DNA of 61,892 nucleotides from a virus. Both the position numbers and the translations under genes were made by a program. The notes under the pieces are model-generated. The model made no database searches. It was not told the origin of the DNA and saw only the letters and a program-made list of their open reading frames with translations. Of this stretch, positions 1 through 61,892 are shown piece after piece; the first letter of the stretch is position 1, and each line of letters starts with the position of its first letter. The DNA is taken from positions 1 through 61,892 of the IMG/VR virus record IMGVR_UViG_3300037961_003161; one strand, 5' to 3'.

Positions 1-151
1 GCTCAACAACAACTGGGCCTTGATTACCAAACTGATCAGGCTCATCATTGAGCGTAATAGTTATTGGTAAATACTTACCTTTCTTACCGACATAGATCTT
101 GTCTTTCGGTATATCGTTGAGGTTGATACTCGTTTTAATAATACTTGCCAT
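1..151 (-). CDS. Conserved small phage protein, C-terminus outside window
   Basis: Fifty codons are visible from an ATG at 151 to the window edge, so the C-terminus is missing. The N-terminus begins MASIIKTSINLNDIPKD, followed by a lysine/glycine turn and a beta-like stretch (YLPITITLND). I recognise this as a small conserved protein of marine phages but know no function for it. It starts directly after the stop codon of the 55-aa gene upstream, so it belongs to the leftward operon. I tested whether it could continue into the truncated gene at the right window edge; the reading frame does not match. Confidence 0.75.
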   Translation of the reverse strand, partial: MASIIKTSINLNDIPKDKIYVGKKGKYLPITITLNDEPDQFGNQGPVVVE

Positions 152-319
152 TTAGTAATTATTTATTTGGTGAAACATACGCTGCATCTGTGATTTAGTA
201 GCGCCACTTGATCTACGCAGATTATCTACAGCTTTTACGTGGCTTTGATTTTTGTAAAAATTAGTTTCTGATGTTTTAATTCCTGAAACATCACAAATTC
301 TAGTTTTAGTTCTAGGCAT
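152..319 (-). CDS. Small conserved phage protein (55 aa)
   Basis: A 55-codon frame begins ATG CCT AGA ACT and ends TAA immediately before the next ATG. It starts MPRTKTRICDVSG and ends MFHQINNY, and is basic (many K/R). Tight packing between two real genes and sensible composition support it. The Cys/Asp/Ser/Gly segment near the start (ICDVSGIK) recalls small HNH-associated or zinc-ribbon phage proteins, but there is only one cysteine, so no metal site is claimed. Function unknown. Confidence 0.7.
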   Translation of the reverse strand: MPRTKTRICDVSGIKTSETNFYKNQSHVKAVDNLRRSSGATKSQMQRMFHQINNY

Positions 320-323
320 TGGT

Positions 324-1055
324 TTAAAGGGTTTTAGTTAATAAATGTTGCTTGTGATCAAAATTATCTGTTTGATAGAACAACTCGTATGCGTCACAAG
401 CTCTACGCACTTTGTCTTCGCCTTTTGCATAAAAATCAGGCGAACAATCAAACAAACCTATTTGATGTGTTTCTTTGTCAATAACAATGAATAACATCTC
501 GTAGCCAAATAGAGTGCTATAAATAAAGGCTTGACTGTCATAATTAAACTTATTAGCTGACCATTGAAAACGATCTATATCGCTAGTAGTTTTAAGGTCA
601 ATAACTAATTTTTCTTCATGATTAATTACATCAGCTTTACCTTTCCACATTTGACCGTGGATTTTTGCCACACGTGGCTCTTCGTACTCAACTTCATTAA
701 GTACAGGTTTAATTAAGTCTCTGCAAACATCGTTTTCTAATATAGCTTCTGTCATTAGTTGGATTTTGTCGACCTCATGTTGTAGCAAGCAGATCTCTCC
801 GTTTGATATTTCTTTGTAAGCTTTAGTATTACGTGTTGTAGCTTCTACTATTTTAAACCTATTGAGCTTATCAGGCTCAAGTATTGCAGTATGAAAATAT
901 CCACCAACTAAGAGTGCCGGGCTGCTAGGCTTAGGTTTGTGCAGATCTTTAGGATTTTTTAACAAAGTTGATATGTCAGAGTTGCTAAGGAACTGTTTGC
1001 CAAAGTCGCCATAGTAATGCTCGTCATCTCTTAGTTTTTCGTAGATTTCTTTCAT
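324..1055 (-). CDS. PD-(D/E)XK exonuclease (RecB/exonuclease VIII-like)
   Basis: Probable 5'-3' DNA exonuclease that makes the single strand used by the adjacent annealing protein. Family features are visible in order: a histidine in GGYFHTAILEP (about residues 51-61), the acidic residue of GKADVI (D142), the core VIDLKTT (D153, K155), and a QxxxY motif (QAFIY, Q175/Y179), as in RecB-type nucleases of the DUF3799/YqaJ kind. The length of 243 aa is typical. It overlaps the stop of the ERF gene by one base, an exonuclease/recombinase pairing common in phages. Catalytic residues appear intact. Confidence 0.88.
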   Translation of the reverse strand: MKEIYEKLRDDEHYYGDFGKQFLSNSDISTLLKNPKDLHKPKPSSPALLVGGYFHTAILEPDKLNRFKIVEATTRNTKAYKEISNGEICLLQHEVDKIQLMTEAILENDVCRDLIKPVLNEVEYEEPRVAKIHGQMWKGKADVINHEEKLVIDLKTTSDIDRFQWSANKFNYDSQAFIYSTLFGYEMLFIVIDKETHQIGLFDCSPDFYAKGEDKVRRACDAYELFYQTDNFDHKQHLLTKTL

Positions 1056-1597
1056 TATGCTAATTGTTTAATTTGAGCGTCAGTTAATGTATACTTCTTT
1101 TTTATAGCTTCAACTGATCCGCCACCTTTTACAAACTCAATAGCTTTAGTCATTTGCTCTTTAGTTATTTTAGCTTTAGGCTTTGTTGTAACTTGAGCTG
1201 CTTTGCCATGATTGTTTGTAGCGTCAGCGTCTTCAGTATCATCAATTAAGAATAAATTACCAAGCGCATATTTTTTAGCGTATGTAGATGCTGCACCAAA
1301 CTGTTGGGCAGTCTGCATACCTTTTTGCTGCATATCAACGCCGACTACTGCTGTAGCGTGTATAGCATTTTTGCCATCGCTAATCGTAGCGGTTGATTTA
1401 ATCATTGGAACTGGATCTGTAGCGATTAGTTCTTCTGATACTGTTACATAAATATTGTGTTGTAATAAGAAAGGCTTTACACCTTCGAGAATGTCTTCAG
1501 CTTTACGGAAGTAATACTTACCAAAGCTATTATATGAAGACTTTTTTGCTTTTAACTTAGTCTGAACATCAGCTAATTTTTTAGTTAAATCTGTCAT
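1055..1597 (-). CDS. erf: ERF-family single-strand annealing protein
   Basis: Likely recombinase that anneals complementary single strands during phage recombination. The ERF signature is clear: YFRKAEDILEGVKPFL near residue 30, then FGAASTYAKKYALGNLF followed by IDDTEDAD (about residues 100-125), matching the family's S-x-x-(R/K)YAL...DDDxD pattern. The C-terminal 40 residues form a lysine-rich linker and a small helical tail, as in many phage ERF proteins. It sits directly upstream of the PD-(D/E)XK exonuclease with overlapping stop/start, so the two are probably translated together. Confidence 0.9.
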   Translation of the reverse strand: MTDLTKKLADVQTKLKAKKSSYNSFGKYYFRKAEDILEGVKPFLLQHNIYVTVSEELIATDPVPMIKSTATISDGKNAIHATAVVGVDMQQKGMQTAQQFGAASTYAKKYALGNLFLIDDTEDADATNNHGKAAQVTTKPKAKITKEQMTKAIEFVKGGGSVEAIKKKYTLTDAQIKQLA

Positions 1598-1658
1598 TGG
1601 TATATTGGTTTAGGTTATATATATAATTACGTATATTAAATAATTTTTAACGAGTAAC

Positions 1659-2408
1659 TTACAGATAATCAACCACTTGCGAGTGTTTTACATTAGCTTT
1701 TAGCTTGTCAACAGCTTGCTTTTTTAACTGAGAAACTCTAACATAAGAGCTAATACCACCTATGTTTAAATACTTAGCTATTTGCTTAGCTGATTGTTTA
1801 TTACAGCCAAGTCCATAACTTAGTCTTATTACATGATACTCTTTGTCAGTTAAATATTTTAACATTAAAGTGTTTAACTGTTGAAATAATATTTCTTTCT
1901 TCATAGGATTTTCGCTTTCGTCTTCATATTGTGGTAGCATATCATCTTCAACTTCTTGATCTATACTTTGAAACATTGAGTTGTAAAACATAGCTTGCTT
2001 TTCAGGATCATCTTCAAAGCCTTTACGTATGTCATTTAACTTATGCTCAGGTATACGCATTGGTGATCTATTAGCATCAGTACCACGACGTATTGCACCG
2101 CGTACGCGTTTAGCTAAATAAGATTTTATAGTCTTTTCAGGATCGCTAGATTCTAGTATTTGTTTCCACTGTATTTTGTCAACAGCTTGTATTAAACCTA
2201 TTTTACCCATGCTCATTAAATCTTGTATATTCATTATTCCTGACGCTGAATCAGATGTAGAAAATTTACGAGCTATGTTTTCTACTAATGGTAGAAATTT
2301 TATTATTAGCTCGTCTCTAGTATACTCGTCCCAAAACTTACCTTCTGGTTGTGACGCTTTAATATCATCTTTATATCTTTTATAATTATAGTTATTATAG
2401 TTTTTCAT
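1659..2408 (-). CDS. RNA polymerase sigma-70 family factor
   Basis: A phage-encoded sigma factor that would redirect host RNA polymerase. Region 2 is visible at about residues 35-115: NIARKF, then DLMSMGKIGLIQAVDKI, then YLAKRVRGAIRRG. Region 4 is at about residues 180-220: LTDKEYHVIRLSYGLG and a helix-turn-helix ending SSYVRVSQLKKQAVDKL. At 249 aa it is compact, with a short non-conserved acidic linker between the two regions. It overlaps the HTH regulator gene upstream by 4 bp (ATGA-type junction). It is the obvious candidate to read phage-specific promoters, although which promoters it reads cannot be seen here. Confidence 0.9.
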   Translation of the reverse strand: MKNYNNYNYKRYKDDIKASQPEGKFWDEYTRDELIIKFLPLVENIARKFSTSDSASGIMNIQDLMSMGKIGLIQAVDKIQWKQILESSDPEKTIKSYLAKRVRGAIRRGTDANRSPMRIPEHKLNDIRKGFEDDPEKQAMFYNSMFQSIDQEVEDDMLPQYEDESENPMKKEILFQQLNTLMLKYLTDKEYHVIRLSYGLGCNKQSAKQIAKYLNIGGISSYVRVSQLKKQAVDKLKANVKHSQVVDYL

Positions 2409-3025
2409 AATTGTTGATTGAGTAATTCTTTTTCTTTTTTAAGATCGTTGCACATGTGTCTATGTATTGTGCGACTAGATACGTTCAGAAGCTCAGAGAG
2501 TTTGCGTATCGTTATCTTTTGTTTATTATCATGTATATCAACCATAACAGCATATATGTCGTCAGAACAAACCCTAGGGCTCTGACCTACTAGCTGACCT
2601 ACAATAGATAATTTCATTTCTTTTGTTAACCCACTAAACGGTTTAAATATAACTTTGCGTAGTTTATTTTTAGGTGGACGATCAAGATCAGACATACTAA
2701 CTGCATATATGACTTTTTCTAGCAAACGATCTGATACGTTAAAACTTACAAAGCCATTTGGCTTGTGTACTATATATTCTGCTAGTTGTACAAAGTCATC
2801 TTGATCAAGACTAGGATTTAGATACCATAATACAAGTAAATGCCATTTAAGAGATTTATACGTAGTAATTTTTGCAGACGATCTAAATAACTCATAACAT
2901 TGATGAGTGCCGTTTTCAAAGTACATAAACTCTTTAGTGTCGATGTCAGGTTTATCTGTAGTAGGTAAACGCCTATATATCAACCGCTTATTATTTAGGT
3001 ATGTTAGGTTTCTTTCGTGTGACAT
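2405..3025 (-). CDS. HTH-containing probable transcription regulator
   Basis: A 206-aa protein with a helix-turn-helix at the very C-terminus: ITIRKLSELLNVSSRTIHRH (residues about 173-192), followed by a charged tail. The N-terminal 150 residues match no family I recognise. The start codon lies inside a 46-bp inverted repeat (3019-3064), of which a second copy sits before the rightward structural genes. This suggests the protein represses its own gene and acts at the other site. It is co-transcribed with the sigma factor (4-bp overlap). The DNA-binding role rests on the HTH pattern; the target site is inference. Confidence 0.72.
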   Translation of the reverse strand: MSHERNLTYLNNKRLIYRRLPTTDKPDIDTKEFMYFENGTHQCYELFRSSAKITTYKSLKWHLLVLWYLNPSLDQDDFVQLAEYIVHKPNGFVSFNVSDRLLEKVIYAVSMSDLDRPPKNKLRKVIFKPFSGLTKEMKLSIVGQLVGQSPRVCSDDIYAVMVDIHDNKQKITIRKLSELLNVSSRTIHRHMCNDLKKEKELLNQQL

Positions 3026-3064
3026 TAGCCTGTTATTATTTATATATTAGGGGCTGTTGTCACA
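3019..3064. promoter_or_regulatory. 46-bp inverted-repeat operator, copy 1
   Basis: The arms are GTGACATTAGCC (3019-3030) and GGCTGTTGTCAC (3052-3063), complementary at 10 of 12 positions and separated by AT-rich DNA. The left arm overlaps the ATG of the HTH gene (ATGTCAC on the minus strand). Copy 2 at 10572-10617 has the same orientation, the same length and the same outer arms. A further hairpin (AGGGGCTGT/ACAGTCCCCT, 3049-3071) overlaps the right arm. A binding site for the HTH protein is the simplest reading, by inference. Confidence 0.6.
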
Positions 3065-3097
3065 GTCCCCTCTGGTTCCAATGTAGTTAATAAATGC

Positions 3098-3583
3098 TTA
3101 ATACGTTTCTTTAGGTCGTTGCTCATATAATTTTTCGGTTTTTAGGTTTGCAATATCTTTTTTACCATGTATATAATAATTCCAATAAGCTTGTATGCTA
3201 CAATCATCTTTATATTCATCTGGCATACACTGTGGCATCTTTGTTAGACCTGTTTCTAATATACCACCTGGTAGTTTAGATAATGGATCTTCACATTTAA
3301 TTATAGTTAAATGCTTTTTACCATAACGTTTTTCATACTCTCTACCTAACTCCATCATGTGATAGTACAGCCACGCGTAGTTCTCGCCTGATTGCCTAGC
3401 CCATATACTAGACGGATGGTTTCTGTGTGCAGGTTTGTATGGTACGTCAGCATCGGCACCCATAATACAGTGGTGTGCAGTGCATAACATTTGAGCAGAC
3501 TCAAGTATCATCTTAACCACATGCTTATTGTATTGGTATCTAGCGGCTTGCTCTGGATTTTGGTGTAGATAAAATATATTCAT
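3098..3583 (-). CDS. Conserved phage protein of the MNIFYL/Pyr_excise-like group
   Basis: The protein starts MNIFYLHQNPEQAARYQYNK, followed by HVVKMILESAQMLCTAH, and later NHPSSIWARQSGENYAWLY. This is a widespread marine phage family sometimes annotated as pyrimidine-dimer glycosylase-like. Conserved His, Lys, Asn and Trp residues suggest an enzyme or nucleic-acid binder, but I cannot identify the catalytic N-terminal Thr/Glu arrangement of T4 endonuclease V, so I give no function. It shares an end/start junction with the 87-aa gene upstream. Confidence 0.72.
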   Translation of the reverse strand: MNIFYLHQNPEQAARYQYNKHVVKMILESAQMLCTAHHCIMGADADVPYKPAHRNHPSSIWARQSGENYAWLYYHMMELGREYEKRYGKKHLTIIKCEDPLSKLPGGILETGLTKMPQCMPDEYKDDCSIQAYWNYYIHGKKDIANLKTEKLYEQRPKETY

Positions 3584-3846
3584 TATTCGTAACCTCCAAC
3601 AATTTTTTCAAGTCTGTCTATATGTTTTTTAAGAATAGCACATTTTTCGTATTCTTCACGATCTTGATACAAAGCTGATAGTGTCATTAGCCTAGCTAAC
3701 TCACCAACAGCGTGATCTTCTTCGCGATCAGCATAATAAACAGCTTGATCTCTTTCTTTTTCTAATCCATATATACGTTTTACCATTTGCTCTGCTAAAC
3801 CGTCTATAAGCATTTTCATTTGTTCTTCTGTCATATTCTTTTTCAT
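3583..3846 (-). CDS. Small charged helical protein, unknown
   Basis: An 87-aa, strongly helical, charged sequence (EEQMKMLIDGLAEQMVKRIY, later REEYEKCAILKKHIDRLEKI) with heptad-like spacing that suggests a short coiled coil. No family recognised. Both ends share bases with its neighbours (ATG/TAA overlaps), which supports it as a real operon member. Confidence 0.7.
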   Translation of the reverse strand: MKKNMTEEQMKMLIDGLAEQMVKRIYGLEKERDQAVYYADREEDHAVGELARLMTLSALYQDREEYEKCAILKKHIDRLEKIVGGYE

Positions 3847-4190
3847 TAGTTGTACTTATCTATAAGATTACTTGGTCTTCCAACGAATATACATTCGCCA
3901 GTTTGGTCTTGAAAAGGTTTTACTTTAAATATACTTATAAATGTTTCCTTCATAGGATGCTGCCATATATAATATATATATTCTAAGTCATCGTGTCTAG
4001 TGTTTAATTCTTCTATTTCCCAGTCTTTAATTTTTTTGTATCTAGTAAATGACTCAGCTATTTCTACACCTAAACTTTCTGGATAACCGTCGAAGTGTAC
4101 ATAAAACTGTGCGTTAACAACTTTTGGGTGTGTGGCAAATGATTGCCCTGATTCGCGTGTAGCAAATCTAACTTGCGCTCTCGTACTCAT
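3846..4190 (-). CDS. Conserved phage protein, unknown function (114 aa)
   Basis: Begins MSTRAQVRFATRESGQSF and contains FYVHFDGYPESLG, a pattern I recall from many phage and bacterial hypothetical proteins (an 'R-A-x-V-x-F ... F-Y-x-H-x-D-G-Y-P' family). The HxDGYP motif and a later YIWQHPMKETFISIF suggest a small alpha/beta fold, possibly binding a ligand. It overlaps the next upstream gene by 23 bp. Function unknown. Confidence 0.72.
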   Translation of the reverse strand: MSTRAQVRFATRESGQSFATHPKVVNAQFYVHFDGYPESLGVEIAESFTRYKKIKDWEIEELNTRHDDLEYIYYIWQHPMKETFISIFKVKPFQDQTGECIFVGRPSNLIDKYN

Positions 4191-4437
4191 AATATTTGTT
4201 TATTAGTTTATTAATAATTTCTCTTCCATTTGCTGTATGAAAACCATAGCTGTGCGTGTGTAACGCATCTATAGGTTTGTTTTCTAAAAGCAACTGCATA
4301 ACTCTAAAAGAATCAAACTCTAGCTCACGAGATATATCGTTAATAGCTTTAGCTAATGATTCACAGTTATGTCTTGGTTCGCTGTTTAAATCGTCCTGAA
4401 TGTATTCAAAAACGTCCATTGATCCTAACTCTATCAT
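4168..4437 (-). CDS. Hypothetical protein (89 aa)
   Basis: An 89-aa protein beginning MIELGSMDVFEYIQDDLN. A second ATG at 4419 (MDVFEY) is possible, but the first lies two bases after the upstream stop, so I keep it. The middle part (LAKAINDISRELEFDSFRVM) is helical. No motif recognised. Its 3' end runs 23 bp into the following gene. Confidence 0.6.
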   Translation of the reverse strand: MIELGSMDVFEYIQDDLNSEPRHNCESLAKAINDISRELEFDSFRVMQLLLENKPIDALHTHSYGFHTANGREIINKLINKYYEYESAS

Positions 4438-4439
4438 AG

Positions 4440-4691
4440 TTAATCTAATAATACGTAATACGCCTCTGGGTTATTTTTTCTGAACCATGTAAGACCTTTA
4501 CGCATGTCATCAACTGTCTTTGGCGCATACATACCCATTTCCATAAGTTGATTAGCGCCCATGATAAAGTCATACATACTTAGCTCTTCAGCTGTAAGCT
4601 CGTAGCTTTGTCCGCTAAACGGGTTTGTAACCTCGCCGCCTTCGTTATATAGTTCTCCATTGAACCATTTTGGTAATTCTACTTTTGTCAT
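4440..4691 (-). CDS. Hypothetical protein (83 aa)
   Basis: A short acidic/aromatic protein (KWFNGELYNEGGEVTNPFSG, later GLTWFRKNNPEAYYVLLD). I recall similar small proteins in other marine phages, without function. It has a clear ATG start and lies in the overlapping operon, two bases before the next gene. Confidence 0.65.
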   Translation of the reverse strand: MTKVELPKWFNGELYNEGGEVTNPFSGQSYELTAEELSMYDFIMGANQLMEMGMYAPKTVDDMRKGLTWFRKNNPEAYYVLLD

Positions 4692-4701
4692 AATTTTAAT
4701 T

Positions 4702-5307
4702 TTAGTGAAATATTAGTCCTACTTTATTTGTTTTATTAAACCACTTTGTGGCCATTAAGTCAATATTAGAAGCATCAGTGTAACCAGCAGATATAAGCTC
4801 GTTATGGCTATGAAATATTCTGGTGTGTCTATCTTTATCTTCATTTATTAAATGTTTTTGTTTACCTGAATCGCTAAATATAACGTCGTAGTTAGCTGGC
4901 AGTGTCACACTTTTTAGCATTTCTACACAGTTAGTATAGCTGTAAAACCGTACGCTTGGGTTGTGTATAGCAACGGCAAGCCACTTGTCGAGATAAGCTC
5001 GAGAATAGTAGTCGCCGCTGTCATGAACCCTTACGTAATCAGGTTTCTTTTTAGCTATTTCGTGATTCATTTTATTAACAAAGTCATCTGTTTTACTGAG
5101 TTGGTATCGCTTCTCGAACGCTGGTTGTACATTTGACCATATATAAGCACCTTTTTTAGCGTAACAAAACTTGACGCACGCATCAGCAAACGGGCATGTC
5201 AACTTACCCGATGCTGATTTGTACGCCGGAATACCAAAATTAAATACTCGTAAACCTAGCGACTTGCTAGTCTTTTTTAACTTGGAGTTCTGTGTTAATA
5301 AATTCAT
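4702..5307 (-). CDS. GP88-family protein
   Basis: Matches the phage 'gene product 88' family (first named in mycobacteriophages). The cysteine cluster is diagnostic: LTCPFADACVKFCYAKKGAY (about residues 36-55, three cysteines), followed by VRVHDSGDYYSRAYLDKWLA and an FSDSG motif. The three cysteines and alternating strands suggest a metal- or Fe-S-binding barrel, but no activity is established for the family. Length 201 aa is normal. It overlaps the 78-aa gene upstream by 4 bp. Confidence 0.85.
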   Translation of the reverse strand: MNLLTQNSKLKKTSKSLGLRVFNFGIPAYKSASGKLTCPFADACVKFCYAKKGAYIWSNVQPAFEKRYQLSKTDDFVNKMNHEIAKKKPDYVRVHDSGDYYSRAYLDKWLAVAIHNPSVRFYSYTNCVEMLKSVTLPANYDVIFSDSGKQKHLINEDKDRHTRIFHSHNELISAGYTDASNIDLMATKWFNKTNKVGLIFH

Positions 5308-5540
5308 TTTTCTTCTATTAAGAATTTAGTGCCAAACGCCCAGTCTTCAAACTTAAGAGTATGCAAAGGCGTGTCTGTAAAAGATACAAAGTCTCTGACT
5401 TGAGACACTGTTAAGCGTGACCATAGTTCATTATAGTATAATGACTTTTTAATAGACTCAATAGTAGCGGGATAGTCTTTTGCGTTATTTTCTAGTTTGT
5501 CTCTGTATTCTGGTTTTATACTGTTATACAATGTCTTCAT
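5304..5540 (-). CDS. Hypothetical protein (78 aa)
   Basis: A small protein beginning MKTLYNSIKPEYRDKLENN, mainly helical, ending FGTKFLIEEK. It overlaps the GP88 gene by 4 bp and follows the next gene by one base. No family recognised. Confidence 0.65.
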   Translation of the reverse strand: MKTLYNSIKPEYRDKLENNAKDYPATIESIKKSLYYNELWSRLTVSQVRDFVSFTDTPLHTLKFEDWAFGTKFLIEEK

Positions 5541-5541
5541 A

Positions 5542-5922
5542 TTAGTCTTGGTTTAATTGGTTATTATCTTCATCTGGACACTCAGCTTCAGCAAACAACT
5601 CTTCAACAACGTTGTATATTTCTTGGCCTAAGTCGTACGCATTGTCAAAACTAAAGGACTCAATAGCTATTCTGTTATCGTAGTCGATATGAAAGTCGTA
5701 GCTGTAGTTGTCAGTATCATCAAAATCAAACTGACCTACACCTTCTTCAATAGCATCACGTAGCTCATCGAACTGTAACGGCGTAAGCTTTGGCTTGTTT
5801 AAGTCTGCTAGTTGTTTTTTAAGTGTATCGATTTGACCTCGATACGCGTTTTGCTCTTGTGTTTTAGTGTCAAGAGCTGCTTGCAAAGCTTCTATCTTTG
5901 CTTCTAATTCTGTTTTAGTCAT
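5542..5922 (-). CDS. N-terminal coiled-coil, acidic C-terminal protein (126 aa)
   Basis: The first 45 residues form a clear coiled coil (TKTELEAKIEALQAALDTK and on to IDTLKKQLADLN). The rest is acidic, with FDFDDTDNYSYDFHIDYDN and YNVVEELFAEAECPDEDN. No catalytic motif is seen. The acidic tail could bind a basic partner, by inference only. Confidence 0.68.
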   Translation of the reverse strand: MTKTELEAKIEALQAALDTKTQEQNAYRGQIDTLKKQLADLNKPKLTPLQFDELRDAIEEGVGQFDFDDTDNYSYDFHIDYDNRIAIESFSFDNAYDLGQEIYNVVEELFAEAECPDEDNNQLNQD

Positions 5923-5971
5923 AATGGTTTAATTTAATTTGGTTTATAATAATATCTATTAGTAATTGTTT

Positions 5972-6121
5972 TTAATTCGTGTTGGCGTAAAACGTTGCGT
6001 ACACCTTAGCACCTTTAACCTCTTTAATAAGTATTTGCTTATCAATAGGTTTTTGTTCTAATTTAATTTGTGCTTCTGACCTATACTTAGGATTTTTGCT
6101 GTTTAATTTTCTTTTTTTCAT
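5972..6121 (-). CDS. Small basic protein (49 aa)
   Basis: A 49-codon frame begins ATG AAA AAA AGA AAA TTA and ends TAA. The protein starts MKKRKLNSKNPKYRSEAQIK and ends VYATFYANTN. Its ATG shares a base with the stop codon of the gene upstream (TAATG), the junction used throughout this operon. Very basic N-terminus, then a short beta-like C-terminus. Function unknown. Confidence 0.6.
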   Translation of the reverse strand: MKKRKLNSKNPKYRSEAQIKLEQKPIDKQILIKEVKGAKVYATFYANTN

Positions 6122-6336
6122 TAGTCTTCTAAATAATGGAATTTATGTAATTGTTCTACTACATGACCGAAAGCTTCTTTGTAGTCCATGTAGAACTCAT
6201 CGCTATCATTATCGTCAAGTAGTTCATATAAAGCATCGTCTATAGTCTTTAATGCTCGTTCGTATACTTCGTCTATAACATCTTCTAGTCTAACTAGCTT
6301 ACCGTTAAATCTTGTGTCTTTGTAAAATGCGCTCAT
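6121..6336 (-). CDS. Small acidic protein (71 aa)
   Basis: Begins MSAFYKDTRFNGKLV and has an acidic middle, ALYELLDDNDSDEFYMDYKE. It resembles the 67-aa protein at 8622-8825 in pattern (a DEVYERALKTIDDALYEL-like helix, then an acidic loop and a final helix FGHVVEQLHKF versus MFAFVIEELYNR). The two may be distant paralogues. It overlaps both neighbours by 1-4 bp. Confidence 0.65.
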   Translation of the reverse strand: MSAFYKDTRFNGKLVRLEDVIDEVYERALKTIDDALYELLDDNDSDEFYMDYKEAFGHVVEQLHKFHYLED

Positions 6337-6833
6337 GATAAATTGTATCTATGTCCGTTAACTATTACTTGTACTTCATCGCCAAATGGTAACCTGTTAC
6401 TTGGCTGGTTGTTATAATCTCTTACGTATGCTTCACGCAAGCAGTCCATGACGTAATCACTCATTACATACGTAGTTTTTTGATAGTAGTTCTTGATAAT
6501 AAACTTAGCTAAGTATATTATACGCTCTTCCCAACTGTGAATAAGTATACGTTCTTTACCTGTCATACCTGATTCGTATACTACTGGTTTAGTTTTATTA
6601 ATTTGATAAGAACTTGATAAGCCTTCGGTAACATTACGCACATAACCTGTTTCATACGTAGCAAAACGTATAGGTTTAGGTTGTAGTGTTTGCCATACCT
6701 GGCTGATTGGTAATTCATATACTGTTGTACCGTTTTTACGTTGACGTAACGTAGAGACATTTTTGATACCTAGTATCTTAAAAATAGTCATTGCCTCGCG
6801 AGCTGATTTAATTTCTGTTGATAAGTAATCCAT
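6333..6833 (-). CDS. Hypothetical protein (166 aa)
   Basis: I start at the ATG at 6833 (MDYLSTEIKSAREAMTIF); the frame is also open from an upstream TTG at 6842. The protein has a helical N-terminus, a mixed middle (KPIRFATYETGYVRNV) and an Arg/Asn-rich end (QVIVNGHRYNLS). The first 40 residues, with KSAREAMTIFKILGIKNVST, could be a DNA-binding helical unit, but I do not recognise a family. Confidence 0.68.
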   Translation of the reverse strand: MDYLSTEIKSAREAMTIFKILGIKNVSTLRQRKNGTTVYELPISQVWQTLQPKPIRFATYETGYVRNVTEGLSSSYQINKTKPVVYESGMTGKERILIHSWEERIIYLAKFIIKNYYQKTTYVMSDYVMDCLREAYVRDYNNQPSNRLPFGDEVQVIVNGHRYNLS

Positions 6834-6834
6834 A

Positions 6835-7152
6835 TTAGTCAAATATATCTAGTTTAGTTATTAATTCTTTTGTGTATTTAGCTACAAGCTTTTGTTTGTA
6901 GTTCATAGCTAATTCTAGTTCAAATTTTTTCTTCATAGCATAAGGCTCAACGTAAGACTTGTGATCACTTTTATCTTCAGGTTTTGCATTTTTATACTGA
7001 TTGTAATGAGTAATATAATCATAAAAGTTTTGACTCGTACCTACATATTTATTTATTTCTTGATAAATATCAAATATTTCTTGTGCTTTTTCTTCTAAGT
7101 AATTGTCAGCTTTACGCTGTAATTGCTTTTCTATTTCATTAGTGTCTTTCAT
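6835..7152 (-). CDS. Hypothetical helical protein (105 aa)
   Basis: The frame opens with TTG at 7161; I prefer the ATG at 7152, giving MKDTNEIEKQLQRKADNYLE. The whole protein is predicted helical and charged (ELAMNYKQKLVAKYTKELI). No motif recognised. It overlaps the next upstream gene by 14 bp. Confidence 0.65.
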   Translation of the reverse strand: MKDTNEIEKQLQRKADNYLEEKAQEIFDIYQEINKYVGTSQNFYDYITHYNQYKNAKPEDKSDHKSYVEPYAMKKKFELELAMNYKQKLVAKYTKELITKLDIFD

Positions 7153-7336
7153 AATATTCAATTTTATTTAAGTTAATTCTTGAGTCAGCGTGAGACATCC
7201 ACTCACAATCATCTAGTTTATGACCTTGATCTACCATAATATCTTCAAAGTCTTCTGTTTGTAGCTCTTTGTCAGTATCTATAATATACTGATATACTAA
7301 GCCGTCTTCAAAGTCTAATACTGTTAATGTATTCAT
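7139..7336 (-). CDS. Hypothetical acidic protein (65 aa)
   Basis: Starts at the ATG at 7336 (MNTLTVLDFEDGLVYQYIID), which follows an A/T-rich leader; an earlier in-frame ATG at 7387 lies in the hairpin region and is unlikely to be used. The rest is acidic and ends RINLNKIEYYERH. Function unknown. It is the first gene downstream of the structured RNA region at 7357-7652. Confidence 0.65.
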   Translation of the reverse strand: MNTLTVLDFEDGLVYQYIIDTDKELQTEDFEDIMVDQGHKLDDCEWMSHADSRINLNKIEYYERH

Positions 7337-7357
7337 AGTATTTAATTTAATAGTTAA

Positions 7358-7409
7358 TAAAAACGAGGTGGCCAAGTGAGTACACACAGTCAGGCTGGGG
7401 CCTCACCTG
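7358..7409 (-). terminator. Possible terminator of the structured RNA region
   Basis: On the minus strand AGGTGAGGCC pairs with GGCCACCT (4+4 bp with a two-base bulge) across a 25-base loop, followed by CGTTTTTATT. GTGAG/CTCAC is a competing inner stem. The U-run favours termination or attenuation before the 65-aa gene. The fold is judged by eye. Confidence 0.4.
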
Positions 7410-7494
7410 TTAGTTCCATTTTACCGTGCAAGATGACTACCAGCGAACACTGACTTGTCTACACGTCTCACGCGCCACTCTCGTATGCTATTGT

Positions 7495-7652
7495 GCCCAA
7501 GGGTGGAGTCGAACCACCAATTATCCACGTTGCTCTGCACACGCAACAAGGCTCTATTTTTGTTCTGTTCCAAAGAGGTCCACTAAATCGCTCTATCCCC
7601 CTGAAGAACTTCCCACATTACCATAGATTTACTGTTCACCTTGTACTTGGGC
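7495..7652 (-). ncRNA. tRNA-like RNA element, 158 nt, non-standard
   Basis: The 5' end GCCCAAG (7652-7646) is perfectly complementary to CTTGGGC (7501-7495), giving a 7-bp acceptor-type helix, and is followed by TA as at tRNA positions 8-9. Immediately before the 3' strand is a perfect T-arm: GGTGG, loop TTCGACT (fits TTCRANY), CCACC. The middle is about 125 nt, not the usual 43-57. It holds hairpin GTTGC/GCAAC (7547-7529) and nested helices CAAGG/CCTTG, TCTAT/ATAGA and GTTCT/AGAAC. I find no normal D-arm or anticodon arm with U33. It starts six bases after the stop codon of the zinc-binding protein gene. It could be an interrupted or degenerate tRNA or a viral tRNA-like structure. Confidence 0.5.
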
Positions 7653-7658
7653 TATATT

Positions 7659-7874
7659 TTATCTAAGACATGTACCGTAACCTTTACGTCTACTTGCCTT
7701 GTAAATAGCTGCAGATACTGACTGCGACACTATTTGTATTGTGTTACCTGTCTTGTGGTTAGTAATCGGAGCTGATGCTACACGCTCTACACCACTACAG
7801 CTTACACACGTTTTGTACCCGTATTTTTGTCTTACTGGGTGTACGGGCTCACCACATCTACAATAATTTGCCAT
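7659..7874 (-). CDS. Small zinc-ribbon-like protein (71 aa)
   Basis: The N-terminus has CRCGEPVHPVR (C5, C7) and CVSCS (C23, C26); C5/C7 with C23/C26 could bind one zinc, a ribbon found in small nucleic-acid-binding proteins. The C-terminus is basic (YKASRRKGYGTCLR). It is the first gene behind a promoter-like block (7893-7930) and directly precedes the tRNA-like element, so the two may be on one transcript. Confidence 0.68.
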   Translation of the reverse strand: MANYCRCGEPVHPVRQKYGYKTCVSCSGVERVASAPITNHKTGNTIQIVSQSVSAAIYKASRRKGYGTCLR

Positions 7875-7892
7875 AGTTAATAAGCTTTTGTC

Positions 7893-7930
7893 ATATATAA
7901 TATCTGACGGTGGTCGTTTTTTATTTGTGA
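7893..7930 (-). promoter_or_regulatory. Phage promoter block, copy 1
   Basis: Minus strand: TCACAAA, 17 bases, CAGATATTATATATG. It shares its layout, with identical 17-base spacing, with five further copies between 9075 and 10471. The start codon of the zinc-ribbon gene lies about 20 bases downstream. Confidence 0.6.
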
Positions 7931-8031
7931 TGGTGCCACCACTCGAAAAACATGTATAGCAAAACTGCTACAAATATTAGTATAGTAGTTAGCACTCGTC
8001 TTGTCTTTTTATAGCGCAGAATAAATACCAT
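7921..8031 (-). CDS. Single-pass membrane micro-protein (36 aa)
   Basis: Reading the gap gives a frame from ATG at 8031 to TAA at 7921. It has a basic N-terminus (MVFILRYKKTRRV), one hydrophobic helix (LTTILIFVAVLLYMFF) and a histidine-rich tail (EWWHHHK). Architecture and operon position support it, though it overlaps another small frame by 43 bp. Possible roles include holin-like or membrane-remodelling activity; no family known. Its 3' end overlaps the promoter block at 7893-7930. Confidence 0.5.
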   Translation of the reverse strand: MVFILRYKKTRRVLTTILIFVAVLLYMFFEWWHHHK

Positions 8032-8063
8032 ACGCTAGTTAATACTAAAGCCCACTCAAACAT
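7989..8063 (-). CDS. Membrane micro-ORF (24 aa), tentative
   Basis: ATG at 8063 shares bases with the stop of the upstream 36-aa ORF, and the frame reads MFEWALVLTSVWYLFCAIKR then a short charged tail. It is very hydrophobic. It overlaps the 36-aa ORF 7921-8031 in a different frame, so one of the two may be spurious; stop/start coupling favours this one, length and clear topology favour the other. Confidence 0.35.
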   Translation of the reverse strand: MFEWALVLTSVWYLFCAIKRQDEC

Positions 8064-8173
8064 TATCTAAATAAGTTAATTGCTATTAGTGATATAATAC
8101 ATAAGAACCCTAAGTACATTACTATATGTTCTACAACTTCAAAGAAGTCTGGTTTGTTACGGTATGCTTTCAT
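8063..8173 (-). CDS. Single-pass membrane micro-protein (36 aa)
   Basis: From ATG at 8173: MKAYRNKPDFFEVVEHIVMY, then hydrophobic LGFLCIISLIAINLFR and stop. It has an amphipathic N-terminus, one membrane helix and a positively charged end. It sits four bases after the previous small gene and its stop overlaps the next ATG, as in the rest of the operon. Function unknown. Confidence 0.52.
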   Translation of the reverse strand: MKAYRNKPDFFEVVEHIVMYLGFLCIISLIAINLFR

Positions 8174-8177
8174 AATA

Positions 8178-8291
8178 TTATTTTAAAGTCATGGTTAATA
8201 ATTCAAACTCATCTCTAGTAATTAAACCTTCTAGCAAAGCTATATAGTATTTAGTTACGTTTCTACCTGTTATTTTGTTAGTTACAATCAT
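8178..8291 (-). CDS. Small protein (37 aa)
   Basis: ATG at 8291, two bases after the stop of the 77-aa gene. Reads MIVTNKITGRNVTKYYIALL, then EGLITRDEFELLTMTLK. It resembles short phage peptides with a T-(G/N)-(R/K)-x-V-T-K-Y-Y start that I have seen in other phages, without known function. Gene spacing supports it. Confidence 0.52.
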   Translation of the reverse strand: MIVTNKITGRNVTKYYIALLEGLITRDEFELLTMTLK

Positions 8292-8293
8292 AG

Positions 8294-8527
8294 TTAATCT
8301 CCTAGTTCTATTAATTGGTTAATATAATCTTTTCTGTACTGCGCGTTATGTGGTGCGTTCTCGTTCCAGAATATACATCTGTCACTTGTTTTAGCAAACA
8401 TTGCTTTAAGCTCATCTTGTATAAACTGATAGTGAGTTCTGCCTTGTTGCCACGCTCTGTGGTCATCACTCATGTTGTGAAAGTGGTCGTGTACTTGTAT
8501 TTCCTGTGCTAATTCTTCTCTTGACAT
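8294..8527 (-). CDS. Hypothetical protein (77 aa)
   Basis: Begins MSREELAQEIQVHDHFHNM, is rich in His and Asp, and is predicted mostly helical. The His/Asp cluster (HDHFH, DDHRAW) might bind metal, but no known motif fits. Clear ATG, operon position. Confidence 0.62.
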   Translation of the reverse strand: MSREELAQEIQVHDHFHNMSDDHRAWQQGRTHYQFIQDELKAMFAKTSDRCIFWNENAPHNAQYRKDYINQLIELGD

Positions 8528-8528
8528 A

Positions 8529-8618
8529 TTAGTATTTTTTACCGTTAATAATTCTGTGTGAGTTTACTCTTTGTTGTCTCACTTGTCTTTTTACTTTAAT
8601 AGTTCTAAATGTTGACAT
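8529..8618 (-). CDS. Small basic peptide (29 aa)
   Basis: Frame from ATG at 8618: MSTFRTIKVKRQVRQQRVNS, then HRIINGKKY. Highly basic. The N-terminus resembles that of the 24-aa frame at 9890-9964 (MSTFQSLKVKYEV...), so the two may be paralogous micro-proteins. It lies between two accepted genes with three-base gaps. Confidence 0.48.
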   Translation of the reverse strand: MSTFRTIKVKRQVRQQRVNSHRIINGKKY

Positions 8619-8621
8619 ATC

Positions 8622-8825
8622 TTACTTATTTATTCTGTTATATAATTCTTCTATTACAAAGGCAAACATTTCTTCTTTCTCATCAAAGAATTTATTGTCT
8701 GACTCTTCATAGTCTCCGTACTCGTACATGTAATCTACTAGTACTTCATCTATTTTATCTATTATAGTATCGACTGTTTCATCTACTACTTTATTTATAA
8801 TTTTCTGAGGTGTTAATTTTGACAT
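8622..8825 (-). CDS. Small acidic helical protein (67 aa)
   Basis: Begins MSKLTPQKIINKVVDETVDT, followed by an acidic stretch (YGDYEESDNKFFDEKEE) and the helix MFAFVIEELYNRINK. Similar in layout to the 71-aa protein at 6121-6336. No function known. Separated from the gene upstream by four bases. Confidence 0.62.
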   Translation of the reverse strand: MSKLTPQKIINKVVDETVDTIIDKIDEVLVDYMYEYGDYEESDNKFFDEKEEMFAFVIEELYNRINK

Positions 8826-8829
8826 AGTA

Positions 8830-9054
8830 TTATCTTCTTTGAGTATAGTTTAAATCTTTATTTAGTGTGTGCAAGTCAAAGTTGTGAGATTTGAGTGCAT
8901 TGTAATTTATATAACAATAACCTTTGTGGTTAAACTGGTCAGACAGTGATATTTCTTCGTAATACTTAGGCAGTTGGTGTAACTGAAATGGTATATATTT
9001 AGTATTGTTGATAGTAATAATATTAGTTGACGAGTCGATTTTTAAAGTTCGCAT
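8830..9054 (-). CDS. Hypothetical protein (74 aa)
   Basis: Begins MRTLKIDSSTNIITINNTKY and is rich in beta-strand and Asn/Tyr residues. It is the first gene after promoter block 2 (9075-9113), with about 20-25 bases of leader. No family recognised. Confidence 0.62.
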   Translation of the reverse strand: MRTLKIDSSTNIITINNTKYIPFQLHQLPKYYEEISLSDQFNHKGYCYINYNALKSHNFDLHTLNKDLNYTQRR

Positions 9055-9074
9055 AGTATATAATTTATTTGTTA

Positions 9075-9113
9075 CAGTTATATTATCTGTAGGTGATTTA
9101 ATTTAATTTGTGT
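9075..9113 (-). promoter_or_regulatory. Phage promoter block, copy 2
   Basis: Minus strand: ACACAAA (9113-9107), 17 bases, CAGATAATATAACTGTAA. Its upstream box overlaps the stop codon of the lipoprotein gene, so it would start a new transcript inside the operon, ahead of the 74-aa gene. Confidence 0.62.
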
Positions 9114-9436
9114 TAGTATATTTCTTCTATTTGTAATTCAGAAGTAATACTGTTATTTGTTACATAGAAGCTCCACTCGTCTGTAAATTCTACTAATGGT
9201 ATAGATATTTTGTTACTTGACATTAGAGTATCGCCTTGGTAGTTAACACCGTAGAATTTGTAGTCACAAGATATACTTTCTACTTGAGGCAAAGAACCTA
9301 CATTTACTAAGTATATTTCTTCTGCCTGAGTATTAATTTTCAAGTGTGGATTAAGTGACGTTGGGTAATATACTTCCTCTTTAGTGCATGAGGTCATACC
9401 TAGTATGACACTCACACCTAATAATATTTTCTTCAT
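9113..9436 (-). CDS. Small phage-encoded lipoprotein (107 aa)
   Basis: The N-terminus MKKILLGVSVILGMTSCTKE is a typical Bacteroidota lipoprotein signal: two lysines, a hydrophobic core and lipobox cysteine (MTSC, C17). The mature part has beta-like segments, including YKFYGVNYQGDTLMSSNKIS, resembling small periplasmic or surface beta-sandwich lipoproteins. An exported lipoprotein in the early arm would act on the envelope of the infected cell; superinfection exclusion is one known role of phage lipoproteins, but here it is inference. It lies between two other small genes without its own promoter block. Confidence 0.7.
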   Translation of the reverse strand: MKKILLGVSVILGMTSCTKEEVYYPTSLNPHLKINTQAEEIYLVNVGSLPQVESISCDYKFYGVNYQGDTLMSSNKISIPLVEFTDEWSFYVTNNSITSELQIEEIY

Positions 9437-9438
9437 GA

Positions 9439-9678
9439 TTACTCAGTAATTTCAGATAAGTTACGAGCGAAGGCAGGCACCGCATTACTATTTGTATAGT
9501 TACCATATTGTTGGAAGCAAGGCATTGACTCAAATCTTTCTTGGAATGTAGAGTAGATTTCATCATGGTTATACTTGTAAGTTATACCTTTTTTGTTAGT
9601 AAAAGTGATTGTAGTATTAGTGCCAATTAGAGTTTTTCTAATAACAAATCTTTTAGTAGTTAAAGTGTTAGTTGACAT
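9439..9678 (-). CDS. Small paralogous protein A (79 aa)
   Basis: Begins MSTNTLTTKRFVIRKTLIG and is clearly paralogous to the gene at 10102-10335. Shared segments include LTTKRFV(I/M)RK, ITFTNKK, the QER block and YGNYTNSN. Predominantly beta N-terminus, helical middle. It has its own promoter block (9713-9752) and a 35-40 base leader. No function known. Confidence 0.72.
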   Translation of the reverse strand: MSTNTLTTKRFVIRKTLIGTNTTITFTNKKGITYKYNHDEIYSTFQERFESMPCFQQYGNYTNSNAVPAFARNLSEITE

Positions 9679-9889
9679 AGTATTTAATTTAAGTTAATTA
9701 TTTATTTTAGTTACAGTTTTAATATCTTTTAGTGAACTGTTTTATTTTGTGTAAAGTATATGTTTTGTTTAGTGAATAATTATAGTTGTAGAGTACTGCA
9801 CTATTTCTCTTTGTTCACAAGTACAATTATAATTAGTACAAAGTGTGACACAAGGTAGTTAAGTAAAGTATAGTAGTAGGCTCTTGTCA
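9679..9889. other. Non-coding stretch with promoter block 3
   Basis: About 210 bases with no ATG on the minus strand and no credible plus-strand gene. The part nearest 9678 is the leader and promoter of paralogue A. The rest is AT-rich, with several GTGACA/TTGTAC-like short words but no hairpin or repeat that I can support. Confidence 0.5.
9713..9752 (-). promoter_or_regulatory. Phage promoter block, copy 3
   Basis: Minus strand: ACACAAA (9752-9746), 17 bases, AAGATATTAAAACTGTAA. It lies about 40 bases upstream of the ATG of paralogue A. Confidence 0.62.
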
Positions 9890-9964
9890 CTATTTTTTGA
9901 CAGGTAATAGACCTTTTACTTTCATTACTTCATATTTTACTTTTAATGATTGAAATGTAGACAT
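9890..9964 (-). CDS. Micro-ORF (24 aa) with own promoter block
   Basis: Reads MSTFQSLKVKYEVMKVKGLL then PVKK and stop. Short, but it begins at the expected distance (about 25 bases) downstream of promoter block 4 and its first residues match the 29-aa frame at 8529-8618. Basic. Function unknown. Confidence 0.42.
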   Translation of the reverse strand: MSTFQSLKVKYEVMKVKGLLPVKK

Positions 9965-9985
9965 AGTATTATATTTTATTTGGTT

Positions 9986-10025
9986 ACAGTTTTAATATCT
10001 GTAGGTGGACTAAATGAATTTGTGT
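9986..10025 (-). promoter_or_regulatory. Phage promoter block, copy 4
   Basis: Minus strand: ACACAAA (10025-10019), 17 bases, CAGATATTAAAACTGTAA. It precedes the 24-aa frame at 9964 and shares its spacer ending CACCTA with copy 2. Confidence 0.62.
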
Positions 10026-10101
10026 TGGTGGCGAGTGCTATACACGTCGTGCTATACACGCCTTCGGCGTTGCCGCCTCAGCGCGTTGCATTTAGTAGAG
10101 A

Positions 10102-10335
10102 TTATTTAGTCTCTACTTGGTGCTCTCTTGCCCATGTTGGTAAGTTGTTACTGTTAGTATAGTTACCGTACTTGTGCCAGCACTCCATGTTATTTAGTCT
10201 TTCTTGATTGACAGAGTATACTGCGTCGTGGTCGTAAGTATAAGTTTCATTTTTCTTGTTAGTGAATGTAATGATAGTGTTGTTACCTATTAGTGACTTT
10301 CTCATTACAAATCTTTTAGTAGTTAATGTTGACAT
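10102..10335 (-). CDS. Small paralogous protein B (77 aa)
   Basis: Begins MSTLTTKRFVMRKSLIG, the paralogue of the 79-aa protein at 9439-9678. Roughly half the residues are identical by eye. Differences cluster in the C-terminal third (NLPTWAREHQVETK). It is the first leftward gene after the control region, preceded by tandem promoter blocks 5 and 6, so it would be among the earliest products expressed. Function unknown. Confidence 0.74.
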   Translation of the reverse strand: MSTLTTKRFVMRKSLIGNNTIITFTNKKNETYTYDHDAVYSVNQERLNNMECWHKYGNYTNSNNLPTWAREHQVETK

Positions 10336-10363
10336 GTTATTAAAATTTAATTAGTTATTGTTT

Positions 10364-10403
10364 ACATTTATATTATCTGTTGTAAGACTTATTAAGTTTG
10401 TGT
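10364..10403 (-). promoter_or_regulatory. Phage promoter block, copy 5
   Basis: Minus strand: ACACAAA (10403-10397), 17 bases, CAGATAATATAAATGTAA, about 35 bases upstream of paralogue B. Confidence 0.62.
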
Positions 10404-10432
10404 GTTACAGTAGTTACTTAATAAATAACTTA

Positions 10433-10471
10433 CAAATATAATATCTGAAAACTTTCGAGGTAAATTTGTGT
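10433..10471 (-). promoter_or_regulatory. Phage promoter block, copy 6
   Basis: Minus strand: ACACAAA (10471-10465), 17 bases, CAGATATTATATTTGTAA. This copy also contains TATATTTG, an exact fit to the Bacteroidota -7 consensus TAnnTTTG. It stands in tandem with copy 5. Confidence 0.62.
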
Positions 10472-10571
10472 AAAAGGGCCCCGTGGGGCTAAATAAATTG
10501 ATTTTTGTAACGTGCTGGCTATCAGGTAGTTAGGGGGCTACACTATAACCCTATATTTATAACGCTAAATA

Positions 10572-10617
10572 GTGACATTAGCCTATTAAGATTATATAAT
10601 AACAAGCTATTGTCACA
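10572..10617. promoter_or_regulatory. 46-bp inverted-repeat operator, copy 2
   Basis: Arms GTGACATTAGCC and AGCTATTGTCAC, same length and outer sequence as the site at 3019-3064, with a diverged AT-rich centre (AAGATTATATAATAACA). It lies 38 bases before the first rightward gene, so a protein bound here could control the structural operon. Confidence 0.6.
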
Positions 10618-10654
10618 CTTTTAATATACTTTCGATGCGAGTAATAATATACTC

Positions 10655-11017
10655 ATGGCATATATACAGAAAAATAATCCTTTTCCTATCACTGCTTGTG
10701 GTAGACGTAGAGCTGGTGGTATTGGCCGTGGTTTTGAGATGGACGAGCCTAGCAGCTTTAAAAAGCTACGTAAAACTACTAAAGGTAAAGGCCGTCATTT
10801 TTTATCTGCAAAAGAAGGTGCAGGTATGACTGCTGCCGGTAGAGCCGCATATAATAGAGAAACAGGTGGTAACTTAAAAGCACCTCAACCTGGCGGTGGT
10901 AAACGTAAAAGATCATATTGTGCTAGATCTGCCGGTCAAATGAAAATGCACAATATAAATTGCAAAAAAACACCTGAAAAAAGAATATGCGCAGCAAGAC
11001 GCAGATGGAAGTGCTAA
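10655..11017 (+). CDS. Basic, Cys-containing DUF6321-like phage protein (120 aa)
   Basis: The C-terminal half matches a small basic family common in marine phages: MTAAGRAAYNRETGGNLKAP, then KRKRSYCARSAGQM, ending AARRRWKC. Cysteines in SYCARS, INCKK, RICAA and the terminal RWKC could bind zinc. The N-terminal half is Gly/Arg/Lys-rich. It is the first gene of the rightward operon and heads a run of very basic proteins. A virion DNA-binding or condensing role is inferred from composition. Confidence 0.75.
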   Translation: MAYIQKNNPFPITACGRRRAGGIGRGFEMDEPSSFKKLRKTTKGKGRHFLSAKEGAGMTAAGRAAYNRETGGNLKAPQPGGGKRKRSYCARSAGQMKMHNINCKKTPEKRICAARRRWKC

Positions 11018-11029
11018 TAAAACAAAGAC

Positions 11030-11278
11030 ATGGCTTTTAAATTAAAAAACGAAGAAATAAAAAAAATAGTAGGTCAATTAAAAAACTCTGCTACAATGCA
11101 TGCTAAACAAGCTAAAAAGCTAGAAAGTGGTATGAAACTAAAATCACCTATGAAAGGTAAGATTAGCGAGCCCTGCAAAAGAGCTGCAAAACGTAAATTT
11201 AAAGTATGGCCTTCGGCTTATGCTTCTGGTTGGGGCGTAAGATGTACACGTAATCCTAGAAAATATTTAAAAAGATAA
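11030..11278 (+). CDS. Basic DUF5872-like protein (82 aa)
   Basis: Lysine-rich with the C-terminal signature KVWPSAYASGWGVRCTRN, which I recall from a small family in marine phages and giant viruses (KxWPSAYASGxxVxC). The first half is helical (IKKIVGQLKNSATMHAKQAK). The two cysteines, CKRAAK and RCTR, may pair or bind metal. Part of the basic-protein cluster; function unknown, DNA binding possible. It overlaps the next ATG by one base. Confidence 0.78.
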   Translation: MAFKLKNEEIKKIVGQLKNSATMHAKQAKKLESGMKLKSPMKGKISEPCKRAAKRKFKVWPSAYASGWGVRCTRNPRKYLKR

Positions 11279-11826
11279 TGTTTGAAGACTTTGACATAAA
11301 AAAGTATTTAGACAAAAAGCCGCCAAGTGATAATTCGTTTACTACGATGCAAGAAATAAAGCAGCTTAACAAAATTCCTATTAATGTTAAGTTTGTAAAA
11401 GAAAAAGATGATATTAATGCATCGTTTAAAAAGCTTATAGACGAAAAAAAGCTAGATGTGCCAAAAAACATGATCGATAATCTTATAAAAGATTCTGCCC
11501 CGATCATAATGAAAATAAAAAAACATCACAATAGGCCAAGACCTAAAGTTTTAGCTAAAAAATTAAATATTAAATTTGATGATAAAGAGCTAGATTCAAT
11601 GAAAACGCCGTCATATCCATCAGGGCACTCTGCTCAAGGCGTAATGATAGCTGAAATATTATCTGATATGCATCCAAAACACGCTAAAGCGTTTAGAAAA
11701 ATAGGTAAAGACATATCTTATAGTAGAAACGTAGCTCACGCGCACTACAAATCAGACAGTAAATTCGGCGAACAGCTAGGAAAAGACATGTATAAGCACT
11801 TAAAAAGCAAAAAAAATGAAAGTTAA
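11278..11826 (+). CDS. PAP2-superfamily phosphatase-like protein
   Basis: Carries the three-part acid phosphatase/vanadium haloperoxidase signature. Motif 1 is MKIKKHHNRPRP (K and RP), motif 2 is TPSYPSGHSAQG with the catalytic PSGH, and motif 3 is ISYSRNVAHAHYKSD with R and H spaced as in SRxxxxxHxxxD. PAP2 enzymes dephosphorylate lipid phosphates, nucleotides or small phosphate esters through a phospho-histidine. There are no membrane helices, so this is a soluble form, 182 aa. It sits inside the basic-protein cluster. Substrate unknown. Confidence 0.8.
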   Translation: MFEDFDIKKYLDKKPPSDNSFTTMQEIKQLNKIPINVKFVKEKDDINASFKKLIDEKKLDVPKNMIDNLIKDSAPIIMKIKKHHNRPRPKVLAKKLNIKFDDKELDSMKTPSYPSGHSAQGVMIAEILSDMHPKHAKAFRKIGKDISYSRNVAHAHYKSDSKFGEQLGKDMYKHLKSKKNES

Positions 11827-12094
11827 AAACTCTACATTCACAGGTTCGCCAAATAAAAAGAAAATGGGTGAGTTTAAGCACTCAGACGCGCCTGATGCTA
11901 AAGGTAAATTTAAGAGTTTATCAGCTTCTGCACTAGCTAGCTGGCTAATTAAGTCAAGAAAAGGTAATTTATCGCGAATTATTAGTAGTTTAAACCAACA
12001 AGTGGTTTTTAACCGCAAAAAAAATCCTAGTTACGCAGCAAAAATGCGCAAAACTATGGATATTGTACGTAAAAGACTAGGTAAAAAGAAATAA
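11816..12094 (+). CDS. Basic protein (92 aa)
   Basis: Begins MKVKNSTFTGSPNKKKMGEF, contains HSDAPDAKGKFKSLSASALA and ends IVRKRLGKKK. Conserved-looking and very basic; the SASALASWLIKSRKGNLSRI helix could bind DNA or protein. It overlaps the PAP2 gene by 11 bp and the next gene by one base, so all are co-translated. No function known. Confidence 0.72.
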   Translation: MKVKNSTFTGSPNKKKMGEFKHSDAPDAKGKFKSLSASALASWLIKSRKGNLSRIISSLNQQVVFNRKKNPSYAAKMRKTMDIVRKRLGKKK

Positions 12095-12561
12095 TGGCAG
12101 AAAAAGCGTACAGAGGAGTTCTAAAAGCACGCATCGCTAAGATATATGGTGGTGATGTAACTATAGAAAAGTGTAGAAAGCTAAAATCTAGACCAGGTGC
12201 TACGCCTCGCGACAAACAGTTGTGCAATTGGTTTATAAACATGCAAACTAACAGGCCTTCGCCTAACAAAAAGCGCAAGGACCCAGTTGTAGGGACAGGT
12301 AAAAAACCTAAAGGTAGTGGCAGAAGGTTATATACAGACGAAAACCCAAAAGACACGGTAAGTATTAAGTTTGCTACTGTAGCTGACGCTAGAAAGACTA
12401 TAGCTAAAGTAATGAGGATTAAAAAGCCTTACGCTAGAAAAATACAAATACTAACTGTGTTAGAGCAAAGAGCTGAAGTTATGGGTAAAATGGAACAAGC
12501 AAGGCTTGCAAGAGCTGCTAAAAAGAAATTAAAAGCACAACATGTACAATCAACCAAATAA
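12094..12561 (+). CDS. DUF5824-like basic protein (155 aa)
   Basis: Middle signature GTGKKPKGSGRRLYTDENPK followed by DTVSIKFATVADAR recalls DUF5824, found in marine phages and giant viruses. The N-terminal half (residues 1-65) has RPGATPRDKQLCNWFINM, which looks like a separate small unit. The C-terminus is a lysine/alanine helix (ARAAKKKLKAQ). Net charge strongly positive. Function unknown. Confidence 0.72.
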   Translation: MAEKAYRGVLKARIAKIYGGDVTIEKCRKLKSRPGATPRDKQLCNWFINMQTNRPSPNKKRKDPVVGTGKKPKGSGRRLYTDENPKDTVSIKFATVADARKTIAKVMRIKKPYARKIQILTVLEQRAEVMGKMEQARLARAAKKKLKAQHVQSTK

Positions 12562-12817
12562 TCCGTTTAAAAAAATTAAAGGTGGCGGCACTAAAAAAGT
12601 ATGCTTGCCTAAAGCTAAAGTTATGAGCATGTCTAAAGAAGAGCGTGAAAAAGTTGTTCGTGCTAAAAGATCTGCTGCTAGTAAAGGTAAATACAAAAGA
12701 TCTAGCAAGAGCTTTGTTAAAGGAGCTAGAAAAAAAGGTGCTACGCTTCGCGATTGGTTTCAAAAAGAAAACTGGGTGCAAGTAAATAACCCAAGTAAAA
12801 AATGCGGTGAATCATGA
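12542..12817 (+). CDS. Basic protein (91 aa) with conserved C-terminal motif
   Basis: Reads MYNQPNNPFKKIKGGGTKK, VCLPKAKVMSMSKEEREK, and ends NWVQVNNPSKKCGES. The KKVCLPKAKVMSMSKEER block and the GATLRDWFQKENWVQV plus PSKKCGE block are seen in other marine phage proteins. Basic except for the tail. Two cysteines. Overlaps the preceding gene by 20 bp and the next by 4 bp. Confidence 0.72.
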   Translation: MYNQPNNPFKKIKGGGTKKVCLPKAKVMSMSKEEREKVVRAKRSAASKGKYKRSSKSFVKGARKKGATLRDWFQKENWVQVNNPSKKCGES

Positions 12818-13092
12818 GAAGAAGACGTATACACGGAAGACGTAGAAAAAGATCTTGCCCTATGAAAAAGCAAGAGTTATCTCCACAAGCGGCAGCAGAC
12901 AAAGCGGCTAGAGATTTAGCTTTTGCTAAAACTGATGATCGTAGAGAGAAAAAAGCAGAAAATCAAAGATTAAGACGCTCTGCAAAGAAGAAGGGTGTAA
13001 ATCTAGCTGGCAAAGACTACGACCATAGCAAAGGTAAATTTGTATCTGTCAAAGACAACCGCGGTGAGTATGGTAAAGGTACAAGAACATAA
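12814..13092 (+). CDS. Arg/Lys-rich protein (92 aa)
   Basis: Starts MRRRRIHGRRRKRSCPMKKQ, almost protamine-like, then an Ala-rich charged helix (AAADKAARDLAFAKTDDRRE) and ends KDNRGEYGKGTRT. No enzyme motif. Likely nucleic-acid binding by composition. Its ATG overlaps the preceding TGA. Confidence 0.7.
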   Translation: MRRRRIHGRRRKRSCPMKKQELSPQAAADKAARDLAFAKTDDRREKKAENQRLRRSAKKKGVNLAGKDYDHSKGKFVSVKDNRGEYGKGTRT

Positions 13093-13130
13093 GTAATAAT
13101 ATAAACATCGATAACTTAATATATTAAGAC

Positions 13131-13454
13131 ATGGCATTTAAAATGAAAGGTCCATCTCTAATGAAGATGGCAAAAGAAACGGGTTCAGCAATGAAAAATA
13201 AAGGCTTAGAAAAATTAGCAGCTGCAAACCCAGAGTTAACATATACTCCTAAAAAACTAAAGAAAACTCCTGTGCAGATGAAAAAAGCTGCTATGAAGTT
13301 AAAAGACGAAGCTATGAAGCTTAAAGAAAAGTCTGCAATGATGATGAAAAAAGCGGCAATGAAACTTAAGAAAGAAGAAGACGCTGCTATGAAGATGAAA
13401 AAAGAGGAGCCTATGAAAATGAAAAAGGCTGCTATGAAAATGAAGAAGAAGTAA
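13131..13454 (+). CDS. Lys/Met low-complexity repeat protein (107 aa)
   Basis: After a short N-terminus (MAFKMKGPSLMKMAKETGSA) the sequence becomes a Lys/Met/Ala repeat: KKAAMKLKDEAMKLKEKSAM, then PMKMKKAAMKMKKK at the end. This resembles the lysine/alanine tails of H1-like DNA-condensing proteins, but the methionine content is unusual. It is preceded by an A-rich leader and ends just before a small hairpin. DNA condensation or capsid packing is inferred from composition. Confidence 0.68.
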   Translation: MAFKMKGPSLMKMAKETGSAMKNKGLEKLAAANPELTYTPKKLKKTPVQMKKAAMKLKDEAMKLKEKSAMMMKKAAMKLKKEEDAAMKMKKEEPMKMKKAAMKMKKK

Positions 13455-13470
13455 TTCGGAAAGTCCGAAT
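13454..13470 (+). repeat. Short perfect hairpin after the basic-protein cluster
   Basis: ATTCGGA, loop AAG, TCCGAAT: seven base pairs overlapping the stop codon of the Lys/Met-rich gene. There is no U-run after it, so an mRNA-stabilising or partial-termination role is more likely than a simple terminator. Confidence 0.4.
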
Positions 13471-13499
13471 ACCACGTTATTAACCTAAAACCAATTATT

Positions 13500-13799
13500 A
13501 TGACGTATTTGTATTACAAACAAAGTAGTACGTGGACAGGTAGTCCACAAGTAGATGATAAAACCAAAACGCAATGGGAACACCTAGCCAATAAAGAAAA
13601 CTGGCGAATAACCCAACTGCCCAACGGTTACTATCAAACCGAAGTTTCTCACCCTAATGATGAAGACAAATGGTCAGACGTTACTAGAAGAGAAACCCTT
13701 GAAGGTGCTGAATCAGCGATTGACGGAAGTATAGAACACTTCAACAAAAAGCTAGAAGCAATCAAAGGACCGAAAGTAATAAAGACTTTTAAACAATAA
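13500..13799 (+). CDS. Hypothetical protein (99 aa)
   Basis: Begins MTYLYYKQSSTWTGSPQVDD, is rich in Trp/Thr and mixes beta segments with a helical C-terminus (AIDGSIEHFNKKLEAIKG). Its composition is neutral, unlike the preceding cluster. I recall similar short phage proteins (LPNGYYQTEV-like) of unknown function. It ends 31 bases before groEL, so co-transcription is likely. Confidence 0.65.
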   Translation: MTYLYYKQSSTWTGSPQVDDKTKTQWEHLANKENWRITQLPNGYYQTEVSHPNDEDKWSDVTRRETLEGAESAIDGSIEHFNKKLEAIKGPKVIKTFKQ

Positions 13800-13830
13800 A
13801 CTCAAACCTAATTAAATTAAATAAAATCAA

Positions 13831-15402
13831 ATGGAGTACAATAATCCTAGTCTCCTCATCAAAGAATTAAACTTTGGTGAGGACGCTAAATCTAAAATTA
13901 GTGCTGGTGTTGAAAAGCTTGCCAAAGCTGTTAAGTCAACTCTAGGCGCTTCCGGTAAATGTGTAATATATGAAGACGCTCGAGGCGTACCAGTTATAAC
14001 TAAAGACGGTGTAACTGTAGCTGAATCTGTAGTGCTTTACGATTCTGTAGAAAACTTAGGCGCAACGCTTATTAAAGAAGCTGCTAAGAATACAGTTAAA
14101 GAAGCTGGTGACGGAACAACTACAGCAACCGTTTTAGCTGAGTCTTTGCTAAATGAAGTTAACGATACAGATCTAGCAACTAACTCAATACGCGATGTCA
14201 AGCAAGGTGTTAATAAAGCTTTGTCTAACGTTAACGAATATTTAGATAGTATTAAAATAGATGTTGACGCTGACATGCTAACCAATGTAGCTACTATTAG
14301 CTGCAACAATGATAAAGAGCTAGGTTTAATTATAGCCGAGGCTTATAATACTGTAGGTAAAGACGGTGTAGTACTCATGGAGACTTCAGACACCGAAGAA
14401 ACATACGTAGAAGTAGTTGACGGCGTTCAACTGCAAGAGTGTGGTTTAACATCACCTCATTTTATAACTAACACTGATAAACAAAAAGCAGAGTTAGAAA
14501 ATCCTTTAGTTTTGATATGTATGTCAGAAATACCTAATGTACGTAAGATACAGAACGTTCTTGAGTATGCTATTAAAAACAATAGAGCATTATTAATAGT
14601 AGCACCGGTTGCTCAACAAGTCAAGTCTGCATTATTAATGAATAAGGTTAAAGGTAACATTAAGGTTAACATTATTGACTTGCCTGGCTTTGGGCCTACC
14701 AAAAAAGACACGTGTGAAGACCTTGCAATACTTACAGGCGCTACTGTCATGAACGAAGAGCTAGGTGATGATTTAGATGCAATAACTATAGATATGCTAG
14801 GTGAAGCAGAGCTTTCTGTTACAGATGACAAAACTACAGTTATTACAACTTTAGAGTTTGAAGGCAATGACTTAGAAGAAAGGATAGATCAAGTAGCAAA
14901 ACAAGTTGCAGATGAAAAAAATGGTTATATTAAAAAGAAGTTGGAACAAAGACTGTCTATGCTATCGGGTAGTGTTGGAATTATCCGTGTTGGGGCTGAT
15001 TCTAAAGTTGAACTTAAAGAGAAGCGGGATAGGGTGGAAGACGCGATATACGCTACAAAAGCTGCGCTAAAAGAAGGTATAGTACCTGGCGGTGGTATTG
15101 CTCTGCTTAATGCGTCTCAAAAAATTTCGACCGACTCCGTCGGTGAACAACTGCTTGTTAACGCAATACAAGCTCCTTTTAAAACTATAATGGATAACGC
15201 AGGACTTGGATCAGAAGCTGATCTTGGTGAAGGGCTAGGTATAGACGTGGTGACAGGTAGTTTAGTTAACATGGTAGACGCTGGTATCATTGACCCCGTG
15301 CTTGTAACTAAGTCAGCACTTAAAAATGCAGTAAGTGTTGTTATGACTATTGTGTCTGCAGACTGTATAATCTCAAATGCTAGAGCAGATGAAAGCAATT
15401 AA
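13831..15402 (+). CDS. groEL: GroEL-type chaperonin (Hsp60)
   Basis: Full-length type I chaperonin of 523 aa (bacterial GroEL is about 548). The ATP site GDGTTTATV is at residues 93-101, the aspartate motif RVEDAIYATKAA is present, and so is PGGGIALL. It would fold phage capsid or tail proteins in a ring. It lacks the usual GGM repeat tail, ending ISNARADESN. The TLGPKG loop is TLGASGKC here. It overlaps the GroES gene, giving the reverse order (EL-ES) of the bacterial operon. Confidence 0.95.
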   Translation: MEYNNPSLLIKELNFGEDAKSKISAGVEKLAKAVKSTLGASGKCVIYEDARGVPVITKDGVTVAESVVLYDSVENLGATLIKEAAKNTVKEAGDGTTTATVLAESLLNEVNDTDLATNSIRDVKQGVNKALSNVNEYLDSIKIDVDADMLTNVATISCNNDKELGLIIAEAYNTVGKDGVVLMETSDTEETYVEVVDGVQLQECGLTSPHFITNTDKQKAELENPLVLICMSEIPNVRKIQNVLEYAIKNNRALLIVAPVAQQVKSALLMNKVKGNIKVNIIDLPGFGPTKKDTCEDLAILTGATVMNEELGDDLDAITIDMLGEAELSVTDDKTTVITTLEFEGNDLEERIDQVAKQVADEKNGYIKKKLEQRLSMLSGSVGIIRVGADSKVELKEKRDRVEDAIYATKAALKEGIVPGGGIALLNASQKISTDSVGEQLLVNAIQAPFKTIMDNAGLGSEADLGEGLGIDVVTGSLVNMVDAGIIDPVLVTKSALKNAVSVVMTIVSADCIISNARADESN

Positions 15403-15646
15403 TCACTATGTAGTCGTAGATAAAGTCAAGACTGAACCTAAAAAAGTTGCTGGCCTTATAATGACAGAAGACTTAGATGAAGATAATAGATATATAAAAG
15501 CAAACGTTATATCTACAGGTAATTTAGTAGAAGGAGTAAAAGACGGTGATGTTATACACTACGATAAACACGCTGGCCACGGCATACAATATAAAGATAA
15601 ACTTTATTTTGTTATTAAGGCAAGTGATATTGTACTAGTAGATTAA
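15389..15646 (+). CDS. groES: GroES-type co-chaperonin
   Basis: Begins MKAINHYVVVDKVKTEPKK and includes AGLIMTEDLDEDNRYIKANV, a cpn10 mobile-loop-like region, then VGDxIHYDKHAGHGI-like strands and YFVIKASDIVLVD. At 85 aa it is slightly shorter than bacterial GroES (97). I chose the internal ATG at 15389 because it aligns with cpn10 N-termini; an earlier ATG at 15377 would add MLEQ. The start lies within the last codons of groEL, so the pair is coupled. Confidence 0.88.
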   Translation: MKAINHYVVVDKVKTEPKKVAGLIMTEDLDEDNRYIKANVISTGNLVEGVKDGDVIHYDKHAGHGIQYKDKLYFVIKASDIVLVD

Positions 15647-15718
15647 ACATAAACCATTATCCACAAACTGTAAACATAAAATCTTTAAACAAATTTATTA
15701 ATTATTAAAAACAAAATT

Positions 15719-16036
15719 ATGAACTTATTAAAGTTTAAAAAAGTGGCATCTAGCGCGAACGACGCTAACATAGCTTATTTAGTTAATCCTGATAAAATAA
15801 AAGGGATTGTAACTGCAAGTACTACTACTGATATATTCTTAGCTCCAGCCGACGGAACAAACGACAATACTGTTGGTGACAAGATTGTTATTACTCACGG
15901 ATCAGGAGATGGAGAAGCTATTACAGATAAATTATTAGAGTTTGCTTATGGCAATAAGTCAAACGGTGGCGTTCCAGTTACTGTTGACGTTGACTTTTTC
16001 TCAGGAATCACAGATCTAGTTTTAACAGCTGTATAA
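15719..16036 (+). CDS. Small virion-like protein A (105 aa)
   Basis: Begins MNLLKFKKVASSANDANIAY and continues LVNPDKIKGIVTASTTTDIF. A beta-rich protein sharing its layout with the next gene (short basic start, NPDKIKGI/QADKIELL block, DKIVIT/DRLLIT, and a C-terminal 'ITD/ITG' strand). A capsid-decoration role is plausible but unproven. The 72-base leader is A/T-rich without a visible SD. Confidence 0.66.
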   Translation: MNLLKFKKVASSANDANIAYLVNPDKIKGIVTASTTTDIFLAPADGTNDNTVGDKIVITHGSGDGEAITDKLLEFAYGNKSNGGVPVTVDVDFFSGITDLVLTAV

Positions 16037-16063
16037 TTATTAACTTATAAAAAAAATAAAAAA

Positions 16064-16351
16064 ATGAGATTTATAAAATTTAGAAGAGACGCAAATATAA
16101 GCTTCTATGTTCAAGCTGATAAAATAGAATTATTAGAATCTTCGTCTAACACAAATGTACATGTTTATGCTAATTTCACTAACGATGATTTAGCTACAGA
16201 TAGATTGCTAATAACTACTGCTACTGACAAAGCTCAAGAGACACTTGACTCGTTAGGTGAGCACATATCTGAACCGCGTGGGACTGCAATATTAGCTGTA
16301 ACTAGTGATTTATTTAGACATATTACTGGAATAGGTATAGACATACAGTAA
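16064..16351 (+). CDS. Small virion-like protein B (95 aa), paralogue of A
   Basis: Begins MRFIKFRRDANISFYVQADK, with the same order of strands as protein A upstream. The resemblance, strongest in the first 30 and last 20 residues, suggests tandem duplication. Ends RHITGIGIDIQ. Function unknown. Confidence 0.66.
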   Translation: MRFIKFRRDANISFYVQADKIELLESSSNTNVHVYANFTNDDLATDRLLITTATDKAQETLDSLGEHISEPRGTAILAVTSDLFRHITGIGIDIQ

Positions 16352-16792
16352 TTGAGATTAACTAGTCACGACATACGTGAATTACAAATCCTTAAGTATT
16401 ACAGGCTCACAAGAAAGTGGGCTTGTAAGACTTACGGGTTAACAGACGCAGATTTAGAGCTGTTAATATACCTAGACTGCAAAGGGCGGTTTACAAGGCA
16501 AGAGTTTATAGACGGTACCTACACCATGAGTTGGGATAAAAACCGTTGGGAAAAACTAAGACGTGAAGGTTGGATAGAGGTTTGGAGGCAAAGAAACCGT
16601 ACCACGATAAAATACACTGTGTACAAAACTTCAATGAAGTGTTCGCAGATAATAAGTAGAATATACAGAATACTGCTAGGTGAAGAAGATCTACCTACAT
16701 CAGAGAGAAGTATATTTTTTAATAACAAAACATATACAGATAAAGTCTTTAACAAGGCTATAGATGATATGATTAAAGATCCCGATAGATAA
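16352..16792 (+). CDS. Winged-helix-like protein (146 aa), TTG start
   Basis: The frame starts with TTG directly after the TAA of the previous gene; no ATG occurs before residue 57, so TTG is the likely start (MRLTSHDIRELQILKYYRLT). The block LTDADLELLIYLDCKGRFTR, then SWDKNRWEKLRREGWIEVW and KYTVYKTS, has the helix-helix-recognition helix-wing order of MarR-like wHTH domains. DNA binding, perhaps late regulation or packaging, is inferred. Confidence 0.68.
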   Translation: MRLTSHDIRELQILKYYRLTRKWACKTYGLTDADLELLIYLDCKGRFTRQEFIDGTYTMSWDKNRWEKLRREGWIEVWRQRNRTTIKYTVYKTSMKCSQIISRIYRILLGEEDLPTSERSIFFNNKTYTDKVFNKAIDDMIKDPDR

Positions 16793-17133
16793 TGGCGTTT
16801 AAGTTAGGTAAAGAAAAAAGACAAATTAGAACATCTGAGACTACACCAATTTTTAGAAAGAACCTAGACGCAGGCATTATGGGTGAAGCTAACTCAGATG
16901 GCTCTATATACATTGACGTTAGCGTTCCTAAGAATATGATAAACTATGTAGCTACACACGAGATGCAGCATCAGACAGATATGAGGATAGGTAAAACTAC
17001 TTACGACGATAACGCTGTTTATCACATGGGCCAAGTATGGCCAAGAGGAAATGGATATATAACAGACCCATTTACAGGTAAGAAATACCCTGAAGGGAGT
17101 AGAGAATTACCTTGGGAAAAAAATAAAGTATGA
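16792..17133 (+). CDS. HExxH metallopeptidase-like protein (113 aa)
   Basis: VATHEMQHQTDM contains HEMQH (HExxH), the zinc-binding motif of gluzincin/metzincin-type peptidases, with D nearby as a possible third ligand region. The first 40 residues are strand-rich. I recall similar small proteins before holins in marine phages. At 113 aa it is short for a protease, so it may be a minimal peptidase or a non-catalytic relative. It overlaps the holin-like gene by 4 bp, which suggests a lysis or maturation role. Confidence 0.66.
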   Translation: MAFKLGKEKRQIRTSETTPIFRKNLDAGIMGEANSDGSIYIDVSVPKNMINYVATHEMQHQTDMRIGKTTYDDNAVYHMGQVWPRGNGYITDPFTGKKYPEGSRELPWEKNKV

Positions 17134-17552
17134 TACAGAATTTAGTAGGAGGATTATTTGGTAAAATTGTTGACAACGCTGAAGGTATACTCGACAAGGT
17201 TATTACTACAGACAAAGAACGCGATGAAGCAAAGCTTGCTTTAAAAAAGCTTTTATTAGACGCAGAGCGCGAAGCTTTTACAAAAGAAGTTGAAGATCGC
17301 AAATCTGCACGTGATCTTTATAAAGACGATGCTATTATTCAAAAGGTATTAGCAACGCTATTTACTATAGCTTATTTTGGTATAACGTTTGTAATGTTTA
17401 ATTACTTTGTTACTAAAACATTAGAGCTTGGTGAATTTGAAATAAGTTTTATATCAACTATATTTGGCGCTATGAGTGCTAAAGTAAATACAATAATAGA
17501 CTTCTTCTTTGGTGGAAGTTCAAAGAAAAACGAACAAATAAAAGAAAAATAA
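17130..17552 (+). CDS. Holin of the 3TM superfamily (candidate)
   Basis: An N-terminal amphipathic region (LFGKIVDNAEGILDKVI), a charged helix (DKERDEAKLALKKLLL, REAFTKEVEDRKSARDLY), then hydrophobic VLATLFTIAYFGITFVMFNY and a second membrane segment ISFISTIFGAMSAKVNTIID, ending FFFGGSSKKNEQIKEK. The layout fits the GTA/3TM holin family. Phage holins permeabilise the inner membrane at lysis. It starts in the stop codon of the HExxH gene. No lysozyme is adjacent; the DUF5675-like gene lies much further right. Confidence 0.75.
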   Translation: MIQNLVGGLFGKIVDNAEGILDKVITTDKERDEAKLALKKLLLDAEREAFTKEVEDRKSARDLYKDDAIIQKVLATLFTIAYFGITFVMFNYFVTKTLELGEFEISFISTIFGAMSAKVNTIIDFFFGGSSKKNEQIKEK

Positions 17553-17553
17553 A

Positions 17554-17916
17554 ATGGCAATGAATTCAACTGCAACAGCTTATAACTTCGGACAGCTAGG
17601 TAGTGCTCACATGCACAACGATCACACCGAAGATTTAACTCCACCCGATGGCATGGTGATAGTAGCTATAACTATGATTGACGCTACTAAATTTGACAAG
17701 TTAGCTTGCGACACTAGCAACTCTGTAGTATATGGTGGAACCGAAACTAACAACGTATACTTTGGTATTACAAATGGTAATACTGGCGGAAATAGTGAAA
17801 TTATTCAAAATGATATAGAATTTCCAGCTGGTATGACTATATATGGTAGATGGAAAATCGTATCTTTACAAGCAGCGCAAACTACAGGTGGTATAATCGC
17901 TTACTTCGGATTTTAA
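17554..17916 (+). CDS. Beta-rich virion-like protein (120 aa)
   Basis: Begins MAMNSTATAYNFGQLGSAHM and is mostly short strands with Thr/Asn/Gly loops; ends GGIIAYFGF. The pattern resembles small phage head-decoration proteins. Its stop overlaps the next ATG. Function not known. Confidence 0.62.
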   Translation: MAMNSTATAYNFGQLGSAHMHNDHTEDLTPPDGMVIVAITMIDATKFDKLACDTSNSVVYGGTETNNVYFGITNGNTGGNSEIIQNDIEFPAGMTIYGRWKIVSLQAAQTTGGIIAYFGF

Positions 17917-18281
17917 TGGCATTAGGTAACGCGAATTCAAAAGCCCAGTCTAGAGGTAAAAACAAACCTGTTATTGTTAAGCGACGCAAAGAGGTTGTTG
18001 CAGGTAAAGCGCTTTTCACTGGAACTATACTTAATTTACCAGTAGATGTTAATAAACCTTTAAACGCGTGCGGTCTTGGCACACCTGATACTATTGTTTT
18101 TCACGATGGAGGTGGTGATAATTTTGGAGGCGTAGTTATTGGAACTAAAGTATATACAAGGCGTAGAGTTAATGATAAATTTGCTCTTGCAACCGGTGCT
18201 TACAAAGCTATTGATGATAGAGGAAGTAATGTCTCTATATCAATAGTCAACGGAGGTATAACAGCTTTAAACCGTTGTTAA
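17916..18281 (+). CDS. Hypothetical virion-associated protein (121 aa)
   Basis: I start at the ATG at 17916 (MALGNANSKAQSRGKNKPVI), which overlaps the preceding TAA, although an open frame begins upstream at 17850. The N-terminus is basic (KRRKEVV); the rest is strand-rich with a Cys (LNACGLG) and ends GITALNRC. Function unknown; position among virion genes suggests a structural role. Confidence 0.64.
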   Translation: MALGNANSKAQSRGKNKPVIVKRRKEVVAGKALFTGTILNLPVDVNKPLNACGLGTPDTIVFHDGGGDNFGGVVIGTKVYTRRRVNDKFALATGAYKAIDDRGSNVSISIVNGGITALNRC

Positions 18282-18307
18282 ATAAATAACTAATTAAATT
18301 AAATAAA

Positions 18308-18589
18308 ATGGCAAAAAGAAAGACGCCTAAGATTAAAGATCTTGGGCCTAAAAAAATTACTGACGAGCAATTAAATAAATTACAAAACTTGGTGCGAGCT
18401 ATTAACGAGTGTCAAAACGACATAGGATCTATAGAGACTAGAAAGCACGCTTTGCTTCACCAAATAATAAAGTTTCAAGAGTTACTTGAGCAATTGCAAA
18501 AAGATTTTAAAGAGCAATACGGAGATGTTGATATTAACATAAACGATGGAACTATAAAAGAAAAGCAAGATGAGCAAGCTAATTCGTAA
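18308..18589 (+). CDS. Coiled-coil protein (93 aa)
   Basis: After a basic start (MAKRKTPKIKDLGPKK), residues about 20-75 form a coiled coil (LNKLQNLVRAINECQNDIGS, then FQELLEQLQKDFKEQYG). Ends acidic. Such short coiled-coil proteins are common next to terminase genes in marine phages, role unknown. It overlaps the following gene by 20 bp. Confidence 0.66.
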   Translation: MAKRKTPKIKDLGPKKITDEQLNKLQNLVRAINECQNDIGSIETRKHALLHQIIKFQELLEQLQKDFKEQYGDVDININDGTIKEKQDEQANS

Positions 18590-18791
18590 AATTACAATAG
18601 GTAAAGACTATAAAATTGACGCTATGCACTATTCTGTTGGACAGGAGGTTTATGGTGGTCACACTATAAGTAATATTGTAGAAGAGAAAGATAAATACAG
18701 CATTTACATTAAGAAAAACAAGGATATTATGCCTTGGAAAGACTTTAATAAAAACATGGCTGTATCTATTGAGTACAACCTAGAGTATTAA
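18570..18791 (+). CDS. Hypothetical protein (73 aa)
   Basis: Begins MSKLIRKITIGKDYKIDAMH and is beta-rich with the block VGQEVYGGHTISNIVEEKDK. The KVG-like glycine turn and strand order are reminiscent of the beta-barrel proteins downstream, but no family is clear. Its ATG lies in the tail of the coiled-coil gene; its stop shares a base with the next start. Confidence 0.62.
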   Translation: MSKLIRKITIGKDYKIDAMHYSVGQEVYGGHTISNIVEEKDKYSIYIKKNKDIMPWKDFNKNMAVSIEYNLEY

Positions 18792-19396
18792 TGAAGTCGG
18801 TATATAACTACATAATAAAGCCTAAAGGCCAACGCTACAACAACTCTGTTGATGTTGGAGAAAAAAGTTTAATACTTAATACAGAAATATATAATCATCA
18901 GTTTGTAAATAGAGAGGCTGAAATAATATCTACACCTAGTGTTGGAAGTTCTGAGCTTAAGGTTGGTGACACTGTAATAGTTCATCACAATGTGTTTAGA
19001 CGTTGGCATAATATGAAAGGTATAGAAAAAAACAGTAGAGCCTTTTATAAAGAAGATATGTATTTTGTAAGCGAAGATCAAATATTTGCCTATAAACGAA
19101 ATCAAAACTGGAGTAGATTTAAAGAGTCTAAATGGCACGCGTTAAAAGGTTTTTGTTTTATTAAACCTATAAAATCTATAGATAAATTTTCTACAGAAGA
19201 AGAACAACCTTTGATAGGTATAGTTAAGTATACAGATGGATCTGTAGATGTAGGCGACTTAGTAGGTTTTAGACCTAACAGTCAATACGAGTTTGTTATT
19301 GATGGGCAAAGACTTTATAGAGTTTATTCTCATTTTATTACAATTAAATATGAATATCAAGGAAACGAAGAAGAGTATAATCCAAGCTGGGCATAA
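18791..19396 (+). CDS. cpn10/GroES-like tandem-barrel protein (201 aa)
   Basis: Two similar halves each look like a GroES-type beta-barrel. Half one has AEIISTPSVGSSELKVGD then TVIVHHNVFRRWHNM and an EDQIFAYKR strand. Half two has GIVKYTDGSVDVGDLVGFRP then QYEFVIDGQRLYR. The 'G-x-V...VGDxVxF/VIVHxN' spacing is the cpn10 core. A role as co-chaperonin for the phage GroEL or as a structural barrel is inference. I recall similar proteins near terminases in marine phages. Its stop runs 47 bases past the next gene's start. Confidence 0.6.
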   Translation: MKSVYNYIIKPKGQRYNNSVDVGEKSLILNTEIYNHQFVNREAEIISTPSVGSSELKVGDTVIVHHNVFRRWHNMKGIEKNSRAFYKEDMYFVSEDQIFAYKRNQNWSRFKESKWHALKGFCFIKPIKSIDKFSTEEEQPLIGIVKYTDGSVDVGDLVGFRPNSQYEFVIDGQRLYRVYSHFITIKYEYQGNEEEYNPSWA

Positions 19397-19628
19397 AGCA
19401 GTTGAAGAGCTTATAAAAGTTGCTCAAGAACAAATTATTACTCATAGCGAAGACGATGTATCTGCAGATAGATTAAAAAATGCTGCAGCAACAAAAAAGC
19501 TAGCTATATTCGATGCTTTTGAAATACTTAATCGTATACAAGAAGAAGAAAATATATTAGAAGGTAAAGAGCCTGAAGATAAAAAAGAAAGAGTATTTAA
19601 AGGCTTTGCCGAAGGAAGATCTAAATAA
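19350..19628 (+). CDS. Candidate terminase small subunit (92 aa)
   Basis: I use the ATG at 19350 (MNIKETKKSIIQAGHKAVEE) instead of an upstream start inside the previous gene. It is all helical and charged (DRLKNAAATKKLAIFDAFEI), ending KGFAEGRSK. It directly precedes TerL with TAATG overlap, and its size and helical make-up fit a small terminase subunit that recognises DNA. No HTH is obvious, so the role rests mainly on position. Confidence 0.6.
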   Translation: MNIKETKKSIIQAGHKAVEELIKVAQEQIITHSEDDVSADRLKNAAATKKLAIFDAFEILNRIQEEENILEGKEPEDKKERVFKGFAEGRSK

Positions 19629-21841
19629 TGTACGAACAAACGTTATATAAAATTGTTGAACCAGTTAAGAAGACAACTATAAATCGACTTAACAAAACTA
19701 AAAAATGGAAATATGGATATAATAAAGAAAACGATATTGTCGTTATTAGCAAAACTGGAAAAATTGGACAAGTGGTGGAGATTCAAGGTCTGCGAATTGG
19801 GTTGCCGACTGAACCGAAACGAGTGCATTTGTTCGACAAAGGTAAATGGCAAAGGCTAGAATATCCTAAAGAGTTAGGTAAATTAAAGAATATATTTGAT
19901 TGGAGATCGTATCCTGAAGAAGCAAAAGAGCAGTGGTATGATTATATAGACGAAGAGTTTAAACGTCGTGACGAAGGCTTTTGGTTTGAAAACAACGGTA
20001 AGCCTACGTATATAACTGGAAGCCATTATATGTATCTTCAATGGAGTAAGATAGATGTTGGAGCTCCAGACTTTCGTGAAGCAAATAGATTATTCTTTAT
20101 ATTTTGGGAAGCTTGTAAAGCTGATACAAGATGCTACGGTATGTGTTATTTAAAAAACAGACGTAGTGGCTTTTCGTTTATGAGCTCAGCTGAAACAGTT
20201 AATCTAGCTACAATATCATCAGACGCTAGATATGGAATATTATCAAAATCAGGGGCAGATGCTAAAAAAATGTTTACCGACAAGGTTGTACCAATATCTA
20301 TTAACTATCCGTTCTTCTTCAAACCCATACAAGATGGTATGGACAGACCTAAGAGTGAACTTGCTTATAGGGTTCCTGCTAGTAAGTTTACGCGTAGAAA
20401 AATTACTACGAACGAACAAGAGGAAGAGTTGGTTGGACTTGACACTACTATTGATTGGAAAAACACAGGTGATAACAGCTACGATGGTGAAAAGCTTAGC
20501 TTGTTAGTTCACGATGAAAGTGGTAAATGGGAAAGACCTGACAATATACTAAATAACTGGCGAGTAACAAAAACTTGTTTACGTCTTGGTAGTAGAATTA
20601 TAGGTAAGTGCATGATGGGAAGTACATCAAACGCTTTAGAAAAAGGTGGTAACAATTTTAAAAAATTATACAATGACTCAGACGTCAGAAGTAGAAATAA
20701 AAATGGACAGACAAAGTCTGGTTTATATTCTTTGTTTATGCCAATGGAATGGAACTTTGAAGGATTTATTGACGAATATGGACAACCAGTATTTAATAAC
20801 CCTAGCGATGATGTATTCGGACCAGATGGTGAATTAATAGACATTGGCGTTATTGATCATTGGGAAAATGAAGTAGAAGGACTAAAAGACGATCAAGACG
20901 CTTTAAATGAATTTTACCGTCAGTTTCCAAGAACTGAAGAGCATGCGTTTAGAGATGAAACTAAAAACAGTCTATTTAATCTTGCGAAAATATACGAGCA
21001 AATAGACTATAATGAAGGTACAGATAGCTCTGCTGTTTTAACTACTGGTAATTTTCAATGGGTTAATGGTATTAAAGATACTAGCGTAGTTTTTAATCCT
21101 GACCCTCAAGGTAGGTTTAAAGTTAGTTGGGTACCAGATAGAAATTTACAAAACCGAGTAATACTTAAAAATGGAATAAAATACCCAGGAAATGAACATA
21201 TTGGTGCCTTTGGCTGCGATAGCTATGATATTAGTGGTACTGTTGATGGTAGAGGATCCAACGGATCTCTTCATGGACTAACCAAATTTAGCATGGAGTC
21301 TGCTCCTGCTAATACTTTTTTTTTAGAATATATTTCTAGACCACAGACCGCTGAAATATTTTTTGAAGACGTATTAATGGCTTGTATATTTTATGGCATG
21401 CCAATACTCGCGGAGAACAATAAGCCAAGACTTCTTTATTATTTTAAAAGAAGAGGCTATAGAGGTTTTAGTATGAATAGACCAGATAAAGTTTGGAACA
21501 AATTATCTACGGCAGAAAAAGAAGTAGGTGGTATACCAAACTCTAGCGAAGATATTAAGCAAGCTCATGCTGCTGCGATTGAGATGTATATTAACGATCA
21601 CGTAGGTATACTTCAAGATGGAACATACGGTACGATGTACTTTAATGAAACGCTAAATGATTGGGCTAAGTTTGATATAAATAAAAGAACAAAGCATGAT
21701 GCTTCTATTAGTTCTGGTTTAGCTGTAATGGCTTGCAATAGACACTTGTATAAACCTGTTGCTGATAGGCAAAAACAAAAATTAAATTTAGGCATAGCTA
21801 GATACGATAATCAAGGCTTTGCTTCAAAAATAATAAAGTAG
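19628..21841 (+). CDS. terL: Terminase large subunit
   Basis: The packaging motor ATPase and nuclease, 737 aa. The ATPase N-half has a Walker A-like GMCYLKNRRSGFSFMSSAE (viral KxRRxGxS type, not GKT) and Walker B-like LSLLVHDESGKW (DE). The nuclease half has IGAFGCDSYDISGT with the first acidic residue and a later D/E-rich region. N-terminal 110 residues are extra relative to many TerL proteins. Between the small subunit and the portal, as in most tailed phages. Confidence 0.92.
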   Translation: MYEQTLYKIVEPVKKTTINRLNKTKKWKYGYNKENDIVVISKTGKIGQVVEIQGLRIGLPTEPKRVHLFDKGKWQRLEYPKELGKLKNIFDWRSYPEEAKEQWYDYIDEEFKRRDEGFWFENNGKPTYITGSHYMYLQWSKIDVGAPDFREANRLFFIFWEACKADTRCYGMCYLKNRRSGFSFMSSAETVNLATISSDARYGILSKSGADAKKMFTDKVVPISINYPFFFKPIQDGMDRPKSELAYRVPASKFTRRKITTNEQEEELVGLDTTIDWKNTGDNSYDGEKLSLLVHDESGKWERPDNILNNWRVTKTCLRLGSRIIGKCMMGSTSNALEKGGNNFKKLYNDSDVRSRNKNGQTKSGLYSLFMPMEWNFEGFIDEYGQPVFNNPSDDVFGPDGELIDIGVIDHWENEVEGLKDDQDALNEFYRQFPRTEEHAFRDETKNSLFNLAKIYEQIDYNEGTDSSAVLTTGNFQWVNGIKDTSVVFNPDPQGRFKVSWVPDRNLQNRVILKNGIKYPGNEHIGAFGCDSYDISGTVDGRGSNGSLHGLTKFSMESAPANTFFLEYISRPQTAEIFFEDVLMACIFYGMPILAENNKPRLLYYFKRRGYRGFSMNRPDKVWNKLSTAEKEVGGIPNSSEDIKQAHAAAIEMYINDHVGILQDGTYGTMYFNETLNDWAKFDINKRTKHDASISSGLAVMACNRHLYKPVADRQKQKLNLGIARYDNQGFASKIIK

Positions 21842-21844
21842 AAT

Positions 21845-24265
21845 ATGGCTAATAAAAAAGGTAATTATTTTCCAAGTCAAGCTGTCAGTGATATAGAAAA
21901 AGTTAGTTATGACTATGGCTTAAAAGTTGCTAAAGCTATCGAGCAAGAGTGGTATAGCGATAATCAAGGTGTTTATGCGTCTAGCTACAATATGCACTCT
22001 CATAATCAAAGAAATTTTCACAACTTAAGACTTTACGCTAGAGGCGAACAATCAATACAAAAATATAAAGATGAGTTATCTATAAACGGTGACTTAAGCT
22101 ACTTAAACTTAGACTGGAAGCCTGTACCTATTATACCTAAGTTTGTCGATATAGTTGTTAACGGTATGGCAGACAAAGAATACGATATAAAAGCGTATTC
22201 ACAAGATCCTTACGGAGTTGCTAAGAGAACCGAGTATATGGAAAGCATATTGAGAGATATGAAAACGCAAAATCTTAACAACTACGTTAAGAAAGCTTTT
22301 GGCGTAGATTTGTATCAAAACGATCCAGAGACTTTGCCAGGCTCAAAAGAAGAGTTAGACCTTCACATGCAGTTAAGCTACAAGCAGTCTATTGAAATAG
22401 CTGAAGAGCAAGCTTTAAATGTTTTGTTTGAAGGAAATCAATATGATTTAATTAAAAGAAGATTTTTTTATGATTTAACTATTTTAGGTATTGGAGCTGT
22501 AAAAACAAACTTTACAACTTCTGAAGGTGTAACTATAGATTACGTTGATCCAGCAGACTTAGTTTATTCTTATACTGAGTCACCATATTTTGATGATATA
22601 TATTATGTAGGTGAGGTTAAGAAAGTACCTATTAACGAACTAGCAAAACAATTCCCACACTTAACACAAGAAGATTTAGAAAAAATATCTAAGAACAATT
22701 ATCAAAGACCTGAAAATTACGCTAGCTATACTGAAGAAGATAATAACAAGGTTCAAGTTTTATATTTTAACTATAAAACATATATGAACCAAGTTTACAA
22801 AATAAAAGAAACAGGTACAGGTGGAGATAGAGCTATAGAAAAAGACGACACTTTTGACCCACCAGAAGAAGCTCAAACTAACTTTTCAAAGCTTCAAAGT
22901 AATGTAGAGTGCATATATGAAGGCGCTTATATAATAGGCACAGGAAAACTTTTAAAGTGGGAGATGTCTAAAAACATGATGCGTCCAAAAAGTGACTACA
23001 CTAAAGTTAAAATGAATTATTCTATAGTAGCTCCTCGTATGTATAAAGGTCGCATAGAGTCTTTAGTTAGTCGTATTACTGGTTTTGCTGATATGATTCA
23101 ATTAACACACTTGAAGATACAGCAAGTTATGTCAAGAATAGTTCCTGATGGAGTTTATTTAGATGCTGATGGTTTAGCTGAAATAGATTTAGGTAATGGC
23201 ACAAACTATAATCCACAAGAAGCTTTAAACATGTTCTTTCAAACAGGTTCTGTTATAGGTAGATCGTTTACACAAGATGGTGATATAAATCCTGGAAAAG
23301 TACCTATACAAGAAATAAGAAATGGTAGCGGTGGAAACAAGCTTCAAGCGCTTATTGGTAATTACAATTATTACCTGCAAATGATTAGAGATACCACCGG
23401 TCTTAATGAAGCTAGAGATGGTAGCACGCCAGACTCAAACGCTTTAGTTGGTATACAGAAGCTTGCTGCTGCTAATAGCAACACTGCGACTAGACACATA
23501 TTACAAGCTGGTATGTTTTTAACTTCTGAAATAGCAGAGTGTTTATCATTAAGAATATCTGACATAATAGAGTTTTCACCTACTAAAGACGCGTTTATAC
23601 AAGCGATAGGCGCTCATAACGTAGCTACACTTGAAGAGATCTCTGAATTACACTTGTACGACTTTGGTATATTTTTAGAATTAGCTCCAGATGAAGAAGA
23701 AAAAGCTTTACTTGAAAATAACATACAAGTAGCTATAGCTCAAAAAAATATTGACTTAGAAGATGCTATAGATGTAAGAGCGGTAAAAAATATTAAGTTA
23801 GCTAATCAACTGTTAAAAATTAGAAGAAAAGAAAAGGAAGCTAAAGATAAGGAGTTGAAGAAGTTGAATATACAAATGCAGACTGAAGCTAACACAAAGG
23901 CAGCTCAAAACTCAGCTCAAATAGAAATGCAAAAAGAGCAAGTGTCAGGTCAAATTAAAGCTCAATTAGCTCAAGCACAAGCTCAATTAGAATCTCAAAA
24001 GTTAATACAAGAAGCTGAAGTTAAAAAGCAATTAATGCAGCTAGAGTTTCAAATGAACATGCAATTAAAGTCTTTAGAGACTGAAGGTATGAAGGCTAGA
24101 GAAAAAGAAAAAGAAGATCGTAAAGATGAGAGAACTAGAATACAAGCGTCTCAGTCTAGCGAGCTTATAGATCAAAGAAAAACAGGTAAGCCACCTAAAA
24201 AGTTTGAATCATCAGGTAATGATGTACTTGGTGGGTTTGACTTAGGTGGATTTGAACCTAGATAA
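21845..24265 (+). CDS. Portal protein
   Basis: 806-aa portal, long but normal for flavobacterial podoviruses and crAss-like phages. Central regions contain VSRITGFADMIQLTHLKIQQ (stem/clip) and QMIRDTTGLNEARDGSTPDS, a hallmark of portals. The C-terminal 150 residues form a long coiled coil (LAQAQAQLESQKLIQEAEVK). It forms the dodecameric DNA gate at one capsid vertex. Directly after terL, before the scaffold. Confidence 0.92.
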   Translation: MANKKGNYFPSQAVSDIEKVSYDYGLKVAKAIEQEWYSDNQGVYASSYNMHSHNQRNFHNLRLYARGEQSIQKYKDELSINGDLSYLNLDWKPVPIIPKFVDIVVNGMADKEYDIKAYSQDPYGVAKRTEYMESILRDMKTQNLNNYVKKAFGVDLYQNDPETLPGSKEELDLHMQLSYKQSIEIAEEQALNVLFEGNQYDLIKRRFFYDLTILGIGAVKTNFTTSEGVTIDYVDPADLVYSYTESPYFDDIYYVGEVKKVPINELAKQFPHLTQEDLEKISKNNYQRPENYASYTEEDNNKVQVLYFNYKTYMNQVYKIKETGTGGDRAIEKDDTFDPPEEAQTNFSKLQSNVECIYEGAYIIGTGKLLKWEMSKNMMRPKSDYTKVKMNYSIVAPRMYKGRIESLVSRITGFADMIQLTHLKIQQVMSRIVPDGVYLDADGLAEIDLGNGTNYNPQEALNMFFQTGSVIGRSFTQDGDINPGKVPIQEIRNGSGGNKLQALIGNYNYYLQMIRDTTGLNEARDGSTPDSNALVGIQKLAAANSNTATRHILQAGMFLTSEIAECLSLRISDIIEFSPTKDAFIQAIGAHNVATLEEISELHLYDFGIFLELAPDEEEKALLENNIQVAIAQKNIDLEDAIDVRAVKNIKLANQLLKIRRKEKEAKDKELKKLNIQMQTEANTKAAQNSAQIEMQKEQVSGQIKAQLAQAQAQLESQKLIQEAEVKKQLMQLEFQMNMQLKSLETEGMKAREKEKEDRKDERTRIQASQSSELIDQRKTGKPPKKFESSGNDVLGGFDLGGFEPR

Positions 24266-24287
24266 TTATTAACTTATATTTTATATT

Positions 24288-25466
24288 ATGGAAGAAAACG
24301 AGAACGTAGAAGAAACTACTAATGTAGTTGATGAAAGTAAATTTGAATCTGCCGGTGATGACAGTGTTATTAAAGTAGATTTAAGTAAACCAGTTGAAAA
24401 TGAAACCAAAGAAGAAACAACAGAGCCTGCAGATGACGCAGCTGACGACACAGGAGTGGTTGGAAGCGATGAAAACACCGAGTCCGTACAAGAACAGAAA
24501 GAAGTACAACCGGAAGCTGAAGCACAAGAAGAGTCAGTTGCTTTAGAAGAAGTAACAGATGAAGAGGTTGTTGAAGAAGCTAAAGAGCTAGCTGAAGAAG
24601 CCGCTGAGGCTATAGCTGAAGCTCAAGAGACAGGTAGAGAGCTGCCAGAAAATATTCAGAAGTTAATTGACTTTATGGAAGAAACTGGTGGTAGCTTAGA
24701 AGATTACGTTGAGCTAAATAGAGATTATTCTGAATTAGATAATCTTACGGCCTTAACAGAATATTATAGAAGAACAAAGCCGCATTTAACGGCTGAAGAA
24801 GTAAATTTTTTAATTGAAGATTCTTTTAACTACGACGAAGAAGTAGACGAGGAAAGAGATATTAAAAAGAAAAAGATAGCGCTAAAAGAGCAAGTTGCCA
24901 GTGCTAAAGCCTACTTAGACGGGCAAAAGTCTAAATATTATGACGAGATTAAAGCAGGATCACGCTTAACGCCTGAACAGCAAAAAGCTTGGAACTTTTT
25001 TAATCGATATAACAAAGAGTCAGAAGAAAATAAAAAAATAGCAGATAGAGCTAAAACGCATTTTGACAAAAAAACTAACGAAGTTTTTAACGACAAGTTC
25101 AAAGGTTTTGAATATAATGTTGGTGACAAAAAGTATAGGTTCAACGTAAAAAATGCTGATGAGGTTAAAGCAACTCAAAGCGACATTAATAACTTTGTCA
25201 AAAAGTTTTTGGCAGAAGATAATACAATGTCAGACGCTAAGGGTTATCACAAATCTTTATTTACAGCAATGAACGCAGACGCTATTGCAAAACACTTTTA
25301 CGAGCAAGGTAAAGCCGACGCTTTGAAAGAAAACGTGGCTAAAAGTAAAAACGTAAGTATGAGTCCTAGACAGTCTTACGGTAATGCTGAAACTGGCGGC
25401 TTAAAATTTAAAGTGTTAAATGAAGGTTCTTCTGGTTACAAGTTTAAATTTAAAAACAAAAAGTAA
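24288..25466 (+). CDS. Head scaffolding protein
   Basis: The N-terminal 100 residues are very acidic and disordered (TTEPADDAADDTGVVGSD, EAEAQEESVALEEVTDEE), followed by a helical middle (EELAEEAAEAIAEAQETGRE-like) and a basic C-terminus ending GSSGYKFKFKNKK. This acidic-to-basic helical layout between portal and major capsid is typical of scaffolding proteins, which direct capsid assembly and then leave. No protease motif in it. Confidence 0.85.
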   Translation: MEENENVEETTNVVDESKFESAGDDSVIKVDLSKPVENETKEETTEPADDAADDTGVVGSDENTESVQEQKEVQPEAEAQEESVALEEVTDEEVVEEAKELAEEAAEAIAEAQETGRELPENIQKLIDFMEETGGSLEDYVELNRDYSELDNLTALTEYYRRTKPHLTAEEVNFLIEDSFNYDEEVDEERDIKKKKIALKEQVASAKAYLDGQKSKYYDEIKAGSRLTPEQQKAWNFFNRYNKESEENKKIADRAKTHFDKKTNEVFNDKFKGFEYNVGDKKYRFNVKNADEVKATQSDINNFVKKFLAEDNTMSDAKGYHKSLFTAMNADAIAKHFYEQGKADALKENVAKSKNVSMSPRQSYGNAETGGLKFKVLNEGSSGYKFKFKNKK

Positions 25467-25493
25467 TTTATTAACATTTAAAAACACTTAATT

Positions 25494-26933
25494 ATGGCAA
25501 TTACAAGTGCAAGTGGTATAGATGCGGCTCCTAGAAAACAGACGCTATCATCTAACTACGTAGACTTTACGTCGTCCGATACTGAAGGTTGGGCGCAACA
25601 ATACTTACCAGACCTTATGGAAAAAGAAGCTGAGGTTTATGGTAAAAGAACTATCGCAGGATTTTTAGCGCAAGTTGGAGCTGAAGAGCCATCTGCTTCT
25701 GACAGAGTAATCTGGTCTGAGCAAGGTCGTCTTCACTTAGCTTACACTGCTAAGTATAAAGATTCTAACGATACTTACGAAATTGAAAATGATATTGACG
25801 GTAACTCTGTTGGTGTAAACCACGGTTTAAGAGTTGGTGATATGGTTATCATGTCTGTAGCTGATCAAACAGCTAAAGGCTATGTATCAGCTATTAACGA
25901 AGACGGTGACAACGCTGCTGAGTTTACAGTATTAGCTTACGGTGCAGCTAACATGGCTACCGCTTTAGGTTCTACTGCTACAGGTTCAGAATTAGTTAGA
26001 GTTTTAGTTATTGGTTCTGAATTTGAAAAAGGAACTGATGGAAGATCTTCTGCTAACGCTCCACAGTTTAAATCTCACTCTAACAAGCACATCATTATGA
26101 AGGATTACTACGAAGTATCTGGATCTGATGCGTCTCAAATTGGTTGGGTTGAAATTTCTGGTGAAGAAGGACAGAACGGTTACCTATGGTATTTAAAAGC
26201 TGAAGGTGATACAAGAGCTCGTTTTTCTGATTACTTAGAAATGACTATGCTAGAAGCTGAAAAAGCTATTGACGGTGCTGGTGCTATTGGTGGTACTGAC
26301 CAAAGTACTTCTGATGGTACTGAAGGTTTGTTTGCTGCTATCGAAACAAGAGGTCACCAATCAACTGGTATTACTGGCGTTAACGCTGCTAACGATTTAG
26401 CTGAGTTTGATGCTATTTTAGCTGTGTTTGATCAAAACGGTGCTATTGAAGAAAACATGTTCTTTGTTGATCGTTCAACTAGTTTGGCTATCGATGATAT
26501 GTTAGCTTCAATGAACTCTTACGGAGCTGGTGGTACATCTTACGGTGTGTTTGACAACTCTGAAGATATGGCGTTGAACTTAGGTTTCTCTGGATTTAGA
26601 AGAGGTTCTTATGACTTCTATAAGTCTGACTTCCGTTACTTAAACGACAAAGGTACTCGTGGAGCTCTTAATGATACTGTGAATAATATTCGTGGTGTTG
26701 TTATTCCTGCTGGTGTATCTTCTGTTTATGACGAGCAGTTAGGTAGAAACATGAAGCGTCCTTTCTTACACGTACGTTTCCGTCAGTCTCAAACTGAGTC
26801 TAGAAAATACAAGACTTGGGTTACTGGTTCTGTTGGAGCAGCTACGTCTGGTAAAGACACAATGGAAGTACATTATTTATCTGAAAGATGTTTAATTGTA
26901 CAAGGTGCTAACAACTTTATGTTGTTAAACTAA
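25494..26933 (+). CDS. Major capsid protein
   Basis: 479 aa, in the canonical position after portal and scaffold, and followed by a strong terminator, as expected for a highly expressed gene. Codon usage is more uniform here (GTT/GCT/TCT-rich) than in neighbours. Sequence features include EVYGKRTIAGFLAQVGAEEP near the N-terminus and FVDRSTSLAIDDMLASMNSY in the second half, and it looks like an HK97-fold capsid protein. Identity comes mainly from position, size and composition. Confidence 0.88.
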   Translation: MAITSASGIDAAPRKQTLSSNYVDFTSSDTEGWAQQYLPDLMEKEAEVYGKRTIAGFLAQVGAEEPSASDRVIWSEQGRLHLAYTAKYKDSNDTYEIENDIDGNSVGVNHGLRVGDMVIMSVADQTAKGYVSAINEDGDNAAEFTVLAYGAANMATALGSTATGSELVRVLVIGSEFEKGTDGRSSANAPQFKSHSNKHIIMKDYYEVSGSDASQIGWVEISGEEGQNGYLWYLKAEGDTRARFSDYLEMTMLEAEKAIDGAGAIGGTDQSTSDGTEGLFAAIETRGHQSTGITGVNAANDLAEFDAILAVFDQNGAIEENMFFVDRSTSLAIDDMLASMNSYGAGGTSYGVFDNSEDMALNLGFSGFRRGSYDFYKSDFRYLNDKGTRGALNDTVNNIRGVVIPAGVSSVYDEQLGRNMKRPFLHVRFRQSQTESRKYKTWVTGSVGAATSGKDTMEVHYLSERCLIVQGANNFMLLN

Positions 26934-26944
26934 TACTTTATTAA

Positions 26945-26975
26945 GGTCGAGGGCTTCGGTCCTCGATCTTTTTTT
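26945..26975 (+). terminator. Rho-independent terminator after the capsid gene
   Basis: GGTCGAGG pairs with CCTCGATC, the stem extends inward to a cTTCGg tetraloop, and seven T's follow. This is a strong intrinsic terminator that would make an abundant capsid mRNA end here. Confidence 0.88.
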
Positions 26976-26995
26976 AATTTTTATTATATTATATT

Positions 26996-27829
26996 ATGGC
27001 AAAGAAACAAACAAAAAAGGCTGAAGTAGCGCCTGAGATAAAAGCTACTAATGATATGGTTGAAGTGGTTATTGAAAAGCCGGTTCAAAAAAGTAAAAGC
27101 GTTGAAGATGGTTGGGAAATAAAAGATAGAATGTACTATCTTAAAAACAATAGATCTCCGTTAACGTATTTAATAAGAGGTAGCAATATTTTCTGGTTTG
27201 ACGAAGAGAAAGGCTACGAAAGAGAATTAAAGTACACGTCTAATCAAAGAACTTGCTTTGTTGATGAGATGAAAGGCGAGCAAAGATTAGAGCATATTAT
27301 ATTTCAAAACGGACAGCTTTTTGTACCTAAAAACAAAAGTGTACTTCAAAAGTTATTAAGTTTATATCACCCTCACAGAGATAAACTCTTTGAAGAGCAT
27401 AAGCCTGTTGAAATAGCTGCTAACGAAATAGATGTTCTAGAACTAGAAGTAGAAGCTTTAGTTGCTGCTAGAAGTTTAGATATTGATATTGCTGAAGCGG
27501 TTATGCGAGTAGAAGTTGGCTCTGAGGTTAATCAGATGAGTTCTAAGGAATTAAAAAGAGATTTACTATTATACGCTAAAAGAAATCCTTCTTTGTTCTT
27601 AGAGTTAGTTAATGATGACAATGTTATGTTAAGAAACTTTGGTATTAAAGCCGTAGAAGCTGGATTAATAAAGTTGTCACCTAATCAAAGAGAGTTTTTA
27701 TGGGCTACAAATGATAGAAAACTTATGACAGTTCCTTTTGATGAGCACCCATATTCTGCTTTAGCCGCTTGGTTTAAAACAGATGAAGGTATGGAGATAT
27801 ACTCCAATATTGAAAAGCGCTTAAAATAA
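26996..27829 (+). CDS. Conserved head-associated protein (277 aa), unknown
   Basis: After a lysine-rich start, the block DRMYYLKNNRSPLTYLIRGS, then IFWFDEEKGYERELKYTSNQ, resembles a family found after capsid genes in marine Bacteroidota phages. The region FVPKNKSVLQKLLSLYHPHR is similar to a short T4-like 'head completion' pattern, but no function is established. The helical C-terminus ends IYSNIEKRLK. Confidence 0.7.
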   Translation: MAKKQTKKAEVAPEIKATNDMVEVVIEKPVQKSKSVEDGWEIKDRMYYLKNNRSPLTYLIRGSNIFWFDEEKGYERELKYTSNQRTCFVDEMKGEQRLEHIIFQNGQLFVPKNKSVLQKLLSLYHPHRDKLFEEHKPVEIAANEIDVLELEVEALVAARSLDIDIAEAVMRVEVGSEVNQMSSKELKRDLLLYAKRNPSLFLELVNDDNVMLRNFGIKAVEAGLIKLSPNQREFLWATNDRKLMTVPFDEHPYSALAAWFKTDEGMEIYSNIEKRLK

Positions 27830-27841
27830 GTGATTATTTAT

Positions 27842-27875
27842 AAAGTTGAGCTGCCAAGTGAGGTGGCTCAACTTT
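27842..27875 (+). terminator. Hairpin between head and connector genes
   Basis: AAAGTTGAGC pairs perfectly with GCTCAACTTT (10 bp) around a 14-base loop with partial inner pairing. It is followed by TGTAATAAAA, without a real U-run, so termination would be partial; it may also protect mRNA ends. Confidence 0.55.
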
Positions 27876-27893
27876 GTAATAAAAATAAAATAA

Positions 27894-29132
27894 ATGGCAA
27901 TATCTATAAACACAGTATATCAAAGAGTATTGGCTATTGCCAACAAAGAGCAAAACGGTTATTTAACACCGCAAGAGTTTAATATTTTTGCAAACTTAGC
28001 TCAAACAGAAATATTTGAGCAATATTTTTACGACACTAATCAATACGGTAGAGTTTCTGGAAACAGTAAAGAGTATAGTGATATGCTCAATATATTAGAC
28101 GAAAAAATAATTCCGTTTACTAAAAATCAAACTTCTTCTATAACTTCAAGCTCTGAGCCTGCTTACGCCGCTACGTTTGGTAGTACTTTAGTTACTAACG
28201 GTACGTTTGACTCTGGAATAACTAATTGGACAGCTGGTACTGCTAGTGATGAAAATGGCGGTAGTCAATTATATGATTCTGACACGCAAAGTATAAAGCT
28301 AGAAAATGACGCCGCAAACAATGTTTTTAAGTCTAAGCAAACTATTACTACTGTAGCAGGAACTCTTTATAGAGTTAAAGCTGACATTAACGCTGCCAGC
28401 TTAAATACTACAGCTACTAATGCTAATGCTACAGCTCACGTAAAAGCTGGAATTGTATCTTCTAACAAAGTAGTATCTGGCACTAGCCAATCTATAGAAT
28501 TTTATTTTACAGCATTATCTACAAGTACTTCGTTAGAACTAATTATAACATGTACGGGAAACACTGGAGCCACTGATTTCGCTTTGTTTGACAATGTAAA
28601 AGTACAAGAAGCTAGCGGTAGAAAATTAAGAATATTTCCTGGAGGAAATTATCCTGGATCATTAAATAGTGCTAAAATATATATGTTAGGAACAGTAATG
28701 TATACAGATTCTAACGGTAATTTTAAAAAGCTAGATAAAGTGCTACCTAACGATTTTATACATATAAACTCTTCGCCATTAACAAAGCCTACACTTAGCA
28801 ACCCAGTTTATGTAGCTGATGAGTCGCATACGGTTAGAGGTGTAGATTTAAATAGATACGAAATATCAGTATATCCTTCGTCAATATCTTCCGGAGAAAT
28901 AGCTGTAAATTATATAGCAGCACCAACAAGATGTTATTGGGCTTACAATGTTGTTAATGAAAAACCATTGTATGACGCTAGTAAGTCAGTGAACTTTGAA
29001 TTACATCAATCTGAGACTAATACACTAGTAAATAAAATATTACAGTTAGCTGGCATATCAATGCAAAAAGATAATATTGAAAAGTCTGCTATAGCAAGAG
29101 AAAATAAAGAAATACAACAACAAAAATCATAA
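27894..29132 (+). CDS. Connector-type protein with inserted carbohydrate-binding-like domain
   Basis: The outer parts match a phage structural family common in marine Bacteroidota viruses: MAISINTVYQRVLAIANKEQ at the start and DKVLPNDFIHINSSPLTKP near residue 285. In between, residues about 95-245 form an inserted beta-sandwich: VTNGTFDSGITNWTAGT, later ATDFALFDNVKVQEA, the start and end strands of CBM4/9-like modules. The host family usually lacks this insert. It probably builds the head-tail connector, with the insert displayed outside. Followed by another connector gene after three bases. Confidence 0.72.
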   Translation: MAISINTVYQRVLAIANKEQNGYLTPQEFNIFANLAQTEIFEQYFYDTNQYGRVSGNSKEYSDMLNILDEKIIPFTKNQTSSITSSSEPAYAATFGSTLVTNGTFDSGITNWTAGTASDENGGSQLYDSDTQSIKLENDAANNVFKSKQTITTVAGTLYRVKADINAASLNTTATNANATAHVKAGIVSSNKVVSGTSQSIEFYFTALSTSTSLELIITCTGNTGATDFALFDNVKVQEASGRKLRIFPGGNYPGSLNSAKIYMLGTVMYTDSNGNFKKLDKVLPNDFIHINSSPLTKPTLSNPVYVADESHTVRGVDLNRYEISVYPSSISSGEIAVNYIAAPTRCYWAYNVVNEKPLYDASKSVNFELHQSETNTLVNKILQLAGISMQKDNIEKSAIARENKEIQQQKS

Positions 29133-29135
29133 TAA

Positions 29136-30008
29136 ATGGGATTAATAACAGAAACTGGTTCGGCATATTATAGCGGTAGTAATTTAGGAGGCTATCAGTT
29201 TACTTCTCTTGAAAATATTATTGATCAATTTATTATAGCGTATGTTGGAGAAGATAAAATAATAAGCAAGGTAAGAAAGCAAGATGTAGTTTTTCATGCT
29301 AAAAGAGGTTTACAAGAACTTAGTTTTGATGTTTTTAAATCTACAAAAGCTTTTGAAATAGTTGTACCTGCTACGCTTCAAATGTCATTACCTCAAGATT
29401 ACGTTAATTACGTTAAACTTTCTTACACTGACAGTTCTGGTATAGAGCATAATTTATATCCAGCTAGAGTAACTAGCAATCCAGAAAAAATAACTCAAGG
29501 CGCTGATGGTAGTTACACTTTTAGCGGTGATGAAATACAAACCTCAGACTCTACAACTTGGGATAACTATAAAAGCAACACTCCTTCTGAAAACAATAAG
29601 AACGACTTTGATTACGACGACAATATTCCTGACTACAATATAGGTAGAAGATATGGTATTGATCCTGCTCATGCTCAAGTAAATGGATCTTATTATATCG
29701 ATGAGTTGAAAGGTAAAATACACTTTAGCTCAAACTTATCTGGAGAAACTATAACGCTAAAATATATTAGTGATAGCTTAGGTACAGACGCTGAGATGCA
29801 GGTTCATAAGTTTGCAGAGGAAGCAATGTATAAATATATAGCTTACGCTATATTATCTACTAGAGCTAACGTTCCTATAAATACAGTTCTTAGATTTAAA
29901 AAAGAAGCTGCTGCATCAAAACGCCAAGCTAAACTTAGACTTTCTAATATTAAGCTTGAAGAAATAACACAAATACTAAGAGGAAAGTCTAAACGAATTA
30001 AACACTAA
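29136..30008 (+). CDS. Head-tail connector / tail tubular-like protein
   Basis: The block VRKQDVVFHAKRGLQELSFD, then VVPATLQMSLPQDYVNYVKL, is the signature of a connector family conserved across flavobacterial podoviruses and crAss-like phages. Beta-rich middle and helical C-terminus (AYAILSTRANVPINTVLRFK) ending KSKRIKH. It likely joins the portal to the tail. The exact ring it forms is not known from sequence. Confidence 0.8.
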   Translation: MGLITETGSAYYSGSNLGGYQFTSLENIIDQFIIAYVGEDKIISKVRKQDVVFHAKRGLQELSFDVFKSTKAFEIVVPATLQMSLPQDYVNYVKLSYTDSSGIEHNLYPARVTSNPEKITQGADGSYTFSGDEIQTSDSTTWDNYKSNTPSENNKNDFDYDDNIPDYNIGRRYGIDPAHAQVNGSYYIDELKGKIHFSSNLSGETITLKYISDSLGTDAEMQVHKFAEEAMYKYIAYAILSTRANVPINTVLRFKKEAAASKRQAKLRLSNIKLEEITQILRGKSKRIKH

Positions 30009-30010
30009 AT

Positions 30011-33000
30011 ATGGCGCAGTTACAAAGAAATTTTCTCAAGGCTAGAATGAACAAAGATCTTGACGAGAGACTTGTTCCTGACGGCGAATACACAGATGCT
30101 TTAAATATTCAAATAGCAACTTCAGAAAGCGCTCAAGTAGGATCAGTACAGTCAATACCTAGTAATCACGAGTGGCTAATGAACTCAGGCGTTTCTAGCT
30201 CTGCTCAAACAGTTGGTGTTTTTAATGACAGCGAAAAAAATCACATATACAATTTTGTTTGTGATAGTATAAATTTTGAGCAAGAAAATATTATTTTACC
30301 AGACGGTACAGAGAAAAAATTACTACTTGGCGTAAGATCAGACACTATATATAGAATATCACCTGACAAAAACGCGGCTGTTAGAAGTACTGCTGACATT
30401 GTAATACACGATATATACGAGGTCAGATTAATGCCAAAGATAACATCTGTTACTAATAACACTACAGATCAAATAACGCTTGGTGGTGATATTCAATTTA
30501 GTTTACAAGCAACTGATAGTAATCAGGTTTATGATAGAAATAAGCATATTAGACCTGGTATGCGCGTTCAAGCTATAGACTTAGCGGGTAATGATGTTTA
30601 CGGATTAAACAATAAAATAATAGTTAAATATGTAAGTCAAGTTGGAGCTTCCACAATAATACAAACTACAGGTATAAACGGAGTTTTTGAGTCTTTGTAT
30701 ACTTCTACTATGGCAGATCAGGGTGTTTATTTAAAGTTTACAATGCCTAGAATTTTAAAGTTTAGAAAAGGTGATAGTTTAGAATTAGAAATAAACAATG
30801 GCTCTCCTTTTAACTCAGAAGGTAGCTATGTTGAGCCAAATTATTTCCCTAAAAGTCTTGATGATACAAGATCTAAAATACCTAAATCAAGCGGTAAAAA
30901 CACTTATACACCTTATAATTCTTATATTTCTTCTATAAGTCTAATAGACAACTATCTAATGTGGACTGATGGTAGAAACGAGCCTAAAAAAATAAACATA
31001 GATAGATGTATTAAAGGTAATGACCAGAATAGCTTTAGTGACTTTGTTGGTTTAAACATACAAAGAGCTCACCACACTATGCTTGTTGTGGAGTCAAATC
31101 AAAAAACTTTTGGTGTTGGTTATTTAAAAGAGTCACATATTACTACTTTAAAACCTAATCCATGTAATGCTTTAGAAGCTCAGGCTGTAAACTCTAGCTC
31201 TTCTTCATACTCTAACATACCTATATTTGGAAAAGATGCTAATACTGATCAGCCTTTTGCAGCTTGGTCACTTCATGACAATTCTAATAATTTCTTTAGC
31301 CCTAGTGATCCAATATGGATTAAGCCAGGAATTGCTGGAACTTCATTTGCTGTAGGCGCAATAATTACGCTAACAGGACAACAGTCATCTACTCAAGTTC
31401 AAGTTCAAATAGATAGTATAGTTAATCAAGGCTCTGCTGAGCAATACTACGTTGCTAACTTAATAACTGAAGTACCAGATGGCTATACAGTAGAAGCTCC
31501 TGATGAAGTTTGGAGTGCTTTTGTAAAACCTACTGATGGCTTATATAATCAAGACTTTGTTAGCTTTTCTTATAGATATGTTTATTCTGATGGAGAGGTT
31601 TCTTGTTTAGCACCGTTTACATCACCGGTTTTTGCGGCAGGTGATTATGCTTATAGCTCTAAAAACGGTTTTAATCTTGGCATGCAGAATAATATTGAAG
31701 AAATAAAGCTGCACAGTTACGAAAATAAAAGTATGCCTTTAGATGTTGTTTCGTTAGAATTTGTTTTTAAAAGTCAAAAATCAGACAACGTATATTCTTT
31801 TAGAACAATAGATAGAGTTTTTCAACCTATATCTAATTTTGAGTTAGGATCTCTTGTTCTTCAGTATTCGCCAAGCTTTTTTCACTCTGGACCACAAGGT
31901 AGTTATACTATTAAAGAAAAGTTGTTTGGCTATACAATACCATCTGATCAGCTTACTAGATCTTTTGACGCTGTACCTAAGAAAGCTATAGCTCAAGAAG
32001 TTCAAGCTAATAGATTGATGTATGCTAACTACACTCAAGATTACAATTTAGTAGATACTAACGGTTTATATGTACAGCCAAATATTAACACTCAAGTTCT
32101 TAGCACTAGTTCTGGCTTTGGAGCTTCTTTTTCGTCTGTAAATATACTGTCAGCTTCTATAGGTTCTTACAATGTAGTAAACAATGATCCAGACACTGTT
32201 GAAACCGATCCTTTTGTGTCAGTAAACGATCCTACAACTTATGCGTTAGATAATTTAGGACCACAAAACTTATACACTACATCAGCAATACAAATGGGTG
32301 TAGAATACGACCCTGGAGATAATTGGAACGGTACAGTTTACACTGCTCCGGAAACAGGTGAGTATACTATATCAGGTTTTGCGCGCGTTAGAGGTAGTTA
32401 TGGAGTTTACGATACTAGTGGTAGTGTTTTTGTTTATACGGTTGTACCTAGAAATTTAAGATTAGCAATATACTACGCTAATGGTCAAATAGCTGTTGGA
32501 GAACCGCTTTATACCACAGGTTACAATAACGCGGCAGCGATGGAGGCTAATGGTTTTGAGCTTGAACAAACTAACTTCAATAGCGGCGGTCAGTTTCCGC
32601 AGCAAAATTACATAACTTTATCGCCACTAGAAGCTAATTATATATATTTTGAAGCTACAATAAATTTATTCGCAGGAAATCAAATAGCTCTTTTTGCACA
32701 ATCAAACCAACTAGGAGAAGGACCGATTGACAGTGATCCTAACGATGTTGAAATAGCTATTGCTGATTTTAATGTAACAGGCACGCCTTCATCTCAGTTT
32801 GATTTGCCTAGCTTAAGAGGTCAAAAATCTATAAAGTCAGAAAGAAACTACAATGTTGGTATAGTTTATAGAGATGAACTTGGAAGAGAGTCGTCTGTGT
32901 TAATTGGTGACGACGAAGACTTTAATTGTTTAAAAGAAAAGTCAGCGTTTTCTAATTATTTATCTTTTGCTATAAATAATAACGCGCCTCAATGGGCTAA

Positions 33001-35347
33001 AACTTATAAACTCTTTATAAAAGAAAATACTTCTAAATACAGTAATTTAGTTTTAGAATCAGCTTTTATATCAGATCCAGAAGAAGGTGATTATGTTTAT
33101 TTAGTTTTTAATTCGTTAGATATAAATAAGGTAAAAATAGGTGATTATTTAGTAGCTAAAAAACAGCAAGGTACAAGTGTTGCTATAACAGACACGGAAG
33201 CTAAGTATAGAATAATTTCAATAATTGGTGACGCTGAGTTTAACGACGACGGTAGCGCTTTAACAGTTGGTAACACAGCTGTACCTAACAGTGTTATAGC
33301 TACAGCCGATCAATTAGATGGTAAGTTTTTTGTTAAAGTGTTTAGAGAAGGTATTCAAGGGCCAGACGCTGTGCTAGGAGTTTTTGAAACTGGTGATGAT
33401 GGAGAAGCGGCAATTATATCTAGTGGAAATAACAACGGCGCCGTGTTTGAAGTAGAACCAGACTCTACTTTAGACTTAGACTTATACTATGAAATTAGCG
33501 ACGCTTTACCTATAAGGTTAGATAATTACTACGCCGACAAGTATATACGTAAAGGTTCTTATGTGTCTATAAGCAACAGCTCTGGAAGTTCTTTTGGAGT
33601 GTTCAGTAGCGCTAACTACCAGCAGCTACCTCGAGTAAACAGCGTAAGAGGAGCCATGACAAATGGATCTTTACAACAGCTACATAGCAACGTAGATGCT
33701 TATTGCGCTGTAATTTTAGATGACTTTGCAAACGTGTATATAGACACGAGCTATGAGTATAATGGTGTGCCAGACACAGTTGTTACTTTTTATGTTTCTG
33801 CAAGAGAGTCTTATCAAGCGTACTTAGCTAAACCTGTATCACCCGGCGATACTACAATATACGTTCTTCCGGATGTTCACGGTAACGGTTTAAAAGTAGC
33901 GCCAGGTTTTTACAATTGTATTTCTTTTGGCAACGGCGTAGAGTCTGATACTATTAGAGATGATTTTAACGCGGCTGAACTATTAAAATATACCGCTACA
34001 GGAAAGCAAAGTGGCGTTAGAGCAAGTCTACCCGCGAAAAGCTACAAGGAGTATACTAGCCCTAGCAATATAATATTTTCAGAAATATACAACGATTCTG
34101 CAGGATCAAATAGATTTAACGAGTTTTTAGTTTCAAAAAATATTATTAAGCAAATAAATCCTGACTATGGTAGTATACAAAAACTATTTTCAAGAGATAA
34201 TGATTTGCTAACTTTATGTGAGAAAAAATGTTTAAGGGTTTTGTCTGAAAAAGACGCTCTATTCAATGCTGATGGTAACCCACAGTTGTTAGCTACAGAC
34301 AAAGTTTTAGGACAAGCTATACCTTTTGCCGGCGACTATGGTATATCTAAAAATCCAGAAAGCTTTGCGGCTGACGAGTACAGATGTTATTTTACAGACT
34401 CTAACAGAGGTGCTGTTTTAAGGCTCTCTAAAGACGGCATAACTCCAATATCTAGATCAGGTATGGACGATTGGTTTTCAGACCATCTAGTAAACTCTAG
34501 AGCTATTATAGGATCTTTTGATGGCGACAAAGAAGAATATAACGTAACTTTGCACGAAATACTTCAACCAGGTGTTAGCAAATTAGTTTATACTGTTTCT
34601 TTTTCAGAAGAAGTTGATGGTTGGACAAGTTTTAAATCTTATATACAGGATGCTGGATTAACTATAAATAATAAGTATTATACTTTTAAAAATGGGCTAC
34701 CTTGGAGGCATAGCGTTCAAGAAATAGCTCCAGTTTTGTTAACTACATCTGTTGGTGACGGGTCAACTATACTTTCGCCTGAGAACGATGCTTTACAAGA
34801 CTTTTTATTTAATTCGCCAAAGTATAATTCTTTTTACGGTGTTCAATATATATCTGAAATAACTACTTTATTTAACAGTAACTCGGACGTTGTTAAAACT
34901 TTTAGATACTTTAACTACGAAGGTAGTCAAGCTAGAGTTATTCAAAACCATGATGACGATGAGTACTATAACTTAAACTCAAAACCTGGTTGGTATTGTG
35001 AGTTCATAAACACTGACTTGCAAGAAGCTGGCAGATCTTACTTTGTAGAAAAAGAAGGTAAATGGTTTGGATATGTTAAAGGAGCTCAAACAAAGCATAA
35101 GAACATTGCTGATGGCGGAACTGAGCTAGACACTAATATAGATACAAAAGAACATAACATTCAAGGTTTAGGTAATGTGGTTGAAGATGTAACTTTAATA
35201 AGTGGTACATTACCTAGTTTCGGCTATAACGTTTATATTAGTACTAACTACGAATTTGCCTCCCAACTTTCTGGGCCAGAATCATCTGTCTTTAGTTCAG
35301 GTGGATCAGGAACTTCTAGCGGAGGATCAGGTGGTGGTGGTTATTAA
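30011..35347 (+). CDS. Large tail protein (1778 aa)
   Basis: Begins MAQLQRNFLKARMNKDLDER and then LVPDGEYTDALNIQIATSES, the N-terminal signature of a large tail/stabilisation protein in crAss-like and flavobacterial podoviruses. The middle contains many beta-sandwich segments, including one with WNGTVYTAPETGEYTISGFA (residues about 770-790), a C1q/fibre-like beta pattern. It ends in a flexible Ser/Gly tail (GSGTSSGGSGGGGY). It most likely forms the tail tube/needle or receptor-contacting part. Two bases separate it from the connector gene. Confidence 0.78.
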   Translation: MAQLQRNFLKARMNKDLDERLVPDGEYTDALNIQIATSESAQVGSVQSIPSNHEWLMNSGVSSSAQTVGVFNDSEKNHIYNFVCDSINFEQENIILPDGTEKKLLLGVRSDTIYRISPDKNAAVRSTADIVIHDIYEVRLMPKITSVTNNTTDQITLGGDIQFSLQATDSNQVYDRNKHIRPGMRVQAIDLAGNDVYGLNNKIIVKYVSQVGASTIIQTTGINGVFESLYTSTMADQGVYLKFTMPRILKFRKGDSLELEINNGSPFNSEGSYVEPNYFPKSLDDTRSKIPKSSGKNTYTPYNSYISSISLIDNYLMWTDGRNEPKKINIDRCIKGNDQNSFSDFVGLNIQRAHHTMLVVESNQKTFGVGYLKESHITTLKPNPCNALEAQAVNSSSSSYSNIPIFGKDANTDQPFAAWSLHDNSNNFFSPSDPIWIKPGIAGTSFAVGAIITLTGQQSSTQVQVQIDSIVNQGSAEQYYVANLITEVPDGYTVEAPDEVWSAFVKPTDGLYNQDFVSFSYRYVYSDGEVSCLAPFTSPVFAAGDYAYSSKNGFNLGMQNNIEEIKLHSYENKSMPLDVVSLEFVFKSQKSDNVYSFRTIDRVFQPISNFELGSLVLQYSPSFFHSGPQGSYTIKEKLFGYTIPSDQLTRSFDAVPKKAIAQEVQANRLMYANYTQDYNLVDTNGLYVQPNINTQVLSTSSGFGASFSSVNILSASIGSYNVVNNDPDTVETDPFVSVNDPTTYALDNLGPQNLYTTSAIQMGVEYDPGDNWNGTVYTAPETGEYTISGFARVRGSYGVYDTSGSVFVYTVVPRNLRLAIYYANGQIAVGEPLYTTGYNNAAAMEANGFELEQTNFNSGGQFPQQNYITLSPLEANYIYFEATINLFAGNQIALFAQSNQLGEGPIDSDPNDVEIAIADFNVTGTPSSQFDLPSLRGQKSIKSERNYNVGIVYRDELGRESSVLIGDDEDFNCLKEKSAFSNYLSFAINNNAPQWAKTYKLFIKENTSKYSNLVLESAFISDPEEGDYVYLVFNSLDINKVKIGDYLVAKKQQGTSVAITDTEAKYRIISIIGDAEFNDDGSALTVGNTAVPNSVIATADQLDGKFFVKVFREGIQGPDAVLGVFETGDDGEAAIISSGNNNGAVFEVEPDSTLDLDLYYEISDALPIRLDNYYADKYIRKGSYVSISNSSGSSFGVFSSANYQQLPRVNSVRGAMTNGSLQQLHSNVDAYCAVILDDFANVYIDTSYEYNGVPDTVVTFYVSARESYQAYLAKPVSPGDTTIYVLPDVHGNGLKVAPGFYNCISFGNGVESDTIRDDFNAAELLKYTATGKQSGVRASLPAKSYKEYTSPSNIIFSEIYNDSAGSNRFNEFLVSKNIIKQINPDYGSIQKLFSRDNDLLTLCEKKCLRVLSEKDALFNADGNPQLLATDKVLGQAIPFAGDYGISKNPESFAADEYRCYFTDSNRGAVLRLSKDGITPISRSGMDDWFSDHLVNSRAIIGSFDGDKEEYNVTLHEILQPGVSKLVYTVSFSEEVDGWTSFKSYIQDAGLTINNKYYTFKNGLPWRHSVQEIAPVLLTTSVGDGSTILSPENDALQDFLFNSPKYNSFYGVQYISEITTLFNSNSDVVKTFRYFNYEGSQARVIQNHDDDEYYNLNSKPGWYCEFINTDLQEAGRSYFVEKEGKWFGYVKGAQTKHKNIADGGTELDTNIDTKEHNIQGLGNVVEDVTLISGTLPSFGYNVYISTNYEFASQLSGPESSVFSSGGSGTSSGGSGGGGY

Positions 35348-35365
35348 TTAACAATTTAATAAATA

Positions 35366-38300
35366 ATGAATATTACAAGTTCAAGTGGTTTAACCATATA
35401 TAATGTTACACAGTTAGGTACTGCTGGAGGCACAGGAGTTACAACTATGTTTGAAATATCACCTAACTACGGGTTTTTTATAGCTGCCTCTCAATTTACT
35501 GTAACTAACTTAGAAGATTATCCAGAAGTAGCGGGAATTACGTTTTCAGATTCATCGTCTGCTAATACACCTGGAAATGTTGTAAACGTTGTTGTAACTT
35601 GGGATGGAACTACTGACATTACTGAAGATTATTTTTTAAACTTAAACATAAGCGTAGACGACGCTTCGATATATGACTCTAGCACTACCTTAATAGATTT
35701 TTATTTAGTAGAAAATTACGATGTTAACATAGGCAATGGAACTGTTACTTTATCTGTGTCAGAAGTTAATGACGGTAGCTTAGTTCCAAATGACTTAGTA
35801 ATAACTTCTATAACAGGCGCATATAGGTTCCAAGGTTGGGTTGGAAGCTCTAATACTGTAGCTGTAGCTGATGTTACTATTTCCGTGACAGAAGGAGTTA
35901 GATATATTAATAGTTCTTCTGAAACAGAAAACCTATTTTTTAATCAGTTTATAGATCAGCCAGACACTTCTCAAGGTCAGTTTTCTTTTGAATATTTAAG
36001 TAAAACTTTAGACTCTTTTGGCTTACCTAAAACAGTTACATATAGAATATTCTTTACTAGAGCTGAGTTTGCTCAAGAAGACATTGGCACACAAATTGAA
36101 TACTCAACAGTTGGTGTTACTGATTACTACGCAAATTTTGTTTATGATACCGTAACGCTTACAGAAGCTGCTGGCAATGAGTATAATTTAATTTTTAACA
36201 CTAACATACCTTTTTATTCTAACACTTTTAGTTTAAGCTTTTCTGCTACTTGGGCTGAAACTGGAGACACATCACCTAGTATTGATGGTTTGCAAGTTTC
36301 TTATCCTATAGATTATAGCGCTATACCAGATGGTACAGCTATAAGGTATAATACAGTAACTTTAAAAGATATTTATTACCCTACTATAACAAGAGACACT
36401 GTAACCTTACAGCAGGTTGAAGACGCTTATGTTAATTTAACAATACAACTAAATCCGCCGGGAGAATATACTTCAAGTGATAGTCCTGCGTCTTTTCAAT
36501 ATGGTAGCTCTGCTAAAGTCATAAGCTACAACAACGGTAATGATCCTATTTATGAAAATGTTTTCTTAGCTAACAGCCCAGGCAACAATGTAAATGTTTA
36601 TGACGATCCATACACTTCTTCTACGCAGTATTATTTAAGAGCAGAAGTAAATGAAACTATTACGTTAGAAATGCTTAACAACGGAACCGTAGGATTTGAA
36701 GTAACTCAAGATCAATACCCTATCGACGCTTTTCCAGCTAAAGACTGGTGTGACTTTAGTACTACTCAATGGTATGAATCTTCGCCCGGAGTTTATAAAA
36801 GAGGATTTTACATTAGAAACCAAGATGCTGTGAACTTTCAAGGAACACACGTTAACACTACTGATAGAACTGCAACGTTTACTTTAACGCATCCTCTTGG
36901 AACAGCATCAAGCTCTGTTACTTTAACTCAAGACGATAGATACACAATATCTGAAGCTGGTGGGTCTGTTAAAATTGTAGAGTACGACTCTGGTATTTTC
37001 GCGCCATCAGAAGACAGTCAATTTAGCTCTGTTGGTTACTCTAACGCGTCTGATCCAGGCAACGTGAATTTTACAGCTACTGCTACTAGTGGATTTGGTA
37101 CTACTCAATATAAGGTTAGAATAAAATTTGATAACCTTGATTTTGATTTTAACTTATATAATAATGTAACAACTAGTCAAGACGCGCCAACGTTTAAGCA
37201 GTACCCTACGCCAAGCTATGCTGGCCAACCAAGTGGTCAATTAATACCTAACGACAGTCCTGGAGGCCCTCCATACTATGTAGATTTTGATGATGATAGT
37301 TTTTTTACAAACTACACGCAAGAACTTATATATAACGAAAACTATGACGCTTCTAATCCTGACGAAGATCACCATTATACATTTGTATTTACGTTAAAAA
37401 ACAACGATACTTACAGTAATAGACATGTTACTTGGAACTTCACGCATCCTAAAAATGAAGCCGCAGGACCACTTAGCGTAAACTACGACGGAACTGCAGC
37501 TACAGACGTTTCTTTTAAAATACTTCAGCCAGCTTTTGATCAACTAGATGCTAATATTAATGATCCAGACTCAGGTCAACCGCTAGGTATTTACAGCCAG
37601 AGTTATCCTTATGTAATAAGTTCAGAAGCTCAAACAGTAACTATTAGTCTAGCTTATTCAGGTACGACACTACCTACTATAGGCCTTTACTCTGACGCTG
37701 GTGTTTATACGCCTTTAGCTCAAAGCACCGTTGTTAATGGAATTAGTTATGTTGTTAATAACGATGCTCAGATAGTAGAAGGTGGAACAACTAGAACTAT
37801 TACAGTTACACTTACTGGAAATACAGATTCTGAAGATAGAGAAAACACTTTAGGTTTTTGGCACGCTAATTCTACTGCAGCTATAGACTCACCAAACGAT
37901 GCTATAAAAATTACGCAAGAAGGTGTAGAGTTTGACGAGGTTGATCATGATATTATATTATATACTACGCAGCCTTACGAGCAAAGCACTGGCGGTAATA
38001 CAATAACTCTTTTAGTAAAAGTTTTAAACTATACCGCTGAAAACTATGCTAATTCTGTTGCTAACACAGATAACTCTTTAGATCCTGTAGTAGAAGTTTA
38101 TAGATGGAACGGACCTAACGTTCAAGACGGTATATATTACGATACTGAGGGCAACTATGATAATGGTACTTTAACTTCTCCAACAGTATTAAGTGTTACT
38201 GCTAACCCACTATACAACTCTTCTGGCCCATTATCAACGTTTGGCGGAGTTCAGGTAAGCTACACTCATACAGTTCAAGTTTCTTATACAGAAAATAATC

Positions 38301-40189
38301 TTGATCAAAACGTATACTACGCTGTAAGAGCTAGGCATTTTTATAACAGCACTTTCGACGAAGATGATTATGTAATATTTACAATACCTTCTCAGTCAGT
38401 AATTGAGTTTACCGGTGTTACAAAAGACAACTCTCCAGAAGACATAATGGGGCTTGTAAATAATTATAAATTTTGCAATTTATCTTCTGGCACTGACTTA
38501 TTAAAAATTGATATTAAAGTAAACAACTATGAGTACAATATAAGCGATAATGACGATTTTCCTAGTTTTATTTCAAGTTATTCTCCTTATTTTGTGCTTA
38601 GGTTTTTAGACGCTAGCTATCTTGATTCTTCTGGAAATGTTGTTAGTGGCAGCGAAAAGGTTTGGAAAAATCCTGACACCCCTACTTATAGCCTTCTAAA
38701 TCCTCCTTACTCAGACCCTGCTAAACACTTACCTATAACATTTTTTGATATTAACGCAGAGAATAGTGAGTGGGTTGCAGAAGCTCCAACAGCAATACCA
38801 ACGTCTATAGGTAGTATTAGCAACCCTGTTGATTTTATAAACAATATAGAAATACAGCCAGCTACTTATCCTGATAAAAAGTTTAGTGTACTTTTAAATG
38901 TTAGCGGTCAAAGTACTGGTGGAGTAGTGAATTCTTTTATTGGTGTTTGGAGCTACGACTCAATGCCGTTTACTAATATTTATGACTTATCACAGCCTTT
39001 TCAATTCATTAATGCAGCTAACGGAACACAGCCTTATGAAAACACTATAAGCAGGCCTACCAACACTATTCTTGCAGGGTTCCAGCAGTCATATTTTAAC
39101 CACATGGTTGAGAATCCACAGCAATGGCAAGGCTCTACAGATGGCTATAGCATCTCAAGCTTATATGGCCTTACAAACCTTATTAAGGATAAGTTACTTC
39201 AAATAAACTCAAGCTACGATGGTTGGGACTGGAATAGAGGCGATACTACCTTTGACGCAGAAAGCAATCATATCAGTTTGGCTTACATAAACTTGTTTTC
39301 TAATCAGTCTGCCTTTGGTATCTCTGGTGGTAATCAAATGTCAGTCAATGGAAAAGTAGTGTATATTTCTTTCACAATATCAAACTTTGAGTATATTGGC
39401 GACTGGGAGTACGAAAATGCTTTTGCCGTTGGTTTACCATATTTTGTAACTAATGGTAGATATTCATCAGCATGGTACGATGAAAATCTCTTGTCCATAA
39501 ACGCTGGTGAAATGAGCACGCTTGCAGTTGAGCGACTACAAGCTAGAGGGTCAAACCCTAATGGTCGTTATTTTGGTAAAATAAAAATAAACCAACTTAA
39601 CAATATTACTTTTGCTACTAAATTAGGTTGTAGATATACTCTTAGTGATTTAAAAATATTTGCGGCTGACGAAGAGCTAAAAATAAAGCCTGGCGCAGGA
39701 AATATTTTTGACAGAGCTCCTGACGATGTTTTAAAAATAATACATCAATCTACTGGCTCTTCGCTTAGATTCTCTGATGCTCAATATTTAGGCGGTTGTT
39801 TTTCACCTTTCTTAGCTACACAGGTAAACGTGTTTGGTGAGCAGCATGTAATTTCTTCAAACTCAGAAGAGTCTACTATTAGTGGTTGGCAACCTTCATA
39901 CCAAGTAATAAATTTTGAAAACTACACAGGTACAAACCCTGTTCTTAAAGCTTGGGACGGTAGTAACTCTAGCAGCTTAGTACAAGACGCAATGGTTGAA
40001 TGGACTACGTTTAATTCAGCAGGAGGAAACACATTGTCATGTGACATACAGTTTGAAAACAACACAACGGGCGCACAAAGAACTTTAACTATAGGTCTTT
40101 ACAATGGAACTCCTTCTACTAGTACCCAAGCTCCTGTAGACACAATTTTAATAACACAACCATCGGTTGATTTAGACGAAGTATTGTAA
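35366..40189 (+). CDS. Giant tail protein with BACON/Ig-like repeats (1607 aa)
   Basis: A series of about 90-120-residue beta domains, each closing with a strand of the type VTLxQ or ITQ: VTLQQVEDAYV, GFEVTQDQYPI, SVTLTQDDRY, IKITQEGVEF, ILITQPSVDL. This matches the BACON domain ending (VTVTQ), a family linked to carbohydrate or mucin binding in Bacteroidota and found in crAss-like tails. The final 450 residues look like a receptor-binding module. Start is an ATG with an A-rich leader. BACON assignment is by pattern only. Confidence 0.7.
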   Translation: MNITSSSGLTIYNVTQLGTAGGTGVTTMFEISPNYGFFIAASQFTVTNLEDYPEVAGITFSDSSSANTPGNVVNVVVTWDGTTDITEDYFLNLNISVDDASIYDSSTTLIDFYLVENYDVNIGNGTVTLSVSEVNDGSLVPNDLVITSITGAYRFQGWVGSSNTVAVADVTISVTEGVRYINSSSETENLFFNQFIDQPDTSQGQFSFEYLSKTLDSFGLPKTVTYRIFFTRAEFAQEDIGTQIEYSTVGVTDYYANFVYDTVTLTEAAGNEYNLIFNTNIPFYSNTFSLSFSATWAETGDTSPSIDGLQVSYPIDYSAIPDGTAIRYNTVTLKDIYYPTITRDTVTLQQVEDAYVNLTIQLNPPGEYTSSDSPASFQYGSSAKVISYNNGNDPIYENVFLANSPGNNVNVYDDPYTSSTQYYLRAEVNETITLEMLNNGTVGFEVTQDQYPIDAFPAKDWCDFSTTQWYESSPGVYKRGFYIRNQDAVNFQGTHVNTTDRTATFTLTHPLGTASSSVTLTQDDRYTISEAGGSVKIVEYDSGIFAPSEDSQFSSVGYSNASDPGNVNFTATATSGFGTTQYKVRIKFDNLDFDFNLYNNVTTSQDAPTFKQYPTPSYAGQPSGQLIPNDSPGGPPYYVDFDDDSFFTNYTQELIYNENYDASNPDEDHHYTFVFTLKNNDTYSNRHVTWNFTHPKNEAAGPLSVNYDGTAATDVSFKILQPAFDQLDANINDPDSGQPLGIYSQSYPYVISSEAQTVTISLAYSGTTLPTIGLYSDAGVYTPLAQSTVVNGISYVVNNDAQIVEGGTTRTITVTLTGNTDSEDRENTLGFWHANSTAAIDSPNDAIKITQEGVEFDEVDHDIILYTTQPYEQSTGGNTITLLVKVLNYTAENYANSVANTDNSLDPVVEVYRWNGPNVQDGIYYDTEGNYDNGTLTSPTVLSVTANPLYNSSGPLSTFGGVQVSYTHTVQVSYTENNLDQNVYYAVRARHFYNSTFDEDDYVIFTIPSQSVIEFTGVTKDNSPEDIMGLVNNYKFCNLSSGTDLLKIDIKVNNYEYNISDNDDFPSFISSYSPYFVLRFLDASYLDSSGNVVSGSEKVWKNPDTPTYSLLNPPYSDPAKHLPITFFDINAENSEWVAEAPTAIPTSIGSISNPVDFINNIEIQPATYPDKKFSVLLNVSGQSTGGVVNSFIGVWSYDSMPFTNIYDLSQPFQFINAANGTQPYENTISRPTNTILAGFQQSYFNHMVENPQQWQGSTDGYSISSLYGLTNLIKDKLLQINSSYDGWDWNRGDTTFDAESNHISLAYINLFSNQSAFGISGGNQMSVNGKVVYISFTISNFEYIGDWEYENAFAVGLPYFVTNGRYSSAWYDENLLSINAGEMSTLAVERLQARGSNPNGRYFGKIKINQLNNITFATKLGCRYTLSDLKIFAADEELKIKPGAGNIFDRAPDDVLKIIHQSTGSSLRFSDAQYLGGCFSPFLATQVNVFGEQHVISSNSEESTISGWQPSYQVINFENYTGTNPVLKAWDGSNSSSLVQDAMVEWTTFNSAGGNTLSCDIQFENNTTGAQRTLTIGLYNGTPSTSTQAPVDTILITQPSVDLDEVL

Positions 40190-40190
40190 T

Positions 40191-40568
40191 ATGTCGTACG
40201 TAGTAAGAATAAGATTAGATAATATAAATGACTCGGCAAGCGTGGGTGACACAGTGTACTACACGTCTGCCGCTTTAGTAGGTAGCGTTACAAATAACTT
40301 TTTAGTTAATCAAAACAGCTATAGTGATATTATAACTTTTGGAACAATAAGAGCTGTAAATCACACACAAGGCTACATAGACGTAGAAGGTAGCGCTAAT
40401 GTAGACCTTCCTAGTTCTAACTCATATATATTCTTTAGTAAAAACAATTTAATAAATCAAGGATTTGTAAAAGGATATTATGCAGAGTTAAAAATGGTAA
40501 ACACAGATTTTATTAATAAATCTGAATTATTTAGAATATCTCTAGCTGCTGACGAAAGTAGTAAATAG
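40191..40568 (+). CDS. Small tail-associated protein (125 aa)
   Basis: Begins MSYVVRIRLDNINDSASVGD, a start I recall from marine phage tail modules. Beta-rich, ending LFRISLAADESSK. Function unknown; genomic position and domain order suggest it caps or bridges the tail. Confidence 0.66.
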   Translation: MSYVVRIRLDNINDSASVGDTVYYTSAALVGSVTNNFLVNQNSYSDIITFGTIRAVNHTQGYIDVEGSANVDLPSSNSYIFFSKNNLINQGFVKGYYAELKMVNTDFINKSELFRISLAADESSK

Positions 40569-40606
40569 AGCACCTAGAATGTAACTATATATAAATAAAT
40601 TAAATT

Positions 40607-41368
40607 ATGGCAAGAGGAAGTTTAGCGGATCCATTTGGACAAGAACAAGAAAGTCCAATGAAAAAGGTCACAGGTCAGCAGATAGGTTCAACTATCGGTG
40701 GCGTTGCTGGCGCGCTTATACCAATACCAGGAGTTGGAACAGCTTTAGGCTCTGCTCTAGGCGGTGGCATAGGTGGTCTTATCGGTGGTTTGTTTGATGG
40801 TGGTGGTGATGAAGAGCCTACTGGCCCATCTCAAGCAGAGCTTGACTTACAAAGACGTATGCAAGAATATGAGGATTTTAAGTTTAGAACTACGAATCCT
40901 TACGAAGACATGACTGTTAATCTGCAAGCTGCAGATTATCAAAGAGAAATGTCAGCGCAACAACAAGCTGATGCTCTACAGGCACTTAGAGGTGGTGTAG
41001 GAGCTGCAGGGGTAGCTTCTTTAGCTACGGCAATGTCTAGACAAGCGGCTGAAAAAGAAAGAGCTATAGCAGCTGACATAGGCGCGCAAGAACAAGAAAT
41101 ACAAAAATTACAAGCAGAACAACAAGCGGCAAACTTCGCCGCAGCTCAACAGTTTGAATTAGATCGTATGCAAACTATGCTAGGTATTAATATGGCTCAA
41201 GTTACTGGAGAAGAGCAGGCTAGGCTAGCAGATGAACAAAGTAGACTTAATAGACAAAGTCAACTTCTTGCTACAGGTGTATCTGTTTTAGGAGATGTAG
41301 CTGGTTCTTATTTAACTAGTAGATCCGCACCGGGTATAGATATTGATGGAGACGGAAGACCCGATTAA
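40607..41368 (+). CDS. Glycine-zipper internal virion/ejection protein (253 aa)
   Basis: Residues about 24-65 contain a glycine-zipper membrane segment (IGSTIGGVAGALIPIPGVGT, later ALGGGIGGLIGGLF), typical of pore-forming ejection proteins. The middle is a long Gln/Ala-rich coiled coil (ADIGAQEQEIQKLQAEQQAA). The C-terminus ends DIDGDGRPD, a calcium-loop-like motif. It likely enters the host envelope during DNA delivery. Confidence 0.72.
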   Translation: MARGSLADPFGQEQESPMKKVTGQQIGSTIGGVAGALIPIPGVGTALGSALGGGIGGLIGGLFDGGGDEEPTGPSQAELDLQRRMQEYEDFKFRTTNPYEDMTVNLQAADYQREMSAQQQADALQALRGGVGAAGVASLATAMSRQAAEKERAIAADIGAQEQEIQKLQAEQQAANFAAAQQFELDRMQTMLGINMAQVTGEEQARLADEQSRLNRQSQLLATGVSVLGDVAGSYLTSRSAPGIDIDGDGRPD

Positions 41369-41382
41369 TAAATAATAAAAAC

Positions 41383-42822
41383 ATGGCAAACCAATCATTA
41401 ATAAACGCAGCACAAAAAATGTATAGCGCTAAAGCGGCTAAAGGTCAGATGGATCTTGAGCCTGTACTTAAAGCTGCAGATAGCGCTACAGATAGAATAG
41501 TTAAAGGAATAGCAACTAAAAGAAGCTTACAACTTGAAGAGAGTAAGCAGCAGATAGAAAGCTTTAAAGAAATATTATTAAAAAATCCTAAACTCAGACC
41601 TCAACTTGTTGAAAGACTAAAAGATCTTCAAGAAGAATACTTTGAAAACTTAAAAACAGCTGAAAAAGTTTTTGCTAGTAAAAAAGATAGAGAAGACGCT
41701 GTAAGAAGAAACAACGATATTGCTGGAATTTTACGTAAATATGAAACCCAAATAAACAGTGTAGACTTAAATAGAAAATTTACTACAAATATTTCTGAGT
41801 CTAATTTACTAACAAGAAAAGTTGACGATACTATAATTAAAGATAAAACTATTGGAGATAATATTGTTATCACTGACGACAGTATTAATCTTATAAGCGC
41901 TACAGGCGATGAAATACCTCTTGATAAGTTTGTACCTTTAAATCCAATAGCTACACAAAGTATAAATAATTTAGGCGCTACTCTTGTTAATGCTCAAAAA
42001 GAAGGAAAAGGCGGAATTGGTTATGATGGCACGGCTGTTGAGCAGGCCACATTAATTACAATAGACAGAGAGCTTCAAGATGATAAAAATCTTATGTCTA
42101 TGCTTTTTGACAATATAGGAACTTTTAATTACGCTAAAGAAAACTTAAAAACAAGAACTTTTCCTTTTGCTGATCAAATTGACTCTTCTAAAACAGAGCA
42201 AGAGCAGTTAGAAGATCTTAAAAAGTTAATAATGGCTAATCCTCAACAATTTAGAGATGATTTTAAAAACGATTACGTCGCGTCTGTAAAATCAGCTAAT
42301 CAAGCAGGTTTAGACTTGTATAACAAAGCAGAAAGAAACGCAGATCTAAGAAGCAAAAAAGATTATTATCCAAACGCTTTTAACTCAGGGACTAGATCAT
42401 TTGTTGAAGGTAAATTTAAAGATATTAAAGACGGTTTTGTTGTAACTAAAAAAGGTAGTTATAAAAGATTTGATGATGGGTTCTATTTATTAGACAAAGA
42501 TGGCAATAAACTTCGTCCCGATGCTGCGCCTACGTCAGAAACTCAATTAGTTGCTGAAATGGGTATGACTGGTTACACTACTGAATTTGGTTTTGAACCG
42601 GCAGGTAGCGATTCACCAGAAGTTTCAGAAAATAAAAACAAAATAAAAGAGTTAAACGCTCAAATTGCAATACTGCAAGCAGAAGCTGACGAAGCTGAAG
42701 TTAAATCTTCAGGCGCTGTTTTTAGGCCAACGAGAGAAAAAAATCAAAAAATACTCGAGATAAAAAATAGAAAGATAGAAGAGCTTAAAAATCAAATTAA
42801 AGAACTAGAATCACAAGAATAG
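41383..42822 (+). CDS. Coiled-coil internal virion protein (479 aa)
   Basis: Begins MANQSLINAAQKMYSAKAAK. Predominantly helical with coiled-coil segments at both ends (FKEILLKNPKLRPQLVERLK; IKELNAQIAILQAEADEAEV). No enzyme motif. Position between the glycine-zipper protein and the 2468-aa protein suggests a second component of the ejected protein set. Ends one base before the next ATG. Confidence 0.7.
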   Translation: MANQSLINAAQKMYSAKAAKGQMDLEPVLKAADSATDRIVKGIATKRSLQLEESKQQIESFKEILLKNPKLRPQLVERLKDLQEEYFENLKTAEKVFASKKDREDAVRRNNDIAGILRKYETQINSVDLNRKFTTNISESNLLTRKVDDTIIKDKTIGDNIVITDDSINLISATGDEIPLDKFVPLNPIATQSINNLGATLVNAQKEGKGGIGYDGTAVEQATLITIDRELQDDKNLMSMLFDNIGTFNYAKENLKTRTFPFADQIDSSKTEQEQLEDLKKLIMANPQQFRDDFKNDYVASVKSANQAGLDLYNKAERNADLRSKKDYYPNAFNSGTRSFVEGKFKDIKDGFVVTKKGSYKRFDDGFYLLDKDGNKLRPDAAPTSETQLVAEMGMTGYTTEFGFEPAGSDSPEVSENKNKIKELNAQIAILQAEADEAEVKSSGAVFRPTREKNQKILEIKNRKIEELKNQIKELESQE

Positions 42823-42823
42823 T

Positions 42824-45800
42824 ATGTTTGAACTTAACGGTGATGTTTTAACAGTAGAAGATATACAAGCTGCAGCTGATAGCTTAAACATGTCTTATGA
42901 TGACGCATTTGCTAAGCTAACAAAGCAAGGTTTAATACAACCTACGTCTACAAATAATATGGATCTTGATACGGATCAACAGCCTAAAAAAACAGTAAAG
43001 CTTTGGGGTGGTTTAGTGCCTATAGAGGTTGATGAAGAAAAAGTAGATCCAGATGACTTACCAGCTTACAAACAAATAATTAATGCTTTTACAGGGGCAC
43101 CGGAAAGAGCTTTTAATAAATTTGAAAACTTTAGAGTAGCACTTGCTGATCCAATACAAGACATGTTTGGTGATGAATATGCTACATATTATTTAAAATC
43201 AACAGATTTAGACAAGTCTATACCTTGGATTGCTAATATGATGAAGTTTGACTTTGGTGATTACACGGCCGCAGACCTTGTTGATCCTCAAACAAAAGAA
43301 AGAATTAAATTTAACCAAAAAGCTTACGATGAAAAAGGTGTTGACGCTCCAGAGAATAAAAGGTTTTTTGAGCTTCTTAAAATGCATCGAGAAGGAGGTT
43401 TTGAAAGCGTAATAGCGTTAGCTCCTAATGAAACTTATGAAGAAGCTACTAGAACTTTCTCTGAAGAACTTCAGTTTCAAAAAGGAATTATTGATGAAAG
43501 AGTAAAAAACTTTAAGCCTATAAAAGATCCAAACGTTACAGGTTTTACTGACGCTATGAAAAAAGGTGAGCTTGACGACATGGTTTCTACAGGTTTAAGC
43601 TTTGTAACAGACATGACTATAGATGTTGTTGCAGCTATAGCCACTAGAGGTATTTCTATGGCTGGGACTATGTTTGGTATGGGTTGGAATATGTTTAATG
43701 ATGAAAAGTCAAAAGCTCTTTATGGTGAAGATGATCCTGATAGAGTAAAAAAACTTATAGAAAATAACGAAGAAGAACTTGCTATTCCCGCTACTTTAAG
43801 CGCTCTTGGTTTTGCTTTAGAAAGAATTGGTATGAAGCAGGTTGTAGGCGCTATAATGAAAAGAGCGGCTACTATGTCTGTGCCTGCTGTAATGTTAAAG
43901 TCTGGTAGTGTTGAAGGTGGTACAGAATATATGCAAGGCTTAATAGAAGAGTTTAATAGACAGTTAGGCTCTCAAGGAAACGACAAAGACGTAGAAAAAG
44001 CTACTGAAAAAACTATAGAGTTTGCTACTTCTGACCGAGCTTTAGATAATTTGTTTGCTGGTATTATTGGTGGTAGTGGTTTAGCTGGCGGTAGCGCTAC
44101 AGTTCAAGCGGCTTTTAGAGCAGACGAAACTAGTAATCAGTTTGTAAACGAACAATTAAAAAATTTAAAATACCTTCAAGAAGCTGAGTTTAGAGCTACT
44201 TCAAGAAGAAAGAAAAAACAATTCCGAGAAGCTATAAATCAAACTACAAACGACTTAGTATATTTTTTAAAGAAAAATAGAGATAAAACTGAATACTTAA
44301 GTAAAGAACAGTCAGAATCCTTAGAAAACTTAATAGGTGAAAAAAGAAAAGCAACTAAAGAGTTAAAAGATTTAAGAAAGCTATTTAAAAAAGGTATAAT
44401 AAGCAAAGAAGCCTATGACCAAGCTGTTCTTGATAAGAGACAAGAGGTTTTAGATTTTGACGCTAAAATGCAAGAAATAAAGAACGATGCTAATATGAAG
44501 CTCGTTATGCAAAATTTAGACGGTGGCGGAAAGTTAGTTAAAGATATTAAAAACATAAATCAAAAAGTATACAAAACTGAAGCTGAGTTTTTTAAAGCTA
44601 TGTTAAATGAATATTTAGCGATGGGTAAAACCGTAAAAGACTTTGAAGCAGACACTAAAGGATTTAGTATTCCTGGTATAAAAATTGGTAACACCATGTT
44701 GATCAATGCTGAAGAAGCTGCTAGAACAAATAAATTTGGTGTTGGTGTACATGAAGTAGCTCACATGGCGCTAAAAGCTAAAATACAAACTAAAGACGGT
44801 ACTGGTAATTTAAGTGTTGATGGCGAGCGAATAGTAAAACAGTTTATAGAAGATCTTAGCTCTAAGGAAAAAGAATACATAGAAGATCAGCTTGAGAGTG
44901 GTAAATACAAAGTAAATGCAGATGGCACTGCTAAACAGTTTAAAGAGTATGGAGAAGAATATTTAGCTTTTTATGCTCAGGGGGCTAGAGAAGGTAAATT
45001 TACTAAAAACGCTATACAAAAAGCTGGTAACAATATAGCTCAAATATTTAGAACTGAAACAGAGTTTGAAAGCTTTAATTTTGAAAACGCTGATCAAACT
45101 AGAGCTTTTTTAAATGCCTTAGTTGAAGATTCTAAAGAAGGTATATATAGACAAGAGTTTGTTGAAATGGCTAGAGAAGGAGCTACTATAGAGGACTCTA
45201 GTGTTAAAAAGTCTATGACTGCTAAGGAAAAAGCTACAGTTGAAAAAAATATAAATAAACTTGGAAAAGAAGGTTTGCTTGGTGAAAACTTTGTTGAACA
45301 AGCTGAAAAGCTTGGTAAAGGCATGGGCAAAAAACTGTTTGAAGCAGAGTTTGACGATATATACAAGAGAATACAAAATGAAGGTTATCTTGATAAATTA
45401 ATAGCGGCTCAATACAAAGCAAAAACAGTACCTAGAAACTTTGTTAAGAAAGTGTACTCAGAACTAACTTCGCATGCTAAGAATTTTAATCCAGAAATAA
45501 ATGACAGTTATTTTATTTGGCTAAACTCACAAATAGGAAATAAAGCAACGCAAGTATATAACAGAGAATATGAGGTTGATCAAACAACCGCTGGTAGAGC
45601 TAGAAACATAGGCGAGACAACACAAGAAGGCGAAATTAAAGTACAAGTCGCTGCAGATACAGATACTGCCTTAAAAGCGCTAGAAACAGAAGATTTATCT
45701 ATAGTGGGTCAAACTAAAAAAGAAGCTCAAGAAACTAGAAGCAAAGTTTCTAAGTTTAGAAAGCAGCTTGGTTTTGAAACTGGTGGTGAGTTTTATAATA

Positions 45801-48800
45801 GAGTTTTACAGTCTGCTAAAAAAAGCTTGTTGCTAGCTTATAATAAAACAAAAAACATAACAGATAAGTCAGAGCGAGCTGTAGCTATACGTGAACTTAT
45901 ACGTAAAGAGTATTTTACTAAAGGTCTTACCAGTGATTTATTCAAGCCGTTAAAGAATTTTTTAGGAACAGCACAATACCTCAACAATTTAGTAGAATAT
46001 AAAGAGGCTTTTATTAACGCTATGTCTACAGCTGATCTTGTTCAAATGGAACGTAAAGTCGCTGAGCACGAAAGAGTGTTTACTATATTTGACAAAAAGC
46101 TTACTAAAATAGAAGAAGTACAAGACGCTGTAAATAGAGACTTACTGCCTCCTGATGCAATTAACGCTATAAAAAAAGGTCAAGCAGTAAACCTTTACAA
46201 AAAGCGTATGCCTACAGACTCTGAAATCGTAGCGTTTGCAAATCAACCCGCCATTAATCCTGTAACAGGTCAAAGATCTGGTTTAAAAGGTACTAGAAAA
46301 GATGGTTTTGCTAAAGCTATGGCTAACAGCTTGTTGCTTGATGCTGTTATGCAGGTTAGGCAAAGCGCTGAAGTTGTTGAAGCCTTACAAGACGATGCTG
46401 TTGCGCTAGGTGATGAAGCTACACTAGCAGGTAAAATAGGTAGAGAGGTTGATGTTAAGTTTAGTAGAGAGGCTAAAGAAATTGTTGAAGCTACTAAACC
46501 CATAACTAAAACTATGGGTGCTAATCAAATACGAAAAGCAGGTATTGCCATTGACGAAATAGTAAGAACTATAGAAAAAGAAGGCGTAGACAACTCTGTT
46601 GTAAGCATGTTTGAAGATATTAAGTCTTTAATACAACAAGGATTATCTGTTCAAGAAGTTGCTGAAATAGCTTGGAATCGTAACGGTTATTTATTTGAAG
46701 ATGCTTCTAAATATGGTGTTGAAGGCAGCTTATTAACAGGCGTTTTTGACAAAAAACACTTAGCTCAAATACTAGCTAATGCTAAATCAATAACTGAAGC
46801 TCAAATAAAACAAATAGGATTTATCGATTCTGTTAATTTCTTACAAAAACTAAAAAGCCCTAATGCTGTAATCGACTGGCTAAAAACATATAGTAAATCA
46901 CTTAGAACAGCTAAAGTTATATACAACGGACAAACTATTACTACTAACGAACAAGTTCACGACTTGTTAATAGCTCCTTTAGGTATAGAAGGCTTTAGCG
47001 TTAGAAAAACAGGAAGAGGTAACACTAAAATAGTTTACAACGGTAAAGATATAAATACTTACAAGAAGATAATTGAAATAAAACAAGATGCTAGAGGATC
47101 TTATAACACTATATCTCAAGAAGCTAAATCTGCCATAAAAGCAGTTGTTGATATTGTTAAGTCAGATAAAAGCAAAGAAATTAAAAAGTCTTTAATTAAA
47201 CTTATGGGCGTTGACCAGGTTGGCACATTAAGAAAAATGGCAAAGCCTGGTATAATGTTTTGGAATTTTAAAGGTGAAACAATATTAGATCACAGGCCTA
47301 CTATAAACGACATTACTAAAAAAATATACGAAACTATAAATAATCCTACAAGCCAAGCCGTGCAAGAGCTTGAGAGTTATTTAAACAATACTTACGTAAA
47401 TTTAATACCTAAATCTTTAGACACTGAAATTACAAAAGCAGGCTTTAAGAATAAAGGTGGTATGGAGATTATGTCTAATTTTACGCTTAAAAACTTAATA
47501 GCTGATGAAATTTATGACAACTTAAGTAACACAAGTGTTAATTTTACAAAAGAAAATAATAGTATACAAAAGTCTTTTCAGTTTGCAAGGTCTGCTAAAA
47601 AACCAACTAAAGGAATTAGTATTTTAGATTTTGATGATACGTTAGCTACAAGCAAGTCACTAGTAAAATTTACAAAGCCAGACGGTACAGAAGGTACTTT
47701 AACACCAGAGCAATACGCTGCAACTTATGAAGACTTAACAGACTTAGGTTATAAATTTGATTTCTCTGAGTTTAGCAAAGTTGTTGATGGTAAACCTGCG
47801 CCTTTGTTGAACAAAGCTAAAAAGTTAGCTGGTAAGTTTGGTACAGATAACATGTTTGTATTAACTGCTAGGCCTGCTGACTCAGCTCCTGCTATAAAAG
47901 CTTTTTTAGATCAAAACGGTTTGAATATACCTTTAAAAAATATAACTGGTTTAGGTAACTCAACAGCTGAAGCTAAAGCTTTGTGGGTTGCTGGTAAGGC
48001 TGCTGACGGTTATAATGACTTTTATTTTGCAGATGACGCGCTTAAAAATGTGCAAGCTGTAAAAAATATGCTAGATCAGTTTGACGTTAAATCAAAAGTT
48101 CAGCAAGCTAAAGTTAATTTTAGTAGAACAATGAACGACGAGTTTAATCAAATGCTTGAGCGTACTAAAGGCGTGCCGTTTGATGAGAGTTTTTCAAGAG
48201 CTAGAGCTTTAAAGCTTGGTAAAAATAAAGGTAAATTTCAAATATTTGTACCTCCTGCAGCTGATGATTTTGAAGGACTACTATATTACTTTGTAGGTAA
48301 AGGTGAGCAAGGAAATAAAGACTTAGAGTTTTTTAAGCAATCTGTAATAGATCCGTTTTCAAGAGCTTACACAGAGCTTGATCAGTCAAGGCAAACAATA
48401 ATAAATGATTGGGATAGATTAAGAAAAAATCATAAAGAAGTAACTAAAAAGCTAGGTGACATGATGCCTGCTAGTGAGTTTACTTTTGACAATGCTATTA
48501 GAGTTTATTTATACAATAAAGCTGGTCATACTGTGCCTGGTTTGTCAGAGCAAGAGGTTAGCAATATGGTTGAAAGAGTTGAGACAGATAAAGCGCTTTT
48601 AGCATTTGCAGAAAACTTACAGTCTATATTACAGCTAGATGATGTTTATGTAAAGCCAAACGAGTACTGGATAGCTGGATCTACCTCTGCTGACGTACAT
48701 GAGGTTTCAGAAAGAATACGTAGGGCTGAGTTTTTAGGCGAGTGGATTGAAAATAAAAACGAAATATTCAACGAGGCTAACTTAAATAAAATAGAGGCCA

Positions 48801-50230
48801 CTTATGGTAGTAAATTTAGATCTGCGCTTGAAGATGTGTTATACCGTATGGAAACTGGTAGAACAAGATCTGAGGGCAGTAAAGACGCTATAGCTAGTAA
48901 ATGGATGCGTTGGCTAAACAACTCTGTTGGAGCTATAATGTTTATTAACACTAAATCTGCTTTACTACAGACTATATCGATGGTAAACTACGTTAACTAC
49001 GTAGATAATAATCCTCTTCAAGCGGCTAGAGCTTTTGCTAATCAAAAACAATATTGGTCTGACTTTAGCATGATATTTAATTCTGACTTTTTAAAGCAAA
49101 GACGTAAAGGTTTAAAGACAGATGTACAGACCGCTGAGATAGCCTCCGCTGTCGCTAACGCTACTAATAAAGCACAAGCTGCTGTAGCATATCTACTTAA
49201 AAAAGGATTTTTACCAACACAAATGGCTGATAGCTTTGCTATCGCCGCGGGCGGTGCCACGTTCTATAGAAACAGAATAAAAACCTACTTAAACGAAGGA
49301 TTAAGTCAAAAAGAAGCAGAAGAAAAAGCATTTAATGATTTTAGAAACTCTACAGAAGAATCACAACAGTCTGCAAGACCAGATCGTATATCTCAACAGC
49401 AAGTTTCTAACGCTGGTCGTTTGCTTTTAAACTTCCAAAACTATCCAATGCAACAAGCTAGATTATTTAAAAAAGCTATTCTTGGATTATCTAGAGGCAC
49501 TGGTGATAAAAAACAACATTTATCTCGTATTGCTTTTTATGGGTTTGCTCAAAACATTATATTCTTAAGCTTACAAAACGCTTTATTTGCAATGCTTTTT
49601 GATAGTGATGATGAAGAGAAAAAGCAAGAGCTTCTTGATACTAAAACAAGTCGTATATTAAATGGTATGGTTGATACTATGCTAAGAGGTTCTGGTATCG
49701 CGGGAGGTGTTATTGCTACTGCTAAAAACACTATACTAAGAGCTATACAAGAGCTTGACAAGAAAGGTAGAGCTAATGAGGCGAACGTAATATTAGAAGC
49801 TACAAATCTATCGCCAGCTATAGGATCTAAACTTAGAAAAATAAACAAAGGTTTTAGAACTTATAAGTATAATAAAGACGCTATTAATGAAATGAGTAAG
49901 CTCAACATTAATAACCCACTATGGACAACTGCTGCGCCTGTAATAGAAGGCGTTACTAACGCTCCAACCGATAGAGCTATTAGACTAATAAATCAAGTTA
50001 GAGAAGGATTTAATACTGATAACACTGTTGCTCAAAGAATGTCTTTGTTGTTAGGATTTAGTCCTTACGAAATAGGCGTTGATCCAAACAAAGAAGTAAA
50101 AGAAGCTAAAAAAAGAGGTCAAGAAAAAGGTAAAGCAAAGAAAAAACAATGTAGAGCTTTTACTGCCTCAGGAAAACCTTGTTCAAACATGACAACTAAC
50201 GAGTCTGGCCTTTGTTATGCTCACGAGTAA
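42824..50230 (+). CDS. Giant ejection-type polyprotein (2468 aa) with protease and HAD motifs
   Basis: Largest gene in the window. In order: an N-terminal virion region; hydrophobic/glycine segments near 430 (IIGGSGLAGGSATVQ); HEVAH (HExxH, residues 643-647), a zincin motif in GVGVHEVAHMALKAK; a HAD-like domain with LDFDDTLAT (D1602/D1604), VLTARP and FADDALKN (D1737/D1738); a region with FINTKSALLQTISMVNYVNY seen in large phage polyvalent proteins; and a C-terminal zinc-knuckle CRAFTASGKPC...GLCYAHE. It probably enters the host with the DNA. Whether each domain is active is unknown. Confidence 0.78.
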   Translation: MFELNGDVLTVEDIQAAADSLNMSYDDAFAKLTKQGLIQPTSTNNMDLDTDQQPKKTVKLWGGLVPIEVDEEKVDPDDLPAYKQIINAFTGAPERAFNKFENFRVALADPIQDMFGDEYATYYLKSTDLDKSIPWIANMMKFDFGDYTAADLVDPQTKERIKFNQKAYDEKGVDAPENKRFFELLKMHREGGFESVIALAPNETYEEATRTFSEELQFQKGIIDERVKNFKPIKDPNVTGFTDAMKKGELDDMVSTGLSFVTDMTIDVVAAIATRGISMAGTMFGMGWNMFNDEKSKALYGEDDPDRVKKLIENNEEELAIPATLSALGFALERIGMKQVVGAIMKRAATMSVPAVMLKSGSVEGGTEYMQGLIEEFNRQLGSQGNDKDVEKATEKTIEFATSDRALDNLFAGIIGGSGLAGGSATVQAAFRADETSNQFVNEQLKNLKYLQEAEFRATSRRKKKQFREAINQTTNDLVYFLKKNRDKTEYLSKEQSESLENLIGEKRKATKELKDLRKLFKKGIISKEAYDQAVLDKRQEVLDFDAKMQEIKNDANMKLVMQNLDGGGKLVKDIKNINQKVYKTEAEFFKAMLNEYLAMGKTVKDFEADTKGFSIPGIKIGNTMLINAEEAARTNKFGVGVHEVAHMALKAKIQTKDGTGNLSVDGERIVKQFIEDLSSKEKEYIEDQLESGKYKVNADGTAKQFKEYGEEYLAFYAQGAREGKFTKNAIQKAGNNIAQIFRTETEFESFNFENADQTRAFLNALVEDSKEGIYRQEFVEMAREGATIEDSSVKKSMTAKEKATVEKNINKLGKEGLLGENFVEQAEKLGKGMGKKLFEAEFDDIYKRIQNEGYLDKLIAAQYKAKTVPRNFVKKVYSELTSHAKNFNPEINDSYFIWLNSQIGNKATQVYNREYEVDQTTAGRARNIGETTQEGEIKVQVAADTDTALKALETEDLSIVGQTKKEAQETRSKVSKFRKQLGFETGGEFYNRVLQSAKKSLLLAYNKTKNITDKSERAVAIRELIRKEYFTKGLTSDLFKPLKNFLGTAQYLNNLVEYKEAFINAMSTADLVQMERKVAEHERVFTIFDKKLTKIEEVQDAVNRDLLPPDAINAIKKGQAVNLYKKRMPTDSEIVAFANQPAINPVTGQRSGLKGTRKDGFAKAMANSLLLDAVMQVRQSAEVVEALQDDAVALGDEATLAGKIGREVDVKFSREAKEIVEATKPITKTMGANQIRKAGIAIDEIVRTIEKEGVDNSVVSMFEDIKSLIQQGLSVQEVAEIAWNRNGYLFEDASKYGVEGSLLTGVFDKKHLAQILANAKSITEAQIKQIGFIDSVNFLQKLKSPNAVIDWLKTYSKSLRTAKVIYNGQTITTNEQVHDLLIAPLGIEGFSVRKTGRGNTKIVYNGKDINTYKKIIEIKQDARGSYNTISQEAKSAIKAVVDIVKSDKSKEIKKSLIKLMGVDQVGTLRKMAKPGIMFWNFKGETILDHRPTINDITKKIYETINNPTSQAVQELESYLNNTYVNLIPKSLDTEITKAGFKNKGGMEIMSNFTLKNLIADEIYDNLSNTSVNFTKENNSIQKSFQFARSAKKPTKGISILDFDDTLATSKSLVKFTKPDGTEGTLTPEQYAATYEDLTDLGYKFDFSEFSKVVDGKPAPLLNKAKKLAGKFGTDNMFVLTARPADSAPAIKAFLDQNGLNIPLKNITGLGNSTAEAKALWVAGKAADGYNDFYFADDALKNVQAVKNMLDQFDVKSKVQQAKVNFSRTMNDEFNQMLERTKGVPFDESFSRARALKLGKNKGKFQIFVPPAADDFEGLLYYFVGKGEQGNKDLEFFKQSVIDPFSRAYTELDQSRQTIINDWDRLRKNHKEVTKKLGDMMPASEFTFDNAIRVYLYNKAGHTVPGLSEQEVSNMVERVETDKALLAFAENLQSILQLDDVYVKPNEYWIAGSTSADVHEVSERIRRAEFLGEWIENKNEIFNEANLNKIEATYGSKFRSALEDVLYRMETGRTRSEGSKDAIASKWMRWLNNSVGAIMFINTKSALLQTISMVNYVNYVDNNPLQAARAFANQKQYWSDFSMIFNSDFLKQRRKGLKTDVQTAEIASAVANATNKAQAAVAYLLKKGFLPTQMADSFAIAAGGATFYRNRIKTYLNEGLSQKEAEEKAFNDFRNSTEESQQSARPDRISQQQVSNAGRLLLNFQNYPMQQARLFKKAILGLSRGTGDKKQHLSRIAFYGFAQNIIFLSLQNALFAMLFDSDDEEKKQELLDTKTSRILNGMVDTMLRGSGIAGGVIATAKNTILRAIQELDKKGRANEANVILEATNLSPAIGSKLRKINKGFRTYKYNKDAINEMSKLNINNPLWTTAAPVIEGVTNAPTDRAIRLINQVREGFNTDNTVAQRMSLLLGFSPYEIGVDPNKEVKEAKKRGQEKGKAKKKQCRAFTASGKPCSNMTTNESGLCYAHE

Positions 50231-50249
50231 ACGTGTAATATTTATTACT

Positions 50250-51293
50250 ATGAAATATATATTTTTAATATTAGTTTTTTTAACATCTTGTGTTGCACCT
50301 AAAAAATGTTGCTCACAGATTAAAAAAGCGTTTAAATTTTCAACTTTTTACGTTGCGGCAAACGGCGGTACATCTTTGTCTGACGAAGATATTTATTCTG
50401 TTGATGGTAGCAAGTTAGTATATGATACTATATTTACTCCTTATGATTATTCACTAACAATGGGTATACGTAAAATTAAAAGATTTAACTACGAAGGATC
50501 AACGCCGTTTAAAGATGGTACAGAAACATCGTTTTCAGACGCAGCTAACGTAGGGTTATCTCCTTTTGAGTTTTTGTTTGAAGTAGATTATAAAAGACAA
50601 GAGGGTGTAGAGTATTTTGATCAACAACACTTTCTAAGATATGTTAAGCCAGTATGGCTTGCTAAAGTAGAATATATTAAAGATGGTTTTGCAGACATTG
50701 AATATTTTGAAAGCACACAAAGACTGCGATTACTTGGTAACAAAAAGTTATCATTTAATCTAGGCGCGGTTCAAAGGCTTGCAGAGCCTTATGGTTACGA
50801 TCCGCTTGAAGAGTGGTCGTTTGAAAATAATAGAATACATTATACATGTTTAGCTATTGAAGAAGGATATAGCGTAGATGTGTATGAATCAGAATACAGA
50901 GATCCTGACGGAAACATTGTGGCTACTAGTTCAGAGATATGGAACGAAGTAGTAATGCCTAACATGTTAAAAAATTATGTAGAAAAGAAAAGAAACGAGC
51001 TTGACAATCAGTGGCAATACTCATTAGTTGTTGGCTTTGACTTTTACCATTATACCAAAGACTTTTGGCTTCACAGCTGGGGTAATTTAATGCCTTATCA
51101 CTATGATGACGGCGGACAATTCTCATACCATAACTTTAATGATGGCGAGCAATGGTACGACTACTCTGGTGGTCTTATATTTGGCTATAAGCTAAATAAA
51201 AACTTAGGTTGCTTTATTGAAGGTAAGTATAACAAATATTGGAATCGCGAGTGGTATGATTTCAAAGCAGGTATAAACTACATTATATTTTAA
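50250..51293 (+). CDS. Phage-encoded outer-membrane-like lipoprotein (347 aa)
   Basis: Start at 50250 (MKYIFLILVFLTSCVAPKKC); an open frame also begins at 50217 but lacks a signal. The lipobox is FLTSC (cysteine near residue 14). The mature part has many amphipathic strands with aromatic ends (SLVVGFDFYHYTKDFWLH, SGGLIFGYKLNKNLGCFIEG) and ends KAGINYIIF, typical of Bacteroidota outer-membrane barrels. I recall similar proteins in marine phage genomes, unnamed. A host-surface role, such as masking a receptor, is inference. Confidence 0.68.
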   Translation: MKYIFLILVFLTSCVAPKKCCSQIKKAFKFSTFYVAANGGTSLSDEDIYSVDGSKLVYDTIFTPYDYSLTMGIRKIKRFNYEGSTPFKDGTETSFSDAANVGLSPFEFLFEVDYKRQEGVEYFDQQHFLRYVKPVWLAKVEYIKDGFADIEYFESTQRLRLLGNKKLSFNLGAVQRLAEPYGYDPLEEWSFENNRIHYTCLAIEEGYSVDVYESEYRDPDGNIVATSSEIWNEVVMPNMLKNYVEKKRNELDNQWQYSLVVGFDFYHYTKDFWLHSWGNLMPYHYDDGGQFSYHNFNDGEQWYDYSGGLIFGYKLNKNLGCFIEGKYNKYWNREWYDFKAGINYIIF

Positions 51294-51294
51294 A

Positions 51295-51576
51295 ATGGCA
51301 ACTGAAATAGGTAAAGACACAAAAGTAAAATTAAGCTTAGAAACTATTATATCTCTAGGCGTTGTATTAGTAGCAGGCACTGGCATGTGGTTTTCTTTGC
51401 AAGCTGAAATTGCAGAAGCAAAAGAGCTACCAATAGCTCCAGATCCTGAAGTAACTCGTATGGAGTTTGATATGAAAGATCAAATGATACGTAATACTAT
51501 TATGACAACACAAGAAGACGTTAAAGAGTTAAAAGAAACTGTTAGGCGTATAGAAGATAAATTAGACAGACGATGA
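51295..51576 (+). CDS. Single-pass membrane, coiled-coil protein (93 aa)
   Basis: Residues about 17-36 form a membrane helix (IISLGVVLVAGTGMWFSL), followed by an acidic linker and a C-terminal coiled coil (VKELKETVRRIEDKLDRR). This resembles i-spanin or accessory holin proteins of marine phages. Small gap to the preceding lipoprotein and 4-bp overlap with the thioredoxin-like gene. Lysis role uncertain. Confidence 0.62.
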   Translation: MATEIGKDTKVKLSLETIISLGVVLVAGTGMWFSLQAEIAEAKELPIAPDPEVTRMEFDMKDQMIRNTIMTTQEDVKELKETVRRIEDKLDRR

Positions 51577-51920
51577 AAAAACTGTGTATAGCAAATTACT
51601 TGTACGTGCTAATTATGATATTAGTGTTTACAGTATCAACAGCTTTTGGCCAAGTAAAAGTAATACATTTTAACGCAGGTTGGAACGAAGCTAATGACGT
51701 TGAGTGGTTTGATAAATTATCAGACGCTGGTAAAAAAAGTTTAAGTATAGACGATACAGAAATACAAAAGAAATATGCTATTGCTATTGTACCTACTATC
51801 ATTGTGTTTGACGAAGGCGAAGAAGTAAAACGTTTTCAAGCAGACCTTAGTTTTAAAATGGTTGCTACTAGAGAAGAAATACAAGAGTATATTGACGAAT
51901 TAATTATAAGTAAATTTTAA
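51573..51920 (+). CDS. Exported thioredoxin-fold protein without CxxC (115 aa)
   Basis: Signal-like N-terminus (MKKLCIANYLYVLIMILVF, cleavage near AFGQ), then thioredoxin-fold strands VKVIHFNAGWNEANDVEWF, and YAIAIVPTIIVFDEGEEVKR with the cis-Pro (VPT). Where thioredoxins have WCxxC, this has GWNEAN, so it has lost the redox cysteines. It likely binds peptide or protein without redox chemistry. It overlaps the T9SS-cargo gene by one base, so the two are co-translated and may work together in the periplasm. Confidence 0.74.
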   Translation: MKKLCIANYLYVLIMILVFTVSTAFGQVKVIHFNAGWNEANDVEWFDKLSDAGKKSLSIDDTEIQKKYAIAIVPTIIVFDEGEEVKRFQADLSFKMVATREEIQEYIDELIISKF

Positions 51921-53752
51921 TGAAAAAAATAGCTTACATATACATATTTTTATTTTTTGCAATGTTAATATCTTGCATTGCAAACGCTCAGTGTCCTAAT
52001 GGCACATACGTAGATATAATTATTAACCCTGATCAATATCCGCAAGAAACTTCTTGGGCTATTATTACAGATTTAGAAGATACTATTGCTTCTGGTGGAC
52101 CTTATGTTGATATAGTAGATTACGAACCACAGTTAACACAAGTGTGTATACCTAACGGTGATTACATATTTAATATAGCTGATCAATATGGAGATGGTAT
52201 TGCTGGTAGTTTGTGGGGTGGTCAAGACGGATCGTATTACGTAGTACACTGTGGTGACACTTTAGTGCAAGCAGATTCTGCTGACTTTGGATTTGCTGCT
52301 TTCCATGGCTTTACATTAGAAGATTGTGCGCCACCACCACCTGTGTTTGGGTGTATGGACGATAACTTTGTAGAGTTTTTGCCGCAAGCAACTGTAGATA
52401 CAGGTATGTGTTTTACAGAAAAAGTATTTGGCTGTACAGATGTAGAAGCATTTAACTACGACAGTGTAGCTAACACAGATATACTGGTCGATAGTTGTAC
52501 CCACACACTAAGACTTACAGATTTAGCTGGTAACGGTTGGGCTGGATCATACCTGCAAGTGTTTCAAGGTAATAACTTTTTAGGTGTATTTACGCTTGAA
52601 GATGGCTTTGACACAACATTTACTTTTGATTTAAGTATATCAGAACCTGTTGGCGTTAAATTTAATATAACACAGCAATCAGACTTTACAGCTGTACAAT
52701 GTGGTTACAGCTTATATTCTGAAGAAAACGTAGCTATAGAGATAGAAGGCGGTTTTGTAAATCCAATACCACCATTTGTTATTTTGTATGGCGAACCTGG
52801 CTGTGGTGATAATTGTATAGAAAAAACATACGGCTGTATAGATGAAGCAGCTTTAAATTATAATGATAGTGTTAACACAGACGACGGAAGTTGCTACTAT
52901 GTTGCTGGGTGTACGAATCCAAATTACATCGAGTATAATCAAGACGCTGACTTTGACGACGGTTCTTGTGAAACACTAATCGTTTTAGGCTGTATGGATT
53001 CTACGGCCTTTAATTATAATCCTGAAGCTAATGTAGAGCTTGAAGGATCTTGCATTGAAGTTGTACTAGGTTGCATGGACGACGATGCTTTTAACTATAA
53101 CCCTAATGCAAATGTAGAAGATGGTAGTTGTATACCTGTAGTGTTTGGCTGCATCGATCCCACAGCTTTTAACTATTGTGACACATGCAATACTGATAAT
53201 GGAAGCTGTATACCTACTATTAACGGCTGTACTGATACTACGGCAATAAACTATAACGCGCTTGCAAACACTGATAATGGCTCTTGTATTTATCCACTGC
53301 CTGGTTGTACTGATCCAACCGCTGTTAATTATAACGCGGAGGCAAACATCGCCGATAGCTCGTGTTATTACTCTGCTGGTTGTGCTAGTGGTGACATATA
53401 TTATACACCTAACGCTTGTTTTGAGTGGGTGATAGAAGTAGATCCATATTGCTGTGATGATCAATGGGATTACGCTTGCGACGACTTATACGTGTACTGT
53501 CAAGATGGTTGGACAGGGCCAGTGAGCGTTACAGAGAGAACAAACAATTTAATTATATATCCTAATCCAGCAAGTGATTATATATACATAAGTAAAAAAG
53601 TTGACCTTAAAGTGTTTAACATTGCAGGCAAGCTTATTATATCTGAAGATCAAACAAATGCGCTAGATGTATCTAAAATAAAAACTGGCGTGTACAATAT
53701 AATCATACAGCATAATAATAAAATAATAAATAAAAAAATTATAAAACAATAA
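51920..53752 (+). CDS. Secreted T9SS cargo protein with Cys-rich repeats (610 aa)
   Basis: Signal peptide (MKKIAYIYIFLFFAMLISC, cleavage near ANAQ). Two beta domains (about 25-136, 193-300) contain YGDGIAGSLWGG and LAGNGWAGSYLQVF, like Flavobacteriia secreted modules. Nine repeats follow or are interspersed (residues 143-482), of the form GCxD..AxNYNxxANxxDGSC. The C-terminal 70 residues (541-610) are a T9SS type A sorting domain: IIYPNPASDYIYI, LKVFNIAGKLI, ISEDQTNALDVSKIKTGVYN and final KIINKKIIKQ. The product would be exported to the host surface and possibly glycolipid-anchored. Confidence 0.88.
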   Translation: MKKIAYIYIFLFFAMLISCIANAQCPNGTYVDIIINPDQYPQETSWAIITDLEDTIASGGPYVDIVDYEPQLTQVCIPNGDYIFNIADQYGDGIAGSLWGGQDGSYYVVHCGDTLVQADSADFGFAAFHGFTLEDCAPPPPVFGCMDDNFVEFLPQATVDTGMCFTEKVFGCTDVEAFNYDSVANTDILVDSCTHTLRLTDLAGNGWAGSYLQVFQGNNFLGVFTLEDGFDTTFTFDLSISEPVGVKFNITQQSDFTAVQCGYSLYSEENVAIEIEGGFVNPIPPFVILYGEPGCGDNCIEKTYGCIDEAALNYNDSVNTDDGSCYYVAGCTNPNYIEYNQDADFDDGSCETLIVLGCMDSTAFNYNPEANVELEGSCIEVVLGCMDDDAFNYNPNANVEDGSCIPVVFGCIDPTAFNYCDTCNTDNGSCIPTINGCTDTTAINYNALANTDNGSCIYPLPGCTDPTAVNYNAEANIADSSCYYSAGCASGDIYYTPNACFEWVIEVDPYCCDDQWDYACDDLYVYCQDGWTGPVSVTERTNNLIIYPNPASDYIYISKKVDLKVFNIAGKLIISEDQTNALDVSKIKTGVYNIIIQHNNKIINKKIIKQ

Positions 53753-53756
53753 AAAA

Positions 53757-54122
53757 ATGGCAACATTAACACCAACATTAACTTTATCAAGTACTAACGC
53801 TACTTCAGATGCTATATCTGTTTCTGTTACAGACTCATTAACTATTGGCGAGCCTACTACAGGGCTTTCAAGACAGTCGATAGCTACTGGATCTGCTCAA
53901 TCTGTATTAGCTAGTAACAGTGCTTTTTCTTATTTATTTATAAAAAACGCGTCGTCTTCTAATGCGGCTGCTTTTTTACAAATAAAACTTGGAGGTAGCG
54001 CGGTTATAAGATTAGATGTAGAAGAGTTTGCTTTTGTACCAATGTATAGTGGCTTAACCGTTGAAGCAGAAGCTTATACGGCAGCTTGTATACTTGAGTT
54101 TGCTCAGTTCTCTAAGGCATAA
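53757..54122 (+). CDS. Small beta-rich virion-like protein (121 aa)
   Basis: Thr/Ser-rich start (MATLTPTLTLSSTNATSDAI), then YLFIKNASSSNAAAFLQIKL and VEEFAFVPMYSGLTVEAEAY, a jelly-roll-like strand order also seen in the 166-aa gene after the next. Fibre or decoration protein by inference. Its stop shares a base with the following start. Confidence 0.64.
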   Translation: MATLTPTLTLSSTNATSDAISVSVTDSLTIGEPTTGLSRQSIATGSAQSVLASNSAFSYLFIKNASSSNAAAFLQIKLGGSAVIRLDVEEFAFVPMYSGLTVEAEAYTAACILEFAQFSKA

Positions 54123-54589
54123 TGAAGTTAGAAGTATTAAGATTTAGCTCGCAAATAGACTCTACTTCTGGTCTTTTATTTGAAATAACTGACGTAGGAA
54201 GAAAGTTCTTATGCTACACTCTGGAAGATGAACGTAGAGTTTTAAAAGTAAAAGGCGAAACTAGAGTGCCAGCTGGAACTTATAAAATAGAGTTAAGAAA
54301 AGAAGGAGGTTTCCATGCGCGTTATGATAAAAAATATCCTGGTATACACCGTGGTATGTTACATATCATTGATGTTCCTAACTTTGAGTATATTCTTATT
54401 CATACTGGAAATACTGACGAACACACTGCTGGCTGCCTCATTGTTGGTGACGCGCAGGAAAATAATCTCTTACTGCCAGATGGCTTTGTTGGTAAAAGTG
54501 TTAACGCTTACAAAAGGATTTATCCGAGCATTGCGAAGGCTATAGCGCAAGGAGAAGAAGTAACAATAACATATATAGACTACGACTAA
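54122..54589 (+). CDS. DUF5675-like protein, possible cell-wall enzyme (155 aa)
   Basis: Key sequence LIHTGNTDEHTAGCLIVGDA, with the His...Gly-Cys arrangement (HTGN...AGCL) like L,D-transpeptidase-type active sites, placed in a DUF5675-like fold (RVPAGTYKIELRKEGGFH near residue 50). Could act on peptidoglycan, as a lysis or penetration enzyme. Histidine and cysteine are intact. Sits among fibre-like genes. Enzyme activity is inference from the motif. Confidence 0.74.
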   Translation: MKLEVLRFSSQIDSTSGLLFEITDVGRKFLCYTLEDERRVLKVKGETRVPAGTYKIELRKEGGFHARYDKKYPGIHRGMLHIIDVPNFEYILIHTGNTDEHTAGCLIVGDAQENNLLLPDGFVGKSVNAYKRIYPSIAKAIAQGEEVTITYIDYD

Positions 54590-55089
54590 TGGGTAATTTA
54601 ACATTAAATATAACAGAAAACATAGATGTTTCTACAGGTGGTTTTCAATACAACTACACCACTACTGGTAATGATTTTAATTTAACAATAGCTAACGTAG
54701 ATGCTTACAATGCTCAAACAGTAAATGTAACTACTGCGTTTACTCAAATAGCTAAATTTTCATCAGGCGCCACTCAAGCTATGGGCACTTATGATTCTGT
54801 TAAGTTTAAATATATGAGATTTAGAAATACTCATGCTAGCGCTACGTTAACTTTACAGCTTAGTGACTCGACAGCTAATAAGCAAGTAAATTATAAAATA
54901 GCGGCAGGTGAAGCTATGTATTTCACAAGTTTAGTTTTCGACTGTAACTCAGCTACTGACGCGCCTGCAGCCGAAGTAACTCAAGGAACTCAAAACGTAA
55001 CTGGGCTAGCGGCAACAGCTGATGAAGTTCAAATAAAGTCGTCATCTGGTACTGTTAGTGTAGATACACTAATAGCGTACGACTTATAA
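54589..55089 (+). CDS. Beta-rich virion protein (166 aa)
   Basis: Begins MGNLTLNITENIDVSTGGFQ. Strand pattern similar to the 121-aa protein at 53757-54122 (MRFRNTHASATLTLQLSDS; AAGEAMYFTSLVFDC). Overlaps both neighbours by one base. Likely tail-fibre or decoration component; unproven. Confidence 0.66.
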   Translation: MGNLTLNITENIDVSTGGFQYNYTTTGNDFNLTIANVDAYNAQTVNVTTAFTQIAKFSSGATQAMGTYDSVKFKYMRFRNTHASATLTLQLSDSTANKQVNYKIAAGEAMYFTSLVFDCNSATDAPAAEVTQGTQNVTGLAATADEVQIKSSSGTVSVDTLIAYDL

Positions 55090-56456
55090 TGGCAATAAAA
55101 ACACCCAAAGGATATAGAGTATTAGGTAGAATACCAACCGAAAGCTTAGATTTATATATTAAATCTTTTACTGCAGGTAGTGGTGAAACTATATTAGTTG
55201 GTAAGTCAGACACTCTTGACTTAACAATAACAAGAGGTACAAGAACATCTGACGGCGCTGGTAACGCTTTACAAATACAAGGTGGGCAAGCTACAGGAAC
55301 TAATCAAGTCGGCGGTCATGTTAATATATACACTGGTTATCCTACTGGTAATGCCGCTGCTGGAGACTTTAGAGTTTTTGGCGCTTTAGTAAACGGATCT
55401 AGCGGCACATCTGTTAATCCTTCAAACTCAACAATGTTTTCTGTTTCTGGTGATACTGGAGATGCTACTTTTGCTAATGATATAACAATAGGTGGAGATA
55501 GAATTTCTAACCAAGGGTCTGACAACGACTTATCTATAGTAAGCGAGGGAAATATATACTTTCAAATAGATTATGACGCAGACGAAGCTAGTAAGTTTTC
55601 TTTTGCCAAACATGGCTCAAGCCCAGGATATGCTGAGGTCGCTAGTATAGACGAAAGTGGTAACCTACAAATAGACGGTAGCTTAACTATTGGATCAACA
55701 GAAGTTATAAATAGCTCTGCTCAAGTTTCAGCGTCATCTATACCTACATTAAATCAAAACACAACAGGATCAGCGGCAACACTAACAAATTCTAGAGATT
55801 TAAAAGTAGATTTAACTTCTACTAGCGCTCAAGGGTTTAATGGTGGATCTAATGCTACAAGCATTGGAGTTGATGGAACTTTGCCGGTAGCTAATGGAGG
55901 AACAGGAGTTACTAGTCTAGGCAGTTTATATGCTTATCAATATTTAAATTGGGAAGTTAATACTAATAGTTTTACTGGCACAAACTATGAACTACCTGCA
56001 GCTAATGGAGGTTTTGGTTCTGATAGCTTTACTATAAATAGTGGTTTAGCTAGAGACACAGCTATTGACGGTAGTGTTACTATGTCATTAGCTAGCAACT
56101 CGCAGCAACAAGGTTGGTTTGTGCCACATGCCTGTAAATTAGTTGCTGTTAGTGGATCATTTAGAAATAATGGCGGTGAATCAAACCCAAGAGATGTGGC
56201 TATATTTGTAGGTACGCCTGATATAGGAACAAGTAATTCTTCAACATACACTCAAAGACTTTTTGCTGCTGGTGATGATAACGGAGGTTCTTCTAATAGT
56301 AAAATATATAAAGTTAATACTGTTCTTGGAACTCCTTTTAGTTTATCTGCAGGAGATATTATTATGCCAGCTGTGTGTAATAGTACAGGTAGCTCAACTG
56401 TTTCTATGCAAGGAAACTTTAATATAATAATTGCAACACCAATATTTACTATTTAA
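55089..56456 (+). CDS. Tail fibre-like protein (455 aa)
   Basis: Contains GVDGTLPVANGGTGVTSLGS (residues about 257-276), the classic phage tail-fibre collar motif, with Ser/Gly/Thr-rich strands before it and a C-terminal beta domain (ATPIFTI end) that may bind the receptor. The N-terminal 100 residues look like a trimer-forming shaft. The host-contact role is inferred from this architecture. Confidence 0.76.
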   Translation: MAIKTPKGYRVLGRIPTESLDLYIKSFTAGSGETILVGKSDTLDLTITRGTRTSDGAGNALQIQGGQATGTNQVGGHVNIYTGYPTGNAAAGDFRVFGALVNGSSGTSVNPSNSTMFSVSGDTGDATFANDITIGGDRISNQGSDNDLSIVSEGNIYFQIDYDADEASKFSFAKHGSSPGYAEVASIDESGNLQIDGSLTIGSTEVINSSAQVSASSIPTLNQNTTGSAATLTNSRDLKVDLTSTSAQGFNGGSNATSIGVDGTLPVANGGTGVTSLGSLYAYQYLNWEVNTNSFTGTNYELPAANGGFGSDSFTINSGLARDTAIDGSVTMSLASNSQQQGWFVPHACKLVAVSGSFRNNGGESNPRDVAIFVGTPDIGTSNSSTYTQRLFAAGDDNGGSSNSKIYKVNTVLGTPFSLSAGDIIMPAVCNSTGSSTVSMQGNFNIIIATPIFTI

Positions 56457-56458
56457 TT

Positions 56459-56839
56459 ATGGCAAGAGTAGACACAATACAATTATCAGGTACAAATTAT
56501 CAAAAAGTTGGTAGATTAAATATATTAAACGTAATAGTTGCTAATACTTTTACAGCAGATATTACTTTTGATTTAATTATTGGTGATAAAACATTAAGTG
56601 AAACTAGCTCGTCAACTAATGCAGTTTTTGTTTTAAAAGATGTTCCTATACCAACGGGAGGAAGTTTAGTGTGGGACGACGATGGACTGTTGACCGATGT
56701 TTTCTCTTCTGGTTCTAAAATAAATGAATTTAATGAAAGCACAAAAACTTTTACTGAGCTAAAAGATAAAGTGTTTTTAATTAGAATAAACACAAGCGCT
56801 GGAACACCTACCGCTAGCGTTCTTATGAAAAGAAAATAA
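56459..56839 (+). CDS. Beta-rich fibre-associated protein (126 aa)
   Basis: Begins MARVDTIQLSGTNYQKVGRL, beta-strand rich, ends TPTASVLMKRK. Last gene of the rightward arm; ends just before the hairpin terminator. Probably attached to the fibre or capsid. Function unknown. Confidence 0.64.
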   Translation: MARVDTIQLSGTNYQKVGRLNILNVIVANTFTADITFDLIIGDKTLSETSSSTNAVFVLKDVPIPTGGSLVWDDDGLLTDVFSSGSKINEFNESTKTFTELKDKVFLIRINTSAGTPTASVLMKRK

Positions 56840-56863
56840 AAAAAGGAGAGCCGAAGCTCTCCT
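56837..56863 (-). terminator. Terminator for the minus-strand metabolism operon
   Basis: AGGAGAGC pairs perfectly with GCTCTCCT around a TTCG loop on the minus strand, followed by a run of T's (A's at 56837-56843 on the plus strand). It lies at the meeting point of convergent genes, so it would stop leftward transcription from the nrdJ operon and could also act weakly on the rightward transcript. Confidence 0.85.
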
Positions 56864-56867
56864 GTAG

Positions 56868-57059
56868 TTACGCTGCAACAGCATTTTTTTGTTCTTGAAC
56901 AGTGACTCTAACTTTTTGAGCCAGATCTTTTATGATCTGCATGTTCTTACGAACTCTTGTTCCAGCTGACATATTGCCAGCTTCAAACTTCTCTAAGTCA
57001 GTCATACCTTGTTCTAAAGTATCAGCCATATTCTGATACAACTTTTCTAATTCAGTCAT
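56868..57059 (-). CDS. Histone H1-like (HC1-type) small protein (63 aa)
   Basis: Small helical protein: MTELEKLYQNMADTLEQGMT, then EKFEAGNMSAGTRVRKNMQI, and a charged end (VRVTVQEQKNAVAA). The F-E-x-G-N-x-(S/A)-A-G-T-R-x-R-K motif is characteristic of the HC1-like histone family of Bacteroidota. It could bind or compact DNA. It is the last gene of the nrdJ operon, before the terminator. Confidence 0.8.
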   Translation of the reverse strand: MTELEKLYQNMADTLEQGMTDLEKFEAGNMSAGTRVRKNMQIIKDLAQKVRVTVQEQKNAVAA

Positions 57060-57075
57060 AGTAAATAAAATTTAA

Positions 57076-58929
57076 TTAAACAACTTCACAGCTACCACCA
57101 GCGCAAGCAAGCTCGCCTGATAGATCTGTGTTATCATCAGTTTCAATAACTTTAGTTAGATCAACTTCAGATAATACTTTGGACATTTTATTAAACTCAG
57201 CTTCGCTAATGTCCTCAAACGGAGCTTGAGTATATGTACCGCCATTATAAGGTAGTACAGACAAGCCATTATAATGATCTCTGTTTTGCCACATCCACTC
57301 ACCAGCAGCTTCCCACTCGTTATCTTTCAACGATATTGTTGCAGACACATTATGTGTATTACTACCAACTCTGTGACCTGGTTTAACCCACTCAGTAGCC
57401 ACGCGCTTAACACGTTCAAGCGTATCAAACGGTGATTCAGTTCTAAGTATGGAGTTATCAGGTGCTTTTTGTGGTACAGATATAACAGCTGTATCATGAG
57501 GCCTGAAATACTCATCTTCAATTAACTCAGGGTGATTAATATTAAGATATGTATATATAGCCTCGTTTTTTCCTACGCGCATCCTACGGACATAATAATC
57601 ATTATGCCATGCATGAATACCAGATGATGTTCCTAGCACCAGAGAAGTCGTCCCTGCAGGCTTTACGGTTGTACATCTAGCGCTTTTGTTTATGCCTAAC
57701 AGCTTTGCTACTCTCGTGTTCTCTCTTTTTACGATACTTGCAGCTGCCTTCATATCCAGCTGGAGCACAGCGGCACTCCCTATTCCTGTCATTGACACAC
57801 CGATAAGCGCGTCTTTTTCTGTTGTTTCTTTCCATATTTCTCTTAAATAATGAAAGTCAGTATAACTAGCTTGCAGTGTACCTATAAATGCTGCGGCTTT
57901 AACTCTAGCATTTAAATCATCTTGATCTTCAAGATCAGATACGTTTACCTCACACAAATTACAAAACTGAAAAGGACGCAGTGCTATTTCACAGCATGGG
58001 TTTGTGCCCCAGTCTTTATCATTATTTAGATATATACCAGGTTCGCCTGCACCAGAAAGCTCAACACGTTTCCACAGATCCATAAAAAAGTCTTTAGTTA
58101 TTTTATGTCTCATGAGTACAGCAGAGTTGTTAGCACGGCCACGCTGTGGATCTGTTTCCCACCAATTACCTGATTTACAACTTATCATTTCATCGTCCGA
58201 AGCACTAAACAAAGCTATAAGCGCAGCACGTCTTATACCGCCAGCAAGTACAGCGTCAGCAATATGGCAGATAATGTCATGAGTCTCGAGACTACTGAGA
58301 GTCGATCCGTCTTCTTTCGCATTTAGTATACCTTCAATTTTAATTAAACACTCTTTTAATGGTTGTGGGCCAGGTGCTTTACCGCCAGATGTTACAAGTC
58401 TCGCACCTTTAGGTCTTATATCTGTATAATCAAAGTTTATCTTTGACGTACGCTTATCACCTAAATAAGACTTCATTAATACTTTAACAGCGTCAGACCA
58501 ACCTTCAATACTGTCACCAATAACAAAACGTCTACTACGTTTGTCAAACGGTTTGATTATAGCTGGTAACTTTTTAATATGATGTTTTTGTACTGAGTAG
58601 CCTACGCCACAACCAGATAAAAGCAAGAACATTACTTCGTTAAAAGCATCAACACTATCAGCAGGCAAATAGCTACAGTTATATAAGCGATTAGGTGATA
58701 TTTCAATGGGCTTGCCTGCGAACTGTAATGATCGCATGCTTGGCAAAACTTTTTTATTATATACAAACTTATATGCTTCATCTATTTGGTCTATTAGGTT
58801 AGGGTATTTCTTTTTATGCATTGCTACATTACGATCTACAAGCTCTTCCCAAGTTTCACGGCGATTAAGCTCTGGAATATACTTGGCGTACTTCATGTGG
58901 ACCGTAATGTCTGATAGTATGTTATTCAT
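57076..58929 (-). CDS. nrdJ: Adenosylcobalamin-dependent (class II) ribonucleotide reductase
   Basis: Makes deoxynucleotides for phage replication, using vitamin B12. Motifs: VLPSMRSLQFAGKP, SGCGVGYSVQ, NPCCEIALRPFQFCNLCEVN with the active-site Cys-x-Glu and the neighbouring CNL, and the C-terminal ACAGGSCEVV redox cysteine pair. At 617 aa it is the monomeric type, shorter than the bacterial enzyme (about 740). The host must supply cobalamin. Followed by the HC1-like gene. Confidence 0.92.
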   Translation of the reverse strand: MNNILSDITVHMKYAKYIPELNRRETWEELVDRNVAMHKKKYPNLIDQIDEAYKFVYNKKVLPSMRSLQFAGKPIEISPNRLYNCSYLPADSVDAFNEVMFLLLSGCGVGYSVQKHHIKKLPAIIKPFDKRSRRFVIGDSIEGWSDAVKVLMKSYLGDKRTSKINFDYTDIRPKGARLVTSGGKAPGPQPLKECLIKIEGILNAKEDGSTLSSLETHDIICHIADAVLAGGIRRAALIALFSASDDEMISCKSGNWWETDPQRGRANNSAVLMRHKITKDFFMDLWKRVELSGAGEPGIYLNNDKDWGTNPCCEIALRPFQFCNLCEVNVSDLEDQDDLNARVKAAAFIGTLQASYTDFHYLREIWKETTEKDALIGVSMTGIGSAAVLQLDMKAAASIVKRENTRVAKLLGINKSARCTTVKPAGTTSLVLGTSSGIHAWHNDYYVRRMRVGKNEAIYTYLNINHPELIEDEYFRPHDTAVISVPQKAPDNSILRTESPFDTLERVKRVATEWVKPGHRVGSNTHNVSATISLKDNEWEAAGEWMWQNRDHYNGLSVLPYNGGTYTQAPFEDISEAEFNKMSKVLSEVDLTKVIETDDNTDLSGELACAGGSCEVV

Positions 58930-58935
58930 TAGTTA

Positions 58936-59073
58936 TTATTTATATATTGTTAAACAAATGTCTAAGAAACCTAGGTATAATACGTGATTGTCTCTTAGCT
59001 CTTCTCTATATGTTCTCACGCCAAACAATATGCCCGGAAAAGTTCCGAAGCTCAACTCCCAATCATTGTTCAT
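58936..59073 (-). CDS. Small conserved phage protein (45 aa)
   Basis: Reading the gap gives MNNDWELSFGTFPGILFGVR, TYREELRDNHVLYLGF, ending LDICLTIYK. I recall nearly the same small protein (W-E-x-x-x-G-T-F-P-G-I-L-F-G-x-R-T-Y) in many marine phages. The ATG overlaps the end of the PD-(D/E)XK nuclease gene. Function unknown. Confidence 0.72.
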   Translation of the reverse strand: MNNDWELSFGTFPGILFGVRTYREELRDNHVLYLGFLDICLTIYK

Positions 59074-59503
59074 TTTGAATAAGTTTAATTGTTTCGTCGC
59101 AGTCTTTTTGATTTTGAGGTTTATATAAAGTTACATGCGGTAAATTTTCTTTTACGTACTTTTTAAACATTTTCCATCGCATTGGAAAACTTTCGTTTGC
59201 TCGGCCTTTACATTCAATAATAAAGTTTTTGCCAACAAAGTCAGGTGTATATTTAACTGGTAGTATTTTTTTATTACCTCTGTTTTTATATTCGCCTTTA
59301 CCATTGCTTTGTTTTTCGTAAGCAGCTTGAGTAAATTCAAAGCCTTCTTGTACTACATAAGTTTCACCTTCGTAAACAGCTTTGATCTTTGCTTTTTTCA
59401 GAGCCAGATACATATATCGTTCTAGCCCTGAAGCAAAGTTAATACCGTCTTGTCTTACGCGCTTAGCTCTGACTGGACCTCTTTTTTTAGATCTTTTTCT
59501 CAT
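59063..59503 (-). CDS. PD-(D/E)XK-type phage endonuclease (DUF1064-like)
   Basis: Start chosen at the ATG at 59503 (MRKRSKKRGPVRAKRVRQDG). Key sites: GLERYMYLALKKA near the start, YTPDFVGKNFIIECKGRANE with the catalytic D...E-x-K core, and PMRWKMFKKYV after it. This fits DUF1064-like nucleases of about 140 aa. The basic N-terminus would hold DNA. It overlaps the end of the MazG-like gene by 17 bp. Confidence 0.82.
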   Translation of the reverse strand: MRKRSKKRGPVRAKRVRQDGINFASGLERYMYLALKKAKIKAVYEGETYVVQEGFEFTQAAYEKQSNGKGEYKNRGNKKILPVKYTPDFVGKNFIIECKGRANESFPMRWKMFKKYVKENLPHVTLYKPQNQKDCDETIKLIQNEQ

Positions 59504-59759
59504 CAGCAAGTTCTTCGCGTGCAGTCTGTATGTACAGGATAGCATCCATTAATTCCTCTTGTATATCGTTTAGATATGCAGCTAAATCTTTTACGCCAGA
59601 AGTTCTTTCACTGTGTAATGTTTGGCCATACTTTTGATAGCCAATATTAGATCTTTCAACAAACTTATCAACTACATTTTTAACAACTTCATCACGGAAG
59701 CCATAAGACTTTCTTACAGCAATACCATTTTTTCCGTCCATAATCTCTCTATCGCTCAT
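59487..59759 (-). CDS. MazG-like / NTP-pyrophosphatase-like protein (90 aa)
   Basis: RSNIGYQKYGQTLHSERT followed by LAAYLNDIQEELMDAILYIQ. The EELMDA helix is the MazG/dUTPase-like metal-binding helix pattern. Many phages carry this short protein near nucleotide-metabolism genes. It probably hydrolyses or binds a nucleotide; the second acidic motif is incomplete. Confidence 0.74.
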   Translation of the reverse strand: MSDREIMDGKNGIAVRKSYGFRDEVVKNVVDKFVERSNIGYQKYGQTLHSERTSGVKDLAAYLNDIQEELMDAILYIQTAREELADEKKI

Positions 59760-60670
59760 TATAATGTTTTTCTTGATTTCATTCTACCCCAGCTTGTCAT
59801 TGGCTCTTCTTTAACAAATGTACCGTTAATCATTTTACCTTTACGCTTTGCAATAACATTATAAGCTGATTGTATACACTCTTCGATAGGCACGCCAATA
59901 AGTTCAGCTAGATTAGTTAATACAACTACAGCATCGCCTATACCATCAACTATTTCATCGTGATCTTCTTTTAGTATAGCTCTACCGATCTCGCCAGTCT
60001 CTTCCATTAACTTAATGTATTGAGTTTTAGGATCGCCTTTATCGTACAAGCCACGCTCATCAGCCCACATTCTAATACACTCAAATATTTCTTCACCACA
60101 ATCATCACAAGCTGTAGTACAGTCTTTTGACTTAGGAAACAGCTTAGCATTTATTTTATCTAGCTCATCTGCACCAGCTAACTTTATTGTTTGTTTATGT
60201 GGATCATTATTATCAAACCATCTAGCAAAAGCTTTATTGTATACATAGCATCTGCCAGCTGTATATTGTGATGGTTTAACATTATTTAAAATCCATTTTA
60301 TTGATGACTCTGTTATCATAACATCACCATAGTTTGTTTTCCAAGACTTACCTATGTTATCCATAAGCTGTCCTTTTAGTTTATTGACTGGACATGGGAA
60401 CGTCGAAGTCATATCGGTTACGTTTACATTCATATTGTTTAATTCTATAAAATTGTTATTAAATATTTCTTTATAAAGTTGTTCGTCAACTTTATAGCCA
60501 TAGCGCTCTTGCAAATACAGCTCACGCTTAGAGATATAATCTATATCGTCAGACATTTCAAGTATCTCGTATTCATCAGGTTCGTAGCCCTGTTGCTCTT
60601 CAACTCTGTTTTTAACATTGTTAGTTACACCGATTTTAACACCGGGTATATGGTATATACAATACGTCAT
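59759..60670 (-). CDS. GIY-YIG + MazG fusion protein (303 aa)
   Basis: The N-terminus (residues about 1-70) has a GIY-YIG-like start, MTYCIYHIPGVKIGVTNNVK, followed by YISKRELYLQERYGYK. A middle section resembles a phage-specific linker (YNKAFARWFDNNDPHKQTIK). The C-terminal 100 residues are a MazG domain: KLMEETGEIGRAILKEDHDE, then IVDGIGDAVVVLTNLAELIG, the EExxE and ExxD acidic motifs. MazG removes pyrophosphate from NTPs. The GIY-YIG half has variant residues, so nuclease activity is uncertain. The stop overlaps the next gene's ATG by one base. Confidence 0.8.
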   Translation of the reverse strand: MTYCIYHIPGVKIGVTNNVKNRVEEQQGYEPDEYEILEMSDDIDYISKRELYLQERYGYKVDEQLYKEIFNNNFIELNNMNVNVTDMTSTFPCPVNKLKGQLMDNIGKSWKTNYGDVMITESSIKWILNNVKPSQYTAGRCYVYNKAFARWFDNNDPHKQTIKLAGADELDKINAKLFPKSKDCTTACDDCGEEIFECIRMWADERGLYDKGDPKTQYIKLMEETGEIGRAILKEDHDEIVDGIGDAVVVLTNLAELIGVPIEECIQSAYNVIAKRKGKMINGTFVKEEPMTSWGRMKSRKTL

Positions 60671-61341
60671 AAGTGGTAGTTTCTAGTTGTGTCTTCTGGT
60701 AATTTATCATTATACAAATGCAAGTTATGCGCAAAATGATAATACGTACCAACTGGCAAATTAAGCTGATAGGCAACATACATTTGTAAGCTTGAAAACT
60801 GATACTGATCGTTACAGAAACCATACCAGAGATCATTAGAACGCATTACAACAGACATATTAAGCTTATTGTTTAACACTGTAAACTGTACAGCATAAGT
60901 GCAAGGAGTGTCGTAGGTATAATCGCTTATCTCTTTACCATCGTAAATAGATATTGCTGCTTGTCTAGTTTCAGGATTATCCTTTAACATTTGTATAACA
61001 ATATCTAGTTGACTTGTTCTTTCCCACTGCCAACCATAGTTAGAGTTAACGTTACCATCATCATCAGCCATACGTTTCCATATAGCTGGAACTTTACCGT
61101 ACAACTCACCAAGCTTAGCTATGTTACGATCACCAGATAAATACCATTGCCATTCAGCTTCAGCATACTCTTGTGACCAGTTACGCTTGATGCGGCTGTT
61201 ATGTATAGCGTTGTGAGCAGGAAACTGCAGTTCAAAGCCTACGTTAAACAAAGCTTTAGTGCCTGCAAAGTCTACGCCATCACGAACTATACGCCAGTAC
61301 AACGTATGAAAAGCATTTGATGCCGTGTCAAAACTATGCAT
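60667..61341 (-). CDS. Thymidylate synthase / dCMP hydroxymethylase family enzyme (224 aa)
   Basis: Start at 61341 (MHSFDTASNAFHTLYWRIVR) because AAGGAG lies eight bases before it; an earlier TTG is open but not needed. Family motifs: TPCTYAVQF with the catalytic Cys and VVMRSNDLWYGFCNDQYQF. In thymidylate synthases the last motif reads RSxDxxxGxPFN; here the Asn position is Asp (FCND), as in dCMP hydroxymethylases, and PCH is PCT. This points to cytosine as the base. It probably serves phage DNA synthesis or modification. Confidence 0.82.
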   Translation of the reverse strand: MHSFDTASNAFHTLYWRIVRDGVDFAGTKALFNVGFELQFPAHNAIHNSRIKRNWSQEYAEAEWQWYLSGDRNIAKLGELYGKVPAIWKRMADDDGNVNSNYGWQWERTSQLDIVIQMLKDNPETRQAAISIYDGKEISDYTYDTPCTYAVQFTVLNNKLNMSVVMRSNDLWYGFCNDQYQFSSLQMYVAYQLNLPVGTYYHFAHNLHLYNDKLPEDTTRNYHL

Positions 61342-61471
61342 ATATATCTCCTTTAATGTTATACCAAGATGATAAACCAAGAGTACTAGATCGTTTAGTT
61401 AGTATTTTAACTGAACCATTACGATTCATTGCTATTGTTTTATAATCAAGGTGTTTTATTGTATTTGTCAT
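61334..61471 (-). CDS. Small protein (45 aa) before the ThyA-family gene
   Basis: Reads MTNTIKHLDYKTIAMNRNGS, VKILTKRSSTLGLSSW and ends YNIKGDIYA. It carries the Shine-Dalgarno of the next gene in its last codons and overlaps its ATG (ATGCATAG), so translation is coupled. It overlaps the 87-aa gene upstream by 26 bp in another frame. Function unknown. Confidence 0.58.
   Translation of the reverse strand: MTNTIKHLDYKTIAMNRNGSVKILTKRSSTLGLSSWYNIKGDIYA
61346..61352 (-). promoter_or_regulatory. Unusual Shine-Dalgarno site of the ThyA-family gene
   Basis: AAAGGAG on the minus strand, spaced eight bases from ATG. Most genes in this window have A-rich leaders without SD, so this one stands out and decides the start at 61341. 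Confidence 0.7.
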
Positions 61472-61709
61472 AATAGTATTTATAATATTCGTACTTTTTA
61501 TCGTGAACATTTGCTACTGTATAAACAGCAGGATCAACGTGTACATTGTTATTAATTTTAATTTCTATCTTCCAGTACTCATAAGATTTACTCCAATCAG
61601 GCACAACACAGACAGCAATGCTATTATCTAAACACCATTGTATCATTTTACTATAACCTTCTGGAATATTACTAGGGCCTGGGCTACGGCTAACTTTTTT
61701 CTTAGCCAT
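61446..61709 (-). CDS. Hypothetical protein (87 aa)
   Basis: Start at the ATG at 61709 (MAKKKVSRSPGPSNIPEGYS), which overlaps the stop of the truncated gene upstream (TAATG). The middle (MIQWCLDNSIAVCVVPDWSK, YEYWKIEIKINNNVH) is strand-rich with two cysteines. I do not recognise a family. Confidence 0.64.
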   Translation of the reverse strand: MAKKKVSRSPGPSNIPEGYSKMIQWCLDNSIAVCVVPDWSKSYEYWKIEIKINNNVHVDPAVYTVANVHDKKYEYYKYYYDKYNKTP

Positions 61710-61892
61710 TATTCCCAAGGCATTGGCTCAGCTTCAGCGTCGACAACGTCATGAGGTACAAAGCAGCCAGAGCGTGGCTCCCACGTAAAGAAAGACTCGG
61801 CGCCGTTTTCACCAAGGTTTTGAAACTTAACTTTAAGTACTTTAACTTTAGTTGTTTTAGCTTCATAATCTCTGTGAACTAATAAGCCGTGA
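61709..61892 (-). CDS. Unknown protein, N-terminus outside window
   Basis: An open frame enters from the right edge and ends at TAA (61709-61711). Visible residues include LLVHRDYEAKTTKVKVLKVK, then FQNLGENGAESFFTWEPRSG and the end EAEPMPWE. No family recognised. It opens the part of the nucleotide-metabolism operon seen here; its promoter lies beyond the window. Confidence 0.62.
   Translation of the reverse strand, partial: HGLLVHRDYEAKTTKVKVLKVKFQNLGENGAESFFTWEPRSGCFVPHDVVDAEAEPMPWE

What the first reader, a model, noticed from the sequence alone, without database searches (positions are those of the whole stretch)
7495..7652. 158-nt tRNA-like element with perfect T-arm but no normal cloverleaf
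A 7-bp acceptor helix and canonical T-arm are unlikely by chance together, yet about 70 extra bases occupy the space between, and no D-arm or anticodon loop with U33 can be drawn. It might be an interrupted or spliced tRNA, a degenerate tRNA with new functions, or a tRNA mimic that interacts with host tRNA-binding enzymes.
Basis: partly seen in the sequence, partly recalled or inferred. Interest (0 to 1): 0.62.

Follow-up and report, generated by a model that had tools for sequence, protein, structure and literature searches.

The report
Anticodon-less tRNA-like RNA in phages
A virus of aquatic bacteria carries a small RNA that keeps the two ends of a transfer RNA but has no anticodon, and relatives in unrelated phages rewrite its stems while keeping them paired, so it is a real, unannotated RNA family whose job is not yet known.

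Summary
On the minus strand at 7652-7495 lies a 158-nt tRNA-like RNA: 7-bp acceptor stem, canonical T-arm, A73, no D-arm, no anticodon arm. ARAGORN and Rfam find nothing. Alone the motif is only mildly improbable; homologues settle it. I found 16 distinct full members, 15 of them in IMG/VR, in several phage groups, some sharing no detectable genes with the window. They carry eight different acceptor 5' strands, all still paired; 13 of 23 pairs show changes on both sides and 99.4% of cells pair. The 5' block is kept far better than neighbouring genes. Two inner arms are hypervariable and can hold hairpin modules that also occur in other structured elements. The same phages hold other anticodon-less tRNA-likes, including 40-nt acceptor/T-arm minihelices and an 81-nt tmRNA stripped to its tRNA-like domain; cultured Cellulophaga phages have an unannotated one. 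The family's core pattern is absent from 395 genomes of a likely host class. Splicing, decay, attP and a tmRNA-type tag are not supported. Most likely it is a stable phage RNA that uses a tRNA end as scaffold, processing signal and bait for tRNA-binding factors; that function is inferred, not shown.

The parts
7646..7652 (-). acceptor stem, 5' strand GCCCAAG
   Evidence: 6 of 7 pairs covary in the family
7639..7644 (-). helix P2, 5' strand ACAAGG
   Evidence: 2 of 6 pairs with changes on both sides
7610..7638 (-). conserved core UGAACAGUAAA-UCUAU-GGUAAUGUGGGAA, near-invariant in all members
   Evidence: alignments; 40-46 of first 46 nt identical while neighbouring genes' 4-fold sites are 41-65% identical
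7623..7627 (-). helix P3, 5' strand UCUAU
7560..7609 (-). hypervariable arm v1 (50 nt here, 21-74 nt in relatives), folds as its own hairpin
7575..7601 (-). exchangeable module M1 GGGGGATAGAGCGATTTAGTGGACCTC nested in v1; the same 27 nt lie in the B element of other phages
7553..7557 (-). helix P3, 3' strand AUAGA
7546..7551 (-). helix P2, 3' strand CCUUGU
7519..7545 (-). hypervariable arm v2 (27 nt here, 23-87 nt in relatives) ending in GGAUAAUU, the possible D-loop equivalent (a GG 8-16 nt before the T-arm in all members)
7502..7518 (-). T-arm GGUGG UUCGACU CCACC
   Evidence: 4 of 5 pairs covary
7495..7501 (-). acceptor stem, 3' strand CUUGGGC
7491..7494 (-). discriminator A73 followed by CAA; discriminator is A or G in the family
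7364..7484 (-). neighbouring structured element B (CGAG-GUGGC...GCCAC-CUCG then UUUU), present beside this gene in about 26 relatives with variable hairpins in its loops; belongs to the surroundings, not to the tRNA-like itself
7659..7874 (-). gene of 71 aa directly upstream (stop codon 6 nt before the element); no Pfam or PHROG family

Best explanation
A phage-encoded, anticodon-less tRNA-like small RNA. Shown: it belongs to a covarying RNA family that keeps the acceptor/T-arm half of a tRNA, a near-invariant inner core between two short helices, and two arms that vary freely and can hold interchangeable hairpins. Inferred: it is transcribed with the early genes (or from its own promoter in other phages), its ends are made by the host's tRNA enzymes (RNase P at 5', tRNA 3'-end processing, CCA addition), the tRNA end protects it from decay, and it acts through the conserved core and the tRNA-shaped end, most likely by occupying a tRNA-binding host or defence factor, not by reading a codon. 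Because acceptor sequence and discriminator change freely, the partner should recognise tRNA shape, not one amino-acid identity.
For: Sixteen distinct full members with eight acceptor 5' strands, all paired to their 3' partners; covariation far above controls. Model R1 scores members 101-173 bits against about 13-31 for ordinary tRNAs. First 46 nt 40-46 identical to relatives whose shared genes are 48-74% identical in protein and 41-65% at 4-fold sites. One strong copy per phage record where present. Present in phages with no detectable homologues of window proteins, there directly behind a promoter-like box GGAACTTT...TAGTATAATAAGTAATA, so it need not be a spacer between genes. No conserved reading frame. 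The same phages hold many other anticodon-less tRNA-likes: 72 strong T-arms and 47 with acceptors in 594 kb against 0-2 and 0-1 in shuffled copies; about 30 of the 41 distinct ones are not canonical tRNAs.
Against: No transcript, mature end, binding partner or phenotype is known. Single-sequence folding energy is unremarkable. A D-loop/T-loop contact is only suggested by a GG before the T-arm whose spacing differs (8-16 nt). In the window the element follows a stop codon by 6 nt, which also fits a processing signal.
Confidence: 0.6

Rival explanations
1. Processing punctuation: the tRNA-like exists to make RNase P (and 3'-processing enzymes) cut a polycistronic phage transcript, as plant mitochondrial t-elements or MALAT1/mascRNA do; the inner arms are dispensable filler.
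For: Sits between genes on the coding strand, 6 nt after a stop codon in the window; the about 40-nt minihelices in relatives consist of little more than the RNase P target, and a related tRNA-like overlaps a stop codon.
Against: The best conserved part is the inner core, which RNase P does not need. In L244, L245, L253-L256 a promoter-like box lies directly before the element and often another directly after it, leaving nothing to separate.
Confidence: 0.2
2. tmRNA-like action: the RNA enters the ribosome or binds SmpB, EF-Tu or a synthetase to interfere with translation or ribosome rescue.
For: Acceptor plus T-arm without anticodon is the tmRNA tRNA-like-domain plan; a relative (L235 8368-8448) carries an 81-nt tmRNA reduced to that domain, with G3-U70.
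Against: This family lacks G3-U70 and any constant aminoacylation identity, has A or G at 73, and has no conserved tag frame.
Confidence: 0.1
3. The arms are landing sites for selfish, mobile hairpins, and the tRNA-like is a safe harbour under selection for something else.
For: Identical modules in unrelated frames: M1 in A and B, M2 in 12 different flanks, M4 in A and D elements.
Against: Does not explain the frame's own conservation; module flanks are re-paired in each context (45 pairs against 33.3 in shuffles, p about 0.0004), i.e. kept as RNA structure.
Confidence: 0.07
4. A decaying tRNA-Leu pseudogene or an attP copy of a host tRNA 3' end.
For: Ends equal tRNA-Leu.
Against: Covariation and purifying selection; no bacterial genome in the collection holds the 3' half GGTTCGANTCCACCCTTGGGC; acceptors differ among phages.
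Confidence: 0.02

Closest known systems
tmRNA tRNA-like domain (Rfam RF00023)
   Same: acceptor stem and T-arm without anticodon arm, long inserted arms in its place
   Different: no tag reading frame, no G3-U70, 137-224 nt; the Rfam tmRNA model touches only the T-arm
mascRNA / MEN-beta tRNA-like RNA (Rfam RF01684) and plant mitochondrial t-elements
   Same: tRNA-shaped end without a working anticodon, used there to direct RNase P (own knowledge)
   Different: eukaryotic; Rfam mascRNA model gives 15.6 bits for member L250, under its 42.5 cut-off; no conserved inner core of this kind
Bacteroidota tRNA-Leu
   Same: GCCCAAGU...CUUGGGCACAA ends, A73, a hairpin in the place of the long variable arm
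   Different: no D-arm, no anticodon arm; acceptor sequence not kept within the family
Phage T4 RNAC and RNAD
   Same: small non-coding phage RNAs of unknown function (PMC9697503)
   Different: not compared in sequence or structure here

Membership tests
tRNA (RF00005) | 7-bp acceptor and T-arm with UUCRANN loop | tested here: met
tRNA (RF00005) | anticodon arm with 7-nt loop and U33 | tested here: not met
   ARAGORN and Rfam find none; v2 hairpins differ in stem and loop length among subgroups
tRNA (RF00005) | D-arm between acceptor and anticodon arm | tested here: not met
   P2/P3 helices occupy the place; only a GG motif before the T-arm
tRNA (RF00005) | aminoacylation | not testable with these tools
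   acceptor and discriminator vary within the family
tmRNA (RF00023) | covariance model match above gathering score | tested here: not met
   no match in window; 13.5 and 7.7 bits on the T-arm only in relatives
tmRNA (RF00023) | tag reading frame with resume codon and stop | tested here: not met
   no frame conserved in length or sequence over 16 members
tmRNA (RF00023) | G3-U70 alanine identity | tested here: not met
   pair 3-70 is G-C, C-G or A-U
mascRNA-like / t-element | cleavage by RNase P at the 5' end | not testable with these tools
   needs an in vitro assay
attP site in a tRNA gene | identity block shared with a host tRNA 3' end | tested here: not met
   no exact match in the collection of 84,980 species genomes
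intron-containing tRNA | exons that join to a cloverleaf | tested here: not met
   inspection of 16 members; conserved core lies in the supposed insert

The most novel reading that the evidence does not exclude
Phages of aquatic Bacteroidota maintain a combinatorial RNA toolkit: tRNA-shaped and other structured frames without anticodons, into whose loops a shared set of hairpin modules is exchanged between frames and phages, used as tRNA-mimicking decoys or effectors against host translation or tRNA-targeting defence.
Probability: 0.3. Interest if true: 0.92.

Novelty: new variant of a known kind. Interest (0 to 1): 0.72.

Why it matters
tRNA-like RNAs without anticodons are known from tmRNA, plant viruses and mascRNA, but this covarying phage family with a conserved inner core and exchangeable hairpins is not in Rfam, is missed by tRNA finders, and I found no paper describing it in the library searched. 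Bacterial defences that cut tRNAs, including a Cas12a3 from a Bacteroidetes bacterium that grips the T-arm, acceptor and CCA tail (PMC12851939), make a tRNA-end mimic in phages of this phylum directly testable as a counter-measure. It also warns that phage 'intergenic' DNA can hold unannotated structured RNAs, some in cultured Cellulophaga phages.

Tried and rejected
Blastn of the locus in annotated phages: no match. Known Rfam family: none. attP: no host tRNA with that 3' half. Messenger-like tag: a 32-codon open stretch in L011 is broken by UAG in the window and absent elsewhere. A 21-nt near-match in crAss-like phage cr126_1 is isolated, without the rest of the element. Single-sequence folding energy: not significant. 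The pattern ATCTATGGTAATGTGGG also hit L086, and ACARAAATAGAGCCTTG hit L111-L115: chance matches without the element. My first register for module M2 pairing was off by one and gave no signal; corrected, so that test was chosen after seeing the data. A fuzzy-match script timed out. Model R1 also picks up ordinary tRNAs at up to about 31 bits, so weak R1 hits (L041 51 bits, L051 36 bits, which lack the inner core) are not counted as members.

Full report
WHAT IS THERE. The window is a 61.9-kb virus record of the Cellulophaga phi38:1 / Flavobacterium elemo-like podophage kind: GroEL, terminase PHROG 6681, portal, ribonucleotide reductase; its terminase is 64% identical to MW202828 and 47% to the elemo phages. 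The element lies on the minus strand, 7652 to 7495, 6 nt after the stop codon of a 71-aa gene (7659-7874). It has a 7-bp acceptor GCCCAAG/CUUGGGC, T-arm GGUGG-UUCGACU-CCACC, discriminator A and CAA. ARAGORN and Rfam report nothing.

CHANCE. T-arm plus perfect acceptor arises about 0.12 times per window in first-order Markov copies (7 in 60), and the folding energy is ordinary. So the motif alone would be a weak finding.

HOMOLOGUES. Patterns and a search with the neighbouring gene first gave L005, L011/L003, L085 and, by scanning, L055/L056. A last degenerate pattern on the conserved core brought the family to 16 distinct full members of 137 to 224 nt. Acceptor 5' strands: GCCCAAG, GGGTGTG, GAGCCGA, GAGCTGA, GTGCCGG, GGACAGA, GCGTAGA, GCATAGA, each paired with its 3' strand. 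The register is constant (43 nt from acceptor start to the end of the core; 42 in L237), so acceptors were not picked by free sliding; the T-arm, however, was required to have 5 pairs when members were collected, which favours its percentage paired but not its double changes.

COVARIATION. On a block alignment of 14 members with the variable arms cut out, 99.4% of 321 cells pair, 13 of 23 pairs show changes on both sides, 51 cells in all; shuffles give 84%, 7.5 pairs and 15 cells; none of 500 reaches the covariation score, and slid registers pair at 37-57%. Acceptor: 6 of 7 pairs covary; T-arm 4 of 5; P2 (ACAAGG/CCUUGU) 2 of 6; P3 (UCUAU/AUAGA) 1 of 5. Many rows are related, so the counts are not independent events, but the different acceptors are plainly several.

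SELECTION. Between window and L055 the shared genes are 48% identical in protein and 44 of 108 four-fold sites agree; the first 46 nt of the element agree at 40. For L085: 104/191 sites and 43 of 46; for L011: 209/356 and 45 of 46; for L005: 112/172 and 46 of 46.

ANATOMY. Acceptor - P2 - 11-nt one-sided bulge (UGAAMAGUAAA) - P3 - GGNAAUGUGNNAA - arm v1 - 3' side of P3 - 3' side of P2 - arm v2 - GG plus A/U-rich strand - T-arm - acceptor - A or G. Arms v1 (21-74 nt) and v2 (23-87 nt) have no common sequence across subgroups but fold as hairpins in most members (individual p-values 0.003 to 0.76, so this is suggestive only). A GG lies 8-16 nt before the T-arm in all members, in the place of GGUUAAU in the minihelices; I read it as a D-loop equivalent (inference).

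MODULES. The window's v1 contains 27 nt (M1) found elsewhere in IMG/VR only in the B element of three other phages. L085's v1 and L237's v2 contain module M2, found in 17 stretches with 12 different flanks, in tRNA-likes, B elements and others; the flanks differ but pair (45 pairs against mean 33.3, p about 0.0004). M4 is shared by L011's v2 and element D. Thus hairpins have moved between structured frames; how is unknown.

SURROUNDINGS AND KIN. Directly after the element lies structured element B (7364-7484), found with varied inner hairpins in about 26 relatives. In 594 kb of relatives there are 72 strong T-arms, 47 with acceptors, against 0-2 and 0-1 in shuffled copies; about 30 of 41 distinct ones are not canonical tRNAs. 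Others seen include about 40-nt acceptor/T-arm minihelices with an NGGUUAAN linker and a tRNA-Leu-like with a giant variable arm (L051 8642). Rfam recognises an 81-nt tmRNA lacking its messenger part in L235 (69.4 bits, cut-off 47). The cultured phages phi38:1, phi40:1 and Calle have an unannotated tRNA-like; in phi38:1 it lies just upstream of the rtcB gene. MW202828 has two.

DISTRIBUTION. The family occurs in contigs with no detectable homologue of window proteins, some with other terminases (PHROG 38 in L244), others near a Nol-like carbamoyltransferase (L250). Its core pattern is absent from 395 genomes of the class of a Flavobacteriales MAG and, by blastn, from annotated phages. In L244, L245 and L253-L256 a repeated promoter-like box ends a few nt before the acceptor, suggesting its own transcript (inference from sequence). 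Hosts of these metagenomic phages are not known; Bacteroidota is inferred from the cultured relatives.

MECHANISM. Shown: a conserved RNA fold with tRNA ends and no anticodon. Inferred: maturation by host tRNA enzymes, stability from the tRNA end, action by the inner core together with tRNA shape. Changing acceptor sequence and A/G at 73 speak against one amino-acid identity. A decoy for tRNA-binding factors is the function I rate most likely; Cas12a3 nucleases, which contact T-arm, acceptor and CCA tail, and one of which is from a Bacteroidetes bacterium (PMC12851939), are one example of a possible target, not evidence. Processing punctuation is the chief rival.

LITERATURE. Searches for anticodon-less tRNA-likes, phage tRNA-like RNAs, Cellulophaga phage RNAs, stripped tmRNAs and new structured RNAs found no description; only open-licence papers were searchable.

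Noticed in passing
L235 8368-8448 (minus): 81-nt tmRNA reduced to its tRNA-like domain, with G3-U70 and no messenger part; Rfam tmRNA 69.4 bits. It could compete with host tmRNA for SmpB or alanyl-tRNA synthetase.
   Followed up: partly
window 7364-7484 (minus): Structured element B with two insertion points for variable hairpins, closed by CGAG-GUGGC and followed by UUUU; present in about 26 relatives at the same gene.
   Followed up: partly
window 10010-10095 (minus): Another structured-looking stretch closed by CTAAATG/CATTTAG with a repeated GTGTATAGCAC unit; parts recur in L034, L084, L087 and L091.
   Followed up: no
L263 (Cellulophaga phi38:1) 20675-20817 (minus): Unannotated tRNA-like with D-arm and T-arm, just upstream of the rtcB tRNA-splicing ligase gene; 94-100% conserved in phi40:1 and Calle phages.
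   Followed up: partly
L263 38539-38624: tRNA-Leu(UAG)-like without a normal D-arm, not reported by ARAGORN.
   Followed up: no
L266 (MW202828) 523-633 and about 637-699: tRNA-Leu-like with a D-arm but a 30-nt loop in place of the anticodon loop, and a second tRNA-like with D- and T-arm but no anticodon arm.
   Followed up: no
L008, L010, L022, L029, L030, L037, L081, L083: About 40-nt acceptor/T-arm minihelices with an NGGUUAAN linker, between genes.
   Followed up: partly
L244, L245, L253-L256 around the element: Repeated promoter-like box GGAACTTT...TAGTATAATAAGTAA before and often after the tRNA-like.
   Followed up: partly
L051 8642-8791: tRNA-Leu-like gene with a hugely expanded variable arm, an apparent intermediate between tRNA and these elements.
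   Followed up: no
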